From: Betaproteobacteria bacterium
GTDB taxonomy: Bacteria; Acidobacteriota; Terriglobia; Acidiferrales; UBA7541
Length of the DNA stretch: 64,000 bases
NCBI GenBank assembly: GCA_903970165.1
Contig: CAJCHZ010000092.1
Location: 1-64,000, forward strand
Direction: 5' to 3'
The notes under the pieces: model-generated
The model's input: the letters and a program-made list of their open reading frames with translations, nothing else
The model's database searches: none
Told to the model about the DNA's origin: nothing
Program-made: the position numbers and the translations under genes
Shown: piece by piece, positions 1 to 64,000 of the stretch
Layout: every line of letters starts with the position of its first letter
Position numbering within the stretch: position 1 is the stretch's first letter

Positions 1-1581
1 GTCGATGCCGTTCATCTCGTCAACGTACGCTTTGCCGCCCCAGTCGTTTACGATTTCGTCGGTGAATTTCTGCCCGTAACCTGTCGAGCCCCGCCGGTTG
101 ATCATGAGCGTGACGTAACCCGCCCCGGAAAATACTTGCTGGTTCCACCGGTAGCCCCACGCGTTCGACGACATGGTCTCCGGCCCGCCATGAAGCACCG
201 CCACCAGCGGATACTTTTTCGTTGCGTCAAAGTCCGGCGGCCGGATCATCATTGCTTGGACCTTTGTCCCTCCGGCTCCCTCGAACCAGAACGTTTCTGG
301 AGCGTTCATCTTCAGTGTCGCCAGGATCGCATCGTTGTGATGCGTAAGCTGCCGCACGCTGCTGCCGTCGCTCGACGCCACAAAAATCTCGGCGGGCATC
401 ATCAGGCTGGTGCGCTCAAACGCCATGGTCTTTCCGTCGCCGCTGAACGAAACGCTCAGGTTGTATGTATCCCCAACGATTTTTTTCGGCTCGGCGCCTG
501 CACGCGCCGCCATCTCGTAAATCGGCTGCTGCGTTTCATTTTCTGCAGTGAAATAAATGGATTTGCTGTCCGCCGACCACACCGCCTCATTTGCGCTGCG
601 GTCAAATCCTTCCGACAAATTTTCTATCTTTCCCGTTCCCCGGTCGTAGAGCATCACGCGCCAGCGATCCGATTCGTCCTCCGCAGTCAACTGCGCGTGA
701 TATGCAATATATTTTCCGTCCGGCGAGTACGCTGGAGCGCCATCAAATCCGGGCTGCGCGGTAATTTTCTTGATCTCTCCGCCCGCTACCGGCACCAAAA
801 ACAAATCCCCGTTTGTGCTGATGGCTTCCACCGGATCGGTCACCGCCGTAAAGCAAATCTCTTTCGAGTCCGGCGAAAAATCCATGTCCCCCGGGCCCCC
901 GCGCATATCCGGAGGCACATCGTAGTCCGCTCCAGCAGTCAGATCGCGGGGCGCCCCGCTGCCGTCCGCGGCTACCACGAACAGATGACTCCGTTTTCCT
1001 TCGTTCCAATGCGTCCAGTGCCGGTAAAGCAGATGCTCCGCAACGTGGGCCTTCACTTTGTCTTTTTCTTTTGCCGCGTCACGCGCGCTATTGCAGGCAT
1101 CGTCTTTGCAATCCGGATATACGCCCGAAGTAAATAAAATCGTCTTGCCATCCGGCGACCACTTCACAATGTCTGCCCCAGTGGAAAGCTGCGTCAACGG
1201 TTTCGCCTCGCCCCCGTCCATCGAAAGCAAGTACACCTGCGAATCCCCGCTTCGTGCCGACAAAAACGCAATCGTCTTGCCGTTCGGCGACCACACCGGC
1301 GACGAATCGTGCCCGCTCTGCGTCAATTGCAATGATGCTCCGCCGCCCGTTGGCACGATCCAGATATTGCTCTCGCCGCGATTCGCATCCATATCCGTCG
1401 TCGACACCGAATACACCACCCATTTGCCGTCCGGGGATATTTGCGCTTCCCCGACGCGGTGCATGCGAATCAAATCGTCGAACGTGATGGCGTGTTTCGC
1501 AGCCTCCTGCGCCCGAAGCGCACACTGGCTCGCAAGCACGGCAGCAATAAACAAACCGCTGCGGAAAATGGCTCGTTTCAT
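1..1581 (-). CDS. S9 family peptidase (prolyl oligopeptidase/DPP IV type), C-terminus beyond window
   Basis: Reading leftward from an ATG at 1581 (preceded by GGAGGA) gives 527 open codons to the window edge. A signal peptide (MKRAIFRSGLFIAAVLASQC..., ending near LRAQEA) is followed by repeated WSPDGK/FSPDSK-type beta-propeller blades and then the start of the alpha/beta hydrolase domain, with LHGGPET, WGYRWNQQVFSGAGYV, NRRGSTGYGQ and FTDEIVNDWGG near the end. These are hallmarks of family S9 exported dipeptidyl/oligopeptidases, which cut peptides after proline or other small residues in the periplasm. The catalytic Ser-Asp-His region would lie to the left of the window and cannot be checked. 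It runs in the same direction as the M61 peptidase upstream of it (stop at 1771) with a 189 bp gap, so the two may share transcription. Confidence 0.93.
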   Translation of the reverse strand, partial: MKRAIFRSGLFIAAVLASQCALRAQEAAKHAITFDDLIRMHRVGEAQISPDGKWVVYSVSTTDMDANRGESNIWIVPTGGGASLQLTQSGHDSSPVWSPNGKTIAFLSARSGDSQVYLLSMDGGEAKPLTQLSTGADIVKWSPDGKTILFTSGVYPDCKDDACNSARDAAKEKDKVKAHVAEHLLYRHWTHWNEGKRSHLFVVAADGSGAPRDLTAGADYDVPPDMRGGPGDMDFSPDSKEICFTAVTDPVEAISTNGDLFLVPVAGGEIKKITAQPGFDGAPAYSPDGKYIAYHAQLTAEDESDRWRVMLYDRGTGKIENLSEGFDRSANEAVWSADSKSIYFTAENETQQPIYEMAARAGAEPKKIVGDTYNLSVSFSGDGKTMAFERTSLMMPAEIFVASSDGSSVRQLTHHNDAILATLKMNAPETFWFEGAGGTKVQAMMIRPPDFDATKKYPLVAVLHGGPETMSSNAWGYRWNQQVFSGAGYVTLMINRRGSTGYGQKFTDEIVNDWGGKAYVDEMNGID

Positions 1582-1670
1582 CGCATTTCCTCCATGGACG
1601 TACGGTGGGTCACATTCCCCGTTGCGGAACTGGGGATAATGTCATGATTCGCGCACGATTCCAAGCGCGC

Positions 1671-1756
1671 TAATTTGGAATGCGGGAGCCCTGCTCCCGC
1701 TTTTGAGGTCATAACGCTACTATCACTCGCGCCATTGGAAACGCCATTCCAAATTA
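1671..1756. repeat. 86 bp nested palindromic element
   Basis: A perfect 12 bp inverted repeat, TAATTTGGAATG at 1671-1682 and CATTCCAAATTA at 1745-1756, encloses 62 bp. Inside lies a second perfect hairpin, GCGGGAGC/GCTCCCGC (1682-1689 and 1693-1700) with a 3 nt loop, followed by TTTT on the plus strand. The element fills the gap between the M61 stop and the S9 start. It could be a REP/MITE-like repeat, or in the minus transcript an attenuating structure between the two peptidase genes. A plain terminator for a plus-strand gene is unlikely since no plus-strand gene precedes it. Confidence 0.6.
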
Positions 1757-1770
1757 AAAATCCAGCCCGC

Positions 1771-3696
1771 TCAATCCACTGGCATCGGCACAGCCGCCGC
1801 TTTCATCCTCGCAATGTCACTCAACACATCAGGCTTCCCGTCGATCCGTTCCAAATGCGGATACCGCTCGCCGCCGTGATAGTCAATCTTGTACGTCCGG
1901 AAAAAATCTTCGTTCTCGATCAGCAATTCGATCGGCTCATGCGCCCCCCTCGCCTGCCGAATCGCTTCGCGCAAACCATCCGGATTCCATCTCCGCCCAT
2001 TCACGGCAATCAATTTCATTCCCGGCGCAATCCCGGCTTGCGCCGCAGGAGAACCCGGAATCACGTCGCTCAGCTCATCGCTCTCCTCGGTGCCAGGATC
2101 ATGCGCAATGAACCCTAGCGAATACTGAACGTCGGTCGTACGCGAGACCGCTTCCTCCGCCGCCTGGTGATCATTCATCGTGTCATCGTACGTAAGTCTC
2201 CATCCGCTGCTTTCCAGGCCACCTAGTGGCGCTCCAGGTCCGTGTGTGTTCAGTCGGTCAGTGAAAAATGTCCGCCAGTCGTACGGAGTTATAGTCTGCA
2301 ATGCGGCCACGACATCTTCAAACGTATACGGCACTATTTTTGGCCCGCTATTTTCGCCGCCATGAAATTTTCTGCAAAAATCGTCCAGCGAAGCCTTACC
2401 CTTGCTCTCCCGCCGGATAATCGTGTCCGCCTCCAGCCAGATCAGCGTGCCTTCATCGTAGTAGTCCACTCCGCGCCGCCACGATGATCCTTCCGCGCGC
2501 GCTCCATACAGCAGTTGCGCCGCAATCGCCGTATCCTGCAGGTTTCGCCACGTCCGCCCCGGACGCTCGTTCAAATACGCAGCCACGTAAGCAACGTTCT
2601 CCTGCAACTTCTCTGGCTTCCACAAACCGCTCCGCGCGGAAAGAATCGTGCCGTAATATTGCGTCAACCCCTCATACACCCACAGCAGTTCGCCCTTCAT
2701 CGCCGCCTGGTAATCCGGCGTCGCAAGCCCGGCCGGTCGCCGGTATTTTCCATTCCACGAGTGGAAAAATTCGTGCGGCAGCAAATCCGTCTGTGTTTCG
2801 AAAATCTCCGGTTCAAGCAGCGCCCGTTCCGGCATGCGATTGTCGCTGGACTCATTGTGCTCCACACCGTCCGTCGGCAAGTTGTCAGTCAACGTCAGCA
2901 GAAAGTCGTAACGCCGGTAATGTCTCGCCCCAAACAATGCCCCCGTCTCTGCAACGAGCTGCTTCCAGTGCCGGATTTCCTCGCGCGTCGCGATGACGGA
3001 AGCCCCGCTATCGCCCGCAATATGGATAAAGTGTTGCGGTTGCTGGCCCCTGGAAAGCTCGATCGTGAGGAAATGCGCTCCCGCAATCACGGGCGAGTCA
3101 ACCAAAGTGGTCAGTGTAGCCGGTAGAAACTGAATGCCCTCTGAAGATTCCTTTGCGACAGGCAGCGCAGTTCCAAATTTCCAACCCTCCGGCGCGCGCA
3201 AGCTCGCTTCAAACGTCAAATCGTCGCTTCGCGCTCCCTGAGGGTACAAAAGCACCATGTACCAGTTCAAAAGCGCCAGCTGCGCCGTTGCGGAGGGCGT
3301 CTCGTGCCCCACGCTTGCGCCTGTCGGCGAAAGATAATCCAGCGAAACTTCAAGTTCACTCCCGCCTTCCGGTATCTGGCAATGAAACGCGTACATGTCC
3401 GTATCATCGCGCCGCCATGCGATCTCTTTCCCGTTCACTCGAAAAATCAACCCAGTCAAATCCGCAATTGGCCCGACCGGCGCATGCTCTCCAGGAATCC
3501 ATTTCGGATAAACGAGCGTCAGCGGCCCCGCCGCCACTGGAAACGTTACCTTGGCATGAAAAACGTACTTCGCTGCGTCACGCAAATCCACGGCTAGTCG
3601 AATCGGCTTTTTCGCATCCTGCCCCTTCGCTGCTGCCGCTAAACAAAGGCACGACGCAATCGTCAGTAACGCCCACTGGGCAATGCGCTTTATCAT
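1771..3696 (-). CDS. M61 family glycyl aminopeptidase with C-terminal PDZ domain, exported
   Basis: 641 aa. Start chosen at ATG 3696 because GAGGAG precedes it and the next residues form a signal peptide (MIKRIAQWALLTIASCLCLAAAAKGQ); the frame is open further upstream but without signal-like sequence. An N-terminal beta-domain (about 30-230) precedes the gluzincin core with the zinc motif HEFFH at 308-312, followed by SWNGKYRRP and the third zinc ligand in LWVYEGLTQYYG (E341). A PDZ domain (about 540-620; GSPAAQAGIAPGM) ends the protein. This order is that of family M61. Likely a periplasmic aminopeptidase acting with the S9 enzyme downstream in the degradation of peptides. Confidence 0.93.
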   Translation of the reverse strand: MIKRIAQWALLTIASCLCLAAAAKGQDAKKPIRLAVDLRDAAKYVFHAKVTFPVAAGPLTLVYPKWIPGEHAPVGPIADLTGLIFRVNGKEIAWRRDDTDMYAFHCQIPEGGSELEVSLDYLSPTGASVGHETPSATAQLALLNWYMVLLYPQGARSDDLTFEASLRAPEGWKFGTALPVAKESSEGIQFLPATLTTLVDSPVIAGAHFLTIELSRGQQPQHFIHIAGDSGASVIATREEIRHWKQLVAETGALFGARHYRRYDFLLTLTDNLPTDGVEHNESSDNRMPERALLEPEIFETQTDLLPHEFFHSWNGKYRRPAGLATPDYQAAMKGELLWVYEGLTQYYGTILSARSGLWKPEKLQENVAYVAAYLNERPGRTWRNLQDTAIAAQLLYGARAEGSSWRRGVDYYDEGTLIWLEADTIIRRESKGKASLDDFCRKFHGGENSGPKIVPYTFEDVVAALQTITPYDWRTFFTDRLNTHGPGAPLGGLESSGWRLTYDDTMNDHQAAEEAVSRTTDVQYSLGFIAHDPGTEESDELSDVIPGSPAAQAGIAPGMKLIAVNGRRWNPDGLREAIRQARGAHEPIELLIENEDFFRTYKIDYHGGERYPHLERIDGKPDVLSDIARMKAAAVPMPVD

Positions 3697-3778
3697 GAAC
3701 AGGTTCTCCTCAATTTGCGCCTGGCTAGCATGATTGTTGGGCGCAGGCAGAAAATCAAGCCCGGTCGTATTCTGCGTT

Positions 3779-3860
3779 GTTCGGTTTTGTTCTGCGACGT
3801 TCGATCTGTTTGAGGTGTTCGATTTGTTCCGAGGTGCTCGGTTTGCGCCCCTGGTCCGTC
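3779..3860. repeat. Four imperfect 18-20 bp tandem repeats in a divergent promoter region
   Basis: Units beginning GTTCGGTTTTG (3779), GTTCGATCTG, GTTCGATTTG and GCTCGGTTTG follow each other with 18-20 bp period between the divergent M61 gene and aminotransferase. A TACAAT box (3873-3878) lies right after them, 15 bases before the aminotransferase ATG. The units are degenerate and the function is unknown; they may bind a regulator or be a decaying microsatellite. Confidence 0.4.
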
Positions 3861-3893
3861 CCTCGACTCTGCTACAATCCCTCCGAAACAAGC

Positions 3894-5243
3894 ATGCCAA
3901 ACCACTCCGCTCTCTTCCCGCGCGATTTTCACAAATCCTTTCCCGTTGCCGTTCGCGGCCAAGGCTCCTGGATTTTCACCTCTGACGGCCGCAAATTTCT
4001 TGACGCCCATGGCCAAGCTGCCGTCGTCAATATTGGCCACGGTGTACCTGAAATCGGGCGCGCCATGGCCGCGCAAGCTTCGCAAATCGCTTTTGCGCAA
4101 ACCTCGCAATTCCATACTCCCGTCGCGGAAAAACTCGCTGCACGGCTCCTCGCGCTGGCCCCGCCGAATTTCCAAAACGGCGGCCGCGTTTACTTCACCT
4201 CCGGCGGCTCCGAAGCCACCGAAACCGCCATCAAGTTGGTCCGCCAGTATTATCTGGACAAAGGCCTGTCTGAGCGTTATCGCATCATTTCGCGCCGCCA
4301 GAGCTATCACGGCAGCACCCTCGGCGCCATGACCGTCAGCGGCAATCTCATGCGCCGCGCTCCTTATCAACCCATGCTCGCCGAATGGGGACACATCGCC
4401 CCCTGTTTTTGCTACCACTGCCCATTCGAAAGAACATTTCCCGATTGTCATCTAGCCTGCGCCGATGATCTGGAAACCTTTCTCTCTGGCAATGGGGCAA
4501 GCTGCGCCGCAAACACCGCCGCAGCTTTTATTTTCGAGCCTGTCGTCGGCGCAACGCTAGGCGCCGCCGTACCGCCCGAAGGCTACGCCGCCCGCATCGC
4601 CGATATTTGCCGCAGGCACGGAATCCTTCTCATCGCCGACGAAGTCATGACCGGCATCGGCCGCACTGGTAAGCTTTTCGCCGTGCAGCACTGGGGCGTT
4701 GAGCCGGACATCATCCTCACAGGGAAGGGAATTGCCAGCGGCTACGCTCCCCTCGGCGCCGTTCTTGTCGCAGCCAATGTCGCCGAAGCCTTCGAACGCA
4801 GCCCCCGAGTTTTCCAGCACGGCTTCACCTATCAATCGCATCCCATCTCGGCAGCTGCCGCCAACGCCGTTCTCGACTATATCGAAGCGCACAATCTTTT
4901 CGCCCGCGTCTCGACAGCATCTGAAGCCCTGCGCGCCGCACTCGCCCCGCTTGCCTCGCATCCTCACGTCGGCGAAATTCGCGGTCTCGGCCTTCTCCTC
5001 GGCATAGAATTCGTCCGCGATAAACTCACTCGCGCCCCATTCGAACCCTCCCAAGCCATGGGCGAAAAAATTCGCGCCGCGGCCATGGAGGAAGGCGTTC
5101 TAACGTATCCAACGCAAGGCTGCGTCGACGGCGCTCGCGGTGATGAAATTCTCCTCGCTCCCCCTTTCATCATCACGCCAGAAGAATCCGCGCTCATCTC
5201 CAGCGCGCTCGCCTCTGCCCTCGCGAAAGTTTTTCCAAGCTGA
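3894..5243 (+). CDS. Class III PLP-dependent aminotransferase
   Basis: 449 aa, fold-type I. Start at ATG 3894 (MPNHSALFPRDFHKSF) because the homologous region begins there (FPVAVRGQGSWIFTSDGRKFLDAHG); the open frame upstream translates the tandem repeats and is not credible. Class III motifs: FTSGGSEATETAIKL, FEPVVGA, ADEVMTGIGRTGK with the PLP-binding Asp, and LTGKGIASGYAPLGAV with the Schiff-base lysine at about K278; QHGFTYQSHPISAAAA follows. Such enzymes move amino groups between omega-amino acids or diamines and 2-oxo acids; the substrate cannot be told from sequence. There is no clear Shine-Dalgarno, and a TACAAT -10-like box ends 15 bases before the ATG, so the message may be almost leaderless. 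Confidence 0.92.
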   Translation: MPNHSALFPRDFHKSFPVAVRGQGSWIFTSDGRKFLDAHGQAAVVNIGHGVPEIGRAMAAQASQIAFAQTSQFHTPVAEKLAARLLALAPPNFQNGGRVYFTSGGSEATETAIKLVRQYYLDKGLSERYRIISRRQSYHGSTLGAMTVSGNLMRRAPYQPMLAEWGHIAPCFCYHCPFERTFPDCHLACADDLETFLSGNGASCAANTAAAFIFEPVVGATLGAAVPPEGYAARIADICRRHGILLIADEVMTGIGRTGKLFAVQHWGVEPDIILTGKGIASGYAPLGAVLVAANVAEAFERSPRVFQHGFTYQSHPISAAAANAVLDYIEAHNLFARVSTASEALRAALAPLASHPHVGEIRGLGLLLGIEFVRDKLTRAPFEPSQAMGEKIRAAAMEEGVLTYPTQGCVDGARGDEILLAPPFIITPEESALISSALASALAKVFPS

Positions 5244-5414
5244 TGCTCCGCGATTTGTCAGCCCGCATCTTCCTTTTTCTAGGTGCACAATATTGCGATC
5301 CAATCTGGGTGGCCGGCACGGATGCAACGTCCAACCCATTTCCTTTGGACTGCGGCGGCCCGCACCGCTTTCCCTTCCCGAGCACAAACACAACGTTCCT
5401 AGGAGCGAAAAAAC

Positions 5415-6647
5415 ATGCTTAACTTTTCTCCAAGATTCTCTTCACGGATCAGGGTTCACGGATCACGGTTCACGAAATTCCTCTGCACCCTGGCCGCAAT
5501 CCTGCTCTCCCCAGCTCTCATCGCGGCGCAAACCGGCCCTCAAGAAAAGCCTCGCGCCCGCGATCTCGGCGTCCCCTTTGACGGCACACCTGGCCCGCTG
5601 AACGCCATCACCGATGTCCCCGGCGTCACCGTAGGCTACACCACGCTCATCTCCGGCGAAGGCAAACTACAAATCGGCAAAGGGCCGGTCCGCACCGGCG
5701 TCACCGCCATTCTTCCGCGCGGAAAAGACACCATGTCCAATCCCGTCTTCGCTGGCTGGTGGTCCCTCAACGGCAACGGCGAAATGACCGGCACAACCTG
5801 GGTGGAAGAATCCGGCTTTCTCGAAGGCCCTGTGATGATCACCAACACCCACAGCGTCGGCGTCGTTCGCGACGCCGTCATCCAATGGCGCGTCAACCAC
5901 GGTCAGCCCGACCCCACGGGCTACTGGTGGTCTCTTCCTGTTGTGGCCGAGACTTGGGACGGCTGGCTAAACGACATCAACGGTTTCCACGTCAAGCCTG
6001 AAGATGCCTTCCACGCCATTGACTCTGCCCACGCCGGCCCTGTCGAAGAGGGTAGCGTTGGCGGCGGTACCGGAATGATATGTAACGAGTTCAAAGGCGG
6101 CACCGGCACATCGTCTCGCAAATTCGAAACCAAAGGCGCCACCTACACCGTCGGCGTCCTCGTGCAGTGCAATTATGGTCGCCGTCCGAATCTCCGTGTC
6201 GCCGGCGTCCCCGTTGGCTTGGAAATTCCCGAGAACCCAGCGTACAGCTCGGCTTCTTTTGGCGAACTCGAACGTGGCTCCATCATCGTAGTAGTGGCCA
6301 CCGATGCCCCGCTTCTTTCCCACCAACTCAAGCGTCTCGCCCGACGCGTTTCCCTTGGCCTCGGCCGCGATGGCAGCACCTCCGGCAACGGCTCCGGCGA
6401 CATTTTCATAGCGTTCTCGACAGCCAACCCAGGCGCAGCCTCGCCCGACCACATGATCGATCTAAAGATGCTTCCCAACGACGAGCTCGAGTCCGTCTTT
6501 GCCGCCACTGTCCAGTCCACCGAAGAAGCGGTAATCAACGCCATGGTCGCCGCGGAAACGATGACCGGCATCGAAAATCATAAAGTAATCGCCCTGCCCC
6601 ACGAAAAACTCCGTGAAGTCCTGAGAAAATACAACCGCCTCAAATAG
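5415..6647 (+). CDS. P1/DmpA (S58) family peptidase, exported
   Basis: 410 aa, start ATG 5415 after AGGAGCG. The N-terminus contains a signal sequence (FLCTLAAILLSPALIAAQ). The body matches family S58: RDLGVPFDGTPGPLNAITDVPGV, ITNTHSVGVVRDAV, SVGGGTGMICNEFKGGTG and, at the autoprocessing site, ERGSIIVVVATDAPL with the predicted scissile Gly288-Ser289 bond; the Ser becomes the N-terminal nucleophile of the beta chain. SLGLGRDGSTSGNGSGDIF follows. DmpA-type enzymes are N-terminal nucleophile aminopeptidases that release L- or D-amino acids, some acting on beta-peptides. It is transcribed in the same direction as the aminotransferase 171 bp upstream. Codons 10-20 lie on a 14 bp tandem repeat (5441-5482). 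Confidence 0.93.
   Translation: MLNFSPRFSSRIRVHGSRFTKFLCTLAAILLSPALIAAQTGPQEKPRARDLGVPFDGTPGPLNAITDVPGVTVGYTTLISGEGKLQIGKGPVRTGVTAILPRGKDTMSNPVFAGWWSLNGNGEMTGTTWVEESGFLEGPVMITNTHSVGVVRDAVIQWRVNHGQPDPTGYWWSLPVVAETWDGWLNDINGFHVKPEDAFHAIDSAHAGPVEEGSVGGGTGMICNEFKGGTGTSSRKFETKGATYTVGVLVQCNYGRRPNLRVAGVPVGLEIPENPAYSSASFGELERGSIIVVVATDAPLLSHQLKRLARRVSLGLGRDGSTSGNGSGDIFIAFSTANPGAASPDHMIDLKMLPNDELESVFAATVQSTEEAVINAMVAAETMTGIENHKVIALPHEKLREVLRKYNRLK
5441..5482. repeat. 14 bp tandem repeat inside the signal-peptide coding region
   Basis: TTCACGGATCAGGG (5441-5454) is followed by TTCACGGATCACGG (5455-5468) and a degenerate third unit starting TTCACGAAAT (5469). The repeat codes for the n-region of the DmpA signal peptide (RIRVHGSRF). 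Confidence 0.6.
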
Positions 6648-6730
6648 ACTTGACGTAAATTGCGCGGTGCGGCGACGCGTGTCGCAAGGTTATTTTCCAC
6701 AGCCGATTCGAATTGGCTCCAAAGTAACTC

Positions 6731-6760
6731 TTGACATTTAGTTAACCTTCACGGTAATAT
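6731..6760 (+). promoter_or_regulatory. Consensus sigma-70 promoter before the amidohydrolase
   Basis: TTGACA at 6731-6736 and TAATAT at 6755-6760, spacer 18 bp. Transcription would begin near 6767, so the first possible start codon (GTG 6766) would sit at or just outside the 5' end of the message. Confidence 0.65.
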
Positions 6761-6765
6761 TCCGG

Positions 6766-8460
6766 GTGGCTTTCATCCAGCAAACCCGCCTCCTGTTGCA
6801 GGCTCTTTTGCTACGCCTCCCCCCAACTAACCTAACCCCTTTAGGATCAACACCTCCAGGCCATCCCACAAGTGTTGATTCTAAAGAACTTACGTCAAAT
6901 CTAACTCCTTTAAATGCAACACTTACAAAAAAACAGGGGGGAGGGCCTACTCTCGCCACTCGCTTAGCCCGAGCTTCGAGCGGCCCCCCGTTACTCGCCA
7001 CTCGGCACTCGTCACTCGCCACTTCCTCAGTCCTAATCCTCTTAGCTCTCACGCTGGTCGGCTGCTCCGCGCCACACACCCCTACACTCGCCATAATCCA
7101 CGCCACGGTTATCGACGCCACCGGCGCCCCTCCCCGCCAAGACTCCACAGTCCTCATCGAAGGCCAAAAAATCACTGCTATCGGCCCGTCCGCCTCCATC
7201 TCCTTCTCCAACAGCACCCCCACCCTGGATGCCACCGGCAAATTCCTCATCCCGGGCCTAGTCGACTCCCACGTTCACCTGACCGGCGCCTCCGAACCCA
7301 CCGGCAGCCGCGACTTCATCCTCCCGCTCCTCCTGGCCAACGGCATCACCACGGCCCGCGACATGGGCGGCGATCTCGACTCTCTGAAAACTCTCCGCCA
7401 CGAGATTGACTCCGGCAAACTGCAGGCGCCTCGAATCTTCTTCGCCGGACCCTATTTAGATGGCGACCCGCCGTTCTTCCAGCCTTCGCTCGTCGTCACC
7501 AACGCCACGCAGGCCGCCGATGATGTCCACTCTCTCACCTATCGCGGCGCTGACTTCATCAAAGTCCAATCTAATCTCAGCCGTGCAGCCTATTTCTCCA
7601 TTGCCGAAGTCTGCCGCCGAGAGCACATCACGTTCGTAGGCCACGTCCCCGACCACGTCACCGCCGGCGAAGCTTCCGACGCCGGTCAAAAAAGCATCGA
7701 GCATCTGACATGCGTCCTCCGCGCCTGTTCCAGTGATGAGCCATCTCTCATTCGCAAACAATTCGCCTCTGCTCCCAAGCACTCCACCAACGTTCAATCC
7801 GCCAATCGCGAGCTCAACTGGCAGCGGCAGCTTCTCGACACCTATTCCGACCAGCAAGCTTCCGCGCTGATCCAAAAATTTCTCGGCAATCGCACGTGGC
7901 AGGTTCCCACGCTAATCCTTCTCCGCAATGACGCCTTTCCCACGCCCGAAACCGATCCCTCCCACGACCCGCGCCAAAAGTACATTCCCACTCATGTCCT
8001 CCAAAATTGGCGGAAAGGGACGGAAGACCGCGACAAGGGCGCTACGCCGGATGAATTCACTCTTCGCGCGAACCTCATGCAGGCATCATTGCGGATCGTC
8101 GCGAAAATGCGCGCCGCAGGTGTGGGCATCCTCGCGGGCACAGACACCACGGCCCCTTACGTTTTCCCCGGTTCCAGCCTGCACGAAGAGCTCGCCCTTC
8201 TCGTCGAAGCGGGCCTCACCCCAATGCAAGCCCTGCAAGCAGCAACAAAACTTCCCGCCGAATTCCTCGGCAAATCGCAAACACAAGGCACCATCGAGCC
8301 AGGCAAGCTGGCCGACCTTCTCCTCCTCGACGCCAATCCCCTCGTCGACATCCACAACACCCAAAAAATAAACTCCGTAATCCTCCTTGGCCAACTCCTC
8401 GACCGCCCCAAACTTGACGCCATCCTGGACTCCGTCGAGCGCTTCGCCAAAACACACTGA
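6766..8460 (+). CDS. Amidohydrolase family lipoprotein (start uncertain)
   Basis: Up to 564 aa. The core is a metal-dependent amidohydrolase: VIDATGAPPRQDSTVLIEGQKI, PGLVDSHVHLTG (first metal ligands HxH), a mid-domain FVGHVPDH and IEHLTCV, then ILAGTDTTAPYVFPG (metal-binding Asp) and the C-terminal composite domain AADLL-like GKLADLLLLDANPL. A lipobox (LALTLVGC) lies about 97 residues from the GTG at 6766. No ATG, GTG or TTG occurs in frame between 6946 and the lipobox; the upstream candidates are GTG 6766 and TTGs at 6796 and 6808. The stretch in between is a dispersed hairpin repeat (6840-6945) and CACTCGCC-type simple sequence, so the repeat seems to have been inserted into the 5' end. 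Substrate unknown; imidazolonepropionase/prolidase-like members hydrolyse cyclic amides or dipeptides. Confidence 0.85.
   Translation: MAFIQQTRLLLQALLLRLPPTNLTPLGSTPPGHPTSVDSKELTSNLTPLNATLTKKQGGGPTLATRLARASSGPPLLATRHSSLATSSVLILLALTLVGCSAPHTPTLAIIHATVIDATGAPPRQDSTVLIEGQKITAIGPSASISFSNSTPTLDATGKFLIPGLVDSHVHLTGASEPTGSRDFILPLLLANGITTARDMGGDLDSLKTLRHEIDSGKLQAPRIFFAGPYLDGDPPFFQPSLVVTNATQAADDVHSLTYRGADFIKVQSNLSRAAYFSIAEVCRREHITFVGHVPDHVTAGEASDAGQKSIEHLTCVLRACSSDEPSLIRKQFASAPKHSTNVQSANRELNWQRQLLDTYSDQQASALIQKFLGNRTWQVPTLILLRNDAFPTPETDPSHDPRQKYIPTHVLQNWRKGTEDRDKGATPDEFTLRANLMQASLRIVAKMRAAGVGILAGTDTTAPYVFPGSSLHEELALLVEAGLTPMQALQAATKLPAEFLGKSQTQGTIEPGKLADLLLLDANPLVDIHNTQKINSVILLGQLLDRPKLDAILDSVERFAKTH
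6840..6945 (+). repeat. Dispersed hairpin repeat, copy 1
   Basis: Arms TTTAGGATCAACACCT (6840-6855) and AAGTGTTGATTCTAAA (6870-6885) form a long hairpin; further on are GCAACACTTACAAAAA (from 6916) and a G-rich GGGGGGAGGG. The same series of blocks in the same order occurs on the minus strand at 38686-38793. CACTCGCCAC-type sequence follows in both. The copy lies upstream of the amidohydrolase lipobox, in gene orientation. Confidence 0.8.
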
Positions 8461-8606
8461 GCCGCCGATGCGCACAACGCGCCCACAAATTTCATTTCGA
8501 TCGGATTCACTTCACGCAAGAATTTCTAGGATACAGCCGTGCGGACGATCTTCTCGGCTCTTCTCTGTGACCTCTCCGAACTCTGTTTTAAAACAAACCC
8601 GCCACT

Positions 8607-9821
8607 TCAACTCCGATCCCTCGTAACAGGCACGGCAGTCTTTCGCGCGGGATTGAAAAACGGCAGCGCCACAACCTTCGCGGAAACTGTATGCCGAACT
8701 GCCTCAACAGTCATCTCAATTCCCAAAGTTGCCCCAACCGACGAGTGCTCGCGATTCACGCAAGCCAGCGCAATCATCTTTTTCAAAGTAGGCGACCAGG
8801 TTGTGGAAGTGGCTTTCCCAACTTGTTTCCCGGAGCGATAAACAGGAACCGCAACTCGCGACGCCACGCTCGGCACTTGCGGCGCCATTCCCAATTTGTC
8901 GTACAGCGCCTCCACCTCGTTCCAGTTAATTTCCAGCCCCACCAGCGCCCGCGCGGCACCGCCCTTTTTCTTCTCCCGTTCCAGCGCGTCTCGCCCGACA
9001 AAATTCTCTTTCTTCAAGTCCACCAATTTTCCCAGCCCAATCTCCGCCGGCGAATATTTCTGCGCCGCAATCAGCGCTTTCTTGCTCGACGTGTAATCCA
9101 CTTCAATCAAAATCAGTCCCGCTTCGATGCGTGCAATGTCCAGCGCAATCATTCCCGCCGGATGAATATCGAACGCTTTCCCTTTCTTTACCAGCTCGTC
9201 CCAGACAGCCGCTGCGTCCTTCCAGGGCATCCAAATCTCAAATCCCAAATCTCCCGTATATCCCGTCCGCGAAATATCCACGGGCACCCCGCCAATTTGC
9301 CCGCGCGTCACGCGAAAATATTTCAAATCGCCGATATTCGCGTCCGTAACAGCGCGCAACAGCTTGCCCGAAGTCGGCCCTTGCAGCGCCAGCGCCGCCA
9401 CCTGCTCCGAAATGTCCTCAATCTTCACGTCCAGTGCCAGCGCGTTCTGCTGGAACCATCGCAAGCTCGGATCCGCCGCCGTCCATCGGTATTCGTTTTC
9501 GCCCAGCCGCGTAATCGTTCCGTCGTCAATCACTTTTCCTTCGGGATCGCACCAGCAGCAGTAAATTACCTGATCCACCGCAACTTTATTGATGTCCCGC
9601 GAAATCACGCGGTTCACGAACCGTGTCGCATCGTTTCCTGTAATCCGGTATTTGAACAGCGGCGAAATATCAATCAGCGCGGCCGAATTGCGGATAGCGT
9701 TGTACTCGTGTTCGTGATGCATTTCGTACACGCTTACCGTGTAGTAGCCCGACCATTCCCGGTAATTCAGGCTTTCACACAGCGCAAGCGTCTTCTTGTG
9801 AAACGCGGTTCCGATAGGCAC
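8607..9821 (-). CDS. GcvT-family aminomethyltransferase (folate-dependent)
   Basis: 404 aa from GTG 9821, preceded by GAGGAG. GcvT domain: NSAALIDISPLFKYRITGNDATRFVNRV, LALQGPTSGKLL, SRTGYTGDLGFEIWMP and GMIALDIARIEAGLI, then a C-terminal barrel (FVGRDALE... GKATSTTWSPTLKKMIALA). In the glycine cleavage system T protein moves the methylene group to tetrahydrofolate; related enzymes demethylate dimethylglycine, sarcosine or DMSP. No gcvH or gcvP lies nearby, so this may be a stand-alone demethylase-type member rather than the true T protein. It is divergent from the YCF48-like gene (116 bp between starts). Confidence 0.88.
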   Translation of the reverse strand: MPIGTAFHKKTLALCESLNYREWSGYYTVSVYEMHHEHEYNAIRNSAALIDISPLFKYRITGNDATRFVNRVISRDINKVAVDQVIYCCWCDPEGKVIDDGTITRLGENEYRWTAADPSLRWFQQNALALDVKIEDISEQVAALALQGPTSGKLLRAVTDANIGDLKYFRVTRGQIGGVPVDISRTGYTGDLGFEIWMPWKDAAAVWDELVKKGKAFDIHPAGMIALDIARIEAGLILIEVDYTSSKKALIAAQKYSPAEIGLGKLVDLKKENFVGRDALEREKKKGGAARALVGLEINWNEVEALYDKLGMAPQVPSVASRVAVPVYRSGKQVGKATSTTWSPTLKKMIALACVNREHSSVGATLGIEMTVEAVRHTVSAKVVALPFFNPARKTAVPVTRDRS

Positions 9822-9937
9822 AACGTTGCTCCTCGCAGTTCGCTAGCAATTATAGGGAAGGGAACTCCCCGCCGCAAAGCCCGAGCCCGAAAAAGAAAAG
9901 TCGCGTCTCGTGCGCGAAACAAGGTAACGTAACGCGC

Positions 9938-11179
9938 ATGCGAATTTTTCGACTTGCCTTAGTGTTGCTTCTATCTTTGTCCTCGGCCAACTTCGCACAG
10001 GCTCAATGGTGGACCGTCCAAGCCAGCGGGATTGACACGGATTTACGTGCTGTCAGCGCCGTCATGGTTTCGGCCGAGGGCAGTGGCACTTTCGCCGTTT
10101 GGGCCGCCGGCTCCAACGGCGTCATTCTTCGGTCGCTGGATGGGGGAAAATACTGGAAGCGGCTTCACGTTGCGGATGGCGATACCCTAAACTTCCGTGG
10201 CATCGCCGCGTTCGACGCCCAAACTGCCTATGTCATGTCCGTCGGCAATGGCGAGAAATCCCGCATCTACAAGACAACCGACGGCGGGGAAACCTGGAAG
10301 CTCCAGTTCACCGGCCCGCGCAAAGAAACGTTTCTCGACGGCATCGTTTGCGACTCGAAAATCTCGTGCATGGTCCTGGGCGATCCGATAGACGGAAAAT
10401 TTCTCATTCTCTTCACGGAAGACGGCGAACACTGGAAGGAACTCTCGCGCGAAAAAATGCCCGCCGCTCTCCCCAACGAAGGCGCTTTCGCCGCAAGCAA
10501 CAGCTCGCTCTGTCTCGACAACGATGACGTTTATTTCGCAACCGGCGGCGCCGCAAAAGCCCGCGTTTTTCATTCGCCGGATCGCGGCAGCGCATGGACC
10601 GTCGCCGAAACGCCCATCGCCAGTGGCAACGCTACCTCCGGCATTTTTTCTCTGGAATGTAAAAATGTAAGAATTCTCTACGCCGTTGGCGGCGACTACG
10701 AAGACCCGACTCGCGCATTTCACTCCGCTGCGTATCTTCACACTCCGGATTCTTTGCTGGAAGGCGGCGGAAGCTGGCAGCTCTCGAAGCAGCAACCCGG
10801 AGGATTTCGTTCCGGCGTCGCCGGTGTCGACGGCGCTACGGTCGTTGCTGTAGGTCCCAACGGGGAAGATATCTCCCACGATCTTGGGGTCACATGGAGC
10901 CATACGGATTCATTCAATCTCAATGCCGTGACTTTTGTTGATATATACGACGGCTGGGCCGTTGGCCCGAAAGGCACAATCGCACGCTTCCTTAACCAAA
11001 TGCAGTATCAAATCCGCAACGGAGCACCTGATCAGCCCTGCGTGGGCGAGGTCGATTGCTGCTTGCTCGACTTTGCCCGTCTCAGTACACTACCCCGTCC
11101 GTTGCAATCAGATTTCGCGTCGAGCCTGCCGTTTCCCGACTCGAACGCAGGGAGAGAACATGTCATCCAACCCAACTAG
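9938..11179 (+). CDS. Exported YCF48/BNR-repeat protein
   Basis: 413 aa with a signal peptide (MRIFRLALVLLLSLSSANFAQAQ). Repeating strands of the beta-propeller type are visible: NGVILRSLDGGKYWKRL, SRIYKTTDGGETWKLQF, ILFTEDGEHWKEL, VFHSPDRGSAWTV, DGWAVGPKGTIARF. This is the pattern of YCF48/Hcf136-like and BNR-repeat proteins, which in non-photosynthetic bacteria are secreted and of unknown role. Conserved sequence stops at IARF (about residue 352); the last ~60 residues look unrelated and run 20 bp into the next gene's start, so a late frameshift or stop-codon loss may have extended the frame. Confidence 0.82.
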   Translation: MRIFRLALVLLLSLSSANFAQAQWWTVQASGIDTDLRAVSAVMVSAEGSGTFAVWAAGSNGVILRSLDGGKYWKRLHVADGDTLNFRGIAAFDAQTAYVMSVGNGEKSRIYKTTDGGETWKLQFTGPRKETFLDGIVCDSKISCMVLGDPIDGKFLILFTEDGEHWKELSREKMPAALPNEGAFAASNSSLCLDNDDVYFATGGAAKARVFHSPDRGSAWTVAETPIASGNATSGIFSLECKNVRILYAVGGDYEDPTRAFHSAAYLHTPDSLLEGGGSWQLSKQQPGGFRSGVAGVDGATVVAVGPNGEDISHDLGVTWSHTDSFNLNAVTFVDIYDGWAVGPKGTIARFLNQMQYQIRNGAPDQPCVGEVDCCLLDFARLSTLPRPLQSDFASSLPFPDSNAGREHVIQPN

Positions 11180-12107
11180 GCGCGATTTCCTCCGTACATC
11201 GGCGATCGCAGGTGCCGGTCTTCTCGTGTCGCGTCCAACATCCGCAGCGAAAAAGAAATCCGTTCTCCTTTTCACAAAATCCTCCGGCTTCGAGCACCAG
11301 GTCATCAAGGTTGTCAACGGCCAGCCGAGCATCGTTGAGAGCGCCATTCGCCCTATGGCCGAAAAATATAATTTCGACCTGACTGCCAGCAAAGACGGCC
11401 GCATCTTCGACTCCAAGGAATTTCTCGATTACTCTGCACTTGTTTTTTTCACCACCGGCGATCTCACCACGGAAGGCGGCGACAAAAACCCGGCGATGTC
11501 CGCCGCGGGCAAGCAAGCCTTTCTTGACGCCATCCACGACGGCAAGCTCGGCTTCGTCGGCATTCACGCAGCCACCGACACTTTCCATACGCAGCCTGAC
11601 ACGCCGGATCTTTCGAGTCGCTACGTTGCCTACGGAGAAAAATCCGATCCCTACATCCGCTTGATCGGCGGCGAGTTCATCATCCATGGCCAGCAGAAAG
11701 ACCCGCGCCTGCAAACCACAAACGTCATCATAGACGATCCAAAATTCCCCGGCCTGGAAGGCGTCACTTCACCGGTCAGCTTGATGGACGAATGGTATTC
11801 GATGAAGGACTTCGCGCCCGACCTTCACGTTATCTGCACCCTGGATACGTCCACGATGAGCGGCAACGCCTACAAGCGCGCGCCGTATCCCGTGGTCTGG
11901 GCCCGCATGCACGGAAGCGGAAAAGTTTTCTACACGGCCATCGGCGACCGCACCGAAAATTGGCAGAATCAGTTCCATTTGAATCTACTGGCCGGCGGAA
12001 TCCGCTGGGCCATCGGCGACGCGAGAGCCTCCGTGCCTCCCAATCTCAAAACCGCCGCGCCAGGCTACGCGGAAATCCCTCCAAAATATCCGCCACCCGA
12101 AAAATAA
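11160..12107 (+). CDS. ThuA-domain protein with Tat signal
   Basis: 315 aa; ATG 11160 with GGGAGA upstream. The N-terminus has a twin-arginine motif (TRRDFLRTSAIAGAGLLVSR). The ThuA fold (class I glutamine amidotransferase-like) is recognised by VLLFTKSSGFEH, GKLGFVGIHAATDTF, LIGGEFIIHG, SLMDEWYSMKDFAPDLHVI and VVWARMHGSGKVFYTAIGDR. ThuA proteins are tied to sugar (trehalose/disaccharide) use; acidobacterial exported forms are common but uncharacterised. It overlaps the end of the YCF48-like frame by 20 bp and probably shares its transcript. Confidence 0.9.
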   Translation: MSSNPTRRDFLRTSAIAGAGLLVSRPTSAAKKKSVLLFTKSSGFEHQVIKVVNGQPSIVESAIRPMAEKYNFDLTASKDGRIFDSKEFLDYSALVFFTTGDLTTEGGDKNPAMSAAGKQAFLDAIHDGKLGFVGIHAATDTFHTQPDTPDLSSRYVAYGEKSDPYIRLIGGEFIIHGQQKDPRLQTTNVIIDDPKFPGLEGVTSPVSLMDEWYSMKDFAPDLHVICTLDTSTMSGNAYKRAPYPVVWARMHGSGKVFYTAIGDRTENWQNQFHLNLLAGGIRWAIGDARASVPPNLKTAAPGYAEIPPKYPPPEK

Positions 12108-12187
12108 GTTAGCCAGAAAAGAAATGTCCCATCAGATTCAAGCACACCCAGATCGTTCCGGCTGACGCCCTGCTTAATTCGGCGGAA

Positions 12188-14116
12188 CTATTTGACCAGT
12201 TCCGCGCACAAGCGCGTCCAAACCGTTTTGTTGTTCCAATAGTCCACATGCGCCACGAGCGGCACGATCGCATCTGGATCTTTCACGTGCTGCACCGTCT
12301 GGGCTCCTCCGGGATTGTGCCCGTCGGGAAAGTCGTACAGTCCTAGCTCGCCGGAAATAATGTCGTTTCGCGAATATACATTGACCCAGGGAATTTCCTT
12401 TCGCGAGTCCGTATCGGAGATCAGCGGCTGCACCGCAGCCGCAAGTCGCTCCCGCATCGCGAACGTGTCTTTTCCCTGGACGGTGAAGAAGAATGCGGTT
12501 TTGTCGAGCGGCGAGCCGAACGTCTCGAGCAGGCAGGTGCGATCGGTCACATTGAACTTGGTGAAGGCAAGTTGATCCTCGTTGATGAGCCTGTTCAACG
12601 TGTCGTAAGCAATCACCGAGCCCAACGAATGTCCCACCACGGCGATTTTGTCGTAAAGAAAATCGCCGTCTTTTTCCGCGAAATAAACGTTGGAGGCGGT
12701 CTTGTACGCCAGGTCTTTGATTTGCTGGCGGATTTGGCAAAAACGGTCCAGCTTGTTCGGCGTCACGTAAACGGCGACGTCGCCGACGTATTGCACGAGC
12801 AATTCGCGCACTTCGTAGCTCAACAGAATAAGAAAAGGCCAGATCCAGAGAGAGCTTTTGAGCACGGTTATCAGGAACGCCGGGAGGAGGCCAATTTCCC
12901 CGAAGCTGTTGCCCAATTCACCCGGCAAACCGGCACTCGCGAGGAAGCAGACGAAGCTCAACGCGAACAAGCTGAAAGACAACACAAAGAAAATCACGAA
13001 CACGATTCCGTTGCGCTTCCTAATGAGTCCCGAGAGCTCCCAACTCCTGGCCACCAGCGCGAATGCGACCAGCAACCCCGCGACGATAGCCGTGGCATTG
13101 GTCCATTCACGAATTGCCATCCAGTTGGGCTGCAGCTGCAAACCCCCGGAGGTGAGTACCGACAAATAGCCCAATCGCGCCGCTCCTGCAATCACCGTCG
13201 CCAGAGTCAGAAAGAAAGCGGCCCATGTGAAATAGGAAACGATCCATTTACCCCAGGCGGGAAGCGACGGCGGTTTGGTGAGTCCGGCAAAAAATAAAAT
13301 CGCACCAAACATCAGCGCCACCACGCTAAGGGCGCCCGCGGTAGTGGTCAGCGCGTCCCAATGAGCCATCAAACCCTGGAGTTTGGTGCCACTTAGTCCG
13401 TAATGCTGGGCTCCCGCCGCGCCAATCACCAGGTTCAGAACCACGAGCGCGAGGATCGTCGCCAGAGCCAACAAAATCTCGAGCGGAGCTCGCCAATTAA
13501 TCGTAAAAAGTGGGAGGTAACCAAAAATGGAGCGCCGGAATTTCTTGAAGCTGTTCAAGACTCCCCGAAGGCTGCCATCAAACAGGAAGCTGATCACGTC
13601 GGCTAATTTGACTTCACCTTCGGTCAAAGGCGCCCAATAGGCCTCGTAGAGATGAACTTCCACGGGCTTTTCGTCGAAGATTACTTTCAACTCCACGCGT
13701 TCAACCAGGGAATCTCCAATCTTAACCGCGAAGAATTGCGGATCAAACCCATTCGCTGCGAAAGGCCGAGTCACGCTCATAATTCCTTCAGCCAAATTGT
13801 CAATGGTCTCGAAAGGAACCTGCTGCCCCATTCCGTGAACGATCCACACGGCTCGCGTGGGAATTTCTTCCGGCGCCGGCGGGCCATCGGCTGGAGGCTG
13901 GCTGGCAGGCGCTCCACCTACTTCGCCAGGGCTAACGCGAAATTGATCCCTGAATGGCGAGAGCCGCGCGAGTTTCTTTAGTTTGGCTTTCGCCCTTTCC
14001 TCTTCGCGCTTAAGAATCTCCTCCGCGGTGGGCGCCTTGAATGGATCCAGCTTGGTGTAAGTCTTCGCAGGAGAAACGGGGAGTGTGCTTCCGTTCGGCG
14101 GATCAGTGATGGACAT
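12188..14116 (-). CDS. Membrane-spanning alpha/beta hydrolase-like protein
   Basis: 642 aa, ATG 14116 with GGAGA. After a charged coiled-coil-like N-terminus (about 30-60) comes the first strand of an alpha/beta hydrolase with the oxyanion-type motif VHGMGQQ (94-97). About six hydrophobic segments (roughly 208-435) interrupt the fold; a lipase-type nucleophile elbow VGHSLGSVIAYD with Ser497 appears after them. A possible catalytic His is in VAHVDYWN close to the C-terminus. The catalytic half therefore seems to be split around a membrane domain. A cytoplasmic esterase/lipase acting at the membrane is the simplest reading; the substrate is unknown. It converges with the ThuA gene (80 bp gap). 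Confidence 0.75.
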   Translation of the reverse strand: MSITDPPNGSTLPVSPAKTYTKLDPFKAPTAEEILKREEERAKAKLKKLARLSPFRDQFRVSPGEVGGAPASQPPADGPPAPEEIPTRAVWIVHGMGQQVPFETIDNLAEGIMSVTRPFAANGFDPQFFAVKIGDSLVERVELKVIFDEKPVEVHLYEAYWAPLTEGEVKLADVISFLFDGSLRGVLNSFKKFRRSIFGYLPLFTINWRAPLEILLALATILALVVLNLVIGAAGAQHYGLSGTKLQGLMAHWDALTTTAGALSVVALMFGAILFFAGLTKPPSLPAWGKWIVSYFTWAAFFLTLATVIAGAARLGYLSVLTSGGLQLQPNWMAIREWTNATAIVAGLLVAFALVARSWELSGLIRKRNGIVFVIFFVLSFSLFALSFVCFLASAGLPGELGNSFGEIGLLPAFLITVLKSSLWIWPFLILLSYEVRELLVQYVGDVAVYVTPNKLDRFCQIRQQIKDLAYKTASNVYFAEKDGDFLYDKIAVVGHSLGSVIAYDTLNRLINEDQLAFTKFNVTDRTCLLETFGSPLDKTAFFFTVQGKDTFAMRERLAAAVQPLISDTDSRKEIPWVNVYSRNDIISGELGLYDFPDGHNPGGAQTVQHVKDPDAIVPLVAHVDYWNNKTVWTRLCAELVK

Positions 14117-14221
14117 GGCGGGTCTCCACGCAAAAAGTTGCGCGGAGCATATGCCAGAGTAACGCAGCAGTCAAGACACTGCTAATGGAATAGAGGGGGG
14201 CACGCTGTCGCATAGCATTGC

Positions 14222-15266
14222 TTAGGGCGTCAGTCCGAGCCGATGGCACCGGAAACAGGCATGGCCGCGCGCGGAACAATAGACCGTTGGCGCTTCCGAA
14301 GTCTCGACATACCTCGTCAAGCGCAGGTTGATGGGAGTGACTTCGAACGGAATTTTCTCGCGCGGGGAAATCGGGGCCATTTGCTGCGGCTTCATCAAGC
14401 CGACACTATCGTTCCACGCGTTCAGCTTGATTCTCGAACCCATAGGAAGGGCGCCGATTTGCCGGACGTTGCCAGGATCGAGGGGCGGCGCGAGCTGAAG
14501 CAACGCGGCGGTGAAATGGACTTGGTTTCCTAGGCGCCCACTAATCAGTTGCTTCAACGAGTTACGCTCTGATTGCAGTTGCAAAAGAAAAGGTCCCACA
14601 TTGGCCATCTTTGCGTCGTAAGGCGAATTTTTCAGGAGTTCAACCGCCTGCGCGCGTAGCTTCCGTTCATGCGGACGATCGTGAGGTCCTGGTCTTCCAC
14701 CCAGATTCGTCCCCTGAACCGCGGACCTTTGGCGTTCGGCATTCGAGTGACATCAAAGACATAGCAGCGGACATCCCCGAGAAACTCGCGTCCAGCCGGT
14801 TTGAATTGGTAGTGAACTTTGTTGAATCCGCCCCAATCCAGAAAAACCATTTGCAGAAATCCAGCGGGGTCGTACGACCACATACCCGGCCACTTGCTTG
14901 GCCGGATTCCCGGCAGCGTGTGCGTTTTTTCCGTCATGGAGTGAACATGCAATCTGCCACCGCGAAAATCGGCTTGGCCCAAAAAATACACATCGGTGTC
15001 GGGAAGCGTACCCATCAGAGCGTTCGATTTTTGCTCCTGAATATAGGTCTCAATGATCGGCGTGTAACTGGAGATGGTCTCGTCTACCTCGGGCTCCCTT
15101 TTGAAGATGCGTTCGGTGATGTCATCCATGCTGCGCGGCGCATCCTGCCGCGGTGCCCTTGCAGCGGCCGGTTGAACTGGATTCGCCGCTGGATTTTGCG
15201 CGGCAGCACCTGTTTGCGCGCACAACGCAAAAGGCAGAAAGCCGCAAAGAAGAATCTCGCGAGCAT
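14222..15266 (-). pseudogene. Decayed M48-type metalloprotease-associated gene (frameshifts, core deleted)
   Basis: Three pieces of one acidobacterial protein family can be read in different frames. (1) A signal peptide start at ATG 15266 (MLARFFFAAFCLL) after GGGGGAA. (2) In a second frame, PFALCAQTGAAAQNP through RIWVEDQDLTIVRMNGSY (to a stop at 14632). (3) In a third position, QAVELLKNSPYDAKMANVG to PREKIPFEVTPINLRLTRY (14608 to 14222). From memory of the family, a zinc-protease region with HELGH should lie between pieces 2 and 3; here they meet within about 10 codons. Hence at least one frameshift in the signal peptide, an internal deletion and a frame change. No active enzyme can be made. 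Confidence 0.6.
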
Positions 15267-15454
15267 ATTCCCCCAAAAGAAATGGACGCTCTTCGAAACT
15301 GCGTCCCACGGCTGTCAGGGGAAGCACGATGCTTGCCAGCAATGTGAGTGGGGAGTTGTTGGTGGCGATGACTAACTAATCTTCTGAAAACGCAAACAAT
15401 CTGGGGTCAGAGAAGTCGAGGAAGTTGTCAGGGATTGGGAACGTGCAGGAATTC

Positions 15455-15473
15455 GTGTTCTGTAACGGAACAC
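15455..15473. promoter_or_regulatory. Small inverted repeat before the FAD oxidoreductase pair
   Basis: GTGTTC/GAACAC with a 7 nt spacer, 116 bp before the first FAD oxidoreductase start, in the 246 bp gap that otherwise shows nothing recognisable. It may be an operator; weak evidence. Confidence 0.25.
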
Positions 15474-15588
15474 ACCCATTCCCAAAAGGGATTTGTCCGC
15501 ACTTGTGTGCCGTCACTGCTGCCAGTAAAATGACTCGCTTCCTGTCGCACCAGCTTTACTCTCAGCATTTCTAACGGGGACTTTTCGC

Positions 15589-17205
15589 ATGGGGCAGCAC
15601 TACGACGTCGTCGTCATCGGCGGCGGCCACAATGGGCTTGTGAACGCAGCGTACCTGGCTAAAGCGGGGAAGAAAGTGCTTGCGCTGGAACGCCGGCATG
15701 TTCTCGGCGGAGCCGCCGTTACGGAAGAAATCATTCCAGGATTTCTTTTTTCGGAATGTTCGTACGTTGTGTCTCTCTTGCGCCCGGAAATCATTCGCGA
15801 ACTTGACCTTCCGCGGCATGGACTTGAGATTCTTCCGCTCGATGGCACCTTCACGCCGATGCTCGGCGGCAATCACCTCTGGCGCATGAACGATCACGCG
15901 CGGACGCAGCGCGAAATTCGCCGCCACTCCCGCGTGGACGCCGAAGCCTACGACGAATTTTCAAAAACGATGACGCCGATGTGCCGCTTCGTGAAGCCGC
16001 TGCTTTCCATGATTCCGCCGGACCCAACGACACTGAAGCCCGCCGACCTGAAGCAGCTTCATTTTCTGATGCAGAGGTTTCGTTCGCTTTCTTCGGAAGA
16101 GCGTTACACGCTGGTTCAGCTCATGACCATGAGCGCCGCGGACTTTCTGGATCAGTGGTTTGAAACGGACGTTTTAAAAGCCACCATGTCGGCTTCCGGA
16201 ATCATCGGCACGTTCCTGGGGATTCGTTCGCCGGGAACTGCGTATGTTCTGCTACACCACTACATGGGGGAAATCGACGGCGCGTTTCGCTCCTGGGGAT
16301 TCAGCCGCGGCGGCACCGGAGCTATCTCAAACGCCATCGCCGATGCAGCCCGCGAAGCCGGAGTGGAGATTCGAACGCAAGCGCCCGTCGCGAAAATTCT
16401 CGTTAAGAGTGGCCGTACCTGCGGCGTCGCGCTGCAGAGCGGCGAAGAAATCTCCGCCAACGTCGTTTCTTCGAGCGTGGACCCCCATCTCACCTTTGAA
16501 AAATTTATCGATTCAAGCGAGTTGCCCTCCGATTTTCTCGAAGGTGTGCGCCGCTACAAATACCGCGGATCCTCCGGCAAAGTGAATCTCGCGCTCGACG
16601 CTTTACCCGATTTCAAATGTCTGCCCGGCGCCGGCGCGCATCTCCGCGGGGCGATTTCCATCTCGCCCAGCATTGACTACATGGAACGAGCCTACGATGA
16701 CGCGAAGTACGGAAATTTCTCGCGCAGGCCGTACATTGATATGGTCATCCCCAGCCTGACCGATCCGAGTGTCGCTCCGCCGGGCAAACATGTGATGTCC
16801 TGCTTCGTGCAATACGCCCCGTACAAACTCGCCACGGGCACGTGGGACGACCAGCGCGAAGCCTTTGGGGATACGGTCATCAACACCATTGCCGAGCATG
16901 CGCCGAACATCAAGAAAATCGTCACCGGCCGTCAAATTCTTACTCCGCTGGACCTCGAACGCGAATTTGGACTGACGCAAGGCAACATTTTTCAAGGCGA
17001 GCTTTCTCTCGAACAGCTCTTTTTCCTGCGCCCCGTGCCCGGATGGGCTTACTACCGGACGCCCATCGACAATCTTTATATGTGCGGCTCCGCCACGCAT
17101 CCTGGAGGCGGCATTATGGGCGCGCCGGGACGCATCGCCAGCCAGGTGATTCTGAAGGATTGGAAAGGTTCAAAAGCCTCGCGTTCGAGGAGGAGCAAGA
17201 ACTAA
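15589..17205 (+). CDS. FAD-dependent oxidoreductase, PYROXD2/phytoene-desaturase-like (first of tandem pair)
   Basis: 538 aa. An N-terminal Rossmann dinucleotide-binding motif (DVVVIGGGHNGLVNAAYLAKAG, residues 6-28) is followed by ERRHVLGGAAVTEE, and a C-terminal FAD-binding patch YMCGSATHPGGGIMGAPGRIAS typical of the CrtI/PYROXD2 group. RGGTGAISNAIADAAREAGVEIR in the middle belongs to the same family. The substrate of bacterial PYROXD2-like enzymes is unknown; carotenoid desaturation is possible but no carotenoid genes are near. Its stop is followed after 2 nt by the ATG of a paralogue, so both are made from one message. Confidence 0.88.
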   Translation: MGQHYDVVVIGGGHNGLVNAAYLAKAGKKVLALERRHVLGGAAVTEEIIPGFLFSECSYVVSLLRPEIIRELDLPRHGLEILPLDGTFTPMLGGNHLWRMNDHARTQREIRRHSRVDAEAYDEFSKTMTPMCRFVKPLLSMIPPDPTTLKPADLKQLHFLMQRFRSLSSEERYTLVQLMTMSAADFLDQWFETDVLKATMSASGIIGTFLGIRSPGTAYVLLHHYMGEIDGAFRSWGFSRGGTGAISNAIADAAREAGVEIRTQAPVAKILVKSGRTCGVALQSGEEISANVVSSSVDPHLTFEKFIDSSELPSDFLEGVRRYKYRGSSGKVNLALDALPDFKCLPGAGAHLRGAISISPSIDYMERAYDDAKYGNFSRRPYIDMVIPSLTDPSVAPPGKHVMSCFVQYAPYKLATGTWDDQREAFGDTVINTIAEHAPNIKKIVTGRQILTPLDLEREFGLTQGNIFQGELSLEQLFFLRPVPGWAYYRTPIDNLYMCGSATHPGGGIMGAPGRIASQVILKDWKGSKASRSRRSKN

Positions 17206-17207
17206 AC

Positions 17208-18890
17208 ATGCCTATCGGACAACGCGTAGCCATCGTCGGCGGCGGCCACAATGCTCTCATCACTGCTTTTTATCTGGCCAAGGGCGGATTCAAACCGCTG
17301 GTTCTCGAACGCCGCGAAATAGTGGGCGGCGGCGCCATCACGGAAGAATTTCATCCCGGTTTTCGGGCTTCGACGCTTGCTCATACGGTTGGGCCGCTCA
17401 GTGCCGCCGTAGCCCGCGACCTCCAGTTAGAAAAATTTGACTTCGAAATTCTTCGCCCCGACCCGCGCGTTTTTGCGCCGCGCCCGGATGGGCAATCGCT
17501 TCTATTTCAGAACGACACGGCAAGAACAGCCGCGAACATTGCACGTCTTTCTGAAAAAGACGCCGCGAAATATGCGCAATTCGCTGCGTCTCTTGAGGAA
17601 CTCTCGGGGTTTTTCACGCAACTTTGTTCCATCACGCCCCCTGCGATCGACACGCCGACTCCAGAAGATTTGTGGAATCTTTTCAAGACCGGACGCGGCG
17701 TGCGTAGCCTCGGCAAACGCGGTATCTTCGACCTGCTTCGCTGGGGCCCGATGGCGGTCGCGGATTTCGCATCCGAATTTTTTGAGACAGAACTGCTTCG
17801 CGCGGTCATTGCCGCTCGTGGCATTTTTGGCACCGCGCTCGGGCCGTGGTCCGCGGGTTCGACGGCGGTGCTACTACTGCGCGCCGCTGTGGATCACCAT
17901 CCTGCCGGGCCAGCCGCGTTCCCCCGCGGAGGCCTGGGCTCGCTGACGCGCGCGCTTGCCGATGCTGCAAAGCAGGCCGGCGCTGAGATCCGCACCAACG
18001 CGGAAGTCCAGCACATCCGCGCCAAAAACGGAGCCGTCACCGGCGTCGTACTTACCGGCGGGGAAGAAATTGCCATCGAAGCCGTTGTTTCCGGCGCCGA
18101 TCCCAAGCGGACGTTTTTCAAGCTGCTTGATCCCACTCAACTCGATCCGACGTTCGCTTTGCGCGTTCGCAATTTCCGCGCCGCGGGCACAGTCGCCAAG
18201 GTTAACCTTGCCCTCAACGGACTTCCTGTTTTCTCAGCGCTTGATTCCGCGGAAGGTTCTCTCAACACGCTGTCAGGGCGCATTCACATCGGACCCGAAA
18301 TCGATTACCTGGAACGAGCGTTTGACGCTTCGAAGTACGGCGAATTTTCCACCGCACCCTATCTTGACGTCACGATTCCAACCATTTTGGATGCCCCGAT
18401 GGCTCCCGACGGCAAACACGTACTCTCTGCCTACGTCCAATTTGCTCCTTTTAAAGTCGCCGCTGCGCCCGCACCTCCGGCTGCGGCTTCGGAAAAGCCT
18501 GCGCGTTCTGGCGCGGCCGAAAAGAGCAATCTCCACGCGCCCATCGAGAAATCCGAAAGCAACTGGAGCGCCCGCCGCAAAGACCTCGGCGACGTAGTCG
18601 TCAAAACCCTTGCCGCCTACGCGCCCAACCTTCCTGATCTCATCGAACACATGCAGGTCATCACGCCGCACGACCTCGAAACCAGCTACGGCTTCACCGG
18701 CGGCCATATCTTTCACGGAGAGCTCGCTCTCGACCAACTCTTCACCATGCGTCCCGTCCTCGATTGGGCGCGCTACAAGACGCCCATTCGCGGCCTCTAT
18801 TTGTGTGGTTCCGGCACACATCCCGGCAACGGGCTGACCGGTTTGAGCGGGGCCAATGCGGCTCGCGAAATCATCCGCGACCTCCGCTAG
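17208..18890 (+). CDS. FAD-dependent oxidoreductase, PYROXD2/phytoene-desaturase-like (second of tandem pair)
   Basis: 560 aa, ATG 17208 two bases after the upstream stop; GAGGAGGAG lies in the end of the preceding gene. Same architecture as its neighbour: VAIVGGGHNALITAFYLAKGG, ERREIVGGGAITEEFHPGF, RGGLGSLTRALADAAKQAGAEIR, and LYLCGSGTHPGNGLTGLSGANAA at the end. It differs by an Ala/Pro-rich insert of about 35 residues (APAPPAAASEKPARSGAA and on, near 420-455). The two are diverged paralogues in one operon, which suggests either a heteromeric enzyme or two successive oxidations of one pathway. Confidence 0.88.
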   Translation: MPIGQRVAIVGGGHNALITAFYLAKGGFKPLVLERREIVGGGAITEEFHPGFRASTLAHTVGPLSAAVARDLQLEKFDFEILRPDPRVFAPRPDGQSLLFQNDTARTAANIARLSEKDAAKYAQFAASLEELSGFFTQLCSITPPAIDTPTPEDLWNLFKTGRGVRSLGKRGIFDLLRWGPMAVADFASEFFETELLRAVIAARGIFGTALGPWSAGSTAVLLLRAAVDHHPAGPAAFPRGGLGSLTRALADAAKQAGAEIRTNAEVQHIRAKNGAVTGVVLTGGEEIAIEAVVSGADPKRTFFKLLDPTQLDPTFALRVRNFRAAGTVAKVNLALNGLPVFSALDSAEGSLNTLSGRIHIGPEIDYLERAFDASKYGEFSTAPYLDVTIPTILDAPMAPDGKHVLSAYVQFAPFKVAAAPAPPAAASEKPARSGAAEKSNLHAPIEKSESNWSARRKDLGDVVVKTLAAYAPNLPDLIEHMQVITPHDLETSYGFTGGHIFHGELALDQLFTMRPVLDWARYKTPIRGLYLCGSGTHPGNGLTGLSGANAAREIIRDLR

Positions 18891-18926
18891 CAAAACCTCT
18901 GGGGGTTCTGTGAGGAGCATCAGCCA

Positions 18927-20432
18927 ATGAACAGAGCGTCGAGCACCGCAGTGCTTCTGATGCTTCTTCTCGCGCCAGCGTATGGCGGCCAAAGCAACAC
19001 GAAGTGGGCCCAGCCCATCCGTCTTCACCCCAAAAATCCGCATTACTTTTTGTTTCGTGGAAGGACTGTCGCGCTCATCACGAGCGGCGAACATTACGGT
19101 GCAGTGCTGAACGCGGACATCGATTTTCACCGCTACTTGAATACGCTCCAGAGCGATGGCCTCAACTACACGCGCATCTTTGGCGGCAGCTATGTCGAAG
19201 CGCCCGGCAAATCGTTTGGCATTTTGCGCAATGATTTGGCTCCGGCAACCGGACGCTATATCGCGCCGTGGGCTCGCAGTGAAACTGCTGGCTATGCCGG
19301 CGGCGGAAATAAGTTTGATCTCGATAGCTGGGATCCCGCATATTTCCAGCGCCTCCGCGATTTCCTGTCCGCTGCTTCCGAGCGCGGAATCGTCGTGGAG
19401 ATTTCGTTTTTCTCTTCACTTTACGGCGACGCACAATGGGACCTGAACGTTTTTAACCCCGCTAACAATATGAACCACGCTGCCATTTCTGATCGCAAGA
19501 AACTCCACACGCTCGAAAATGGAGACGTGTTGGCCTACCAGGAGCGTTACGTCCGCAGGTTGGTTCACGAAGCAAACGCTTTCGACAATGTGGTTTTTGA
19601 AATTCAGAATGAGCCGTGGTCGGATCGGCCTGTTCCCATCCCTGTAATCGCTGCGGTCAATCCCTTCTTGCAGCCGCCAGCGCGAGACAATTTTCCCAAT
19701 GCCTCCGAATTGGCTGATGAACTTTCTCTGGCGTGGCAGAAGAAGGTCGTGGAATGGATCACGGACGAAGAAGCCGCGCTTCCAAACAAACATTTGATCG
19801 CGCAGAACTACACGAATTTCCGGCAGCCGCTCCGAAAGTTGCTTCACGGCGTCCGCATCGTGAATTTTCACTACGCGTACCCTGAGGCTGCGGTGTGGAA
19901 CTATGGCCTCGACAAAGCCATCGCTTACGACGAAACGGGTTTCATGGGACGCGACGACGATTCCTATCGCAGACAGGCCTGGAATTTCATGATGTCCGGC
20001 GGAAGCGTCTTCGACGCGCTGGATTATTCGTTTTCACCCGGCCACGAAGACGGTTCCGACACCGAACCCAACGGTCCGGGAGGTGGCAGCCCAGCACTGC
20101 GGCATCAACTGCATATCCTGAGCGAATTCCTGCAGTCTTTTTCGCTCGCGGATCTGCGCCCAGACGCGAAGACCGTCAAGCGAGCCACCGGAGTGATTGC
20201 GCGCGCTCTCTCAACTCCGGCTCACGAGTACGCGATATATTTCGACGGCAGCGGGCCCACGGAAGTCACGCTCAGTCTGCCGCCAGGCCAATACTTCGCT
20301 GGATGGATGAACGTGAGCACGGGAAAAATGGAAGTCCACGAAATGTTTCAGACCAGCGGAGGAGAAAAAATCCTCAATTCGCCAGATTTTCAGAATGGAA
20401 TCGCCTTGCGAATAAAAAGAGTAGAACGCTGA
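18927..20432 (+). CDS. Exported glycoside hydrolase-like protein, clan GH-A
   Basis: 501 aa, start ATG 18927 with GAGGAG. Signal peptide MNRASSTAVLLMLLLAPAYGG. The TIM-barrel has the clan GH-A pattern: FEIQNEPWSDR with the likely acid/base Glu229 after Asn, and AYDETGFMGR with a candidate nucleophile Glu336. A C-terminal beta-sandwich (GPTEVTLSLPPGQYFAGWMN) follows. It resembles the cellulase-like/DUF4038-type enzymes; the polysaccharide target is not predictable. It lies 36 bp after the FAD oxidoreductases and may be co-transcribed. Confidence 0.8.
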   Translation: MNRASSTAVLLMLLLAPAYGGQSNTKWAQPIRLHPKNPHYFLFRGRTVALITSGEHYGAVLNADIDFHRYLNTLQSDGLNYTRIFGGSYVEAPGKSFGILRNDLAPATGRYIAPWARSETAGYAGGGNKFDLDSWDPAYFQRLRDFLSAASERGIVVEISFFSSLYGDAQWDLNVFNPANNMNHAAISDRKKLHTLENGDVLAYQERYVRRLVHEANAFDNVVFEIQNEPWSDRPVPIPVIAAVNPFLQPPARDNFPNASELADELSLAWQKKVVEWITDEEAALPNKHLIAQNYTNFRQPLRKLLHGVRIVNFHYAYPEAAVWNYGLDKAIAYDETGFMGRDDDSYRRQAWNFMMSGGSVFDALDYSFSPGHEDGSDTEPNGPGGGSPALRHQLHILSEFLQSFSLADLRPDAKTVKRATGVIARALSTPAHEYAIYFDGSGPTEVTLSLPPGQYFAGWMNVSTGKMEVHEMFQTSGGEKILNSPDFQNGIALRIKRVER

Positions 20433-20464
20433 AGATCTTTTTGGGCCGTCCAGTGGCACCTAGC

Positions 20465-20494
20465 TTGTCGCCAAAACAACGCTCGCAGTACAAT
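20465..20494 (+). promoter_or_regulatory. Predicted sigma-70 promoter of the P5C dehydrogenase gene
   Basis: TTGTCG (20465-20470), 18 bp spacer, TACAAT (20489-20494), followed by a short leader with GAGGAGAGAAG before ATG 20527. Confidence 0.5.
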
Positions 20495-20526
20495 TTATTG
20501 TTCACGCTTAGAGGAGAGAAGCCGCC

Positions 20527-22104
20527 ATGGCTACCGCTGAAGCCAAAATCCACCTTTCCGAGTTTACCAACGAGCCGTTCGTTGACTTTTCGAAGCCCGA
20601 GAACCGCAAAGCCATGGAAGATGCGCTGAAAAAGGTCGCGTCCGAGTTTGGCCGAGAATACCCCATGTACATCGCGGGGCAAAAAGTCATCACCATGCAA
20701 AAACGTCCATCGACGAATCCTTCGCACCCGTCGCAGGTGCTCGGGATTTTTCAGGAAGCTACCGCGGACCACGCCAATCAAGCCGTGGAAGCCGCCTACA
20801 AGGCGTTCGACACCTGGAAACAAGTTCCGCCAGAAACTCGCGTGGAGATTCTACTTCGCGCTTCGGACATCATTCGCAAGCGCAAATTTGAAATCTCCGC
20901 CTGGCTTTGCTACGAGGTCGGCAAGTCCTGGGCAGAGGCCGACGCGGACACGGCAGAGACGATCGACTTCCTCGAGTTCTATTGTCGCGAAATGCTCCGC
21001 CTCGCCGGCCCGCAGCCTGTCACGCCGATGAAGGGCGAGAAAAATTATTTGACGTACATTCCGCTCGGGGTCGGCGCCGTGATTCCGCCGTGGAACTTTC
21101 CCGCCGCCATCGCCGCTGGAATGACCGCGGCGGCTTTAGTTACGGGCAATACGGTCGTTCTCAAGCCGTCGGAGGAATCTCCGCTGGTTGCTTCCAAAGT
21201 CGTCGAGATTTTTTACGAAGCGGGCGTTCCCAAAGAGTCGCTGAACTTTCTCACAGGTCCTGGCGAGACCGCTGGTGACGCTCTCGTAAAACACCCGAAA
21301 ACCCGGTTCATCGCTTTCACGGGGTCGAAAGAAGTGGGCCTCCTCATCAGCGAAAACGCCAGCAAGAAAGTCCCCGGCCAAATCTGGATCAAGCGCACCG
21401 TCCTCGAAATGGGCGGCAAGGATTCGATTATCGTGGACGATGAGGGCGATCTGGATTCGGCCGTCGAAGGCGTGGTGTTGTCGGCCTTCGGATATCAGGG
21501 TCAGAAGTGTTCCGCTTGTTCGCGCGCCATCGTTTCCGAAAAAATCTACGACACATTCGTTGAGAAGCTTGTACAGCGCACCAAAAAAATCGCCGTCGGC
21601 CCCAGTGAAGATCCTGCCAACTATATGGGGCCGGTTGTAAGCGACACGGCCATGAAAACGATTTTCGGCTACATTGATGTTGGCAAGCGGGAAGGCAAAT
21701 TGCTCCTTGGCGGCGAGCGCGCTCCCGGCGACGGATATTTCGTTCAGCCAACCATCATCGCCGACGTGAGTCCCAAGGCCCGCATCGCTCAAGAAGAAGT
21801 GTTCGGTCCTTTCCTCGCCGTGATCAAAGCGAAGGACTTCGACAACGCGCTGGAAATTGCCAATGGCACCGAGTTCGGCCTCACCGGCGCGGTTTACTCT
21901 AGGAATCCCGCCAAGCTGGAGAAGGCGCGCGAATCCTTTCATGTGGGCAATCTCTATTTGAATCGTAAATGCACCGGCGCGATGGTTGGTGCGCATCCCT
22001 TTGGCGGATTCAACATGTCCGGCACCGATTCCAAAACCGGCGGCAAAGATTATTTGTTGCTTTTCCTTCAAGGCAAAACGGTCGCCGAAAAAATAGCGAG
22101 CTAG
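20527..22104 (+). CDS. pruA: L-glutamate gamma-semialdehyde (1-pyrroline-5-carboxylate) dehydrogenase, RocA type
   Basis: 525 aa, typical of stand-alone P5C dehydrogenases. It oxidises glutamate semialdehyde to glutamate with NAD+ at the end of proline and arginine catabolism. Visible: PWNFPAAIAAGMTAAALVTGN, GPGETAGDALVKHP, the general base in TVLEMGGKDSIIV (Glu294), the catalytic Cys328 in FGYQGQKCSACSRA, which is specific to this group, and the C-terminal TGAMVGAHPFGGFNMSGTDSKTGG. No proline dehydrogenase gene is in the window. An amino acid permease lies convergent 39 bp downstream. Confidence 0.93.
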   Translation: MATAEAKIHLSEFTNEPFVDFSKPENRKAMEDALKKVASEFGREYPMYIAGQKVITMQKRPSTNPSHPSQVLGIFQEATADHANQAVEAAYKAFDTWKQVPPETRVEILLRASDIIRKRKFEISAWLCYEVGKSWAEADADTAETIDFLEFYCREMLRLAGPQPVTPMKGEKNYLTYIPLGVGAVIPPWNFPAAIAAGMTAAALVTGNTVVLKPSEESPLVASKVVEIFYEAGVPKESLNFLTGPGETAGDALVKHPKTRFIAFTGSKEVGLLISENASKKVPGQIWIKRTVLEMGGKDSIIVDDEGDLDSAVEGVVLSAFGYQGQKCSACSRAIVSEKIYDTFVEKLVQRTKKIAVGPSEDPANYMGPVVSDTAMKTIFGYIDVGKREGKLLLGGERAPGDGYFVQPTIIADVSPKARIAQEEVFGPFLAVIKAKDFDNALEIANGTEFGLTGAVYSRNPAKLEKARESFHVGNLYLNRKCTGAMVGAHPFGGFNMSGTDSKTGGKDYLLLFLQGKTVAEKIAS

Positions 22105-22142
22105 GTGATTTGCGCGCATGACGGCACGTGTGAACAGCCTTC

Positions 22143-23555
22143 CTAGCTTTCCGATGCGCGCGGGCTATCACTGCGCTGCAGCGGCGGGGTCATCCGTTTC
22201 ATCACCAAAAACACGGGATAACTCAGCACCAGCATCGCGAGCGCCCATGGCGCGTTTTTTTGGTCCGTAACGATCGACCCGGTCAGGAAAATCACAGATA
22301 GCAACAACGCAATTCCCGTCGTCCACGGATAGCCCCACGCTCGGTACGGCCGTTCCATTCGCGGCTCTTTCGCGCGTAACACAAATAAGGACGCGTATGA
22401 AAGCGTGTAGTTTGCCACAAAGAAAAACGACAGCATGGCGATCACTCGCTCGAACGAACCCAGCACAAAAAACACCCCCACGATGGTGCTCAACAGGAGC
22501 GCCAGGGCCGGAGTTCCGCCCGCATTCACTCTCGCGGCCCGCTGGAAAAACAACCGGTCGCAGCTCATCGCATAAAGAGTCCGCGTGCAGAAAAGCTGGT
22601 TGGCGTTGAGGCAGCTCAGCATCGAGACGACCATGATCGACCGAATAATGAAATCGCCATAAGTTCCAAAAATACGCGTAGCCACCGTGCCAAGCGCGAA
22701 GTTGTTGCCTGCAATTTCGTTCATCGGCAGGACGTACACGACGGCGGCATTCAAGAGGAGATAAATCCCCATGATGGTGAAGACGCTTCCGAAAATCGCA
22801 CGCGGTACGTCGCGGCCGGGGTTGCGCACCTCTCCACCGAAATAGATGACGCCATCCCAGCCATCAATCGTGAACACCACGGACTGCAATCCAAGAATGA
22901 CGGCCACGACCAGCCCCCAACCAGCGGGGACTGCGGGCAAAGGGGCAGTAGCGACAGCGGCGGCGGCTCGCGCGTGGCCGCCAAGCGCGAAGCACGCGAT
23001 GAGCAAAATCACAAACGCCACGGTCTTGATCACCGCCGTCAGGATTTGCGCGCCGCTGCCCCAGCGGATTCCGCGCCATTGCAAAATTCCGATTCCCACG
23101 ATGATGGAAACCGCGATGAGTTTTACGTGCCCTGCGAAAACCGGAAAAAGGTCTCCACTGTATTCGGCAATCACAATCCCGACTGCTGCGGCCGTGCCGC
23201 ACGTCGAGAGCCAGTCGCTCCATCCCACGATGAAGCCCGCATATTCTCCGATGGCGCGACGCGAAAAGTTGTATTGTCCGCCGCTGCGCGGAATGGCCGC
23301 GCCCAACTCAGCCAGCGAAGATGCCCCGAACAAAGCGTACAGTCCCCCCACAACCCAAACTCCCATGAACAACCACGCATTCGGCAAAACCTGGGCAATG
23401 TCGCCCGGAGTGCGCACGATTCCGGCCGCAATGGCGTTGCCAATGGCTGCCGAAACTCCGAACCAAACGCCCAGAATTTGAAGCAACCGGCCACGACCAA
23501 TCTGCGCTGCCGGCGTCGCGATGTTGGAGGAAGACCCGTCCGATGAATTTGGCAA
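22143..23555 (-). CDS. APC-superfamily amino acid permease
   Basis: About 470 aa with some 12 hydrophobic segments. The first helix carries the substrate/sodium-site motif AIGNAIAAGIVRTPGDIAQ, followed by SSLAELGAAIPRSGGQYNF, the APC signature, and DGWDGVIYFGGEVRNPGRDVPRAIFGSV. Imports or exchanges amino acids across the cytoplasmic membrane. The first codon in frame is TTG 23555; no strong ribosome-binding site is seen there, so the start is uncertain. Confidence 0.88.
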   Translation of the reverse strand: MPNSSDGSSSNIATPAAQIGRGRLLQILGVWFGVSAAIGNAIAAGIVRTPGDIAQVLPNAWLFMGVWVVGGLYALFGASSLAELGAAIPRSGGQYNFSRRAIGEYAGFIVGWSDWLSTCGTAAAVGIVIAEYSGDLFPVFAGHVKLIAVSIIVGIGILQWRGIRWGSGAQILTAVIKTVAFVILLIACFALGGHARAAAAVATAPLPAVPAGWGLVVAVILGLQSVVFTIDGWDGVIYFGGEVRNPGRDVPRAIFGSVFTIMGIYLLLNAAVVYVLPMNEIAGNNFALGTVATRIFGTYGDFIIRSIMVVSMLSCLNANQLFCTRTLYAMSCDRLFFQRAARVNAGGTPALALLLSTIVGVFFVLGSFERVIAMLSFFFVANYTLSYASLFVLRAKEPRMERPYRAWGYPWTTGIALLLSVIFLTGSIVTDQKNAPWALAMLVLSYPVFLVMKRMTPPLQRSDSPRASES

Positions 23556-23637
23556 TGTAGAGTCTCAGGTGAGACCACGAAACTCCGCCATCATAATGGC
23601 GGCTGTGCAAAATGCAAGCCGGAAGTCTGCGGATGAA

Positions 23638-25335
23638 TCATTGGTCCGGCGGAGGGGTGTATGGTTTGACCTCGGTGTTATCCACGTCCGGTTCGACGAG
23701 CCAGATGTGGCGATCCTTGAAATAGTTAAAGAGCTTTGCGTTTTGCTCCTCGTCGAGTTCGCGCGCCCACAAAACTTTTGCGCCATCAATGTCCGCACCG
23801 TTGAAGACCCACTCGTCGTGAATATTGTGGTCGTCAGAGTAGCGCACCATGATCAGATGTTTTCCGGGTGTATGCAGCAGTTTTTCCATCACGGCCACGC
23901 GGCTCGAGTCTCCCGTACACGTCCACCACATCGGGTCGCAGGAACGGCGCGCCACGTTCACGCTGGTGCTGACCAGTAACAGCACCATGAGGGCGCGCGA
24001 CAGCGCCGAGCCAAATGGCCGAACGTTCCATTTCCTCGCGCGCAAATGGCGCACTGCTTGCGCCAGCAGGGCATAAATCACGCATGTCAGCGGGGCCGCA
24101 TAGTGCGGCGCCGACCAGATCACCGCGAACACTCCTGCAATGCACACGAAAAAAGTAACGCCCAGCAACCGCATGCGGCGATCGCGAAACGCGAAGGGCA
24201 ACGCCGGCAGCAGAAACAGAGTGCCAGGCCAGAAAAAGACGACTCCCATTCGCGCTATTTTTTCTGATGTAACATCGAACGCATCATTCCAGGTGGTTCG
24301 ATAGTCTTCGCGCTCCCATCCGTTATAAAAATCCTCGAATTGCTGGTTGTGGTAGGCCAGTTCGGGCTTGAGGTGCCCCCACAGGAACAATGGCGTCGAA
24401 TGATACGTGCGGGTATTCAAAGTATGCGGGAAGAGAAGCGCATTTCCGGTGAGCCGCCAGTTATAGTAGCCGATGAACGCCAGCGTCAAAATCAGCACGG
24501 CGGAGAGAGGCAAGAGAACGAGTCGAATGCGCACGGCAGCTGCGGCCCGCGATTTGATTTGTCCGCCAAGCCATGCGAGCAACCACAATCCCGGGGGAAC
24601 GCAAAACAAGAGTCCTTCATAAGGCCGGCTGTTCGCGAGAATGGCGACGCCCAGGCCCAGCAGCAGCGCGCTGCTCACGCTCGGGTGTCGCTTGATGCGC
24701 GCAAGCGCGCCAAGCACCAGCGCTCCACCAATCCCCGCTGCGGCTCCGCCCCAATAGCTGTTCATCCAGTAGCTTGCGATTCCCAGATTCAGCGCCGCGA
24801 AAACGCCGCCTAACAGGGCCCAGCGAGCTGGCATCCACGCCTGCAGCATCCACAGAATCGCGGCGCACATCGCGGCGTCGCCCAGAACCACGCCGAACCA
24901 GGGATTCCAAATCAACTGGCCTATAGCCATAAAAAATCCCTGCGCCGGTGGATACATGGAGGAATACGTCGGAAACCAATTCACGTGGAACGTCTCGAAG
25001 CTCATCCACATCGGATGCGTTGGATTGGCAAGCCTGCCGTGCGCGAAGGTGTCAGCCATCAACAAATAGCTAAACTCGTCATGAATCCCGGGAATGGGCA
25101 CAGGCAAGAGCGGCAGCACGGCCAACCGGATCGCGATCACACTGAGGAACATCAGCCCGACGACAAGCATTTTGCGCTCCGCGAAACGCGAGAGTGATCG
25201 CTCTATCTTGCGAAACGCATCCGCGCCCGCGGCAGGCTTCCACAATGCCAACAACGCAAGCACGATCGTGAGCGCCAGCATAACTTCAGCCGCTGGCCAG
25301 AAGTGTGTGTCCGATTGGCTCCCGAGTGGGTTCAT
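23638..25335 (-). CDS. GT39-like polytopic membrane glycosyltransferase
   Basis: About 565 aa from ATG 25335 (an upstream in-frame TTG at 25389 is possible; neither has a good ribosome-binding site). Around ten transmembrane segments. After the first helices comes PIPGIHDEFSYLLMADTFAHGRLANP, the pattern of the first periplasmic loop of GT-C enzymes of the ArnT/PMT kind, with the acidic Asp-Glu pair needed for catalysis. A soluble C-terminal domain follows. Such enzymes use polyprenyl-phosphate sugars on the outer face of the membrane; acceptor unknown. Confidence 0.75.
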   Translation of the reverse strand: MNPLGSQSDTHFWPAAEVMLALTIVLALLALWKPAAGADAFRKIERSLSRFAERKMLVVGLMFLSVIAIRLAVLPLLPVPIPGIHDEFSYLLMADTFAHGRLANPTHPMWMSFETFHVNWFPTYSSMYPPAQGFFMAIGQLIWNPWFGVVLGDAAMCAAILWMLQAWMPARWALLGGVFAALNLGIASYWMNSYWGGAAAGIGGALVLGALARIKRHPSVSSALLLGLGVAILANSRPYEGLLFCVPPGLWLLAWLGGQIKSRAAAAVRIRLVLLPLSAVLILTLAFIGYYNWRLTGNALLFPHTLNTRTYHSTPLFLWGHLKPELAYHNQQFEDFYNGWEREDYRTTWNDAFDVTSEKIARMGVVFFWPGTLFLLPALPFAFRDRRMRLLGVTFFVCIAGVFAVIWSAPHYAAPLTCVIYALLAQAVRHLRARKWNVRPFGSALSRALMVLLLVSTSVNVARRSCDPMWWTCTGDSSRVAVMEKLLHTPGKHLIMVRYSDDHNIHDEWVFNGADIDGAKVLWARELDEEQNAKLFNYFKDRHIWLVEPDVDNTEVKPYTPPPDQ

Positions 25336-25466
25336 TTTAAGCAAATAGAGTTTCGGCGGCGCATCGCACGCGCGGGAAAAAACACGCAAACGAAACGCAT
25401 TCGACGTGCAAGAATTTTAGCGTATTAGCGGAAGTTCAGCTTGGAAGAAGTTTCTGTCTTAAGAAA

Positions 25467-26711
25467 TCAGCGCTCGATTTCGATCGTTTCATGCTCGGCA
25501 GGCTTTTTTGCGGCCGAAGTTTTGCCGCCGCCTTCCAGAAAATCCGTCAGCTCAAGCCGCAAATTGCCGGAATTAGTGGAATAGCTGAGGCCCGTTTCAA
25601 AATCCACAACACCGCTGCGGATGAACTTTTCGATCTCGCCGTCGAAGTACTGCATACCGTCCTGGGCGCCATCGCGCATGGCATCCAGCAAAGACTTGCC
25701 TTCGCTCTCTCCCTTTTCCACGTACTCGCGCGTGCGCATAGTGGACTTCAATATTTCCACGGCAGCCACGCGTCCTTTCCCCTCTTTTTTGGGCAGGAGC
25801 CGCTGCGAAACAATGTACCGGAACGCTTTCGAGAGCCGCGCGCGAATGGTTTGCTGCTCCGCAAGCGGGAATACGCCGATGATGCGCTCGACGGTTTTCG
25901 AAGCGTCGATCGTGTGAAGCGTGGACATGACCAGGTGGCCGGTCTCGGATGCTTCAAGCGCCGTTTCAATCGTTTCGCGGTCCCGCATTTCCCCGACCAG
26001 AATCACCTTCGGTGCCTGCCGCAGCGCTGCGCGCAGTGCGAGCGCAAAGTTTGGCGTGTCCGTATGCAGTTCACGCTGGTGGATCGTGGATTTTTTGTGC
26101 CGGTGAAGGAACTCGATGGGGTCCTCGATCGTCAGAATGTGATACGCCTTTTCCTCATTCATTTTGTCGAGGATGGCCGCGAGCGTCGAGGACTTGCCTG
26201 AGCCGGTGGGTCCAGTGACGAGTACAACGCCGTTGCGCAACTCCACGATTTCCTGCAGGGCTGCCGGCAGATTCAGCTCTTTAAAGCCGGGAATCGCATT
26301 GGGGATCACGCGCATCACGATGGCGCAGGTTCCGCGCTGTTTAAAAATATTCACGCGGAATCGCGCGACGCCCGAAACGCTATAGGAAAGATCGGTCGAG
26401 CCGTCTTTTTCCAGTTTATAAGCCGCCGATTCGTTTTTGCCGATGATGTCATTGGCAAGAAAAGCTGTGTCGTGGTGTGTCAGGGATTCGAGGCCTTTGT
26501 ATTTCAATTCCACAAGGTGGCCGCTGACTTCGACTTGTGGTGCGCGTCCCGGAGAAAAAATCAAATCGCTCACATGAGCGCTGGCTTTCAGCATGGCGGT
26601 GACCAGCGGTGCCGTTTGAATGGTGCGCTGCACGACCCCCGCGGGCACTGAGCCCTGAGCTTGAGACGGAGCTTGCGCTTGCGTGGGTGGTGCTTGTATT
26701 AGAGTTCCCAT
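25467..26711 (-). CDS. PilT/PilU-family type IV pilus retraction ATPase
   Basis: 414 aa. Walker A GPTGSGKSS at 167-175, Asp box and Walker B (VILVGEMRDRETIETALEASETGHLV), and the HIS box STLHTIDASKTVERII mark the GspE/PilT family; the absence of a C4 zinc motif and the N-terminal ASDLIF-type region (ASAHVSDLIFSPG) point to the retraction group. The C-terminus (GVVDFETGLSYSTNSGNLRLELTDF) is of the PilU-like acidobacterial type. It drives pilus depolymerisation at the inner membrane. No other pil gene is in the window. Confidence 0.92.
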   Translation of the reverse strand: MGTLIQAPPTQAQAPSQAQGSVPAGVVQRTIQTAPLVTAMLKASAHVSDLIFSPGRAPQVEVSGHLVELKYKGLESLTHHDTAFLANDIIGKNESAAYKLEKDGSTDLSYSVSGVARFRVNIFKQRGTCAIVMRVIPNAIPGFKELNLPAALQEIVELRNGVVLVTGPTGSGKSSTLAAILDKMNEEKAYHILTIEDPIEFLHRHKKSTIHQRELHTDTPNFALALRAALRQAPKVILVGEMRDRETIETALEASETGHLVMSTLHTIDASKTVERIIGVFPLAEQQTIRARLSKAFRYIVSQRLLPKKEGKGRVAAVEILKSTMRTREYVEKGESEGKSLLDAMRDGAQDGMQYFDGEIEKFIRSGVVDFETGLSYSTNSGNLRLELTDFLEGGGKTSAAKKPAEHETIEIER

Positions 26712-26997
26712 GAGTGAGTATCATCCTTGTGTGGCCCGGGGTTGGTCCGCTGTGGCAATGCCATTGTAGGCAAGGGAAGAGAATTCGGGATAGAACTGGC
26801 GTACCGGCGATTGCGTGAACACAACTGTCTGTTCGTACAGGATCAACAACTCAAACGTGATGATGAGTTAACTGGACAGTTAAGGTTTGGAATAGCTGGG
26901 TACCCGGAAATTGTGCCGCCGCCAGCGCTCCCCCATCCAAAGACCGTTCGCCGACTGCCGTATCGTGAAGCTCACCCGAAGTGTAGCCAACTTAGGC
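26712..26997. other. 286 bp spacer upstream of the PilT-like gene with a perfect palindrome
   Basis: No gene recognised. TTAACTG at 26868-26874 and CAGTTAA at 26877-26883 with a 2 bp centre form a perfect 16 bp palindrome about 160 bp upstream of the PilT-like start. It could be a repressor site for the pilT promoter; no clear promoter boxes were seen near it. Confidence 0.35.
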
Positions 26998-28563
26998 CTA
27001 CTGCTTCGCCGCCCCGTCAATGAAGTTGGCGATGTTGGTCTTGAGTTTGGCGAGATCTTCGTCGTGCAGGTACATCATGTGGCCCGCGTCGTAGTATTGC
27101 AGGTGAATATTTTTCTGCAGCTTCTCCGGCAAGCCGAGATGCTCCATGGTGAACTCCGTGGCGTAAAAAGGTGTCGCCAGGTCGTAATAGCCATTTTCCA
27201 CTTCGATTTGCAGATGCGGATTTGTCAGCATGGCCTGGACCAGATCACCTTCCACATTTGGTGAACCGGGAAAGCCGAAATTCTCTCCGCTGCGGTGCTT
27301 CCAATCCCAGTTGCCGTTGGCATCGTCGGAGGCGGTGTGGTAGACCTTGTCCTGTCCGAATTTCAGATCTTCGCGCACATAGGTATTGAATGCGGCCGTA
27401 AACGGTCCGGTGATGGAAGTATCCTGCGGATCGTATTCCGCGAATTCCCCAAGCAAATCGTAGCTGGCGCCAGAGAAGCGCGCGTCAAGGCGTCCGGTGG
27501 TCAGCCCACGGCTGCGCTGCAGCTCTTTCATGAATTGCGGAAGATTGACGCGCAGATCCGCTTTGCTGAGATAGTCTTCGCTCAAGCCGGTGTAGCGCGC
27601 TAACATTTTGGCGATTTCCGCCTTTTCGGATGCGCCTAGCCTGGAACCCTTCATCAGCGCATCGAGATATTGCGTCTGTGCAAAATGACGCGCTTCCTCA
27701 AGGAACGCGGGCAGATTATCGGGGCGGTTTGCCAGCACCCTGTGGTACCAAGCTGTGGCCGCATAGCTCGGAAGGTAGAAAACGTATGGCATGTCGTCAC
27801 CGGCATTAAACGATATGGTGCCGAGATCGAGCACGGAAGAAATGAGCACAATTCCGTTGAAATACATGCCATCGTGCGATTGCAAATAGTTGGAAAGAGC
27901 GGCCGAGCGGAACGTCCCGTAACTTTCGCCAATCAAAAATTTCGGCGAATTCCATCGGTTGTTGCGGCTGATGTAGGTATTGACGAACTGCGCCAGCGAC
28001 TTCACGTCCTGGTCCACGCCCCAGAAATCCTTGTCGGCGGCTTTGCCCACGGCGTGGCTGAAGCCCGTACCCACGGGGTCAACGAAAACCAGGTCCGTTT
28101 TGTCCAGAAGGCAATTCGCGTTGTCGGCCAACTTGTAAGGCGCGGGAGGAGTTGCTTCGGCGTTCACGGTGGCAACGCGCTTCGGCGAGAACGAGCCCAT
28201 GTGCAGCCACACGGACGAGGAGCCGGGGCCGCCGTTGTAAACGAAAGCAATGGGGCGCGCGCTCGTATCCTTCACGTCGCTGCGCGTGTAGGCTGTCGAG
28301 TAGATGAGCGCGGTGGGCTCGTCTTTTTCGTTTTTGATGAGAATCGTGCCGGCGGTGGCCTTGTACGGAATCGTTTGCGAACCGATTTTGATGGAGTGAT
28401 CGGTTACCGAAGATTCTTCTTTGGGCGCGGGCGGAGTCGCGGCATCTGCCGGCTTGTCTGCGGGTTTGTCGGCAGGTTTATCCTGCGCTTGCGCGCAAAA
28501 CGGCAATGCAGCGGCGGACATCGCCAAAGTCAGGCCCACTTTGATCCACTTCGCACTCGTCAT
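26998..28563 (-). CDS. Exported S10 family serine carboxypeptidase
   Basis: 521 aa, start at ATG 28563 with GGGAGAG; the preceding in-frame codons lack a signal peptide. Signal peptide MTSAKWIKVGLTLAMSAAALPFCAQAQ is followed by a KPAD tetrapeptide repeated three times. Family S10 motifs: NGGPGSSSVW (111-120), the nucleophile in IGESYGTFR (Ser214), a catalytic Asp in YYDLATPFYATE and the His in YDAGHMMYLH. Removes C-terminal residues from peptides in the periplasm. The KPAD repeat is probably a flexible linker. Confidence 0.93.
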   Translation of the reverse strand: MTSAKWIKVGLTLAMSAAALPFCAQAQDKPADKPADKPADAATPPAPKEESSVTDHSIKIGSQTIPYKATAGTILIKNEKDEPTALIYSTAYTRSDVKDTSARPIAFVYNGGPGSSSVWLHMGSFSPKRVATVNAEATPPAPYKLADNANCLLDKTDLVFVDPVGTGFSHAVGKAADKDFWGVDQDVKSLAQFVNTYISRNNRWNSPKFLIGESYGTFRSAALSNYLQSHDGMYFNGIVLISSVLDLGTISFNAGDDMPYVFYLPSYAATAWYHRVLANRPDNLPAFLEEARHFAQTQYLDALMKGSRLGASEKAEIAKMLARYTGLSEDYLSKADLRVNLPQFMKELQRSRGLTTGRLDARFSGASYDLLGEFAEYDPQDTSITGPFTAAFNTYVREDLKFGQDKVYHTASDDANGNWDWKHRSGENFGFPGSPNVEGDLVQAMLTNPHLQIEVENGYYDLATPFYATEFTMEHLGLPEKLQKNIHLQYYDAGHMMYLHDEDLAKLKTNIANFIDGAAKQ

Positions 28564-28670
28564 CGTGACTCTCCCTCTGCAGGCTGGAATTGTTAAGCTT
28601 CTCGAAAACATGGACCTCTCTAGAACGTGGAATTGTACAGCTTCTGTTGCAGGCGCGCTCTCAGCGCGAG

Positions 28671-29345
28671 TTATCCCTTGTGAGTAAGACGAAGTTGAAG
28701 CGCAAATGTTTCATCTGCTTTTGCGGATTCGAGTGACACAGCGCTCAAATCGTCCGCAACCCAATTCGCCCCTGCGCTTAAAAGCTCCGCATCCGTAGAC
28801 GTTGTGCGCAAGCCGAGCACGCGCGCGCCAGCCGCTTTGCCCGATCGCACTCCGGAAGCTGCGTCTTCCGCCACGATGCATTCCGCTGCTGGAATGTGCA
28901 GGACTTCCGCGCCTTTCAGATAAGGATCCGGAAACGGCTTGCCGCGCGGCAGATCGGTTGCGGTAACAAGATGTTTCGGTACCGGCAATCCAGACGCGCG
29001 CAAACGCACCACAGCAAGCGCCCGTGTCGCCGACGTTACCACCGTCCAGCGCGTCTCCGGAATTGCCTGCAACAGTGCCAATGCTCCCGGCAGTGCCACA
29101 ACATCCGCGATGTCTTCAATCTCGCGCCGCTCGACCTCGCGGTTCTCGGCATCATGATTGCCACGCGGAAGCAATTCCTGAATCGTGGCCAGGCTCGGAC
29201 GCCCATGCGCCCGGCGCACCACTTCTTCAGGAACCAGCCCGTGCTCCATCGCCCACCAGGTCCACACCCGCGCCACAGCAGGCGTCGAATCGACAAGCAC
29301 GCCATCCATATCGAACAGCATCGCACTGCATTGAAGCATGGTCAT
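28671..29345 (-). CDS. HAD-superfamily sugar-phosphate phosphatase
   Basis: 224 aa. HAD motif I AMLFDMDGVLVDS, motif II TSATRALA, motif III lysine in LPRGKPFPDPYLKGA and motif IV CIVAEDAASGVRSGKAAG. The alpha-helical cap after motif I and PFPDPYL place it with subfamily IA phosphatases of the beta-phosphoglucomutase/GPP type, which act on small sugar phosphates. It lies 107 bp upstream of the S10 gene in the same direction. ATG 29345 and ATG 29339 are both possible starts. Confidence 0.88.
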   Translation of the reverse strand: MTMLQCSAMLFDMDGVLVDSTPAVARVWTWWAMEHGLVPEEVVRRAHGRPSLATIQELLPRGNHDAENREVERREIEDIADVVALPGALALLQAIPETRWTVVTSATRALAVVRLRASGLPVPKHLVTATDLPRGKPFPDPYLKGAEVLHIPAAECIVAEDAASGVRSGKAAGARVLGLRTTSTDAELLSAGANWVADDLSAVSLESAKADETFALQLRLTHKG

Positions 29346-29489
29346 AACAAAAAGGAATCGCCTCGCATGAAATACGTCATCACAAAGGACATCTAGACTA
29401 CTGAACTCCCGAAGAAGAGGGAAGGCTCGCGACGGCCAACGGTCAACGGAATCATTGCCGTGCGCGTGAACGTAAGCCTCCGCCTCATT

Positions 29490-29520
29490 GGACTAACTTG
29501 ACTTAGTCCACTAACTTAGT
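29490..29520 (+). promoter_or_regulatory. Twin palindromic operator and promoter of the toxin-antitoxin operon
   Basis: GGACTAACTTGACTTAGTCC (29490-29509, 7 bp arms) is followed directly by ACTAACTTAGT (29510-29520, 5 bp arms with a 1 bp centre). Both share the ACTAA/TTAGT half-site. A promoter with TTGACT (29498-29503) and TACTCT (29522-29527), 18 bp apart, is covered by them, so binding of the antitoxin would block transcription. The antitoxin ATG is 13 bases further on. Confidence 0.65.
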
Positions 29521-29533
29521 CTACTCTTAAACC

Positions 29534-29794
29534 ATGAAATCGGTGAACACCCACGAAGCCAAAACGCAGTTCTCACGCCTTCTTCGCCGCGTCGCCTCCG
29601 GAGAAGAAATCACCATCGCCAATCGCGGCGTCCCGGTCGCTCGCCTGGTCCCGGTAGAGGCGAAGAAGCCAAGGAGAAAACTCGGAATCTTCGGCGATCA
29701 GATCAAGATTTCTGACGATTTTGACGCTCCCCTGCCGGCCGAGATTTTGGCCGCATTTGAGGGACGTCCACATCGCGCAAAAAAGAAATCATGA
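29534..29794 (+). CDS. Phd/YefM-family antitoxin
   Basis: 86 aa. MKSVNTHEAKTQFSRLLRRVASGEEITIANRGVPVARLVP is the Phd/YefM N-terminal fold: DNA-binding and dimerisation. The C-terminal tail (about 50-86) should wrap around the toxin. Its stop overlaps the toxin start by ATGA, so the two are translationally coupled. It likely represses its own promoter through the palindromes just upstream. Confidence 0.92.
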   Translation: MKSVNTHEAKTQFSRLLRRVASGEEITIANRGVPVARLVPVEAKKPRRKLGIFGDQIKISDDFDAPLPAEILAAFEGRPHRAKKKS

Positions 29795-30189
29795 AGAAAT
29801 ATCTTCTGGATACCAGCGTATTGATCCACAGTCTCATTTCTCGTCCCAATCTCAACGACCAGGCTCTCGGTGTGCTTGCGGACCAGTCGTCGGACCTCTA
29901 TCTGTCCGCGGTAAGTCCTTGGGAAATTACCATCAAGACTGGCCTTGGAAGGCTGGTCCTTCCTGGTAGGCCTGCTCAAATTCTGACCCGAGCGATGACA
30001 GAACTCTCTCTCCGTTCGCTGGACATTACTTATGTTCACGCGCTTGCGATAGAAGAATTGCCTTATCACCACGGCGACCCGTTCGATCGCATGTTGATCG
30101 CGCAAGCGCGCTCCGAGGACATGGTTTTGCTCACCGCGGATCGCATTTTCCGAAAATATGACGTGGACCAGATTTTTTGCGGGAAGTAA
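29791..30189 (+). CDS. PIN-domain toxin (VapC-type ribonuclease)
   Basis: 132 aa. PIN-domain acidic residues are in place: LLDTSVLIHSL (first Asp), a Glu in VSPWEITIKTGLGRL, and HGDPFDRMLIAQA with LTADRIFRKYDV for the last Asp residues. VapC toxins cut tRNA or rRNA. This subgroup (COG3744, paired with Phd-type antitoxins) fits the upstream gene. Confidence 0.92.
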   Translation: MKKYLLDTSVLIHSLISRPNLNDQALGVLADQSSDLYLSAVSPWEITIKTGLGRLVLPGRPAQILTRAMTELSLRSLDITYVHALAIEELPYHHGDPFDRMLIAQARSEDMVLLTADRIFRKYDVDQIFCGK

Positions 30190-30206
30190 AGATCGTCAGC
30201 GAGTGA

Positions 30207-30241
30207 AGACATGGGCTACCACTCAGCGGTAGCCCACGTCT
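30207..30241. repeat. REP-like palindrome between convergent genes
   Basis: A 14 bp stem (30207-30220 with 30228-30241), arms ending TGGGCTACC/GGTAGCCCA with a single A-C mismatch and a 7 nt loop, 18 bases after the PIN toxin stop. There is no T-run, so a simple intrinsic terminator is unlikely. The form resembles other perfect palindromes at 50473, 51276 and 52065. Confidence 0.55.
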
Positions 30242-30374
30242 TGCAACAACGGAATTGCTTTTGACCAACTTGAGTCGCCCGCGAAAGCCCCGTGAACAAG
30301 CACAACGTTCTTGAGGAAAGCTGTCACAAAATTCCTACCGCAGTGGCCCGCAATGCTCTCTGACTTCCGTGCGA

Positions 30375-31220
30375 TTAAGACGACGCTGCCGTCGCAGCAC
30401 CCTTGAAGAACGCCAGCAGATCAGAGTTGATCTGATCCGCGTTTGTGGTCGGCATGCCATGCGGGAAACCCTTGTAAGTTTTCAAGACCGCGCCCTTCAC
30501 TAACTTGGCGGACAGCGGGCCGGAGTCGGCATAGGGCACGATCTGGTCATCGTCGCCATGCATTACCAGTGTTGGCACCGAAAACTTCTTAAGATCCTCG
30601 GTAAAGTCAGTCTGAGAGAAAGCCACAATACCGTCATAATGGGCCTTAATTCCTCCCATCATGCCCTGCCGCCACCAATTTTCAATAACACCCTGGGATG
30701 CCTTGGCGCCTGGGCGGTTGTAACCGTAGAAAGGTCCGCTCGCAAGATCGAGATAAAATTGTGCCCGGTTGGAGGCAACTTGTGCCTGAAAGCCGTCGAA
30801 TACTTCTTTAGGTAAACCGCCGGGATTCGCCGGTGTTTTTACCATCAAGGGTGGCACGGAGCTGATCAGCACGGCCTTCGCGACGCGACTTTCACCGTGG
30901 CGCGCGATGTACCGTGTAACCTCACCGCCCCCGGTGGAGTGGCCAACGTGGATGGCACTCTTCAAATCGAGATGCGCCGTGAGTGCTGCGAGGTCATCGG
31001 CGTAGTGATCCATATCGTGTCCGTCCGCGGTTTGGCTCGATCGCCCGTGGCCTCTCCGGTCATGGGCAATGACCCGATAGCCGCGCTTTAAGAAAAACAT
31101 CATTTGGGCGTCCCAGTCGTCGGCCGATAGAGGCCAGCCGTGCGAGAAAACAATGGGCTGGCCTGATCCCCAGTCCTTGTAATAAATCTCCGTGCCGTCT
31201 TTTACCGTGATTGTGCTCAT
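30375..31220 (-). CDS. Alpha/beta hydrolase of the non-heme chloroperoxidase/arylesterase type
   Basis: 281 aa, ATG 31220 with GAGAGGAAG. Catalytic triad: Ser95 in [10 protein letters not shown], an Asp in [10 protein letters not shown] (about 225) and His254 in GFPHGMP. The oxyanion motif [12 protein letters not shown] is at 25-36. This is the cofactor-free haloperoxidase/esterase group; in vivo such enzymes act as esterases or perhydrolases. Confidence 0.92.
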
Positions 31221-31644
31221 GTATTCTTCCTCTCTTGTTTGCCCACGACTTAGCCACTGTCGCGCTTTGCGGCGACTACATCGCTACGCAATCTCTTTCG
31301 ATGTCGGGCCAACCGTTCCTATCCGCAAAGGCTTGGATGAACTGAGTAGGGTGGTTGATGTCATTATTTTAAAATGTTTCCAGTTGGGCTCGATTCCTCG
31401 CCAGCTTTCATCGGGAATGGCTCGGGGCAGAAAAGCTTCCGTTAATCTGGCGACCAGCCGAGCCATTTTCGATAAGGAGGCAAGGAGGAAGGCGCTGCCG
31501 CTTGCGGCAGATGCGGAACTATGGGGAGTGAATCTACTTTCGCGTACGCAGGTCGCGTGGAAGCATGACTCGCGCAGCCTGCAAACGATTTTGCGTACAG
31601 TTAGCGCTCAGTTCTTGGTCCTGAGATGTGAAATCGCTGAAATG
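31221..31644. other. Spacer with no recognised gene
   Basis: About 420 bp between the alpha/beta hydrolase start and the tRNA-His fragments. An open plus-strand frame crosses part of it (from about 31418, MARGRKASVNLATSRAIF) but has no recognised domain and runs into the tRNA fragment, so I do not call it a gene. It may be worn integrated DNA. Confidence 0.4.
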
Positions 31645-31691
31645 GGGGTGGGAGACGGGGCTTGAACCCGCGACATTCGGTGCCACAGACC
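31645..31691 (-). repeat. tRNA-His 3'-half duplicate, nearly exact (candidate att site)
   Basis: Forty-six of 47 bases match positions 32885-32931 of the intact tRNA-His, covering acceptor 3' strand, T-arm and anticodon loop. The match stops abruptly just past the anticodon loop, with no 5' half of the tRNA. Confidence 0.85.
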
Positions 31692-31716
31692 ACCCGCAAA
31701 TGTACTCAATCAGGTT

Positions 31717-31763
31717 GGTGTGGGAGACAGGTTTGAACCTGCAACATCGGTTGCCACAGGTCC
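31717..31763 (-). repeat. tRNA-His 3'-half duplicate, diverged (candidate att site)
   Basis: About 80% like the same part of the tRNA, yet the T-stem changes are paired (GCAGG with CCTGT) and a CCA end is encoded (CTCCCAC-A-CCA), so it looks like the 3' half of a different functional tRNA-His brought in by an element. It begins right after the methyltransferase stop codon. Confidence 0.7.
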
Positions 31764-31764
31764 T

Positions 31765-32424
31765 TCAGGCCGCCGAGCCGCCAATTCGTGCGAGCACAAC
31801 GTCGTTGTGCATCTTTCCTTGTAAAGCAAAATATACGAACTCGAAATTGTGTGATACGCAGAACTCATTCACCGCCTCGACTACGCCGTATTTTACAAAT
31901 TCTGATGCGGCAAAAAAGATATAGTCGTTGAGAGCCAACAGTCCCTTTGGCTTCAGCTTTGGAAGGACCGCTTCGAGGTCGCGCTTCACGCCCTCATACG
32001 AGTGGTTCCCGTCGACATAGACCCAATCGAGATATTCGTCCGGTAATGCGCTTAACATCGAGACGGAATCGCCCAGATGCGTTTCTACTATTCCCTGAGC
32101 CATTTGCGGCGCAAATTTCATCCTGGCATTTTCAACGGCCGCGGGACAAATATCGATGAGATGAAGTTTTGCGGGAGATGTGCTTGACAGGATCTTTTCC
32201 GAGAACAGCGATTTATCGATACCAATCTCGGCGCAAACGGATTGTGACGGTAAGTGCTCTAGCATGACGTCCCGATTCTCAAACAGCTTGCAGGAACGAA
32301 CGTGTTTGCCTTCGAGTGGCGGTGCTGCGGGCCACAGCTTTGCACGTTGCGGGATGGTGCGATAGGGGATGGACATAAGCTTCAGCCTTCGAGTGACCCT
32401 GCCCAGGATTGAACCCAATCGCAT
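31765..32424 (-). CDS. Class I SAM-dependent methyltransferase in a tRNA-associated insert
   Basis: About 219 aa from ATG 32424 (GGGG six bases upstream); the frame is open to 32682, but the upstream part has no family-like sequence. Motif I SVCAEIGIDKSLFSEKIL, LHLIDICPAA as the acidic strand, THLGDSVSMLSALP, and WVYVDGNHSYEGVKRDLEAVLPKLKPKGLLALNDYIF are typical of Methyltransf_24-like enzymes. Its substrate is unknown. It lies between the intact tRNA-His and two copies of the tRNA 3' half, so it is probably horizontally acquired cargo. Confidence 0.75.
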   Translation of the reverse strand: MRLGSILGRVTRRLKLMSIPYRTIPQRAKLWPAAPPLEGKHVRSCKLFENRDVMLEHLPSQSVCAEIGIDKSLFSEKILSSTSPAKLHLIDICPAAVENARMKFAPQMAQGIVETHLGDSVSMLSALPDEYLDWVYVDGNHSYEGVKRDLEAVLPKLKPKGLLALNDYIFFAASEFVKYGVVEAVNEFCVSHNFEFVYFALQGKMHNDVVLARIGGSAA

Positions 32425-32883
32425 CGCTGACCCCGCTTCGAATCTAGATGCAGCACGCAAAATGCCAAACAGTTGAACCGATGTTAAGATTCTTATTTTC
32501 AAACCATTGTGCGATGTCGAGTAACGTCTGACGTTGCTCGGCCCTGTACAGTTCTCGAAAAGCAGTCCAGTTGTCGGATTCTGAGGGCGATTGAGCAGAG
32601 CGCAGCATTTTAAATCCGAGCTCGCCGGCAAGTGAATCATGGCTTGCGCTACAGCTGAGCGACTCGGAGGTGTCCGCATCATTTTGTCATCTTTGCCAGT
32701 TTGATCGCTTTGGTACGTACGGAGCCGGGGAATAGGACGCCCGAATGATACGAACAGTGGAAAGCAAGTTCATCGTTGAATGGGCCGGCCTTCCTAAACG
32801 GCGCCGTCAATAAGAGAGCAGGGCTTGAGGAAGCACAATTCGGGCGCCGATGTCTTAAATCACCAGATAAGCGTTGGAGAAGT

Positions 32884-32960
32884 TGGGGTGGGAGACGGGG
32901 ATTGAACCCGCGACATTCGGTGCCACAGACCGACGCTCTACCAGCTGAGCTACTCCCACC
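32884..32960 (-). tRNA. tRNA-His (GTG)
   Basis: Cloverleaf reading from 32960 down: G-1, acceptor GTGGGAG paired with CTCCCAC, D-arm GCTC-AGCTGGTA-GAGC, anticodon stem TCGGT/ACCGA with loop CTGTGGC (anticodon GTG), T-arm GCGGG-TTCAATC-CCCGT, discriminator C, and an encoded CCA (32886-32884). The extra G-1 opposite C73 is the identity mark of tRNA-His. Its 3' half is repeated twice downstream (31645 and 31717). Confidence 0.96.
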
Positions 32961-33433
32961 GCACGCTGACAGTTTACGCTAGTTCTTTCGCCCGGAAAAG
33001 TGGCAGCAAGATTGGCCAAGATTGGCTCCCACCGTGCCAGTGGATCGTCCGGCGCTTGAAAAGCTCCAATCCGCCCATTCTACAAGTGACCCACCCCTGA
33101 CAATCTGACTTAATGCCAGAAAAACCGTAGCCCAGCCTCCCTTCCAGGCATCGAAATCTTGGCTCTCTCCGTAAGCCGCCGAAATGGCTCGCGGGGATTG
33201 CCAGAAACGGGTCGAAACGCTTACAGTACGCTATACAAATTCACCCCAGGCCTGAAGAACACCTGTTCAGCTTCAGTTCTCCGTGGTTGCTGGGAGCGGC
33301 CTTCGCTGAGTATTTGTATTTGACGCGATGCCTCTTGCTCTGCAAGATGCCGGGTGAATTTGATAGACGAGTCTGGTAGATGAGGTTTCCAGGTTTGGAC
33401 AGAACCGGCTGCGAGCGCGAACCAGAGGCACGC
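32961..33433. other. 473 bp spacer before the anti-sigma kinase gene
   Basis: No convincing gene, repeat or RNA. It presumably holds the tRNA-His promoter (minus strand) and the promoter of the kinase-STAS-Mla operon, but no boxes near consensus were found. Confidence 0.4.
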
Positions 33434-33955
33434 ATGAATACCTCTCCACCATCACAGTCTCCCGAGACGAAAGATGGCAGTGGCGACGTAAGCCGCAAGC
33501 TGCTGTTGCGGCTGGAAATGCAAAGCGATCCGACAATACTCTGCGCGATTCGCGGCGCGGTGGAGCGACTAACGGAATCCTTCGGATTCACTCCTGAGGA
33601 AAGCAGAGCAATAACCCTCGCCGTGGATGAAGCGCTCACCAATATCATTCGGCATGCCTACCATGGCCGCCCGGACCAGCCAATTGAGTTGTATTTCCAC
33701 TCGCTAAAGCGAGCCGCCAATGGGGCCGGCGAAAAGGCTGCACAGGGACTGGAATTCGTCCTGTGCGACCGCGGACCCGCTATCGAAGAGAGCAAGCTCT
33801 GCGGTCGGGCTTTGGACGACGTGAAGCCGGGGGGACTCGGGCTGCACTTTATTAAGGAAAGCATGGACGTTGTTGAGTACAAACGCGCCGATGAGATCAA
33901 TCATCTCCGCTTGGTCAAATACGTCAGCACGTCGAAGCAGGAAGTGAACTCGTAA
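33434..33955 (+). CDS. RsbW/SpoIIAB-like anti-sigma factor serine kinase
   Basis: 173 aa from ATG 33434 (MNTSPPSQSPETKDG). GHKL-type ATPase with the N box LAVDEALTNIIRHAYHG and a G-box region FVLCDRGPAI followed by KPGGLGLHFIKESMDVVEY. These proteins either bind a sigma factor or phosphorylate a STAS partner. It is first in a plus-strand run, 21 bp before a STAS-domain gene and upstream of mlaEFD, so the natural partner is the next gene. No sigma factor is in the window. Confidence 0.9.
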   Translation: MNTSPPSQSPETKDGSGDVSRKLLLRLEMQSDPTILCAIRGAVERLTESFGFTPEESRAITLAVDEALTNIIRHAYHGRPDQPIELYFHSLKRAANGAGEKAAQGLEFVLCDRGPAIEESKLCGRALDDVKPGGLGLHFIKESMDVVEYKRADEINHLRLVKYVSTSKQEVNS

Positions 33956-33976
33956 TACGTTGTAAGGAGAAAACAA

Positions 33977-34309
33977 GTGCAGATTTCGAGCCGGGAAATG
34001 GATAAAGCCACAATCTTTGACGTAACAGGAGACATTGACCTGGCGAATTCGCCGGCCGTGCGAAAGGCGCTTTTGCGCGAAGTGCGGGAGAAGCGCACGC
34101 CGCGGGTGGTGATGAATTTGAGCAAAGTGCGCTACATAGACAGCTCTGGCGTGGCGTCACTCGTCGAAGGGCTCAAGGCTTCGCGGGACGTTGGCTCGCG
34201 CTTTATCCTCTTTGGATTGAGCACCTCGGCGCGCGAAGTGCTTCAGCTGTCGCGCCTGTTGAAAATTTTCGAGGTGTACGACAACGAAGAGCAGGCACTG
34301 GCAGCTTGA
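33977..34309 (+). CDS. STAS-domain anti-sigma factor antagonist (RsbV/SpoIIAA-like; possible MlaB role)
   Basis: 110 aa, GTG start with AAGGAGA seven bases upstream. The STAS fold is complete (FDVTGDIDLANSPAVRKAL, VVMNLSKVRYIDSSGVASLVEGLKAS). The phospho-acceptor motif DSSG is present with the expected serine at about 57. In E. coli the Mla permease-ATPase complex includes MlaB, a stand-alone STAS protein. This one lies 75 bp before mlaE, so it could be MlaB, an RsbV, or both. Confidence 0.92.
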   Translation: MQISSREMDKATIFDVTGDIDLANSPAVRKALLREVREKRTPRVVMNLSKVRYIDSSGVASLVEGLKASRDVGSRFILFGLSTSAREVLQLSRLLKIFEVYDNEEQALAA

Positions 34310-34384
34310 TCGGGCGAATTCAGGGTGGCGGATTTTTCCTGAGTACCAAAAATTGAGTTACAGGAAGACAGGTTACAGAAATTA

Positions 34385-35185
34385 ATGTTTGAATTTGTGT
34401 CACAAATCGGCGGAAGCGTCACGAATAGCCTGGCGTATGTGGGGGCGCTGGCGTCGCTCGGCGGGCGCGCCGCGTATTACACGTTTGTCGGGCCGTTCCG
34501 CGGCAAGCCGCTGCGCGTGCAGCGCGCCATTTCGCAGGCCATGGACGTAGGCGTGCGGGCGCTGCCGATTCTCTCGCTGATTACTTTTTTCATTGGATTG
34601 ATTCTCGCTCTGCAAGCCGCGTATGAGTTGCGGCGGTTTGGCGCGATGAGCTACGTGGCCACCGCGGTGGCGGTTTCCATGTCGCGCGAACTGGGCCCGC
34701 TTATCACCGCCATCGTGGTGATCGGGCGCTCGGGTTCGGCGTTTGCCGCGGAAATCGGCACCATGAAGGTGACCGAAGAGATAGATGCGCTGGAAACGAT
34801 GGCCATCAGCCCCATTCGTTTTTTGGTCACGCCGAAATTTCTCGCCATGATTGTGATGCTTCCGTGCCTGACGATCTGGGCCAACGCCATGGGCATTTTG
34901 GGCGGCTCTCTTTTCGGCGTCACGCAAGGCGAGTTCACCTTCCATCGTTACATCAATGCCTCGCTCGAGTCGCTCTTTCTCCGCGACATCATGACCGGGT
35001 TGGTCAAGAGCGTGATGTTTGGCATCACCATCACGGCGGTTGGATGCCAGGAAGGGCTCGCGACCGGAGCCGGCGCAGAGCAGGTCGGCCGCTCCACGAC
35101 CAGGGCGGTCGTCGTGTCGATCTTTCTTGTTGTGCTGGTGGATCTTGTTTTCACGGCGCTGTTCTTTTTCGTAAGCGGGTCGTAG
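34385..35185 (+). CDS. mlaE: MlaE-type ABC transporter permease
   Basis: 266 aa, five to six transmembrane segments. MlaE family marks: YELRRFGAMSYVATAVAVSMSRELGPLITAIVVIGRSGSAFAAEIGTMKVTEEIDALETM, with the conserved EIGTM and EIDAL stretches, and PIRFLVTPKFLA. The permease forms the inner-membrane core of an MCE lipid transporter that moves phospholipids between outer and inner membrane. The ribosome-binding site is weak. Followed by mlaF and mlaD. Confidence 0.94.
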   Translation: MFEFVSQIGGSVTNSLAYVGALASLGGRAAYYTFVGPFRGKPLRVQRAISQAMDVGVRALPILSLITFFIGLILALQAAYELRRFGAMSYVATAVAVSMSRELGPLITAIVVIGRSGSAFAAEIGTMKVTEEIDALETMAISPIRFLVTPKFLAMIVMLPCLTIWANAMGILGGSLFGVTQGEFTFHRYINASLESLFLRDIMTGLVKSVMFGITITAVGCQEGLATGAGAEQVGRSTTRAVVVSIFLVVLVDLVFTALFFFVSGS

Positions 35186-35203
35186 GATGCAGGGACATTT
35201 TTG

Positions 35204-36043
35204 ATGGCCATGGAAACGCAAAATACGGCAGCTCCTGATGCCCTCGATTCCGAGGCGATGATTTCGCTGCGCGACGTCCGCGTGAGTTACGGCGATCGCG
35301 AAATTTTGCACGGCGTCACGTTTGACGTGAAGCGCGGCGAGACGATGGTGATTCTCGGCGGCTCGGGCTCCGGAAAGAGTACGCTGCTGCGCACGCTCGT
35401 TGGGTTGGAAAAGGCGAGCTCGGGCGAAATCTGGATCAAAGGTAAGAACATTGCCGCGATCCCCGATGCGGAAATGGATGAGATTCGCAAAAAGATTGGC
35501 ATGTCGTTTCAAGGCTCGGCGCTCTTTGGCTCGATGACCGTTGGCGAAAATGTTGCCCTGCCGCTGCGCGAGCACACCAAGCTGGAAGATTCGACCATCG
35601 AAATCATGCTGCGGCTCAAACTCGAACAGGTTGGGCTTGCCGGATACGAGTACTACATGCCGTCGCAGCTGAGCGGAGGCATGAAGAAGCGCGCAGCGGT
35701 CGCGCGTGCGTTGGCGATGGACCCGGATATTCTATTTTTCGACGAGCCCTCCGCCGGTCTCGATCCGATTATTGCGGCCGGCATCGACCGTCTGATTCTG
35801 GAGTTGAAGCAGGCGTTTCGCATGACGGTCATCGTGGTCACACACGAACTTGCAAGCGCCTACCTGATTGCCGACCGCATGGTCCTGATTGACAAAGGGA
35901 ACGTCGTGGCGCTGGGCACGACCGCGGAGATGCGCGCCAGCACGCAGCCGCGTGTGCGGCAATTCCTGGATCGCGTGCCCGAGCCCGAGGTGGCCCGCGA
36001 ACTCGATTATTTGCAGATGCTCACGGAAGAGCGCCGTCTATGA
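35204..36043 (+). CDS. mlaF: MlaF-type ABC transporter ATP-binding protein
   Basis: 279 aa from ATG 35204 with AGGGACA upstream (a TTG at 35201 and ATG 35210 are alternatives). Walker A GGSGSGKST (about 51-59), Q-loop MSFQGSALFGSMTV, signature LSGGMKKRAAVARAL, Walker B ILFFDEPSAGLDP and the H-loop VTHEL. FQGSALFGSMTVGENVALPL is typical of MlaF. Powers the MlaE permease. Confidence 0.95.
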   Translation: MAMETQNTAAPDALDSEAMISLRDVRVSYGDREILHGVTFDVKRGETMVILGGSGSGKSTLLRTLVGLEKASSGEIWIKGKNIAAIPDAEMDEIRKKIGMSFQGSALFGSMTVGENVALPLREHTKLEDSTIEIMLRLKLEQVGLAGYEYYMPSQLSGGMKKRAAVARALAMDPDILFFDEPSAGLDPIIAAGIDRLILELKQAFRMTVIVVTHELASAYLIADRMVLIDKGNVVALGTTAEMRASTQPRVRQFLDRVPEPEVARELDYLQMLTEERRL

Positions 36044-36068
36044 ACGCGGGCGGCGGAAAGAGGACGTA

Positions 36069-37037
36069 ATGGCAGGGAAACGCGAATCGGTTTTCGTAGG
36101 GCTGTTTGTGATCCTGGCCGCGGCGGTCCTGATTTTTATGGTCTTCGCCATCACCGGGGCTTTCGGGCGCTCGGACAAGACATACCACGCCTATTTCCCG
36201 TTTGCCGGCGGAATCGAGCCGGGGGCGACCGTCCGCTACGCCGGAGGGCCGAAAGCGGGGCGCGTGGACAAGGTGTCGATCGACCCGCAGAATCCAGGGC
36301 GCATTGACATTGTCTTTAGCGTGCAAACGGATCTGCCGGTGAAGACCGACAGTCACGTGAAAATCATGAGCTTGAGCCCTCTCGGAGATAATCACCTCGA
36401 GGTCCTCCCCGGCACTGGCCAAACGGGGCCGGCACAGCCGGGCGCGCTGCTCCAATCGGATCCTTATGTGGATTTCAACGCGCTAACAGCGCAGATCAAC
36501 GAGCTCTCGCCGAAGGTACAGAAGCTTGTCGGGTCCTTGAATGACCGCGTCGATGAGCTGAAGGTGACGCTGGACCGCATCGACAACTTCCTGAGCCCGG
36601 AGAATGAGCAAAATCTTTCCGCCACTCTCAAGCAGACTCGCGGGTTGCTGGATGACAACCGCGAGCAGATCAAATCCACGGTTGCCAAGTTGAACTCGGC
36701 GAGCGGGAAGATTGAGCCGCTTATTCAGGACCTGCACAAAACTTCGCTGGAAGCCAACAAAGCGCTGGATCACATCGACTCTTTGTTGGACGATAACGAA
36801 GACAACATAAAAGTCTCGCTGGCCGAGCTTCGCAAATCTCTGACGAAGTTGACGGACATCACCACCCAGGTGGACCAGACGCTCGACGTAAACACGGAAA
36901 ACATCGACGAGCTTCTGGACAATTTCCGGCGCGTGTCGCAGAACCTGAAAGAGTTTACGGACACCATCAAGAAGCGGCCTTACACGCTTATTCGCGCAAG
37001 CAATCCGAAGGAACACGTTCCTGGTAATAACAAATGA
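36069..37037 (+). CDS. mlaD: MlaD-type MCE-domain protein
   Basis: 322 aa from ATG 36069 (GAGGAC upstream); open frame further upstream only shadows mlaF. One N-terminal transmembrane helix (VFVGLFVILAAAVLIFMVFAITG, 8-30), then an MCE domain (YFPFAGGIEPGATVRYAGGPKAGRVDKVSI to LEVLPG), and a long C-terminal region (about 150-300) with heptad-like Asp/Leu spacing (NELSPKVQKLVGSLNDRVDEL, LDHIDSLLDDNEDNI) that should form a coiled coil or needle. It is the periplasmic lipid-binding subunit. Its stop overlaps the next start by ATGA. Confidence 0.94.
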   Translation: MAGKRESVFVGLFVILAAAVLIFMVFAITGAFGRSDKTYHAYFPFAGGIEPGATVRYAGGPKAGRVDKVSIDPQNPGRIDIVFSVQTDLPVKTDSHVKIMSLSPLGDNHLEVLPGTGQTGPAQPGALLQSDPYVDFNALTAQINELSPKVQKLVGSLNDRVDELKVTLDRIDNFLSPENEQNLSATLKQTRGLLDDNREQIKSTVAKLNSASGKIEPLIQDLHKTSLEANKALDHIDSLLDDNEDNIKVSLAELRKSLTKLTDITTQVDQTLDVNTENIDELLDNFRRVSQNLKEFTDTIKKRPYTLIRASNPKEHVPGNNK

Positions 37038-37741
37038 AGCAGGAGAATCACGAACTCATGATTAGACCAACTGAACTGCATCGCGGCCACGAACGTCCGG
37101 GTGTTTCGCGGACGCCGCAAAGAGCTTTCTGCGTCCTCTTGCTGGCTGTATGTTTCTCGGCGGGATGCGGCGCCTCTCACCCCATTAGCTATTACCAGCT
37201 TACGGTTCCGGGCGACAGAGTGCCCAATGCGCCGAGCGCCAATCCCATTCCCATTACGCTGCTCATTGGCCGATTGACCGCTCCCGCGCTCTATCGCGAG
37301 GACCAGATCGTCTACGGCACGCGCGGGGAAAGCATGGGCATCTACGAATATCACCGCTGGTCCGAGCCGCCCACAGAGATGATTGGTGAAATTATGCTGC
37401 GGCAGTTCCGGGCCTCCGGCCGCTACAAAGGCGTCTATACGTTACGCAGTGATATTCGCGGAGATTATCTGTTGCACGGGCGTCTCTATGACTTCAAGGA
37501 AGTCGAAGCCGGATCGCTCATTGGCCGCGTCACCATGGAAGTAGAACTGCGCAATATCAAGGCCAACACGACGGTGTGGACGCACTTCTTTACGCACGAC
37601 GAAATGGCCACCGAGAAGAGTACCGCAGGCGTGGTGGCAGCTCTGGACAAAAGCGTTCAGTTGGGAGTGGCGGAATTCAGCGCCGGCGTGGATCAATATT
37701 TTGCGGAGCATCCGCCGACGCCAGAGAAAACCGAGCCATAG
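37034..37741 (+). CDS. ABC-type transport auxiliary lipoprotein (PqiC/ABC_trans_aux-like)
   Basis: 235 aa. Lipobox-like CVLLLAVCFSAGC near residue 45, then SYYQLTVPG as in PF03886-type proteins, LIGRLTAPALYREDQIVYGTRGESMGIYEYHRWSEPPTEMI and a beta-rich body. These lipoproteins sit at the inner face of the outer membrane and complete MCE transport systems. The ATGA overlap with mlaD confirms one operon. The first 20 residues before the signal peptide are unusually long; an internal ATG (37061) may be the real start. Confidence 0.88.
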   Translation: MKQENHELMIRPTELHRGHERPGVSRTPQRAFCVLLLAVCFSAGCGASHPISYYQLTVPGDRVPNAPSANPIPITLLIGRLTAPALYREDQIVYGTRGESMGIYEYHRWSEPPTEMIGEIMLRQFRASGRYKGVYTLRSDIRGDYLLHGRLYDFKEVEAGSLIGRVTMEVELRNIKANTTVWTHFFTHDEMATEKSTAGVVAALDKSVQLGVAEFSAGVDQYFAEHPPTPEKTEP

Positions 37742-37779
37742 CCTTGTAAGAGAGAGAAAATCTCCGCGAAAATTTTGTC

Positions 37780-38589
37780 TTACGTTGTGCGACGCAGCGT
37801 CAGAAGAGTGACGTCGTCGTCGAGTTCTGGCTGGCCGCTATGGCGCTGCACACCATCCAGCAGTGCCGCTGAAAAATCCGGAAGACGGACGGAACCTGGA
37901 AACTTCTCCAGAGTCGACTCAGCCAGCCGCAAAAATCCCCGCGGCGTAAGCTGATCGCCGCCTGGAGACCGCACCTCCGTCGCACCATCGGAAAACGCCA
38001 GAATCATGTCCCCTGGCAAGAGCCGGATGCTCTGTTCGCTGTACGCCTCCCCGGTTACAAAACCGAGCGGGAGATTCTCCATGCCTTCGCCAATCTCAAT
38101 AAATCTGTTTTCCCTTGACCGCCACAGAAGCATCCGCGGGTGGGCGGCGTAGGCGAAATTAAACTCGCCGTTTGTGCCGTCAAATGTGCCAGTCACGACG
38201 GTTGTCAATCGCAGCGGGCCGTCGGAATGTTCCGTGTTGAGAGTGAACTCATCGTTCAGGGCCACCAGCAGACCCGCGGTATCGCGCACGTCCTGATGCT
38301 TGTGCAGGACGTGATGGACGTGGCGCGCGACCCCGCTGGCCACATAGCCGTGCCCCACGCAATCGGCCAGGACCACCCGAGCAATGTTGTCACTGCACGA
38401 AAACACAGCGGAAAGGTCGCCCCCGTGATCTGCTCCCGAAGGCACAGAAATGACGTCCGCTTCCAGGCCGGCCAACTCCAGGGAGCGGTGGGCGCGCTCG
38501 TTGCCAGCCCAGAGCTCCATACAGCCGAAGGGGCGCTGCGCCGAGGTCGTACAAACAAAAGCATTTGGTTCTGGCTTCGTGAATTTCAT
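37780..38589 (-). CDS. SpoIIE-like PP2C serine phosphatase (RsbU-type)
   Basis: 269 aa; ATG 38589 or an internal ATG 38523 (MELWAGNERAHRSLEL, the usual beginning of the acidobacterial group). PP2C metal-binding residues in SVPSGADHGGDLSAVFSC, VVLADCVGHGYVASGVARHVH, and AFSDGATEVRSPGGDQLTPRGF. No sensor domain is attached. Such phosphatases remove phosphate from STAS antagonists; it converges on the kinase-STAS-Mla operon, 38 bp from its end. Upstream lies a dispersed hairpin repeat (38686-38793) pointing toward this gene. Confidence 0.9.
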   Translation of the reverse strand: MKFTKPEPNAFVCTTSAQRPFGCMELWAGNERAHRSLELAGLEADVISVPSGADHGGDLSAVFSCSDNIARVVLADCVGHGYVASGVARHVHHVLHKHQDVRDTAGLLVALNDEFTLNTEHSDGPLRLTTVVTGTFDGTNGEFNFAYAAHPRMLLWRSRENRFIEIGEGMENLPLGFVTGEAYSEQSIRLLPGDMILAFSDGATEVRSPGGDQLTPRGFLRLAESTLEKFPGSVRLPDFSAALLDGVQRHSGQPELDDDVTLLTLRRTT

Positions 38590-38685
38590 CGCTGTATTTG
38601 ATGCATGGAGCGCCCGGAAGAATTATACGACAGAGGAAGTGCCAAGTGGGCTGGTGGCGAGTGGCAGGAGTGCACCTCCCAATCA

Positions 38686-38793
38686 CCCCTCCCCTTATTT
38701 TTGTAAGTGTTGCTGATAGAGGACTTAGTTAGCTGGCCTCTAAGTGGTTTAGAATCAACACTTGCGGGCGTGCTGTAAGTGTTGATTCTAAAA
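38686..38793 (-). repeat. Dispersed hairpin repeat, copy 2
   Basis: Read on the minus strand: TTTTAGAATCAACACTT, a 13 nt loop, AAGTGTTGATTCTAAA (perfect 16 bp stem, 38748-38763 with 38777-38792), then GCAACACTTACAAAAA and GGGGAGGGG, the same order as copy 1 at 6840-6945. It ends 97 bases before the phosphatase ATG and is likewise followed by CACTCGCCAC. Confidence 0.8.
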
Positions 38794-38860
38794 GAGATAG
38801 GAGTCTGCTGCTTGCCCTCGATCGATGCACTCAACCGTTTCCACTCGTTCTTATCTCGCG

Positions 38861-39127
38861 CTACGGATGATCGTTCGTTGCTTGCGGAGATAGCGCAGCA
38901 TCCTGCTGGTGAGAATCAAAAAGATAGAAACCGTAGGTAGCCAAAACGGCCATCGAGAACAAGTAATGCGTAAAAACTTGGGGCATGAACCAAGCCGCGC
39001 CCGAAAAAACTAGAGTGCAGCCCGCCGCCGCAATCAGAGCGCCCAAGGCAATTGACATCAGCCACGAAGATTTGCCTGCTGCCGGGGAACTCTTCTCGAA
39101 CCATGCCACTGCTTTGTGCCGGTACAT
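38861..39127 (-). CDS. Small two-helix membrane protein, unknown function
   Basis: 88 aa, ATG 39127 with AAGGTGAG. Two hydrophobic helices (about 22-47, SWLMSIALGALIAAAGCTLVFSGAAWF, and 52-69, HYLFSMAVLATYGFYLF) with short soluble ends. No family recognised. It is divergent from the two-component system (203 bp between starts) and could be part of the same envelope response. Confidence 0.65.
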   Translation of the reverse strand: MYRHKAVAWFEKSSPAAGKSSWLMSIALGALIAAAGCTLVFSGAAWFMPQVFTHYLFSMAVLATYGFYLFDSHQQDAALSPQATNDHP

Positions 39128-39330
39128 TTCTCACCTTCGAGAATGCTCAACAAGAGTACTGATATTTACCGCCAAATGTATCGCAAAAGAAAATAGCCAG
39201 CGGGCAACCGCTGGCCTGGAAAATTCTAGTCCCACCTGCCGTTGCCTTAATCGTGGCAGGGTCCAATACGCGAGGTTCCCGGCTCATTTGCTCTTGCTAG
39301 ACTGGCTAGAGAGGAATTTCGTCCCCGCGC

Positions 39331-41001
39331 ATGAGTCCCCATGAAACGGATCGCCGCCATCTGGAGCGGCAAATCGTGTTTGCCCGTCCGATCGTCGTTC
39401 TGCTTTCCATCCTTGCGCTGCTTCAGCAGCCGCATCCCGAGGAAGCCAAACGGACCATCTCGTTCCTCGTCGCTTATCTGCTGCTTGCGCTTGCGGTCAT
39501 TCCTCTGGAGCGTTCCCTACGTAAGCGTGCCTGGCATCTGCCGATCGCCTGCGACCTGCTGGCGCTGGGCGTATTCATGTACATTACGCCGCTGTCTGTC
39601 CCGGTGTGGTTTCCTTATCTCTTTGTCTGCTGGGTAGCAGGCATGCGCTGGGGGCTGCGCGCTGCTGTACCGCTTGCCGGGGCCTTGGCGCTTATCCTGG
39701 TACTGCTCACCGCCGTCAGAGGCGAAATTGGGTGGATGCGTGTTGTTGCGTGGATGGGCCTTCTCGGCGGCACATTTGGCGGAGGCGCTTCGCTGGCCTT
39801 CCTGGCCGACCGCAGCCGCCACTTTGCTTCGCAGAACGACTTTTTCTCTCACATCACCGCGACACTGCAGGTGGACCAGGGCCTGGCCGAGTCGCTGCGC
39901 CTGATGCTCGAGGAACTCGCTCGCGCGTTCGACGCGGAAGTGGCCCTGCTGGCTTACCGCGACAGCGATCTGGAACGCATCTTCATCTGGCGCCTCAAAG
40001 CAGGTGAAAGCGAGCGGCTCATCCCGGAAAGCTATCCGCTGGCGCGGGCCGACGGCTTCCTTCTGGATGATATGGAAGCAACAATTTGCTGGAACAGCCT
40101 CGAAGGCCCGGGAAATGGCTTTGGATGGGACCGGCGGGACGGCCGAGCGCTGAAAACTCTGCCACGTCTGCCCGGACCCACGCAGAACGAGCTAAATCTC
40201 CGCTCGATGCTTTCGGTAGCCTTTGATCAGTCCGGCCAGGCGGCGGGCCGCATCTTTCTCCTCAACGGGAGAAAGCCTTTCGAGCGCCCGGACCTGGCGT
40301 GGCTCGAGCGTATCGCCCGCCACATCGGGCCTTCCCTCGAAAATGTTTTTCTACTGCGGCACGTACGTGCGCGGGCCATTGAAGGCGAGCGCAGCCGCAT
40401 CTCACGCGACCTGCACGACGGCATTCTGCAATCACTTCTTAGCATTGAAATCCAGCTCGACGTGCTTCGCCGCAAGGTCGGGTCTCATCCGGAGCAGGCC
40501 GAAGCCAGCCTCGGCAACCTCCAAGCCACGGTAAAAAACGAGGGCGCGGAGCTGCGGCGTTTGGTCACGGACCTGCGTCCGTTGCGTGTGCAGAGCGCGG
40601 ATTTGGTTGATTTAATGCATGGTTTCGCGGAGCGTTATCGCAACGAATCGGCGCTCGCGCTGGATGTCATCATCGAATCGGCCGATTTGCATGCTCCGGA
40701 CCGCGTCTGCCGCGAGATTTTCCAGATTTACCGTGAAGCACTCAACAACATAAAAAAGCATGCTAAGGCTTCCCATGTCGTGGTAAAACTGACGCAGGAC
40801 GACAGTCGCATTGTTCTCGTGGTTGACGATAACGGCGAGGGCTTTAGTTTTGCCGGCAGGTTCACTGGGGACGAGCTCGACCGCCTGCGATTGGGTCCGA
40901 TTTCCATCAAGGAGCGAACGCGTACTGTGGGGGGATTTTTGACCGTTGAGTCGAACCCTGGCCATGGAGCGCGACTAACTATCGAAGTCCCGCTCGGTTG
41001 A
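39331..41001 (+). CDS. Membrane sensor histidine kinase (NarX/DesK class, HisKA_3)
   Basis: 556 aa. About five transmembrane helices (20-160), a GAF-like sensor domain (about 170-340), then the dimerisation/phospho-acceptor helix GERSRISRDLHDGILQSLL with His about 360, and the ATPase N box YREALNNIKKHAKAS (about 466-480), G box VDDNGEGFSF. The class phosphorylates NarL-type regulators. The response regulator starts 1 base after the stop, so the two are coupled. Confidence 0.92.
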   Translation: MSPHETDRRHLERQIVFARPIVVLLSILALLQQPHPEEAKRTISFLVAYLLLALAVIPLERSLRKRAWHLPIACDLLALGVFMYITPLSVPVWFPYLFVCWVAGMRWGLRAAVPLAGALALILVLLTAVRGEIGWMRVVAWMGLLGGTFGGGASLAFLADRSRHFASQNDFFSHITATLQVDQGLAESLRLMLEELARAFDAEVALLAYRDSDLERIFIWRLKAGESERLIPESYPLARADGFLLDDMEATICWNSLEGPGNGFGWDRRDGRALKTLPRLPGPTQNELNLRSMLSVAFDQSGQAAGRIFLLNGRKPFERPDLAWLERIARHIGPSLENVFLLRHVRARAIEGERSRISRDLHDGILQSLLSIEIQLDVLRRKVGSHPEQAEASLGNLQATVKNEGAELRRLVTDLRPLRVQSADLVDLMHGFAERYRNESALALDVIIESADLHAPDRVCREIFQIYREALNNIKKHAKASHVVVKLTQDDSRIVLVVDDNGEGFSFAGRFTGDELDRLRLGPISIKERTRTVGGFLTVESNPGHGARLTIEVPLG

Positions 41002-41002
41002 C

Positions 41003-41668
41003 ATGGCCAAAACTAAACAGCAAATACGAGTCCTCCTGGCGGACGACCACGCGATCTTTCGCGATGGCCTCCGCAAACTCCTCGATTCCGATGAGGACAT
41101 CACAATTGTCGGCGAGGCGCAGAATGGCGCGGAGTGCATCAAGCTGCTCGCCAAGCTGAAGCCGGAAATTTTATTGCTCGACCTGCGCATGCCCGACAAG
41201 GATGGGCTGGCGGTGCTCGAGGAAGTGAATTTCGATACCCTGCCGACGCGCGTGATTGTTTTGACGGCGGCTGAGGATGATCGCGACGTGGTGCGGGCGA
41301 TGCGGCTGGGTGCGCGGGGCGTTGTGTTGAAGCAATCCGCAACGGATCTTTTGGTGAAGAGCATTCACCGCGTTCATGCCGGCGAGATTTGGCTGGATAA
41401 CCGCATGACCGCGGAAGTGATGAAAGCGTTCTCGAAGTCTTCGGAATCGGGCCCACGCCGGGAAAAGCCGCTGCTCAGCGACCGTGAAAAAGAAATTGTG
41501 CAGCTCGTGGCGCAGGGATTCCGCAACAAGGAAATCGGGGAAAAGCTTTTTATCAGTGAACAGACCGTAAAAAATCACCTTCACAACATTTTCGATAAGC
41601 TCGGCGTCTCGGACCGCCTTGAGCTGGCGCTCTACGCCATCCACCACCGCCTGATTGACCAAACATAA
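41003..41668 (+). CDS. NarL/FixJ-family response regulator
   Basis: 221 aa. Receiver domain with acidic pair LADDHAIFRDGL, phospho-acceptor Asp in LLLDLRMPDKDG (about residue 60), Thr in VIVLTAAEDD and Lys in GVVLKQSA; then a LuxR-type HTH (LSDREKEIVQLVAQGFRNKEIGEKLFISEQTVKNHLHNIFDKLGV, about 155-205). DNA-binding partner of the kinase just upstream. The target genes are not evident. Confidence 0.94.
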   Translation: MAKTKQQIRVLLADDHAIFRDGLRKLLDSDEDITIVGEAQNGAECIKLLAKLKPEILLLDLRMPDKDGLAVLEEVNFDTLPTRVIVLTAAEDDRDVVRAMRLGARGVVLKQSATDLLVKSIHRVHAGEIWLDNRMTAEVMKAFSKSSESGPRREKPLLSDREKEIVQLVAQGFRNKEIGEKLFISEQTVKNHLHNIFDKLGVSDRLELALYAIHHRLIDQT

Positions 41669-41784
41669 TTGAACCAAACGTAACCGGCCCTAACGTAATT
41701 GAATTGATCAAGCCTGACGAATCGAGGGTGCGATGTATTGTGTCCTCAGAGGTTTCTTCAGGGATTATTCCGCTACGAAGTTCT

Positions 41785-42669
41785 CTACGAAGTGCTCGCC
41801 GATTTGCCCATCTTGGAAGAAGCGAGACGCTGGCGCGCGTAGCCACACCACGGGCTTGCGGGATCGAGCTTAATGTAGGCTTCCCAGTGCCGCCGCGCTT
41901 CGTTGTGGGCGGCCAGCTTTTCGCAAACAAAAGCCAGGTTGTAATGGGCGTCCGGATAGCCTGGAGCGAGGCGCACGGCGTTGCGCAAATGCAGTCGCGC
42001 TGCTTCGAGTCTTCCTACTTCTTCCAGAACACTTCCCAGGTTGAAATGTGCCAGGGCGTTTTCCGGATCCACGCGCAGGGCACGTCCAAAGTATTCGGCG
42101 GCTTTTTTCAGGTTGCCTTCTTCGTAGCAAAGCGTTCCGCAATTGAGCAATGCATCGAGTTTTTGCGGATCGATGAAGAGGGCGCGATCGTATGCTTCGA
42201 TAGCTTCGGCGCGCGTTTGGCCGCCGGCATCATACTCGAGCGCGGTGGCGAGCCATTCGTCGGCATCCGGGCCACGCTTGGCGATGACGCTTACACGCTC
42301 GCGGAGTTCGCTCGTTTCAAAATTCAAGGCAAACTGGCCAGAAAGCGGTTCCAGGCGGGCTCCATCATGCTCGATGAGGATATCTTTTCCGTCGGAGAGG
42401 ATGCGGAGTTCGGCTAACGGGGTCTCTAAGTGAGAAAGCTTTTCGCGGAGTGCGGCCAAGGCATGCCGCAAGCGGCCCGCGGGAACTCCTTCTTCCACCA
42501 ACTGCTTTACGGTGCGCAGGCCAATCAGGTCGCGGAAATCGTAGTATCGTTTTCCCAGATCTTTTTGGGGAGAGACGAGGCGCAAGCGGTCCCAATAATC
42601 CAACTGCTTCCCGGTCAGACCCACAATCCGCTGCACGTCTTCCGGGCTGAATCGGTCCATTGCACCCAT
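41785..42669 (-). CDS. MerR-type HTH fused to TPR repeats
   Basis: 294 aa; ATG 42669 or 42660. Residues 5-75 form a MerR winged helix (FSPEDVQRIVGLTGKQLDYWDRLRLVSP, KRYYDFRDLIGLRTVKQLVEEGVP). Residues about 165-285 hold three to four TPR units (EAIEAYDRALFIDPQKLDALLNCGTLCYEEGN, KKAAEYFGRALRVDPENALAHFNLG, and so on). There is no typical MerR effector domain; the TPRs probably bind a protein partner. The start is 6 bp after the ku stop, so it is translated from the ku message. Confidence 0.85.
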   Translation of the reverse strand: MGAMDRFSPEDVQRIVGLTGKQLDYWDRLRLVSPQKDLGKRYYDFRDLIGLRTVKQLVEEGVPAGRLRHALAALREKLSHLETPLAELRILSDGKDILIEHDGARLEPLSGQFALNFETSELRERVSVIAKRGPDADEWLATALEYDAGGQTRAEAIEAYDRALFIDPQKLDALLNCGTLCYEEGNLKKAAEYFGRALRVDPENALAHFNLGSVLEEVGRLEAARLHLRNAVRLAPGYPDAHYNLAFVCEKLAAHNEARRHWEAYIKLDPASPWCGYARQRLASSKMGKSASTS

Positions 42670-42675
42670 TACGGA

Positions 42676-43587
42676 TTAACCTGCAACTTTTTTGCGTTCC
42701 CTCTTCTGAGCGGCTGGAACTGGCTCGACGGCGCGAGTTGGTGGCTTCTTGCCGGCAGGGGCCGGTATCGCCACTGGACCTGCGGCCGGAGTTTTTGCCG
42801 CAGCAGTTTGTGTTTGCGCGGGCGCCTGCTTTTCCGCGAGGCTCTTCTTGAGAGCTTCCATCAAATCGATTACTGGAGCCATGCGCGGCTGGGCCACTTC
42901 GGTGACTTCCTGGCCCTTCAGCTTGGCGGCGATCATGGTCCGCACGTTATCCGAATATTCGTCGTGATATTTCTGCGGCTCGAAAGGAACGGCGAGGCTC
43001 TCAATGAGCTGTTGCGCAAGCTTCTTTTCCTGATCTTTCAGCTCGATTTTGTCCGTTGGAACGGCTTCGGCGGCGCGAATTTCATTGGAATAGAACATCG
43101 TGTGCAGCGTCATGCCCCTGCTGCCGGGGCGGATGATGACAATGTGTTCGCGCTGGTGCATGGTGAGCTTGGCGATGGCGCCATAGCCGGACTCTTTCAT
43201 GGCGTTCATCAGGAGTTTATAGGCTTTCACGCCGGCGTCTTCTGGCGTGAGGTAGTAGGACGCGTCAAAGTACAGCGGATCCATCTCATCCAGCTTCACA
43301 AATTCCAAAATCTCCATCACGTGCGCCGAAGGTGGCTCGATCTTGTCGAGTTCTCCTTCGTTGAAGAGGACGTATTGATCTTTTTCGTACTCGTAGCCCT
43401 TCACGATTTCTGAGCGTTCCACGTTGCGATTGCAGACGGGGCAAAACAGCGGCTGCTTGAGCCGGGAATTGCACACTTTATGGAGCTGATTGAAACTGAC
43501 TCGTTCGCCGCGTGCGGCGGTCGTCATCCGCACGGGAATCGAAATCAAACCGAAAGTGAGGTGGCCTTTCCAGACATTCGTGGCCAT
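42676..43587 (-). CDS. ku: Non-homologous end-joining protein Ku
   Basis: 303 aa, ATG 43587 with AAGGAG. Bacterial Ku core: WKGHLTFGLISIPVRM, FNQLHKVCNSRLKQPLFCPVCNR, YEYEKDQYVLFNEGELDKIEPPS, LDPLYFD-like MDPLYFDASYYLTPED, and MTLHTMFYSNEIR. A C-terminal Pro/Ala/Lys-rich tail (about 250-303) is the kind that recruits LigD and binds DNA. Homodimer ring that loads on broken ends. The cognate ligase is divergent, on the far side of a toxin-antitoxin pair. Confidence 0.95.
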   Translation of the reverse strand: MATNVWKGHLTFGLISIPVRMTTAARGERVSFNQLHKVCNSRLKQPLFCPVCNRNVERSEIVKGYEYEKDQYVLFNEGELDKIEPPSAHVMEILEFVKLDEMDPLYFDASYYLTPEDAGVKAYKLLMNAMKESGYGAIAKLTMHQREHIVIIRPGSRGMTLHTMFYSNEIRAAEAVPTDKIELKDQEKKLAQQLIESLAVPFEPQKYHDEYSDNVRTMIAAKLKGQEVTEVAQPRMAPVIDLMEALKKSLAEKQAPAQTQTAAAKTPAAGPVAIPAPAGKKPPTRAVEPVPAAQKRERKKVAG

Positions 43588-43724
43588 TATAAAAACTCCT
43601 TCTGCCGTAGCTCGAAATCGACCAGGAGACTACAAGATTAGCCGCCTGCGAGCGCGCGATGCAAGATGAATTCGCGAATTTTGCTCATTATTGCAATTCA
43701 GCTGCCGGGCAGTGTCAACCATTG

Positions 43725-43751
43725 TTTACATGTCGTGGTAAAATATATACT
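43725..43751 (+). promoter_or_regulatory. Likely promoter of the HigBA-ligD operon
   Basis: TTTACA (43725-43730) and TATACT (43746-43751), 15 bp apart (a 16-17 bp spacing is possible with shifted boxes), in an AT-rich stretch 12 bases before the toxin ATG. A GTTTAC...GGTAAA half-palindrome around 43724-43742 could be an operator. The same 176 bp gap must hold the ku promoter on the other strand. Confidence 0.4.
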
Positions 43752-43763
43752 ACTATTGAGCAA

Positions 43764-44102
43764 ATGATGGAGATCCGCGAATACCTGGATCGCCGCGGAG
43801 AGAGCCCTTTTCGTGATTGGCGCAGCAGGCTGAACACGGAGGCGCGGCGCAAGGTGACGACAGCGCTCTATCGCGTGGGCCTTGGGAATCTCTCAAACGT
43901 CAAGGATGTTCGAGCAGGTGTATTTGAATGCAGAATCAATTTCGGCCCGGGGTACCGCGTTTATTTCGGAAAAGATGGCGAAGAGATTGTCATCCTGCTC
44001 GGAGGTGGAACGAAGCTACGCCATCAAAATGACATTCATCTCGCCGCCGAACGGTGGCAGGACTACAAGCTGAGGAAGGCCAACCAGAAACAAGGGGAGT
44101 GA
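43764..44102 (+). CDS. HigB/RelE-superfamily toxin (Gp49-like)
   Basis: 112 aa from ATG 43764 (or 43767). MMEIREYLDRRGESPFRDW, ARRKVTTALYRVGLGN, VRAGVFECRINFGPGYRVYF and EEIVILLGGGTKLRHQNDI are hallmarks of PF05973-type toxins (ParE/RelE fold), many of which are ribosome-dependent mRNA interferases. Unusually for type II systems but typical of HigBA, the toxin comes first. The antitoxin starts 2 bases after the stop. Confidence 0.9.
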   Translation: MMEIREYLDRRGESPFRDWRSRLNTEARRKVTTALYRVGLGNLSNVKDVRAGVFECRINFGPGYRVYFGKDGEEIVILLGGGTKLRHQNDIHLAAERWQDYKLRKANQKQGE

Positions 44103-44104
44103 GC

Positions 44105-44494
44105 ATGGCTTTGACTAGAGATTTTAGAGAAACAATTCAAGCGGACGCGAAGCGCGATCCTGCGTTTCGGAGAGCGCTTCTAAGCGATGCGCTGGAAAGT
44201 CTGCTTTCCGGCGAGGTGGCTCTTGGTAAAGAACTTTTACGGGACTATATCAATGCCACGGTCGGGTTCCCGAAACTGGCCCAGCAGACCAAGCTCCACG
44301 TGAAGACGCTGCATCAGATGTTCGGGCCGAGCGGGAATCCTACGGCCAGCAATCTTTTTGAAATTGTCGCGTATTTGCAGCGAGCGGAAGGGGTGCGTTT
44401 CGAGGTGCGATCGACACGGGCAGCACTGCGGAGGAAGCAAAAGCCTTACGCGCGAAGGGTGAAGGCGATCGCGTCTGCGGGCTTGGGCCGCTAA
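44105..44494 (+). CDS. HigA-like HTH antitoxin
   Basis: 129 aa, ATG 44105 with GGGGAGTG. MALTRDFRETIQADAKRDPAFRRALLSDALESLLSGEVALGKELLRDYINATVG followed by a helix-turn-helix (FPKLAQQTKLHVKTLHQMFGPSGNPTASNLFEIVAYLQ) matches the addiction-module antidotes of COG3636. It should bind the toxin and repress the operon. The stop codon TAA (44492-44494) is immediately followed by the ligD ATG, so ligD is translated from the same message. Confidence 0.9.
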   Translation: MALTRDFRETIQADAKRDPAFRRALLSDALESLLSGEVALGKELLRDYINATVGFPKLAQQTKLHVKTLHQMFGPSGNPTASNLFEIVAYLQRAEGVRFEVRSTRAALRRKQKPYARRVKAIASAGLGR

Positions 44495-47251
44495 ATGAGC
44501 ATGGGTAAGCTCGACGAGTATAAAAAGAAGCGCAGATTTGACCGAACGCCGGAGCCTTCCGGCGAACCCGAGTCGCCGCCGGAATCCGAACCGCGCGCGG
44601 AAGATGGGGCGAGCGGCTCGATGGCTGGCGGACAACGCAAGCGTCTGCCCAACCCTAAGCTGGCGCTGCCAGAAGTTCGTGCGGAGCACGGGGACATTTT
44701 CGTGGTGCAGAAGCACCGGGCCACGCGGCTGCACTACGATTTTCGGCTGGCGATGCACGGAGCGCTCGTGTCCTGGGCAGTGCCCAAAGGGCCTTCACAA
44801 AGTCACGCCGACAAGCGACTCGCAGTGCGGACAGAGGACCATCCGTTGGCGTACGGCGGCTTCGAGGGCAATATACCCACGGGAAACTATGGCGCGGGAA
44901 CAGTGATGGTATGGGACCGCGGAACGTTTGCCGTCGAAAACCTGCCGGGGAAAAATTTAACTGCCGACGAGCAACTCGAAAAAGGGGAAATTAAATTCAC
45001 TTTAAACGGTGAGAAGCTGCGCGGAAGTTTTGTGCTTGTGAAGCTGAAGAAAAGCGAAAAGGGCAACGAATGGTTGATGATCAAGCACAAAGACGCCGCC
45101 GAAGACCCTGGATGGAACATCGACGAGTATGACGGGTCTGTTCTGACAGGCAGGTCCATTGAGGAAATCAAACAGGAAACACCACCCAGGCGAAGCCCCA
45201 GCCTAATTCGCCCGGAGGATTTGCAGGAGGCTCGCCTGTCAGCGATGCCGGCTCGTTTCGACCCGATGCTCGCGACAATTGGTAATCGCGCTTTCTCCGA
45301 TCCCAACTGGCTATTCGAAATTAAATGGGACGGCGTGCGTGCGCTTGCATGGATCGAGAGTGGCTCTCTGACGTTGCGTGCGCGCAGCGGCGCCGACATT
45401 ACGCAGCGATATCCTGAACTCGCCATTCTTCCGAAAACTCTGGCCGTGCGGCAAGCGATTATTGATGGAGAAATTGCCGCGCTGGATGCCCGAGGCCACA
45501 GCGATTTCGGTCTTTTGCAGGAACGAATGCATGTGCGCTCTCCAGCAGAAGCCCTCGTGTCGCGCGTACCCGCTACCTATTTCGTTTTTGATTTGCTTTA
45601 TTGCGACGGATACGACCTGCGCAAGTCGCCGCTCATCGAAAGGAAGCAGCTCCTCCAGCGCCTGCTGCATGCAACGGAAAGAGTGCGCTTCTCTGATCAC
45701 CAGGTGGAGCACGGAAAAGAGCTTTTCGATCTGGCGAAAGAGAACAGTCTGGAGGGCATCATCGCCAAGCGGTTGGACAGCAGGTACGTTTCAGAGCGGA
45801 GCACGAACTGGCTAAAGCTCAAGGTAACGCAAAATCTCGACGCCGTTATCGGCGGCTGGACTGCGGCGCGCACTTCGGCAATCCCTCTCGGCTCGTTGCT
45901 CCTGGGGCTGCATGAAGGAAAGAAACTGCGCTTCATCGGGCACGTCGGCAGCGGTTTTGATGGGAAAAAGCTGGACGAGTTAAGCGAAAAGTTCAAAGAA
46001 TTAGCGACGCCCACTTGCCCGTTTGATTCCTTGCCCGCGACAAACGAAAAGCCGTCCTGGGTTTCTCCGACTCTGGTCGTGCGCGTGAAGTACAGCGCGT
46101 GGACGCAGGATCATTGCTTGCGCCACCCCGTGTTCATTTCACTTCGCCCGGACGTCCACCCCGCTGATTGCCAATGGGAGAACGAAGTCACTCCTGCGAC
46201 AGTCGAAACTGCTCTTGCCGCCCCGCCCGATGTGGTTCGCGCGCCAACCGTCGTGGGCAAGGTCATCAGCAAGAAAGCGCAAATTGAGCAGGAATTGTTC
46301 GAAGGCCGATCGGAAACCATAACCATCGAGCTCGACGGCAAACGCCTCCGCCTTAGCAATCTGAACAAAATTTACTTTCCGGAATCCGGCTACACAAAAC
46401 GCAATCTGCTGGCTCACTACTATCGCGTCGCCGACTTCATCCTGCCTTTTCTTCGCGACCGCGCTCTGGTCCTGCGCCGTTATCCAGACGGAATCAAAGG
46501 TCAGGCGTTCTTTCAGAAAGATGTTCGCGAAGGACTACCGGAATGGTTCAAGACCGTGCCGGTGGATTCCGAGGGGAAAGGAAAAGAAATTCATTACGCG
46601 ACCGCCAACGATCTTGCTTCGCTATTATTTTTGACCGGCCTCGGCTGTATTGATCACAATCCCTGGTCCAATCGCTACGATGATTTCGACCATCCCGACT
46701 ACTTTTTCTTCGATCTCGATCCATCGGACGGCACGGAATTTTCTGTGGTAGTCGCGGTCGCGCAAGCGCTCCACAAAGCTCTGGATGAATTGCAGGTCAT
46801 TCATTTCATGAAAACGTCCGGTGCCACGGGTTTTCACATCTTCGTCCCTGTCGAACCGGTCTACACCTACGATCAGCTAAGAACCTTTGCGGAAATCATC
46901 GCGCGCAACGTAACTGCCGAACATCCAAATCTCGTAACCAGCGAACGCATCGTTGCCAAACGCCCGGCAGGCCGCGTCCTGATTGATGTCCAACAAAATG
47001 CACACGGACGTCCCCTCGCCGCCGCTTACTCGGTGCGCGCATTTCCGAAAGCGCCGGTTTCGACGCCAGTCCTGCCGCGTGAGCTGCGCGCCACGCTCAA
47101 GCCCGAGTCGCTCAACATCAAGACCATCGCGTCTCGCCTGAAAGAAAGAGGCGACCTCTGGGCCGATTTCTGGAAGCAGCGACAAAAACTAGAACCGGCC
47201 ATCGAACTTCTCAGCAGGCGAATTTCACCCAGAATCACCAAGACGTCTTGA
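44495..47251 (+). CDS. ligD: Multifunctional NHEJ ligase LigD (phosphoesterase-ligase-polymerase)
   Basis: 918 aa. Domain order PE-Lig-Pol as in Pseudomonas. PE (about 60-210): HRATRLHYDFRL, VSWAVPKGPSQ, EGNIPTGNYGAGTVMVWDRG. ATP-dependent ligase (about 255-560): adenylated Lys in FEIKWDGVRALAW (about 276), IDGEIAALD, FVFDLLYCDG, EGIIAKRLDSRY, NWLKLK. Primase-polymerase (about 610-890): GLPEWFKTV, DHNPWSNRYDD, the metal pair in FFFDLDPSDGTEF (about 740) and KTSGATGFHIFVP. It trims, fills and seals ends brought together by Ku. The first ATG abuts the antitoxin stop; a second in-frame ATG is two codons later. Confidence 0.95.
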   Translation: MSMGKLDEYKKKRRFDRTPEPSGEPESPPESEPRAEDGASGSMAGGQRKRLPNPKLALPEVRAEHGDIFVVQKHRATRLHYDFRLAMHGALVSWAVPKGPSQSHADKRLAVRTEDHPLAYGGFEGNIPTGNYGAGTVMVWDRGTFAVENLPGKNLTADEQLEKGEIKFTLNGEKLRGSFVLVKLKKSEKGNEWLMIKHKDAAEDPGWNIDEYDGSVLTGRSIEEIKQETPPRRSPSLIRPEDLQEARLSAMPARFDPMLATIGNRAFSDPNWLFEIKWDGVRALAWIESGSLTLRARSGADITQRYPELAILPKTLAVRQAIIDGEIAALDARGHSDFGLLQERMHVRSPAEALVSRVPATYFVFDLLYCDGYDLRKSPLIERKQLLQRLLHATERVRFSDHQVEHGKELFDLAKENSLEGIIAKRLDSRYVSERSTNWLKLKVTQNLDAVIGGWTAARTSAIPLGSLLLGLHEGKKLRFIGHVGSGFDGKKLDELSEKFKELATPTCPFDSLPATNEKPSWVSPTLVVRVKYSAWTQDHCLRHPVFISLRPDVHPADCQWENEVTPATVETALAAPPDVVRAPTVVGKVISKKAQIEQELFEGRSETITIELDGKRLRLSNLNKIYFPESGYTKRNLLAHYYRVADFILPFLRDRALVLRRYPDGIKGQAFFQKDVREGLPEWFKTVPVDSEGKGKEIHYATANDLASLLFLTGLGCIDHNPWSNRYDDFDHPDYFFFDLDPSDGTEFSVVVAVAQALHKALDELQVIHFMKTSGATGFHIFVPVEPVYTYDQLRTFAEIIARNVTAEHPNLVTSERIVAKRPAGRVLIDVQQNAHGRPLAAAYSVRAFPKAPVSTPVLPRELRATLKPESLNIKTIASRLKERGDLWADFWKQRQKLEPAIELLSRRISPRITKTS

Positions 47252-47334
47252 TTCGCAAACCATTTTTGGTCTTGACCTTTCCGCTTGCGTTGCGACTGTG
47301 ATTTAATCCCTACACCAGAACATGGAGGTGCACT

Positions 47335-48054
47335 ATTTCTCAGCAGGGCCAGCTCCGCGTAGGCACTTCCGGATATTCCTATAAACAGTGGAAAGGGAAC
47401 TTCTATCCCGAGAAGCTACCCGACCGCGAAATGCTCAGTTTCTACGGCAAGCAGTTTTCCACCGTTGAAATCAACCACAGCTTTTACCGCATGCCCACCG
47501 AGTCCGCTCTATCGAATTGGGCGCAAAGCGTCCCCGAAGGCTTTCGCTTCGCGTTGAAAGCCAACCAGCAAATCACGCACATTAAGAGACTCCGCGACTG
47601 CGAAAGCACGCTAAAGCGTTTCCTGGAAGTAGCCAGCATTCTCAACGATGGCGACCACCTCGGCCCGATCCTCGTTCAGCTTCCGCCCAACTTCAAATTC
47701 GACCGTCCCTTGCTGGAGGATTTCCTGGCCCAGCGCCCCCCTGCATTCCGCTTCGCTTTCGAGGTGCGCCACGTATCCTGGTACACCGAGGAAACCTACG
47801 CCGTTCTTCGCAAGTACGACACAGCTCTTTGCTTGTCCGAAACCGACAAGCAAACGCCGCCCGACGTGCTCACCGCCAACTTTACCTACGTTCGCCTTCG
47901 CCTGGAAAACTACACTCCGAAGCAACTCACAGCCTGGAGAAAACGCTTCGACACTTGGCTCGCGCAAGGCGTCGACGTCTACGCCTACTGCAAGCACGAA
48001 GACGAAGGTAAAGCCCCAGCAGACGCCCGCGTCCTCCTCGGCGAATCAAAATAA
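47335..48054 (+). CDS. DUF72-family protein, apparently starting at AUU
   Basis: 239 aa if begun at ATT 47335. DUF72 sequence runs through the region before the first in-frame ATG (47431): LRVGTSGYSYKQWKGNFYPEK precedes MLSFYGKQFSTVEINHSFYR. In frame between the stop at 47299 and 47431 there is no ATG, GTG or TTG; ATT 47335 is 6 bases after a strong GGAGG (47324-47328). AUU initiation (as in infC) is therefore the best reading; an ATG-to-ATT change or a sequence error is the alternative. DUF72 proteins are TIM-barrel, nuclease-associated proteins of unclear role. Confidence 0.85.
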   Translation: MSQQGQLRVGTSGYSYKQWKGNFYPEKLPDREMLSFYGKQFSTVEINHSFYRMPTESALSNWAQSVPEGFRFALKANQQITHIKRLRDCESTLKRFLEVASILNDGDHLGPILVQLPPNFKFDRPLLEDFLAQRPPAFRFAFEVRHVSWYTEETYAVLRKYDTALCLSETDKQTPPDVLTANFTYVRLRLENYTPKQLTAWRKRFDTWLAQGVDVYAYCKHEDEGKAPADARVLLGESK

Positions 48055-48337
48055 AGGCAAGATCGCTCCATTACAAAAACCTTATTTTGTCTTCCAAAGA
48101 AGTATCCTCCAACTCATTAAGAACAAAAGAGTTGCTCTACGTCTAACGGGGCACTGGCACCCTGCCCTCGTCCATCTGCAATCGCCCTCATTTGCAACCC
48201 AATAATCCTCTCTCCTCTTTTCCACACCCGTCCTAGTACATCAGTACTTTCCAGTGTTGAACCGATTTTGTACCCGCAGTCCTATTGTTCCCTGGACCAC
48301 TCCCGGATACACTCTCTCTTCAATCAGGAGGTCTGCC
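48055..48337. other. 283 bp spacer, nothing distinct
   Basis: Pyrimidine-rich sequence between DUF72 and the PilZ gene. Only the ribosome-binding site AGGAGGT (48326-48332) for the PilZ gene stands out. Confidence 0.4.
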
Positions 48338-48673
48338 TTGACCGGTTCCGAACGCCGCACGACGCAACGCTTTCAAATGCGGCTGCCGCTTACCGTCCGC
48401 TGGACTACGGGAGCCGCGGTTGGCGAAACAAGCACCGAATCTCGCGACGTCAGTTCTCGCGGAGTTTACTTCTTCCTTGCCAAGGATGTGCGCGAGGGGT
48501 CGCCGGTCGAAATTCTTCTGACCCTGCCTAACGAAATTACCCTGGCAGGTCCCGTGCGCGTCCGCTGCCTTGGCCGAGTACAGCGAACCGAGCCGCGCGA
48601 CGAAGGCGCCATCGGAGTCGTAGCGGCCATTGAGCGCTACGAATTCCTCCGCGGCGACGAACAAGCAAAGTAG
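48338..48673 (+). CDS. Single-domain PilZ protein (c-di-GMP receptor)
   Basis: 111 aa starting at TTG 48338; AGGAGGT lies 5 bases upstream and the upstream open frame has no PilZ sequence. The two c-di-GMP motifs are present: an RxxxR within SERRTTQRFQ and DVSSRGVYF (DxSxxG). LPNEITLAGPVRVRCLGRVQR and GVVAAIERYEFL complete the barrel. It may connect c-di-GMP with pilus or envelope functions; the PilT-like ATPase is 22 kb away. Confidence 0.88.
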   Translation: MTGSERRTTQRFQMRLPLTVRWTTGAAVGETSTESRDVSSRGVYFFLAKDVREGSPVEILLTLPNEITLAGPVRVRCLGRVQRTEPRDEGAIGVVAAIERYEFLRGDEQAK

Positions 48674-48846
48674 CAGCATCGCTTTGCCTGGCAGCAAGCA
48701 ACAAAGAAGCTAAGCAACAAAGCAGCACATAAATTTTGTTACGTAAGGGCGCTGCCGCCAGCCGTGCCGTTAGCGCGCAGCGCCAAGTGCACGCAAATTT
48801 TCTTACAGGTTTCTTGCTCGCTCACTGCGGAGGCGGGCAGGATAAA

Positions 48847-48893
48847 GCCGGGGTCCCTCGGCCCCTCAGCGGAGTGCCCCGGCTGCTTTTTTT
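48847..48893 (+). terminator. Intrinsic terminator downstream of the PilZ gene
   Basis: GCCGGGG (48847-48853) pairs with CCCCGGC (48877-48883); a smaller GC-rich hairpin may form in the loop; seven T follow (48887-48893). It lies 174 bases after the PilZ stop, leaving room for a long 3' UTR or a small RNA between 48674 and 48893. Confidence 0.75.
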
Positions 48894-48934
48894 CTCCCCG
48901 CATTTTTCACACTAGCTTTCGAATTTCGCGCTCA

Positions 48935-49610
48935 TCACGTCCACTTCTCCCCTGCAACCAGCGGCCGCATTTTTCCCGCCGCCATCTTCCCCAGCGCCCG
49001 CAGCCGCTCCTTCAGTTCGCTGTTCTCCAATCGCCACTCGCGGTACAGCCACCGCAGAAAATCCTCCGCCCGCCGCTCGCCTTTCCGCGGATTGCATTCC
49101 GAGCAGCTCGAGACCAGGTTGCGACGTCCATTCCGCCCTATCCGCACCTGAAGGACGATGTGATCGATACACCGCGTCGCCGCGGTCATTCGCCGCCGGC
49201 AATAAAAGCAGTAGCCGCCCTCGCGCGCGTGAATCGCTTCCCGCAGCTCCCGCTTTTCCAGAAAATCGGCGTCCTCCAGATTCGCAGCCGCGCCTTGCAA
49301 CCGCTCCGCTTTGCCCCGCAATTTTTCGAGCTGGCACACCGCGCACCTCCTGCGGCAAGCGCACCTCAATCACGTGTCCCTTTTTGCTTCTCTCTGCCAG
49401 CAGCAGTGCGCCCTTGCCCGCCAGCCGTCGTACCCCTTTGCGCACCGACGTCGTGCTGAGGCACGCGCCACGCGCCAGCCAGTCAATCGAAAACCGCAGC
49501 CGCTGCTTTCCCTCCAGCCGGCTGTGCCGCAGAAGATGCGAATACACCGCCCGCTCGATCACTGAAAGCCGCAGGACCGGCACCAGCAAATCCTCAAACT
49601 GCTTCCACAC
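48935..49610 (-). pseudogene. HTH-HNH endonuclease gene with a frameshift at an A5 run
   Basis: From GTG 49610 (GGAG upstream) a winged-helix part reads MWKQFEDLLVPVLRLSVIER... RFSIDWLARGACLSTTSVRKGVRRLAGKGALLL up to VPARK. The HNH nuclease (HAREGGYCFYCRRRM, CIDHIVLQVRIGRNGRRNLVSSCSECNPRKGERRAEDFLRWLYRE) continues in another frame to the stop at 48935. Removing one base of the A5 run (T5 at 49322-49326 on the plus strand) joins the two parts in one frame. Acidobacterial homologues I recall have both parts in one protein. Either a real inactivating or programmed frameshift, or a homopolymer sequencing error. Confidence 0.72.
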
Positions 49611-49967
49611 CTCGACTCCATCCAGTACTTTGTTTTCATTTGTTTGTCGATTCGTAGGGGCACAGGACGTTTACGCTGAGCCTCGAAGGGCCGTGCCCGT
49701 CCATACTTCTGTTTTTTCTCGGCTTTTACATCAAGGAGGGAAGGAGAAACACCCCAAAAAAACAAAAGCTCCGACCGAAGGTCCGGGCGTACTCTTCTCC
49801 GAAACGTATGTTACCCGTAGTTTATATTCTTTTATTAAATAATTACTATTTATATTAATCTGTGTAGTTTTACTTACGCGCCTTCACGGACAAACGGCCC
49901 CCCCACGAGCGCGGCCCGGCGATGGAAACCTTTGGCATCGCGGATAAGGCAGGTTAGAATCGGCCCC
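49611..49967. other. Spacer with a markedly AT-rich patch
   Basis: 357 bp without a recognised gene. The part 49805-49875 is strongly AT-rich (TTTATATTC, TTTTATTAAATAATTAC, ATATTAATC), in contrast with its surroundings. It may contain promoters for the divergent HNH and NTF2-like genes, or mark the edge of acquired DNA. Confidence 0.4.
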
Positions 49968-50468
49968 ATGAAAGTCACTGTCCGTTCACTACTCTTGTTT
50001 TTTACTATTGTCGTTGCGGCTGCCCCTGCCGCTTTTCTGGTTTTATCGTTGCATGCGGCAACCGCTCAGGCGCCCGCGGCCGACAGCGCGGAGCAGCAAG
50101 CGGTCTTGGCGCCTATAACGCAATTGTTTGATGGCATGGCGAAACGCGACGCCGCGGCGATTAAGAAACCGTTGCTCATCGGCGGGACGATGGTTCTGAT
50201 GAGGGACGGCAAGCCGACGCAGATGACGTTTGAAGATTTTGCGAACCGGGTAGGAAAACCCGGCACGACGCAGATTCGGGAGCGCATTCATGATCCGCTC
50301 GTGCGCATCGATAACGATCTGGCGGTAGTGTGGGCTCCTTTCGAGTTTTTGGTGGACGGCAAGGTGGATCACTGCGGCACCGACTTGTTCAACGTTGTCC
50401 GTGCGGACGGTCAATGGGTCATTGCCAGCATCGCAGATACAGGAAGGAAAGATTGCGCTCGCAAGTAG
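49968..50468 (+). CDS. Exported NTF2/SnoaL-like protein
   Basis: 166 aa from ATG 49968. Signal peptide/anchor MKVTVRSLLLFFTIVVAAAPAAFLVLSLHAA, then an NTF2-like cone: QQAVLAPITQLFDGMAKRDAAAIKKPLL, DPLVRIDNDLAVVWAPFEFLVDGKVDHCGTDLFNVVRADGQWVIASIADTGR. This is the DUF4440/SnoaL-like pattern; function of exported forms is unknown. Ends 5 bp before a GC-rich palindrome. Confidence 0.75.
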   Translation: MKVTVRSLLLFFTIVVAAAPAAFLVLSLHAATAQAPAADSAEQQAVLAPITQLFDGMAKRDAAAIKKPLLIGGTMVLMRDGKPTQMTFEDFANRVGKPGTTQIRERIHDPLVRIDNDLAVVWAPFEFLVDGKVDHCGTDLFNVVRADGQWVIASIADTGRKDCARK

Positions 50469-50472
50469 CCCT

Positions 50473-50492
50473 GGCCGGGTCCCCAGACCCGG
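50473..50492. repeat. REP-like palindrome
   Basis: GCCGGGTC (50473-50480), loop CCCA, GACCCGGC (50485-50492): perfect 8 bp stem just after the NTF2-like gene stop, with no T-run. Confidence 0.5.
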
Positions 50493-50506
50493 CGCCCCAA
50501 CTCAAC

Positions 50507-50536
50507 CACAGCTTCGGGCAAAATGATTCGGAAACG
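50507..50536 (+). repeat. 30 bp direct repeat, copy 1
   Basis: The unit begins ACAGCTTC, contains GATTCGGAAACGT and recurs at 51348-51377 with 28 of 30 bases identical. Confidence 0.7.
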
Positions 50537-50649
50537 TAGCCATGCTCCAAAGACTCGGAGTCAAAGTCAAAACCCGCACCCTGAAAACCGCAGGGATACG
50601 GCGCCCCGTCAAACGTCTGTGGCACCCGGCACGATGGCAAACGATCTAG

Positions 50650-51099
50650 GTGACATTTCCGGGTCGAGGTAGAGGGGAGGCAACAAAGCGTTTTCTAATT
50701 CTCGTGCTTCTCGTTCCCATGCTTACGTGCGCTCTCCAAGCACAGGCGCTAGACAACTCTCCCGAGGCCGATCTTCGCGACGCCCTCAACCCGAAGTCTG
50801 ACTTCTATGGCGGCGGGACTATGGACAAACGCGTCAGTTGCATGGGCGACGCCGTCGCCGTGGCCATCACGAAGGTTGTGGCAGGAGAGTCGCTCGACGC
50901 TTCCACCATCGGCCGCTTGTTGGTCATCCTCCAGACGGCATTTTCCGCTCCGCAGATCGTCAAAAACGAGACCGACAGGACGCCACGTACCGCTTTGTTT
51001 ATTCTGAACTCCTTAGACCATCAAACATCCAGTCCAGAGCAGAAGAGGCAAATTGCGCAGTTTAGGGAGGAATTCAAAAGGCGAGCGGTAGAACAGTAG
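50650..51099 (+). CDS. Small exported protein of unknown function
   Basis: 149 aa if begun at GTG 50650. A signal peptide (KRFLILVLLVPMLTCALQAQA) starts at about residue 13; GGGGAGG lies just before it, but no start codon follows that site (AAG where ATG might be expected), so the start is uncertain and may have been mutated. The mature part (PEADLRDALNPKSDFYGGGTMDKRVSCMGDAVAVAITKV...) has no family I recognise. The 30 bp repeat lies upstream and a terminal-inverted-repeat element begins 18 bases after the stop. Confidence 0.55.
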   Translation: MTFPGRGRGEATKRFLILVLLVPMLTCALQAQALDNSPEADLRDALNPKSDFYGGGTMDKRVSCMGDAVAVAITKVVAGESLDASTIGRLLVILQTAFSAPQIVKNETDRTPRTALFILNSLDHQTSSPEQKRQIAQFREEFKRRAVEQ

Positions 51100-51116
51100 A
51101 AACCTGGGATAAACCT

Positions 51117-51414
51117 GGGGACCTGTCTAACGAAGTCGGCCGTATCAAGAGTGATTCTGTAAGTTTTTTGACTCTTCGCCAGACAGCCGTGCAAGAGCGC
51201 AGCGGCAATTTTTGCAGCGAGCACTTTGCCCAGGAGTCCCGTTCTGTTTTTTGCTCTAATCCGATTGGCCGGGTGGCACAGCCTTCAGCCTGTGCAGTTC
51301 CCGCCTTTTGTAGGGGCACGATACATCGTGACCGTCTTTGCTCAGCAACAGCTTCAGGCAAAACGATTCGGAAACGTCCCGTCTGACACGGCCGACTTCG
51401 TTAGACATGTCCCC
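51117..51414. mobile_element. Non-coding element with 31 bp terminal inverted repeats (MITE-like)
   Basis: The left arm 51117-51147 (GGGGACCTGTCTAACGAAGT...) and the right arm 51384-51414, read in reverse complement, agree at 29 of 31 bases. The 236 bp interior has no long reading frame with family features. It includes a GCACAG/CTGTGC hairpin (51276-51295) and the second copy of a 30 bp repeat (51348-51377). No target-site duplication is obvious. This is the form of a miniature inverted-repeat element or a large palindromic repeat. Confidence 0.65.
51348..51377 (+). repeat. 30 bp direct repeat, copy 2
   Basis: Second copy of the 50507-50536 unit (28 of 30 identical), lying inside the inverted-repeat element near its right end. 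Confidence 0.7.
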
Positions 51415-51653
51415 ATATTTGTCCCCACATTTCCCATATTTCCAGTGACGAGGAGGTTGCCCCAGGTTCGCTTTTTGCACCTGGGACCTGAGGAAGACCG
51501 AAATTCTCACGTCCAGCTCCGCGTATAAGTTTCAGGAAGAAGCACGCGCTGTATTCCCCCTGGATAACCCGGTTGAAGGTTCGCCCTGCCGTCGCTAAGG
51601 AGGTTGCCCTCCTCACCGAGGAGCAGACACGCATTTAACGAGGAGAACATCAA

Positions 51654-52055
51654 ATGAAACAAAACCTCATGTTGCCCATCGCCTCTCTGCTCTTGATCCT
51701 GTTGATGACTCTTCACCTGACGAGCGACACCATCCACGCCAGGCCCGGGTCGCCCGAGGCTGGCGGCTCAACCCTCGTCGCAGTGCCCATCCTGGTTCTC
51801 TGGCTGTACGGAACGCTGCTGCTCCCGCAACGCCGCTCCGGCCACATCATCATGCTCATCGGCTCCCTCCTCGCGATCCTCATGCCGGTCGTCCACGTCA
51901 TGAGCCCATCAGGCATCTTCCACGGCGCCATCGCCAGGTCCAGCCCAGCCTTCTTGTTCGTTTGGACGCTTCACGCACTCGGCCTACTCGGCCTGTTCGC
52001 CTTTGTCCTGGCAGTTCGCGGACTCTGGACCCTGCGACGCCCCCAGGCGCGGTAG
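51654..52055 (+). CDS. Four-helix membrane protein, unknown function
   Basis: 133 aa, ATG 51654 with GAGGAGAAC. Four hydrophobic segments: 5-23, 41-58, 65-85 and 99-122 (LMLPIASLLLILLMTLHLT; TLVAVPILVLWLYGTLLL; HIIMLIGSLLAILMPVVHV; SPAFLFVWTLHALGLLGLFAFVLAV). The N-terminal loop carries TSDTIHARPGSPEAGG. No family recognised. Conserved spacing and a good ribosome-binding site support a real gene. Confidence 0.7.
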   Translation: MKQNLMLPIASLLLILLMTLHLTSDTIHARPGSPEAGGSTLVAVPILVLWLYGTLLLPQRRSGHIIMLIGSLLAILMPVVHVMSPSGIFHGAIARSSPAFLFVWTLHALGLLGLFAFVLAVRGLWTLRRPQAR

Positions 52056-52064
52056 CCCCTGTAG

Positions 52065-52084
52065 CCGCGGTCTTCAGACCGCGG
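52065..52084. repeat. REP-like palindrome
   Basis: CCGCGGTCT (52065-52073), loop TC, AGACCGCGG (52076-52084): perfect 9 bp stem 10 bases after the four-helix protein stop, overlapping the end of the opposite-strand nuclease-like frame. No T-run. Confidence 0.55.
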
Positions 52085-52463
52085 GCTCGTGCCAGGCGAA
52101 TACCTCCTCGCGGGTCTGTGGGGGAAACTCGCTCAGCTGAAGGAAAGGCGAAGTGCCGAGTCCTTCGAGCCAGGATCGCACGGCTTCTTCAAATCCCAAT
52201 TCGGGTGCGGCTCGGCCCGATGAACTGCTTTGAAATTCTGCCAAGTACCCGGGGAAGGAAAAGAAGCGATGCGCTGCCCTATCGGCCTCCTTGTCACTCC
52301 GGATGTCATCGAGGTGTTTCGCGATACCTATACGCTGCACCATGTGGGTTTCCAGCCGAGTCTTGTCGTCTTTGCCGTTGGGACGCGAGAGTTTCACCTC
52401 CACCGCGAACAGAATCCGCGGAGTGTCGTCACCGCTCACGATCATATCGGGTGAAAATGACAT
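52074..52463 (-). pseudogene. PD-(D/E)XK nuclease-like remnant with an apparent internal micro-inversion
   Basis: The minus frame starts MSFSPDMIVSGDDTPR and has the PD...(D/E)xK core SPDMIV...FAVEVKL; its C-terminal part (FPGYLAEFQ, FEEAVRSWLEGLGTSP) is also like this family. The middle (QRIGIAKHLDDIRSDKEAD) does not fit. On the plus strand the same bases (about 52272-52334) read RCPIGLLVTP...FRDTYT, which is what I expect at this point of the nuclease. Turning that segment round gives HMVQRCPIGLLVTP. A 60-70 bp inversion has therefore probably broken the gene. The N-terminus may also be missing. Confidence 0.5.
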
Positions 52464-52542
52464 ATGGGTTCCAACCCATGCCAGAAATTACCGTCTTTAC
52501 GCGTGAGACTAGCGAGAACGACGGGGACCTCACCCATCGTGG

Positions 52543-53955
52543 CTACGGGCCCGATGAAATGTGCAACCCCACCGATTTGCCGCTTACGTAGAGTCCGATG
52601 GCCGACTTATTCCTGGAATCTCCAGCGGACCACACCGTCAACGTTGCGCCGGAACGTTCGTCGGCCTCCACGCTCTGTTGCGTCAACCAACTGGAAGGGA
52701 TCAAAAAGCGCAGTAACGCTACGAGATCAAGAAACTCACTTTGCGCGGCAGCCTCCGATTCTTGCGGCCAGTAACAAACATACTGCGTCGCCGGCCTTCC
52801 CGGCGTGCGCGGCGAGGGTCTTTTTGCAATCTTCGTGGATACGGCGGCAAAAGTGGCGCCTAAGACGGATTGATTCCCTGCCGACGCTTTCGTGCTCCCA
52901 AGAGGCTCCGCATGAATCACGCAGCTCGAAGCCCCGGAGAGTTTCACCAGCTCTCCGGGCGAAGTGGACTTGGAAGGGACGGAACCCCCGCTCCTGGCGC
53001 CTAATTGCCGGAACGAGCTGGCGCGGTATTCCAATACCTTTTTGAGTCCTTGGCATAAATCGTCGCACCCGGAATATCTCTTCGAGGACGGCGCTTCGGC
53101 GCTCGTCACCACCGGTTCAGCGGGCAGGTTTTCTTTAGTCGCCGAAGTGGCAGAAGCTGGAGTTGGAGCTGGTGTAGCAGTCGGAGCAGGAGTTGGTGCA
53201 GAAGTTGTTGCCGAGGAAGCGACCGTCGCCGAAGCTGCCGCCGCAGGAAGCGACGCCGGCGCCATCGCTGTACCCCCATGGGAAACTGGACTCGGTTGCA
53301 CTGCCTCGGGCGGCTTCACGGATGCCGACAGCTCCAACGATTTGGACTGCGCCGCCGGATTCCGAGCCAAATTCTCCGACGAGTTTAGCCAGAAGGAAAT
53401 CCGCACGGTGCCGCGGTCCTGCCGAACCGTTTGCAGGTGCAAAGGACACTGCCCAAGGTAGGGTCCCTCGGCGATGTAAGGCTCATCCGCATGATAAGGA
53501 CCGTAGTGGGTCGTTTCCACGTGAGCCACCTCGCAACCCTGCGGCCCGGCATCCACATAGTGATCCGCCCCTGGCGACTCGGTCTTGTACTGCCACAAAT
53601 ACTGCAGCTCCTGGAGGTCCGCCATGGTCTTGGCGTACCATTCCTCCGCTTCCTGGGCGGGAACCTCAGCCGAGCAAATGTACACAGCCACCCCACTGGC
53701 CAACCAGAAATCCGTATGGCAAGGAACATGGATGGATCCAACGGAAAGGTCCGGGTTCGGCGGCGTCACCCTGCGATCGCTCGGCTTGACCGGTGGGATG
53801 CCGCGAAACTCGAGAAAATCGGTTTCCGCGGCATAGAGAATGTACTGCAGGCTCCAGCACGCCTTGTCTTGCTGGTTCTTACACTGTGCGAATGTCGGAA
53901 CGGCAAAAAAACTCGCGAGAAAAAAAGCAAGAAGCCAAAACACTTTTCCATTCAT
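52543..53955 (-). CDS. Secreted protein with Ala/Thr/Pro-rich linker, unknown function
   Basis: 470 aa, start at ATG 53955 because a clear signal peptide follows (MNGKVFWLLAFFLASFFAVPTFAQ); the open frame extends upstream without signal-like sequence. N-terminal domain (about 25-200) with several Cys and Trp residues (CKNQQDKACWSLQYILYAAE, CHTDFWLASGVAVYICSAE), a linker of Ala, Thr, Ser and Pro (about 225-295, SATTSAPTPAPTATPAPTP), and a C-terminal domain (about 305-470; YSGCDDLCQGLKKVLEYRASSFRQLG, CYWPQESEAAAQSEFLDLVALLRFL). No family recognised. Confidence 0.75.
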   Translation of the reverse strand: MNGKVFWLLAFFLASFFAVPTFAQCKNQQDKACWSLQYILYAAETDFLEFRGIPPVKPSDRRVTPPNPDLSVGSIHVPCHTDFWLASGVAVYICSAEVPAQEAEEWYAKTMADLQELQYLWQYKTESPGADHYVDAGPQGCEVAHVETTHYGPYHADEPYIAEGPYLGQCPLHLQTVRQDRGTVRISFWLNSSENLARNPAAQSKSLELSASVKPPEAVQPSPVSHGGTAMAPASLPAAAASATVASSATTSAPTPAPTATPAPTPASATSATKENLPAEPVVTSAEAPSSKRYSGCDDLCQGLKKVLEYRASSFRQLGARSGGSVPSKSTSPGELVKLSGASSCVIHAEPLGSTKASAGNQSVLGATFAAVSTKIAKRPSPRTPGRPATQYVCYWPQESEAAAQSEFLDLVALLRFLIPSSWLTQQSVEADERSGATLTVWSAGDSRNKSAIGLYVSGKSVGLHISSGP

Positions 53956-54687
53956 GAGGTGCCTGCCCTCGACGAGATGAGACACGCTTGATTCGGTGGC
54001 AAGGACAGAGCGGGGAGCGCCCCAGCCGCAGCAAACGCGCACTTCAACGACGCCGCATACGTACACAACCATCCAACAGCCGGTAATCAAACAGATGGGC
54101 TTAACGGCCCGGCGGGTTGCCCGTGTAGCGGCAACTTCACGTCGCCGCCTGCGCCGTTGACGGTACCTCGCCGTACTGGGCTTGCGCGCCGAACTCCCCA
54201 TCTGCGTTCGAATTGTCCAACGCACTGGTCACCAACCCAGCGCCCCGAAAATTGTTGCGCAATTTTCTTAGCTAGTTCGGCGTGCTACCCCTCCCCTGGG
54301 GCCGCCGGGCCCAGGCCGCGGGTACGTAGGCCAGTCGGACAGAACTTCGCGGAGCGGACAGAAGAAAGCCGCGTCGAGCCGCCGCACTCCATGAGTTCGA
54401 TCTTCATCGCCGTCGCATTTCACGACTTTGCAAGCTATTCATTCGAATCAAGCCGTTGATTCGAATGTTCCTGCCGAAAAGTTTGCTTTCACATTTCCAC
54501 AAGAACGGTTACGCATGCGCGTCCTGTACTTCAGGTCAGGCGATTTTCGCTCGCTTCGTGAGCGATGATGTCCTACGCCCAGCAATGCATCAGCAAAACC
54601 AAAATCTGCAGTTTGGAAGGCGCCGGACGAAGTCGCCTACCGTCGGCGTGTGATCGCCGGCAATGAAACCAGGCTGCCATTCTTGGG
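53956..54687. other. 732 bp intergenic region with one perfect hairpin
   Basis: No gene recognised on either strand: open frames here lack family features, ribosome-binding sites or coding bias. The region separates divergent genes and must contain both promoters. Its one clear structure is the palindrome at 54440-54467. Confidence 0.4.
54440..54467. promoter_or_regulatory. Perfect 12 bp inverted repeat, candidate operator
   Basis: CATTCGAATCAA (54440-54451), GCCG, TTGATTCGAATG (54456-54467). It lies about 220 bp before the pentapeptide-repeat gene. No T-run follows. Confidence 0.4.
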
Positions 54688-56730
54688 ATGGCAGAGCGTC
54701 AGCAGAAAAAGACATCCGTGGGGGAAAGTTTCAAGATGCTAGCGGAAATTCAAGACATAAAGAGTGGAATGTCCGTTGAAGAAGCGACCGGGAAAATTTC
54801 GCTTCTGGATCTCGCGGAGATTCTCGATCAGCATAAAATCTGGGTCGAAACCGGCGGTGAATCCGGAACAAAAGCGGACCTTTGCGGCGTAAATCTTTCG
54901 CAAGCCGACCTCACTGGCGTGAACCTCGAAGGTGCTTTTTTGCAGCGCGCTAGTTTGATCGGCGCGGATTTATCGATGGCGAATTTACGGGGCGCGAGTT
55001 TGGTTCAAGCAGACTTGCGAGATGCTAACTTACTTGGAACGGAATTAAGGGGCGCGAACTTAATGGGCGCAAATCTTTACGGCTCCGAGGGCGTCTGGGT
55101 CGGCCGCCTGGGGGGCACAAATCTTTTCGACGCCATTCTGCCGGAAACCATTGCGGCCTTCGACAGCACGAAAGCGATTCTCGATGCCACCAAGGTCGCC
55201 CGCTGGTTTTATTTTCTCATTCTGGGAGCCAGCCTCTCTTGTATCGCGCTGATTGCCTTGACCACCGACGTGCGTCTCATCGTGGACGCTTCCGTGATTC
55301 CCGTGGCCAGCTTCCCCAAAATTATTTCGATGACGAGCTTTTACCTTGGCGCGCCGCTTCTGCTGTTCATGCTATACCTGAGATTTCACTTTCTGCTTCT
55401 GCGTTTGTGGGGCAGCATGTCCGGCCTTCCCGCGGTTTTCAAAGACGGCCAGACTCTCGAAAAAGATGGCCCGTGGTATCTCATGGGTCTGGTGCGCCGT
55501 CATTTTCGCTGGATGCGTGAAGGCCGCTCGCCATTCTGGGTATTGGAAACGATCGTGGCCACCGCGCTGGCTTACTGGATCGTGCCCGCAACGCTCTTTC
55601 TATTTTGGTTGCGCTACCTGGTTCGCCAGGATTTTCGCGGCACGCTGCTGCATGCGTTTCTTCTGACTCTTTCGGTCGGCGCCGCAACGTGCGTTCCGAC
55701 CATCGTGGCGCGGGTGCTGCAACCAGGCGATCTCTTGAGGCAAAAATCCAAAAACCTGCTGCGCCTGAGCTTTGTGACCGCGCGCGCTGCACTATTTACA
55801 GGACTCGCGCTGCTTATTTTCTCGCTGGGAGTAAATCGCGGACTGCCTTCGGACAGCAATATTGCCACCCAACATTCTCAATCCAGCATTTTGAGATGGG
55901 CCGCGGAAGCGTTGCAATCGATCGGGTACAGACCGTACGCCGAGCTGACGGAAGCCATGCTCTCCGGTCCGCCTCCGCGCGGCAACTGGAGCGAAGAAAT
56001 GCTGCCTTCTGTCGCGGGCGCAAAGCTCAATGAAATGAACCTGCGCTTCGCCCGAGGCTACAAATCCTATCTCGTCAATGCAAAGCTCTGGCGCGCCAAT
56101 CTGGAAGGCGCTTATTTATCGGAAGCGGACATGCGCGGAGCTAATTTGAGGGAAGCGGTCCTCCACGATGCGATCTTCGACCGCGTGAAAGCCTCTAAGA
56201 CGGTCATGGTTTCCGCGGACGCCAGCCGCGCCAATTTTACCGGCGCCGATCTGCGCGGTTCCGACATGTCGTTCGCGACGCTGGAAAGCGCTCTGCTTTC
56301 CAATGCGCGGCTCGACGACGCTTCTCTCTACGCTGTGAATTTGCGCAACGCCCAATTGCTGCGCACCAATCTCTCGCGGGCAGACATGCGCGACACAAAG
56401 ATGGAGCACGCCGTGCTCTCGTTCGCCACGCTCCTGCAAACGGATTTTTCGTCCGCAAAATTGGGCGAGGCCAACCTGACCGGTGCACAGTTTAAAGGGA
56501 CCATTCTGATGGACGCCGACTTGAAAAACACCGATTTGCGCGGCGCGCTATTCAACGCGGCTATTTTCCGCGGCACCGACATCAACGGTGCCAACGTCGC
56601 CGGCGCCGACTTCCGCGGCGCCCTGGGATTGACGGCCGACCAGGTCTGCTCCACACATGGCTGGCAATCCGCCCAATTCGACGCCGACGTGCTCGCGCAA
56701 ACGCAGGCGCTTTGCGGCATGCGGCACTAA
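54688..56730 (+). CDS. Pentapeptide-repeat membrane protein
   Basis: 680 aa. Two blocks of A(D/N)LXX pentapeptide repeats flank a membrane domain: block 1 about 66-132 (VNLSQADLTGVNLEGAFLQ, RGASLVQADLRDANLLG), hydrophobic segments between about 172 and 395 (first one WFYFLILGASLSCIALIAL), block 2 about 450-650 (ANLEGAYLSEADMRGANLRE and onward). Each block should fold into a right-handed quadrilateral beta-helix. The N-terminus (IQDIKSGMSVEEATGKISL) is helical. Function is unknown; pentapeptide proteins act in scaffolding, gyrase protection or signalling. Confidence 0.88.
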   Translation: MAERQQKKTSVGESFKMLAEIQDIKSGMSVEEATGKISLLDLAEILDQHKIWVETGGESGTKADLCGVNLSQADLTGVNLEGAFLQRASLIGADLSMANLRGASLVQADLRDANLLGTELRGANLMGANLYGSEGVWVGRLGGTNLFDAILPETIAAFDSTKAILDATKVARWFYFLILGASLSCIALIALTTDVRLIVDASVIPVASFPKIISMTSFYLGAPLLLFMLYLRFHFLLLRLWGSMSGLPAVFKDGQTLEKDGPWYLMGLVRRHFRWMREGRSPFWVLETIVATALAYWIVPATLFLFWLRYLVRQDFRGTLLHAFLLTLSVGAATCVPTIVARVLQPGDLLRQKSKNLLRLSFVTARAALFTGLALLIFSLGVNRGLPSDSNIATQHSQSSILRWAAEALQSIGYRPYAELTEAMLSGPPPRGNWSEEMLPSVAGAKLNEMNLRFARGYKSYLVNAKLWRANLEGAYLSEADMRGANLREAVLHDAIFDRVKASKTVMVSADASRANFTGADLRGSDMSFATLESALLSNARLDDASLYAVNLRNAQLLRTNLSRADMRDTKMEHAVLSFATLLQTDFSSAKLGEANLTGAQFKGTILMDADLKNTDLRGALFNAAIFRGTDINGANVAGADFRGALGLTADQVCSTHGWQSAQFDADVLAQTQALCGMRH

Positions 56731-56755
56731 TTGTCCACCGCAACGCCGGATTACG

Positions 56756-57247
56756 CTATCGCTTGCGGCTGGGATCGTCTTCGGGATTGACATAATTGAA
56801 CTGCAAGGGAGATGTGCCGTGGACCTGGACCACAACCTCTCCACTGGCCATCGCATAGTGATGCATGTCGGGATCGAGAAAGGCAAAACTTCCCGCCGGA
56901 AAAGATCCCATTTTGCCCTCGTCAAAGTGATCACCCATGCCAACCTTGAAAGTGCCGGAGATTACAGTGACATTTTCCCGTTGCGGATGCCAGTGGGGCG
57001 CGATGCGGTAGCCGGCGGGCATCTTCAAGCGCACGGTGTAATCGCCGCTTGAGGCACCGGGGTTGCCTTCGAGCACTGCCAACTGTGCGCCTGGTGCCAC
57101 AAACGCGGGCGCCGGACCGTACGCAATGTCATCGGGTGTGAATGCATGCTTTTCAGGAGAAGCGGTCCGAGCGCCGATCGCGAATACGAGGGCTGCAGCG
57201 CACAACATTCCGGCCATTCCGAGCTTGAAATATGCTTTTCGTTCCAT
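56756..57247 (-). CDS. Exported cupin-domain protein
   Basis: 163 aa from ATG 57247 with GGAGGTAAG; upstream open frame rejected. Signal peptide MERKAYFKLGMAGMLCAAALVFAIGARTA. The cupin motif 1 reads PAGYRIAPHWHPQRENVTVISGTFKVG (His-x-His and Glu metal ligands) and motif 2 FPAGSFAFLDPDMHHYAMASGEVVVQVHG (second His). A small periplasmic metal-binding beta-barrel, common in Acidobacteria; role unknown. It converges with the pentapeptide gene (25 bp) and is divergent from the wHTH-TPR regulator. Confidence 0.88.
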   Translation of the reverse strand: MERKAYFKLGMAGMLCAAALVFAIGARTASPEKHAFTPDDIAYGPAPAFVAPGAQLAVLEGNPGASSGDYTVRLKMPAGYRIAPHWHPQRENVTVISGTFKVGMGDHFDEGKMGSFPAGSFAFLDPDMHHYAMASGEVVVQVHGTSPLQFNYVNPEDDPSRKR

Positions 57248-57376
57248 CGTCTTACCTCCATCGTGAGATCTTGACCACCCGAATATTCCTCTATCCATCG
57301 AAGCGTTTCAATCGAGGGCGGATAATGCTTGCGTATCTTTTGTATATCTTCGTAAATTACTGAATCTTAGGGGATA

Positions 57377-59203
57377 ATGCCTGAGTTAGAGTCCATGCGT
57401 CCCACAAAACAGACACCTGACGAGATGGAACTGGACCTCGGGCGTTACGAACTTCGCCGACGCGGGCGACGGGTGAGGCTTGAGAAGAAGCCTATGGAGC
57501 TTCTGATTTTTCTCGTCGGTCGCAGAGAGCAGTTGGTTTCCCGTAAAGACATCGTAGCGAAACTTTGGCGTTCGGATCTCTTCATCGATGTCGAGCCCAA
57601 TATCAATAATATTGTTCGAAAAATTCGTGCGGCCTTGGGCGATAACCCTGTCAAACCGCGCTTCCTCGAGACCGTCGTGGGGAAAGGATACCGATTTGTC
57701 GGCCCGTTGCGCGTGATTGACCCGCAATTCCCGCCGTCCGACTTCGAATATGGCCTGGCAGGTGAGTCCAAGCGGGAGGGCGATTCGTCGCGCAGCGAAC
57801 GCCCGTCGCTCGCCATCCTGCCGTTGTCTCTCCTGGGAAACATTTCTGATGATCAAGGGGTTTGTCTCGGGTTTGCGGACGCACTCGTATCACGGCTGGG
57901 GAACCTTCCAGGTGTGGACGTCTTGCCGACTTCAGCAATTCTGAATCTTCCGGGCGAGTTGGCCCCCTCGGATGTTGGCCCGCGCCTCGGGGTCCGCTTT
58001 GTCGTCCATGGCGCCATCCGACGATCCAAAGGGCAATGGCAGCTTTCGTTGGAGATGTTTGACACTCATTTGCAAGCTACTTCCTTCGCACGCAAATTCG
58101 TTCTCCATTTGGATCGGCTTCGAGTCCTTGAGGATGAAGTCGCAAGGCAGATCGCGGTTACCTTGAAAAGGCCCTTGCAGGTACGGGCCGACCATGTCCT
58201 CCCACGCTACAGCAAAGACCCGTTCGCCTACGCGGAATTCATGCGTGGCTACAGGCTGAGCTCGTCAGGAGACTCCACCTCCCTGGACGAAGCGGCCCAA
58301 CGCCTGAGCACTGCTGTCGCGCGCGATCCCGGTTTTTCCCTCGCGCATGCCACACTTTCCTTTGTGTGCGCGACGCGCCATTTCGAGTTTGATCCAGCGT
58401 CTATGTGGCTTGAAAAAGCGGAGTTTCATTGCCGCCGCGCACTGGAACTCGATCCGGACCTGCCAGAAGGTCGTGTAGCCAAGGCGTTCCTACTTTGGGG
58501 GCCTTCCAAGAACTTCCAGCATCTGGAAGCGATTGCCGAACTGCGCCGGGCACTCTCACTTCAGAAGAATTTGCCTCACGCTTACAACCGCCTTGGAACA
58601 ATTCTGGCGCATATCGGGCTTCTGGATCACGCTCGTGAAATGTATGAAAGAGGCCGACCCTTCAACCCGAGAAAAGCCGTGAGTCATAGCATCGTTCAGG
58701 TTTATATCTGGAGTCGGCAGTACGATCGGGCGCGGGACGAAATTCAAGCCTGGCGAACGGAGAACCCAGGGAATAAGTACCCAATTTATTTTGCCCCACA
58801 ACCAGCCATGATGACTGGCAATTGGAACGAAGCCGAATCACTGCTCGTCGAAGCCGAACAACTATTGCCAGAAGAACCGATGATCGTCAGTTTGCAGGGC
58901 GTCTTTTATGCCCTGACCGGTAAAGCCGAACAAGCTTTGGATTGCCTGGCCCAGGCGTGTGCCATCCCAAGGTCCTTCGGACATGCTCACCATACTTATT
59001 ATCAAGTCGCCTGCATTCTTGCCCTCTTGGGCAAATCCAAATCTGCTTTCGAGTGGCTTGAGCGCTGCGTCAGCACCGGGTTCGCGTGCTGGCCATTTTT
59101 CCAGAAAGATCCTTGCCTGCGAAATTTGCACAACCTTGCCGAGTTTGAAGTACTCGTCAGTTCGTTGCAGGCCAAGTATCCTGACCACCTAGGGTTGCTA
59201 TAG
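57377..59203 (+). CDS. CadC/OmpR-type winged-helix regulator with TolB-like and TPR domains
   Basis: 608 aa, ATG 57377 with AGGGGATA. Residues about 15-112 are an OmpR-type winged helix (LGRYELRRRGRRVRLEKKPMELLIFLVGRREQLVSRKDIVAKLW, INNIVRKIRAALGDNP, ETVVGKGYRFVGP). No transmembrane segment follows; instead a TolB-N-like domain (LAILPLSLLGNISDDQGVCLGFADALVSRLGNLP to GQWQLSLEMFD, about 140-240) and several TPR-like helix pairs (about 290-600). This is the common acidobacterial soluble variant of CadC-like one-component regulators. It may control the divergent cupin gene, 129 bp away. Signal unknown. Confidence 0.88.
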   Translation: MPELESMRPTKQTPDEMELDLGRYELRRRGRRVRLEKKPMELLIFLVGRREQLVSRKDIVAKLWRSDLFIDVEPNINNIVRKIRAALGDNPVKPRFLETVVGKGYRFVGPLRVIDPQFPPSDFEYGLAGESKREGDSSRSERPSLAILPLSLLGNISDDQGVCLGFADALVSRLGNLPGVDVLPTSAILNLPGELAPSDVGPRLGVRFVVHGAIRRSKGQWQLSLEMFDTHLQATSFARKFVLHLDRLRVLEDEVARQIAVTLKRPLQVRADHVLPRYSKDPFAYAEFMRGYRLSSSGDSTSLDEAAQRLSTAVARDPGFSLAHATLSFVCATRHFEFDPASMWLEKAEFHCRRALELDPDLPEGRVAKAFLLWGPSKNFQHLEAIAELRRALSLQKNLPHAYNRLGTILAHIGLLDHAREMYERGRPFNPRKAVSHSIVQVYIWSRQYDRARDEIQAWRTENPGNKYPIYFAPQPAMMTGNWNEAESLLVEAEQLLPEEPMIVSLQGVFYALTGKAEQALDCLAQACAIPRSFGHAHHTYYQVACILALLGKSKSAFEWLERCVSTGFACWPFFQKDPCLRNLHNLAEFEVLVSSLQAKYPDHLGLL

Positions 59204-59237
59204 TCTGCTACTTCCGCGCGTTCTGTGGGCACAAGCT

Positions 59238-60101
59238 TTAGACTTGCAAGCTACGCAGGTATGGCACGCTGGCCTTCATGAAGTCAAAGTTCATTTCCAC
59301 AAAATAATTCTTAATGCCGCCCGTCTTCGCGGCGGTGAAGATTTTCTTCCAGTCGAGACTGTCCTGCCCGACCGGCTTGATCTTCCTTGTGGCAGCATCC
59401 CAGCCTTGCACGTGCATCGAAATGAATCGGCCGGGGTATTTCGTAAAATATTCCGCCGCGTCGAATCCTTCGGCGATGGTGGAAACCTGGAACTGGAATT
59501 TGACCAGACTGGGATCGAGCAGCTTAAACAAAATATCGTAGGTGCGCTCGCCGTTCACGGACGACTCTTCAAAACCCTCATTGTGCAGGCCCTGTTGAAT
59601 ACCCGCCGCGGCCGCCTTTTCTCCCATCTTGTTGTATTCGTCAGCGGCGCGATGCACGTCGTCCATGATGGGATTTTTCGGTCCGCCGAGGCTCGCGACG
59701 AGCATCTGCGTTAAGCCCAAATCCTTGGCCCACGCAATTCTTCCGGCCTGGTCTTTTCTCAGTTCCTCCATGCTGAAGTGCGAACTCACACAGCTCACTC
59801 CCCAATCGTTCAGCATTTTGCGCAACTCGGACCCTTTGTATTTCGCCAGTCCGCCGAATCCGGAATCGTCGTATCCAACAGGGGAACACAGCTCGATATT
59901 CTGAAATCCGGCGGCGGCAAGCTGTTTGATGGTCCCGGTGAAATCCTTGGCAATGCCATCGCGCACCGGCCACGTCTGGCAGCCAATCGGCAACCCAAGC
60001 GGATTCGCCCGAAGCTCAAGCGTATCAGTGCCAAGCAAACCAACGGCAACCGCACCCGCGGCAGCGCTTTTCAAAAACTCTCTTCTTGCCATCGCAGCCA
60101 T
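59238..60101 (-). CDS. Sugar phosphate isomerase/epimerase-like TIM barrel with Tat-like signal
   Basis: 287 aa, ATG 60101 with GAGGAGGAA. N-terminal ARREFLKSAAAGAVAVGLLG is a twin-arginine-type signal. The AP-endonuclease-2/xylose-isomerase-like barrel is shown by IGCQTWPVRDGIAKDFTGTIKQLAAAGFQNIELCSP, GVSCVSSHFSMEEL, GLHNEGFEE, KFQFQVSTI and MHVQGWD, then YFVEMNFDF. Acidobacterial exported members are unstudied. It follows acs by 64 bp. Confidence 0.88.
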   Translation of the reverse strand: MAAMARREFLKSAAAGAVAVGLLGTDTLELRANPLGLPIGCQTWPVRDGIAKDFTGTIKQLAAAGFQNIELCSPVGYDDSGFGGLAKYKGSELRKMLNDWGVSCVSSHFSMEELRKDQAGRIAWAKDLGLTQMLVASLGGPKNPIMDDVHRAADEYNKMGEKAAAAGIQQGLHNEGFEESSVNGERTYDILFKLLDPSLVKFQFQVSTIAEGFDAAEYFTKYPGRFISMHVQGWDAATRKIKPVGQDSLDWKKIFTAAKTGGIKNYFVEMNFDFMKASVPYLRSLQV

Positions 60102-60165
60102 TTATTCCTCCTCCTTCGATTTCGAAAACGAGTTGAGCTTGCTTATTCTGTAAGCGCTCCGCGCT

Positions 60166-62283
60166 CTATTTTTCTTCGCCGAACAACTTGATATCTTCCG
60201 GCCCATCCTGCAAAGGCCCGGTCACCCTGCCCTGCACGAGCTCTCGAATCTGCGCGACGATATCCGGATTGGCCAGCGTGGTGATATCCCCGGTATCCAT
60301 GTGATTGGAAATGGCAGCGAGCACGCGCCGCATAATTTTGCCCGATCGCGTTTTGGGCATGTCCGGAACGATGTGAATCTGCTTCGGGCGGGCGATCTTG
60401 CCAATGATGGTCTCGATCGTCGAGACAACCTTATCCTTCACAGCCTTCGACGGAGAGACGCCAGGCTTCAGCGAAATGTAAACTTCGGGCACGCGCCCCT
60501 TGATCTCGTCCACAACAGGAACCACGGCTGCCTCCGCAATATCCGGAACGCTCAGGCAAGCGGATTCCACTTCCTTGGTTCCGAGCCGGTGTCCGGCTAC
60601 GTTGATCACATCATCGACACGCCCGAGAATGCGGTAGTAGCCATCCGCCGGCAGCACAGCTCCATCCGCCGCGTAATACGGCCAGTCGCGCCAGTCCTTG
60701 CTCTTCGGATTCTTGCAGTATTTTTTGTAGTACTGGTTGACGAAACGCTCCGAACTTCCCCAAATCGTCTGCATAATCCCGGGCCACGGATTTCGAATGC
60801 AAATGTTGCCGGCTTTCCCGGTACCCGGTTTCACTTCTTGTCCGTTCTCGTCCCAAATGACGGGATAAATTCCCAACGCCGGCGGCCCAGCACTTCCGGG
60901 CTTCATGGGATCGAGCGCAGGCTTCGTGGTGCACAAAAATCCGCCGGTTTCCGTCTGCCACCAGGTGTCCACGATCACCGCTTCGCCTTTGCCAACCACT
61001 TCGTAATACCAGCGCCAGACTTCCGGCTCAATCGGCTCACCGACTGTGGTCATGTGCTTGAAGTGATAGTTATATTTTTTCGGCTCGTCGCCGCCGGCTT
61101 TGCGCAACATGCGAATCGCCGTCGGTGAGGTATGAAAAATGTTGACGTCAAGCCGCTCCGCGATACGCCAGGGACGCGCGGCATCGGGGAATTGAGGTAC
61201 GCCTTCATAAAGCACGCTCGTCGCACCAAGCGCCAGAGGCCCATAAACAATGTACGAGTGCCCAGTAATCCACCCAATATCCGCCATGCACCAATAAACG
61301 TCCTCGGGATGAATGTCCTGGTAATACTTAGAAGTGCCCGCGGCATAAGCCAGATACCCGCCGGTGCGATGCTGGCAACCTTTTGGTTTGCCGGTGGTTC
61401 CGCTTGTATACATCAGAAACAGCGGCGCTTCCGCGTCCTGCGAAACGGGTTCAACAGTTTGACCGCGGTAATCCTTCAAAATATCTTCGACAAAGAAGTC
61501 GCGATTCACGATCATTGGCGATTCCGAGCGATAATGCCCGGGGTAGCGCTTCCAGAACAAAACCTTGTCTATGTCCTGTCCTTCTTTTCTTGCCGTCTCA
61601 ACCGCAATGTCGGCGCTGGGCTTATGGTCCACCCACTTGCCGTTGCGGTGATAACCGTCAGCGTAAATGAGCACCCGGCTTCCGGAGTCCGCGGCTCGCA
61701 GCCCGCAAGCCTCTCCGCTGAAACCGCCGAACACGACGGAGTGAATGACCCCAAGCCGAGCGCACGCCAGCATCGTGATGGGCAGCTCGGGAATCATTGG
61801 CATGTGGATGGTGACGCGGTCGCCTGTCTTTAGCCCCGCAAAGTCGCGCAGCATGGCCGCCGTTTCGTTTACGCGCTTGTATAACTCTTGATAGGTAATA
61901 ACGGCAGCGGATTCGTGCTCGGGTTCTGGCACAAAGATCAGCGCCGCCTTGTTTTTATGTTGCGCTAGGTGCCGGTCCACGCAGTTGTAGCAGGCATTCA
62001 GCTTCCCGCCGACAAACCATTTCCAAAAGGGAGGATTGGAAGCGTCCAGCGTCTTTTTCCAAGACTTGTCCCAATCCAGCAGCTGCGCGTAAAGATCGAA
62101 ACACTTCGGAAAATTCTTCTCGCTGAACTTTTTTACGAACGAGGGATCGGTAAGATTCGCCTGCGCCTTGAATTTCTTGGAAGGATAAAAATACTTCTCT
62201 TCCTTCCAGTGAACGGCTATCTGCGCTTCCGTGAGTTTGTTCTTCGATGCTTTCGCTTCTGTTTTCTGGCGAGCTTTGGCCAC
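60166..62283 (-). CDS. acs: Acetyl-CoA synthetase
   Basis: 705 aa from GTG 62283 (GGGGGAG upstream); typical Acs is about 650 aa, the extra length is an N-terminal Lys/Ala-rich stretch. Motifs: WFVGGKLNACYNCVDRH, VFGGFSGEACGLRAADSGSRVL, the P-loop FLMYTSGTTGKPKGCQHRTGGYL, WCMADIGWITGHSYIVYGPL, DTWWQTETGGFL, and KTRSGKIMRRVL with the Lys that is acetylated by Pat-type enzymes. Makes acetyl-CoA from acetate, ATP and CoA in the cytoplasm. An MFS transporter upstream in the same direction may bring in the carboxylate. Confidence 0.94.
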   Translation of the reverse strand: MAKARQKTEAKASKNKLTEAQIAVHWKEEKYFYPSKKFKAQANLTDPSFVKKFSEKNFPKCFDLYAQLLDWDKSWKKTLDASNPPFWKWFVGGKLNACYNCVDRHLAQHKNKAALIFVPEPEHESAAVITYQELYKRVNETAAMLRDFAGLKTGDRVTIHMPMIPELPITMLACARLGVIHSVVFGGFSGEACGLRAADSGSRVLIYADGYHRNGKWVDHKPSADIAVETARKEGQDIDKVLFWKRYPGHYRSESPMIVNRDFFVEDILKDYRGQTVEPVSQDAEAPLFLMYTSGTTGKPKGCQHRTGGYLAYAAGTSKYYQDIHPEDVYWCMADIGWITGHSYIVYGPLALGATSVLYEGVPQFPDAARPWRIAERLDVNIFHTSPTAIRMLRKAGGDEPKKYNYHFKHMTTVGEPIEPEVWRWYYEVVGKGEAVIVDTWWQTETGGFLCTTKPALDPMKPGSAGPPALGIYPVIWDENGQEVKPGTGKAGNICIRNPWPGIMQTIWGSSERFVNQYYKKYCKNPKSKDWRDWPYYAADGAVLPADGYYRILGRVDDVINVAGHRLGTKEVESACLSVPDIAEAAVVPVVDEIKGRVPEVYISLKPGVSPSKAVKDKVVSTIETIIGKIARPKQIHIVPDMPKTRSGKIMRRVLAAISNHMDTGDITTLANPDIVAQIRELVQGRVTGPLQDGPEDIKLFGEEK

Positions 62284-62457
62284 GACGGCAACTCCCCCTG
62301 GTCGATCGATTTCGGTTGTGATTCTACAACGAAGGATAGTCAGGTCCGGACAGGCGTCATTTCCGTTTCTGCAAGAACCGGCCCGCCAAAAATGATGCTC
62401 CCGCGCGGCTGCGGTAGTCAATCCATAGGGCGGCTCGCTGCTGCGCAGGCAGAGGCA

Positions 62458-63912
62458 CTACTTCATGCCGCCGACTTCGTCCCAAATCTTGCGCCCGTGC
62501 GTTTCCTTCAGCAAGATGCTGCCGAACAGCAGCGTTAAGCCGGCTACGACCATGGGGTAATAAAGCCCCGCATAAATGTTGCCCGTCACCGCGCACGAGT
62601 ACAATCCAATCAGCGGCACCAACCCGCCAAAAACGCCGTTGCCGATGTGATACGGCAAGGAGAGCGACGTATAGCGTATCTTCGCGGGGAATGCCTCCAC
62701 GAGATACGCCGCGATCGGCCCGTAAATCATGCAGACATAGATCACCTGGAGGAAGACAAGAAAGGTGAGCATGGGTACATTCGGGCTAGGCGCTTCCTTC
62801 GCGGGCACTTGCGCGCCCTTCTCATCGACAGTTATGGGTGTCAACGCGATGGCCCCGGTCACTTTATTCTTCGCCGATTTTACGGTCACCACGTTGTTTC
62901 CGGCAGCGCTCTGCATCCCGTGATAAATCGGAATGTACGTGGTAATGGACAGCAACAAAGCCAGCATCATGATCCATTTACGACCGAACTTGTCCGAAAG
63001 CGCGCCAAACAGGGTAAAAAAGGGCATCGCGCACAGTAGCGCAATGGCCACGATGATGTTCGAGGTTTTCCCGTTCACCTTCAGCACCGTCTGCAAATAA
63101 AACAGCGCGTAGAACTGGCCGGTATACCACACAACGCCCTGGCCGGCCGTAGCTCCGAACAGGGTAATCAGGAACCGCTTAAAATTATCCCATTGTCCAA
63201 ACGCGTCTTTCAGCGGTTGCAGAGAAGTCATGCCAGCGGCCTTGAGCTGGCTGAAAATCGGCGATTCCTTCATCCTCATTCGAATGTAGAGCGAGATCAC
63301 CACTAGAACGATGGATGCCAGGAAGGGAATGCGCCAACCCCATTCCTTGAACGCGTCGGGCGTCATCGATTGCTGCGTCAAAAGTATGACGACCAGCGAA
63401 ACGAAAAGGCCCAGCGTCGCGGTGATCTGAATAAAGCTGGTGTAATAGCCGCGCTTGGCATCGGGCACATGTTCCGCCACGTAGACGGTGGCTCCGCCAT
63501 ACTCGCCGCCCAGCGCCAGCCCTTGCAGCACGCGGATGATCAGCAGGGTAATCGGCGCGAACCATCCCGCCGTGGCATAGCTGGGGAGCAATCCGATAAC
63601 TGCCGTCGCCCCTCCCATGATGGAGAGCGTCACCAGGAACGCGTATTTGCGTCCCACCAGGTCGCCGATGCGCCCGAAAAAAAGCGCGCCAAACGGCCGC
63701 ACGAGGAAGCCAACGGCAAACGTCGAGAGATAAGCGATGAGGGCGAAAGTATCGTTGCCGGCAGGATAAAATTTCGGGGAAAGCACGGCGGCAAGGCTGC
63801 CGAAAATATAAAAATCGTACCACTCAATCATCGTGCCGACAGCCGAAGCGAGAATTACACCGGGAATGCTGTAACCCTTGCCGTTTGTGGGGGATCCTTC
63901 CGGGCTGGCCAT
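62458..63912 (-). CDS. MHS-family MFS transporter (metabolite:H+ symporter)
   Basis: 484 aa, ATG 63912 with AGGAGGAAGT. Twelve hydrophobic segments. MHS-family marks: ASAVGTMIEWYDFYIFGSLAAVL, GFLVRPFGALFFGRIGDLVGRK, RVLQGLALGGEYGGATVYVAEHVP and GWRIPFLASIVLVVISLYIRMRMKESPIF. Relatives carry proline, betaine, citrate or shikimate. A soluble loop of about 60 residues (near 335-395, VKSAKNKVTGAIALTPITVDEKG) between late helices is unusual. Its stop lies 174 bp before the acs start, suggesting carboxylate uptake tied to acs. Confidence 0.92.
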   Translation of the reverse strand: MASPEGSPTNGKGYSIPGVILASAVGTMIEWYDFYIFGSLAAVLSPKFYPAGNDTFALIAYLSTFAVGFLVRPFGALFFGRIGDLVGRKYAFLVTLSIMGGATAVIGLLPSYATAGWFAPITLLIIRVLQGLALGGEYGGATVYVAEHVPDAKRGYYTSFIQITATLGLFVSLVVILLTQQSMTPDAFKEWGWRIPFLASIVLVVISLYIRMRMKESPIFSQLKAAGMTSLQPLKDAFGQWDNFKRFLITLFGATAGQGVVWYTGQFYALFYLQTVLKVNGKTSNIIVAIALLCAMPFFTLFGALSDKFGRKWIMMLALLLSITTYIPIYHGMQSAAGNNVVTVKSAKNKVTGAIALTPITVDEKGAQVPAKEAPSPNVPMLTFLVFLQVIYVCMIYGPIAAYLVEAFPAKIRYTSLSLPYHIGNGVFGGLVPLIGLYSCAVTGNIYAGLYYPMVVAGLTLLFGSILLKETHGRKIWDEVGGMK

Positions 63913-64000
63913 ACTTCCTCCTGTTGCTTACTTCCGCGATTTTCGCTGCTCCGCCTCAACAAAATGGGCTGGAAGCCGAACAGATCCCAACCCCGCGCCC

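Follow-up and report, generated by a model that had tools for sequence, protein, structure and literature searches.

Sigma factors are the output of classical RsbV/RsbW systems. The SpoIIAA/SpoIIAB/SpoIIE and RsbV/RsbW/RsbU switches each combine a kinase, a STAS protein with a DSSG site and a PP2C phosphatase. BtrU/V/W of Bordetella and SypA/SypE of Vibrio are partner switches with outputs other than a linked classical sigma factor; they govern type III secretion and biofilm formation, respectively, and neither is linked to a lipid transporter. A STAS protein is also part of the lipid transporter MlaFEDB of E. coli and P. aeruginosa, alongside a permease, an ATPase with a C-terminal extension and an MCE protein. 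In E. coli, MlaF without MlaB does not join MlaE stably (PMC7367683), and Thr52 of MlaB sits centrally in the interface with MlaF, the phosphomimic T52E weakening MlaB-MlaF binding (Kolich 2020, PMC7367683). The T52A variant keeps assembly and abolishes ATPase activity (PMC5016091). Phosphorylation of MlaB was put forward as a hypothesis by Thong 2016 and again in 2020, when no evidence for it existed in E. coli (Kolich 2020, PMC7367683). We found no report of a kinase for MlaB in the literature, and its regulation is still an open question in work on E. coli.

Here we describe a locus, on a 64,000-nucleotide stretch of acidobacterial DNA (the window), that quite probably encodes a partner-switching module with a lipid ABC transporter of the MCE family as its output, a reading that neither an experiment nor a model of the complex yet supports. 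Six genes run on the forward strand: an RsbW/SpoIIAB-type serine kinase (GHKL, 173 aa; 33434..33955; Pfam HATPase_c_2, 85.6 bits), an MlaB-like STAS protein proposed to be the regulated transporter subunit (110 aa, GTG start; 33977..34309; Pfam STAS, 71.7 bits), an MlaE-type permease (34385..35185; Pfam MlaE, 260.9 bits), an MlaF-type ATPase (35204..36043; Pfam ABC_tran), an MlaD/MpcD-like MCE protein of 322 aa with a long helical C-terminal part (36069..37037; Pfam MlaD, 51.4 bits) and a PqiC/MpcA-like lipoprotein (ABC_trans_aux, 58.6 bits; lipobox SAGC; 37034..37741), whose gene overlaps mlaD by 4 bp. A SpoIIE/RsbU-type PP2C phosphatase (Pfam SpoIIE, 101.8 bits) lies convergently on the reverse strand (37780..38589), with 38 bp between its stop and that of the lipoprotein gene. 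Pfam searches thereby bore out the positions and families that a first-pass annotation, made from the sequence alone, had given all seven genes, together with the one-direction run and the convergent phosphatase. Scans for promoters and terminators gave no matches above chance level.

The same annotation had described a plain Mla transporter, and here we depart from it. Because of the lipoprotein and the long MlaD we regard the transporter as Mpc-like, that is, as a Mla-Pqi chimera, and the PF05494 profile found no MlaC in the genome; the missing MlaC and the PqiC-like lipoprotein together rule out a plain Mla pathway. The MCE protein scores 92.8 bits against TIGR00996, under its cut-off of 140.5. 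Compared with MlaFEDB, the locus further differs in having Ser rather than Thr in DSSG, STAS upstream of mlaE, and a kinase and a phosphatase encoded alongside. The chimeric Mpc system of Brucella abortus (MpcEFDA) shares with this locus the permease, the ATPase, the PqiC-like lipoprotein, the absence of MlaC and an MCE protein of similar length, 331 aa against the 322 of the window. The STAS domain of Mpc is fused to the permease, whereas here it has a gene of its own, and the consulted portion of the Mpc description mentions no kinase or phosphatase.

The kinase-STAS-mlaE order was found at 58 non-redundant loci, of which 57 are acidobacterial and one is from Hydrogenedentota. In Acidobacterium sp. 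S8 (locus L046) the genes run as kinase-STAS-mlaEFD. Synteny limited to this strain had been named in the first-pass annotation as an outcome that would refute its proposal; the arrangement turned out to be shared by dozens of species belonging to two phyla. Phosphatase genes occur near 22 of the 58 kinase loci, in four placements, and near none of the 29 kinase-less loci (those with full upstream sequence) in which STAS still adjoins mlaE. None was found near the other 36 kinase loci, some of the surveyed stretches being short. That the genes are chance neighbours, or were brought together by a rearrangement specific to one strain, has nothing in its favour except that the window's phosphatase gene is convergent, and is refuted by these comparative data: an order kept by dozens of species from two phyla, with the phosphatase in four placements, excludes a chance arrangement and leaves this explanation scarcely credible.

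Family scores place the STAS protein closer to anti-sigma antagonists than to MlaB. It lies above the cut-off of NCBIfam ant_ant_sig, the anti-sigma-antagonist superfamily, and scores only 20 bits against the MlaB equivalog NF033618 (cut-off 90), so we call it an MlaB-like STAS protein and not a strict MlaB orthologue; it also matches the STAS chain 7ch8_K of a P. aeruginosa MlaFEDB structure (E=1.9e-4). An alpha-2 signature of Ala and Glu is present in all 91 mlaE-linked STAS proteins counted, compared with Ala in three and Glu in none of 29 unlinked ones (in four of these the motif search misread the sequence, and they were scored as neither). The ATPase, whose best PDB matches are the ABC ATPases 6z5u_K and 7d06_B, ends in a 24 aa extension (...LDYLQML...; 35969..36040, forward strand), corresponding by sequence to the handshake of E. 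coli MlaF, which docks where MlaF and MlaB meet. With length measured from an aligned anchor, the tail reaches 18 aa or more in every STAS-linked MlaF (87/87) but in only 7/95 of the unlinked acidobacterial ones. Alpha-2 signature, MlaF extension and persistence of STAS beside mlaE without a kinase all test the tie between the two, and on this comparison of sequences the STAS protein appears to belong to the transporter.

These patterns bear on the possibility that kinase and STAS control transcription through a sigma factor or another regulator, mlaEFD being merely co-transcribed targets. The superfamily score of the STAS protein is compatible with such a role, as is the action of classical RsbV/RsbW systems on sigma factors. 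However, no SigB/F/G-type sigma factor scored above cut-off in this genome, which is 94% complete, and the nearest non-RpoD match sits in a flagellar cluster. The cluster itself contains no sigma factor gene, as had been noted at first, and sigma-like ORFs, akin to an ECF-like sequence, lie near only 3 of the 58 kinase loci. Sigma-factor control as the main role was rejected on the lack of such a gene in the cluster and of a SigB/F/G match above cut-off. Retention of STAS beside mlaE after the kinase is gone, the MlaF extension that tracks STAS, and another kinase-STAS pair elsewhere in the genome also count against transcriptional control, which we judge improbable. Nor did we find a dedicated MlaB elsewhere, the other outcome that would have told against the original proposal: none of seven further STAS genes adjoins mlaE or is a candidate, all those with a readable alpha-2 are of the anti-sigma-antagonist type, and a second mlaEFD (contig C78) has neither a STAS gene nearby nor the MlaF extension.

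The DSSG site of the STAS protein is intact, as reported in the first-pass annotation, which numbered its serine 57. Alignment instead gives Ser56 (codon 34142..34144, forward strand), the first Ser of DSSG, as the equivalent of SpoIIAA Ser58 and E. coli MlaB Thr52. In SpoIIAA, Ser58 is the phosphorylated serine and the first Ser of DSSG. Sequences of E. coli MlaB, MlaF and SpoIIAA served as yardsticks; comparison with PDB entries covered the Mla pair (MlaB was one residue off). A serine is present at this site in all 58 kinase loci versus 17 of the 29 kinase-less ones (DSSG being retained in nine of the latter), and STAS-MlaE fusions nearly always carry Thr there. Kinase state changes only about six times on the MlaE tree, so that the serine-kinase correlation rests on few independent events; in paired comparisons kinase loss and serine loss went the same way about twice and never oppositely, which is not significant with so few events.

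The window's kinase, which matches RsbW (6m36) in the PDB, has intact N-box and G-boxes, and 56 of the 58 linked kinases retain the catalytic residues. The window's phosphatase has its metal-binding Asp residues, as do 22-23 of 23 linked orthologues. By co-occurrence, serine retention and phosphatase linkage tie both enzymes to the transporter. In the two exceptional loci, L287 and L289, the catalytic residues of the kinase are gone and STAS is still DSSG, as might be expected if the kinase were mainly a binding competitor that sequesters STAS from MlaF, with phosphorylation secondary. The intact residues of the other 56, the phospho-site serine in 58/58 and the linkage of phosphatase only where a kinase is present speak against sequestration as the main mode, and we give it very little weight.

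We propose that reversible serine phosphorylation of the MlaB-like protein by a dedicated kinase and phosphatase probably gates assembly of the MCE transporter, with the transporter as direct target; phosphorylation and its effect are untested. By analogy with E. coli MlaB and with SpoIIAA/RsbV, the STAS protein would be a cytoplasmic subunit that clamps MlaF and enables MlaFE to assemble and work, the transporter being on when unphosphorylated STAS is bound. The RsbW-type kinase would dock on the same helical face of STAS and phosphorylate Ser56, repelling MlaF and turning the transporter off, and the SpoIIE-type phosphatase would strip the phosphate and return STAS to MlaF. STAS-MlaF binding, Ser56 phosphorylation and the sign of the switch are all inferred from these analogues. 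The idea of lipid transport switched through STAS phosphorylation, already advanced in the first-pass annotation, gains support from synteny, the MlaF extension, the tendency of serine and phosphatase to accompany the kinase, and the lack of a SigB/F/G factor above cut-off; neither phosphorylation nor an effect on transport has been demonstrated.

The sign is uncertain because of the E. coli T52A variant, assembled and without ATPase activity (PMC5016091), which could mean that STAS is active when phosphorylated and that its dephosphorylation turns the transporter off; in Bordetella, moreover, phosphorylation of BtrV promotes rather than prevents BtrW binding (review PMC8256260). Set against this opposite sign are the weakened MlaF binding of T52E (PMC7367683) and natural kinase-less paralogues in which Ala, Cys or Leu occupies the site without loss of the operon, and we consider it unlikely. 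Were the proposed switch confirmed, it would provide the first MlaB-type kinase, give partner switching a direct transporter output and mean that envelope lipid traffic can be gated fast and reversibly by phosphorylation. Since the genes of a dedicated kinase and phosphatase lie next to those of the transporter, the question of MlaB regulation becomes testable with purified proteins of one locus.

Soil Acidobacteria and a second phylum apparently keep a kinase, often with a phosphatase, in or beside a lipid-transporter operon, to switch the transporter via its small regulatory subunit; if so, a phosphatase-kinase-STAS-mlaEFD arrangement would be common to the two phyla. Among the best 30 MlaE loci of Hydrogenedentota, 26 have kinase and STAS, and in 25 of these the phosphatase lies directly upstream and co-directional. 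Phosphatase, kinase, STAS and mlaEFD there usually form a single co-directional run, an arrangement checked with Pfam on one locus.

The first-pass annotation had read a cluster of kinase, STAS, mlaE, mlaF, mlaD, lipoprotein and phosphatase genes, and translation and Pfam recovered all seven. An RsbW-type kinase (173 aa, 33434-33955) and a STAS protein (110 aa, 33977-34309), separated by 21 bp, are followed on the same forward strand by mlaE, mlaF, mlaD and an ABC_trans_aux-family lipoprotein, the last two overlapping by 4 bp; a SpoIIE-type phosphatase lies on the reverse strand (37780-38589), 38 bp from the lipoprotein stop. The kinase retains its N-box (E, N) and G-boxes, and the phosphatase its metal-binding Asp residues. 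The DSSG phosphosite is intact as first described (D55-S56-S57-G), but it is Ser56, not Ser57, that aligns with Ser58 of SpoIIAA and Thr52 of E. coli MlaB. Elsewhere in the window are a PIN-domain protein, VapC-like by appearance (29791-30189, forward), a HisKA_3 histidine kinase and LuxR-type response regulator pair ~740 bp past the phosphatase (39331-41668, forward), and a protein with the unusual pairing of an N-terminal MerR-type DNA-binding domain and TPR repeats (41785-42669, reverse).

Synteny limited to this strain would have counted against the annotation, and it is not so limited. An MlaE-query search gave 79 loci, with kinase-STAS-mlaE-mlaF-mlaD-lipoprotein in most acidobacterial ones and the phosphatase in many. 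Most acidobacterial mlaE genes are of another type without STAS (phylum sample, 119 genomes), and the STAS-linked type is set apart, above ~200 bits, from the remaining mlaE (class sample, 250 genomes). With near-duplicates taken out there were 91 STAS-mlaE loci: 58 with a kinase (57 acidobacterial plus L066, from Hydrogenedentota), 29 kinase-less despite available upstream sequence, and 4 truncated where their contig ends. MlaE was found in 64/68 genomes of the phylum Hydrogenedentota, and 26 of its 30 top MlaE loci (L321, L349-L377) carry kinase and STAS; in 25 of those 26 the phosphatase is directly upstream and co-directional, giving a phosphatase-kinase-STAS-mlaEFD run. Pfam confirmed kinase, STAS, MlaE, ATPase and SpoIIE at the L066/L321 locus, and at L349 the phosphatase stop overlaps the kinase start. 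L349 also holds a kinase and STAS in a single frame (2289-3074, reverse), with kinase C-terminus and STAS N-terminus shortened, which may reflect either a genuine deletion-generated fusion or a misassembly.

The phosphosite is Ser in all 58 kinase loci; of the 29 kinase-less loci, 17 have Ser there, 7 have Thr, 3 Ala, 1 Cys and 1 Leu, and STAS-MlaE fusions nearly always have Thr. A phosphatase is near 22/58 kinase loci versus 0/29 kinase-less ones, in four placements: downstream, either convergent or co-directional, and upstream, either divergent (L051) or co-directional (L066, L153, L278, L279, L291). Fisher tests associate the kinase with Ser (p = 3e-7) and with the phosphatase (p = 4e-5), relatedness being ignored; kinase state changes ~6 times on the MlaE tree, and the independent pairs (~2 in the same direction, 0 opposite) are too few for significance. 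Two kinase-less clades have lost Ser in most members and one has DSAG, while DSSG is kept in kinase-less Sulfopaludibacter relatives and two single loci. A kinase-less STAS-mlaEFD paralogue in Acidobacteriaceae and relatives (L065, L067-L076, L295, L299), with Thr, Ala, Cys or Leu in most copies, looks, from its residues, like a constitutive version. In one family (L287, L289) the kinase relatives upstream of a DSSG-bearing STAS lack N-box and G-box residues, and may be binding-only regulators.

We infer that the STAS protein is a transporter subunit from its linkage to mlaE without a kinase, an Ala/Glu signature, the MlaF tail and structural-chain similarity. STAS stays directly upstream of mlaE in the 29 kinase-less loci. 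All 91 of 91 linked STAS proteins carry Ala two and Glu six positions past the phosphosite motif, and E. coli MlaB shares that Ala; unlinked STAS of the same order (n = 29, four misread by the motif search) have Ala in 3 and Glu in 0. A C-terminal MlaF tail of at least 18 residues past the QFL anchor is found in 87/87 STAS-linked versus 7/95 unlinked acidobacterial MlaF, with a hydrophobic helix-like motif inside it in 83/87 versus 0/95; Hydrogenedentota MlaF have a tail of the same kind. A comparable extension of E. coli MlaF docks where that protein meets MlaB. The window STAS is detectably similar to 7ch8_K, the STAS chain of a P. aeruginosa MlaFEDB structure (E = 1.9e-4), but its best matches are anti-sigma antagonists, and it falls far below the cut-off of the MlaB equivalog model. 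One kinase-less operon (L267) has a second STAS gene 3.7 kb downstream of mlaE. The window transporter combines a long MCE protein (322 aa) with a PqiC-family lipoprotein, and no MlaC was found in the source genome, a layout shared with the Mla-Pqi chimeric Mpc of Brucella (PMC12436622); there permease and STAS domain form one protein, whereas here STAS is a separate gene. A second mlaEFD in the source genome has no STAS nearby.

In E. coli, MlaF requires MlaB to join MlaE, and Thr52 of MlaB lies at the centre of the MlaF contact, which T52E weakens (PMC7367683); with T52A the complex still assembles but its ATPase activity is lost, and MlaB phosphorylation has been put forward as a hypothesis (PMC5016091). 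Combining these data with the partner-switch paradigm, we propose that unphosphorylated STAS bound to MlaF would turn the transporter on, phosphorylation of Ser56 by the kinase would turn it off, and the phosphatase would reset the switch; the sign is inferred by analogy. The first-pass observation holds and, to the extent that comparison can tell, so does the inference that lipid transport is switched through a phospho-STAS, phosphorylation itself being inferred; the system would be one of known parts with a new output. In literature lacking most subscription journals, no paper contained both RsbW and MlaE or joined MlaB with partner-switching and STAS domain, and only the MlaFB structure paper had MlaE together with anti-anti-sigma; given that gap, earlier description elsewhere is not excluded.

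The annotation pointed out that no sigma factor gene is nearby; in the genome as a whole no SigB/F/G-type sigma exceeds the curated cut-off, and the best non-RpoD sigma match (contig C109) sits among flagellar genes. Sigma-like ORFs lie near only 3/58 kinase loci and resemble an ECF-like sequence. The source genome has a second RsbW-type kinase with a STAS gene beside it on contig C121 (1017-1792, L123), away from mlaE.
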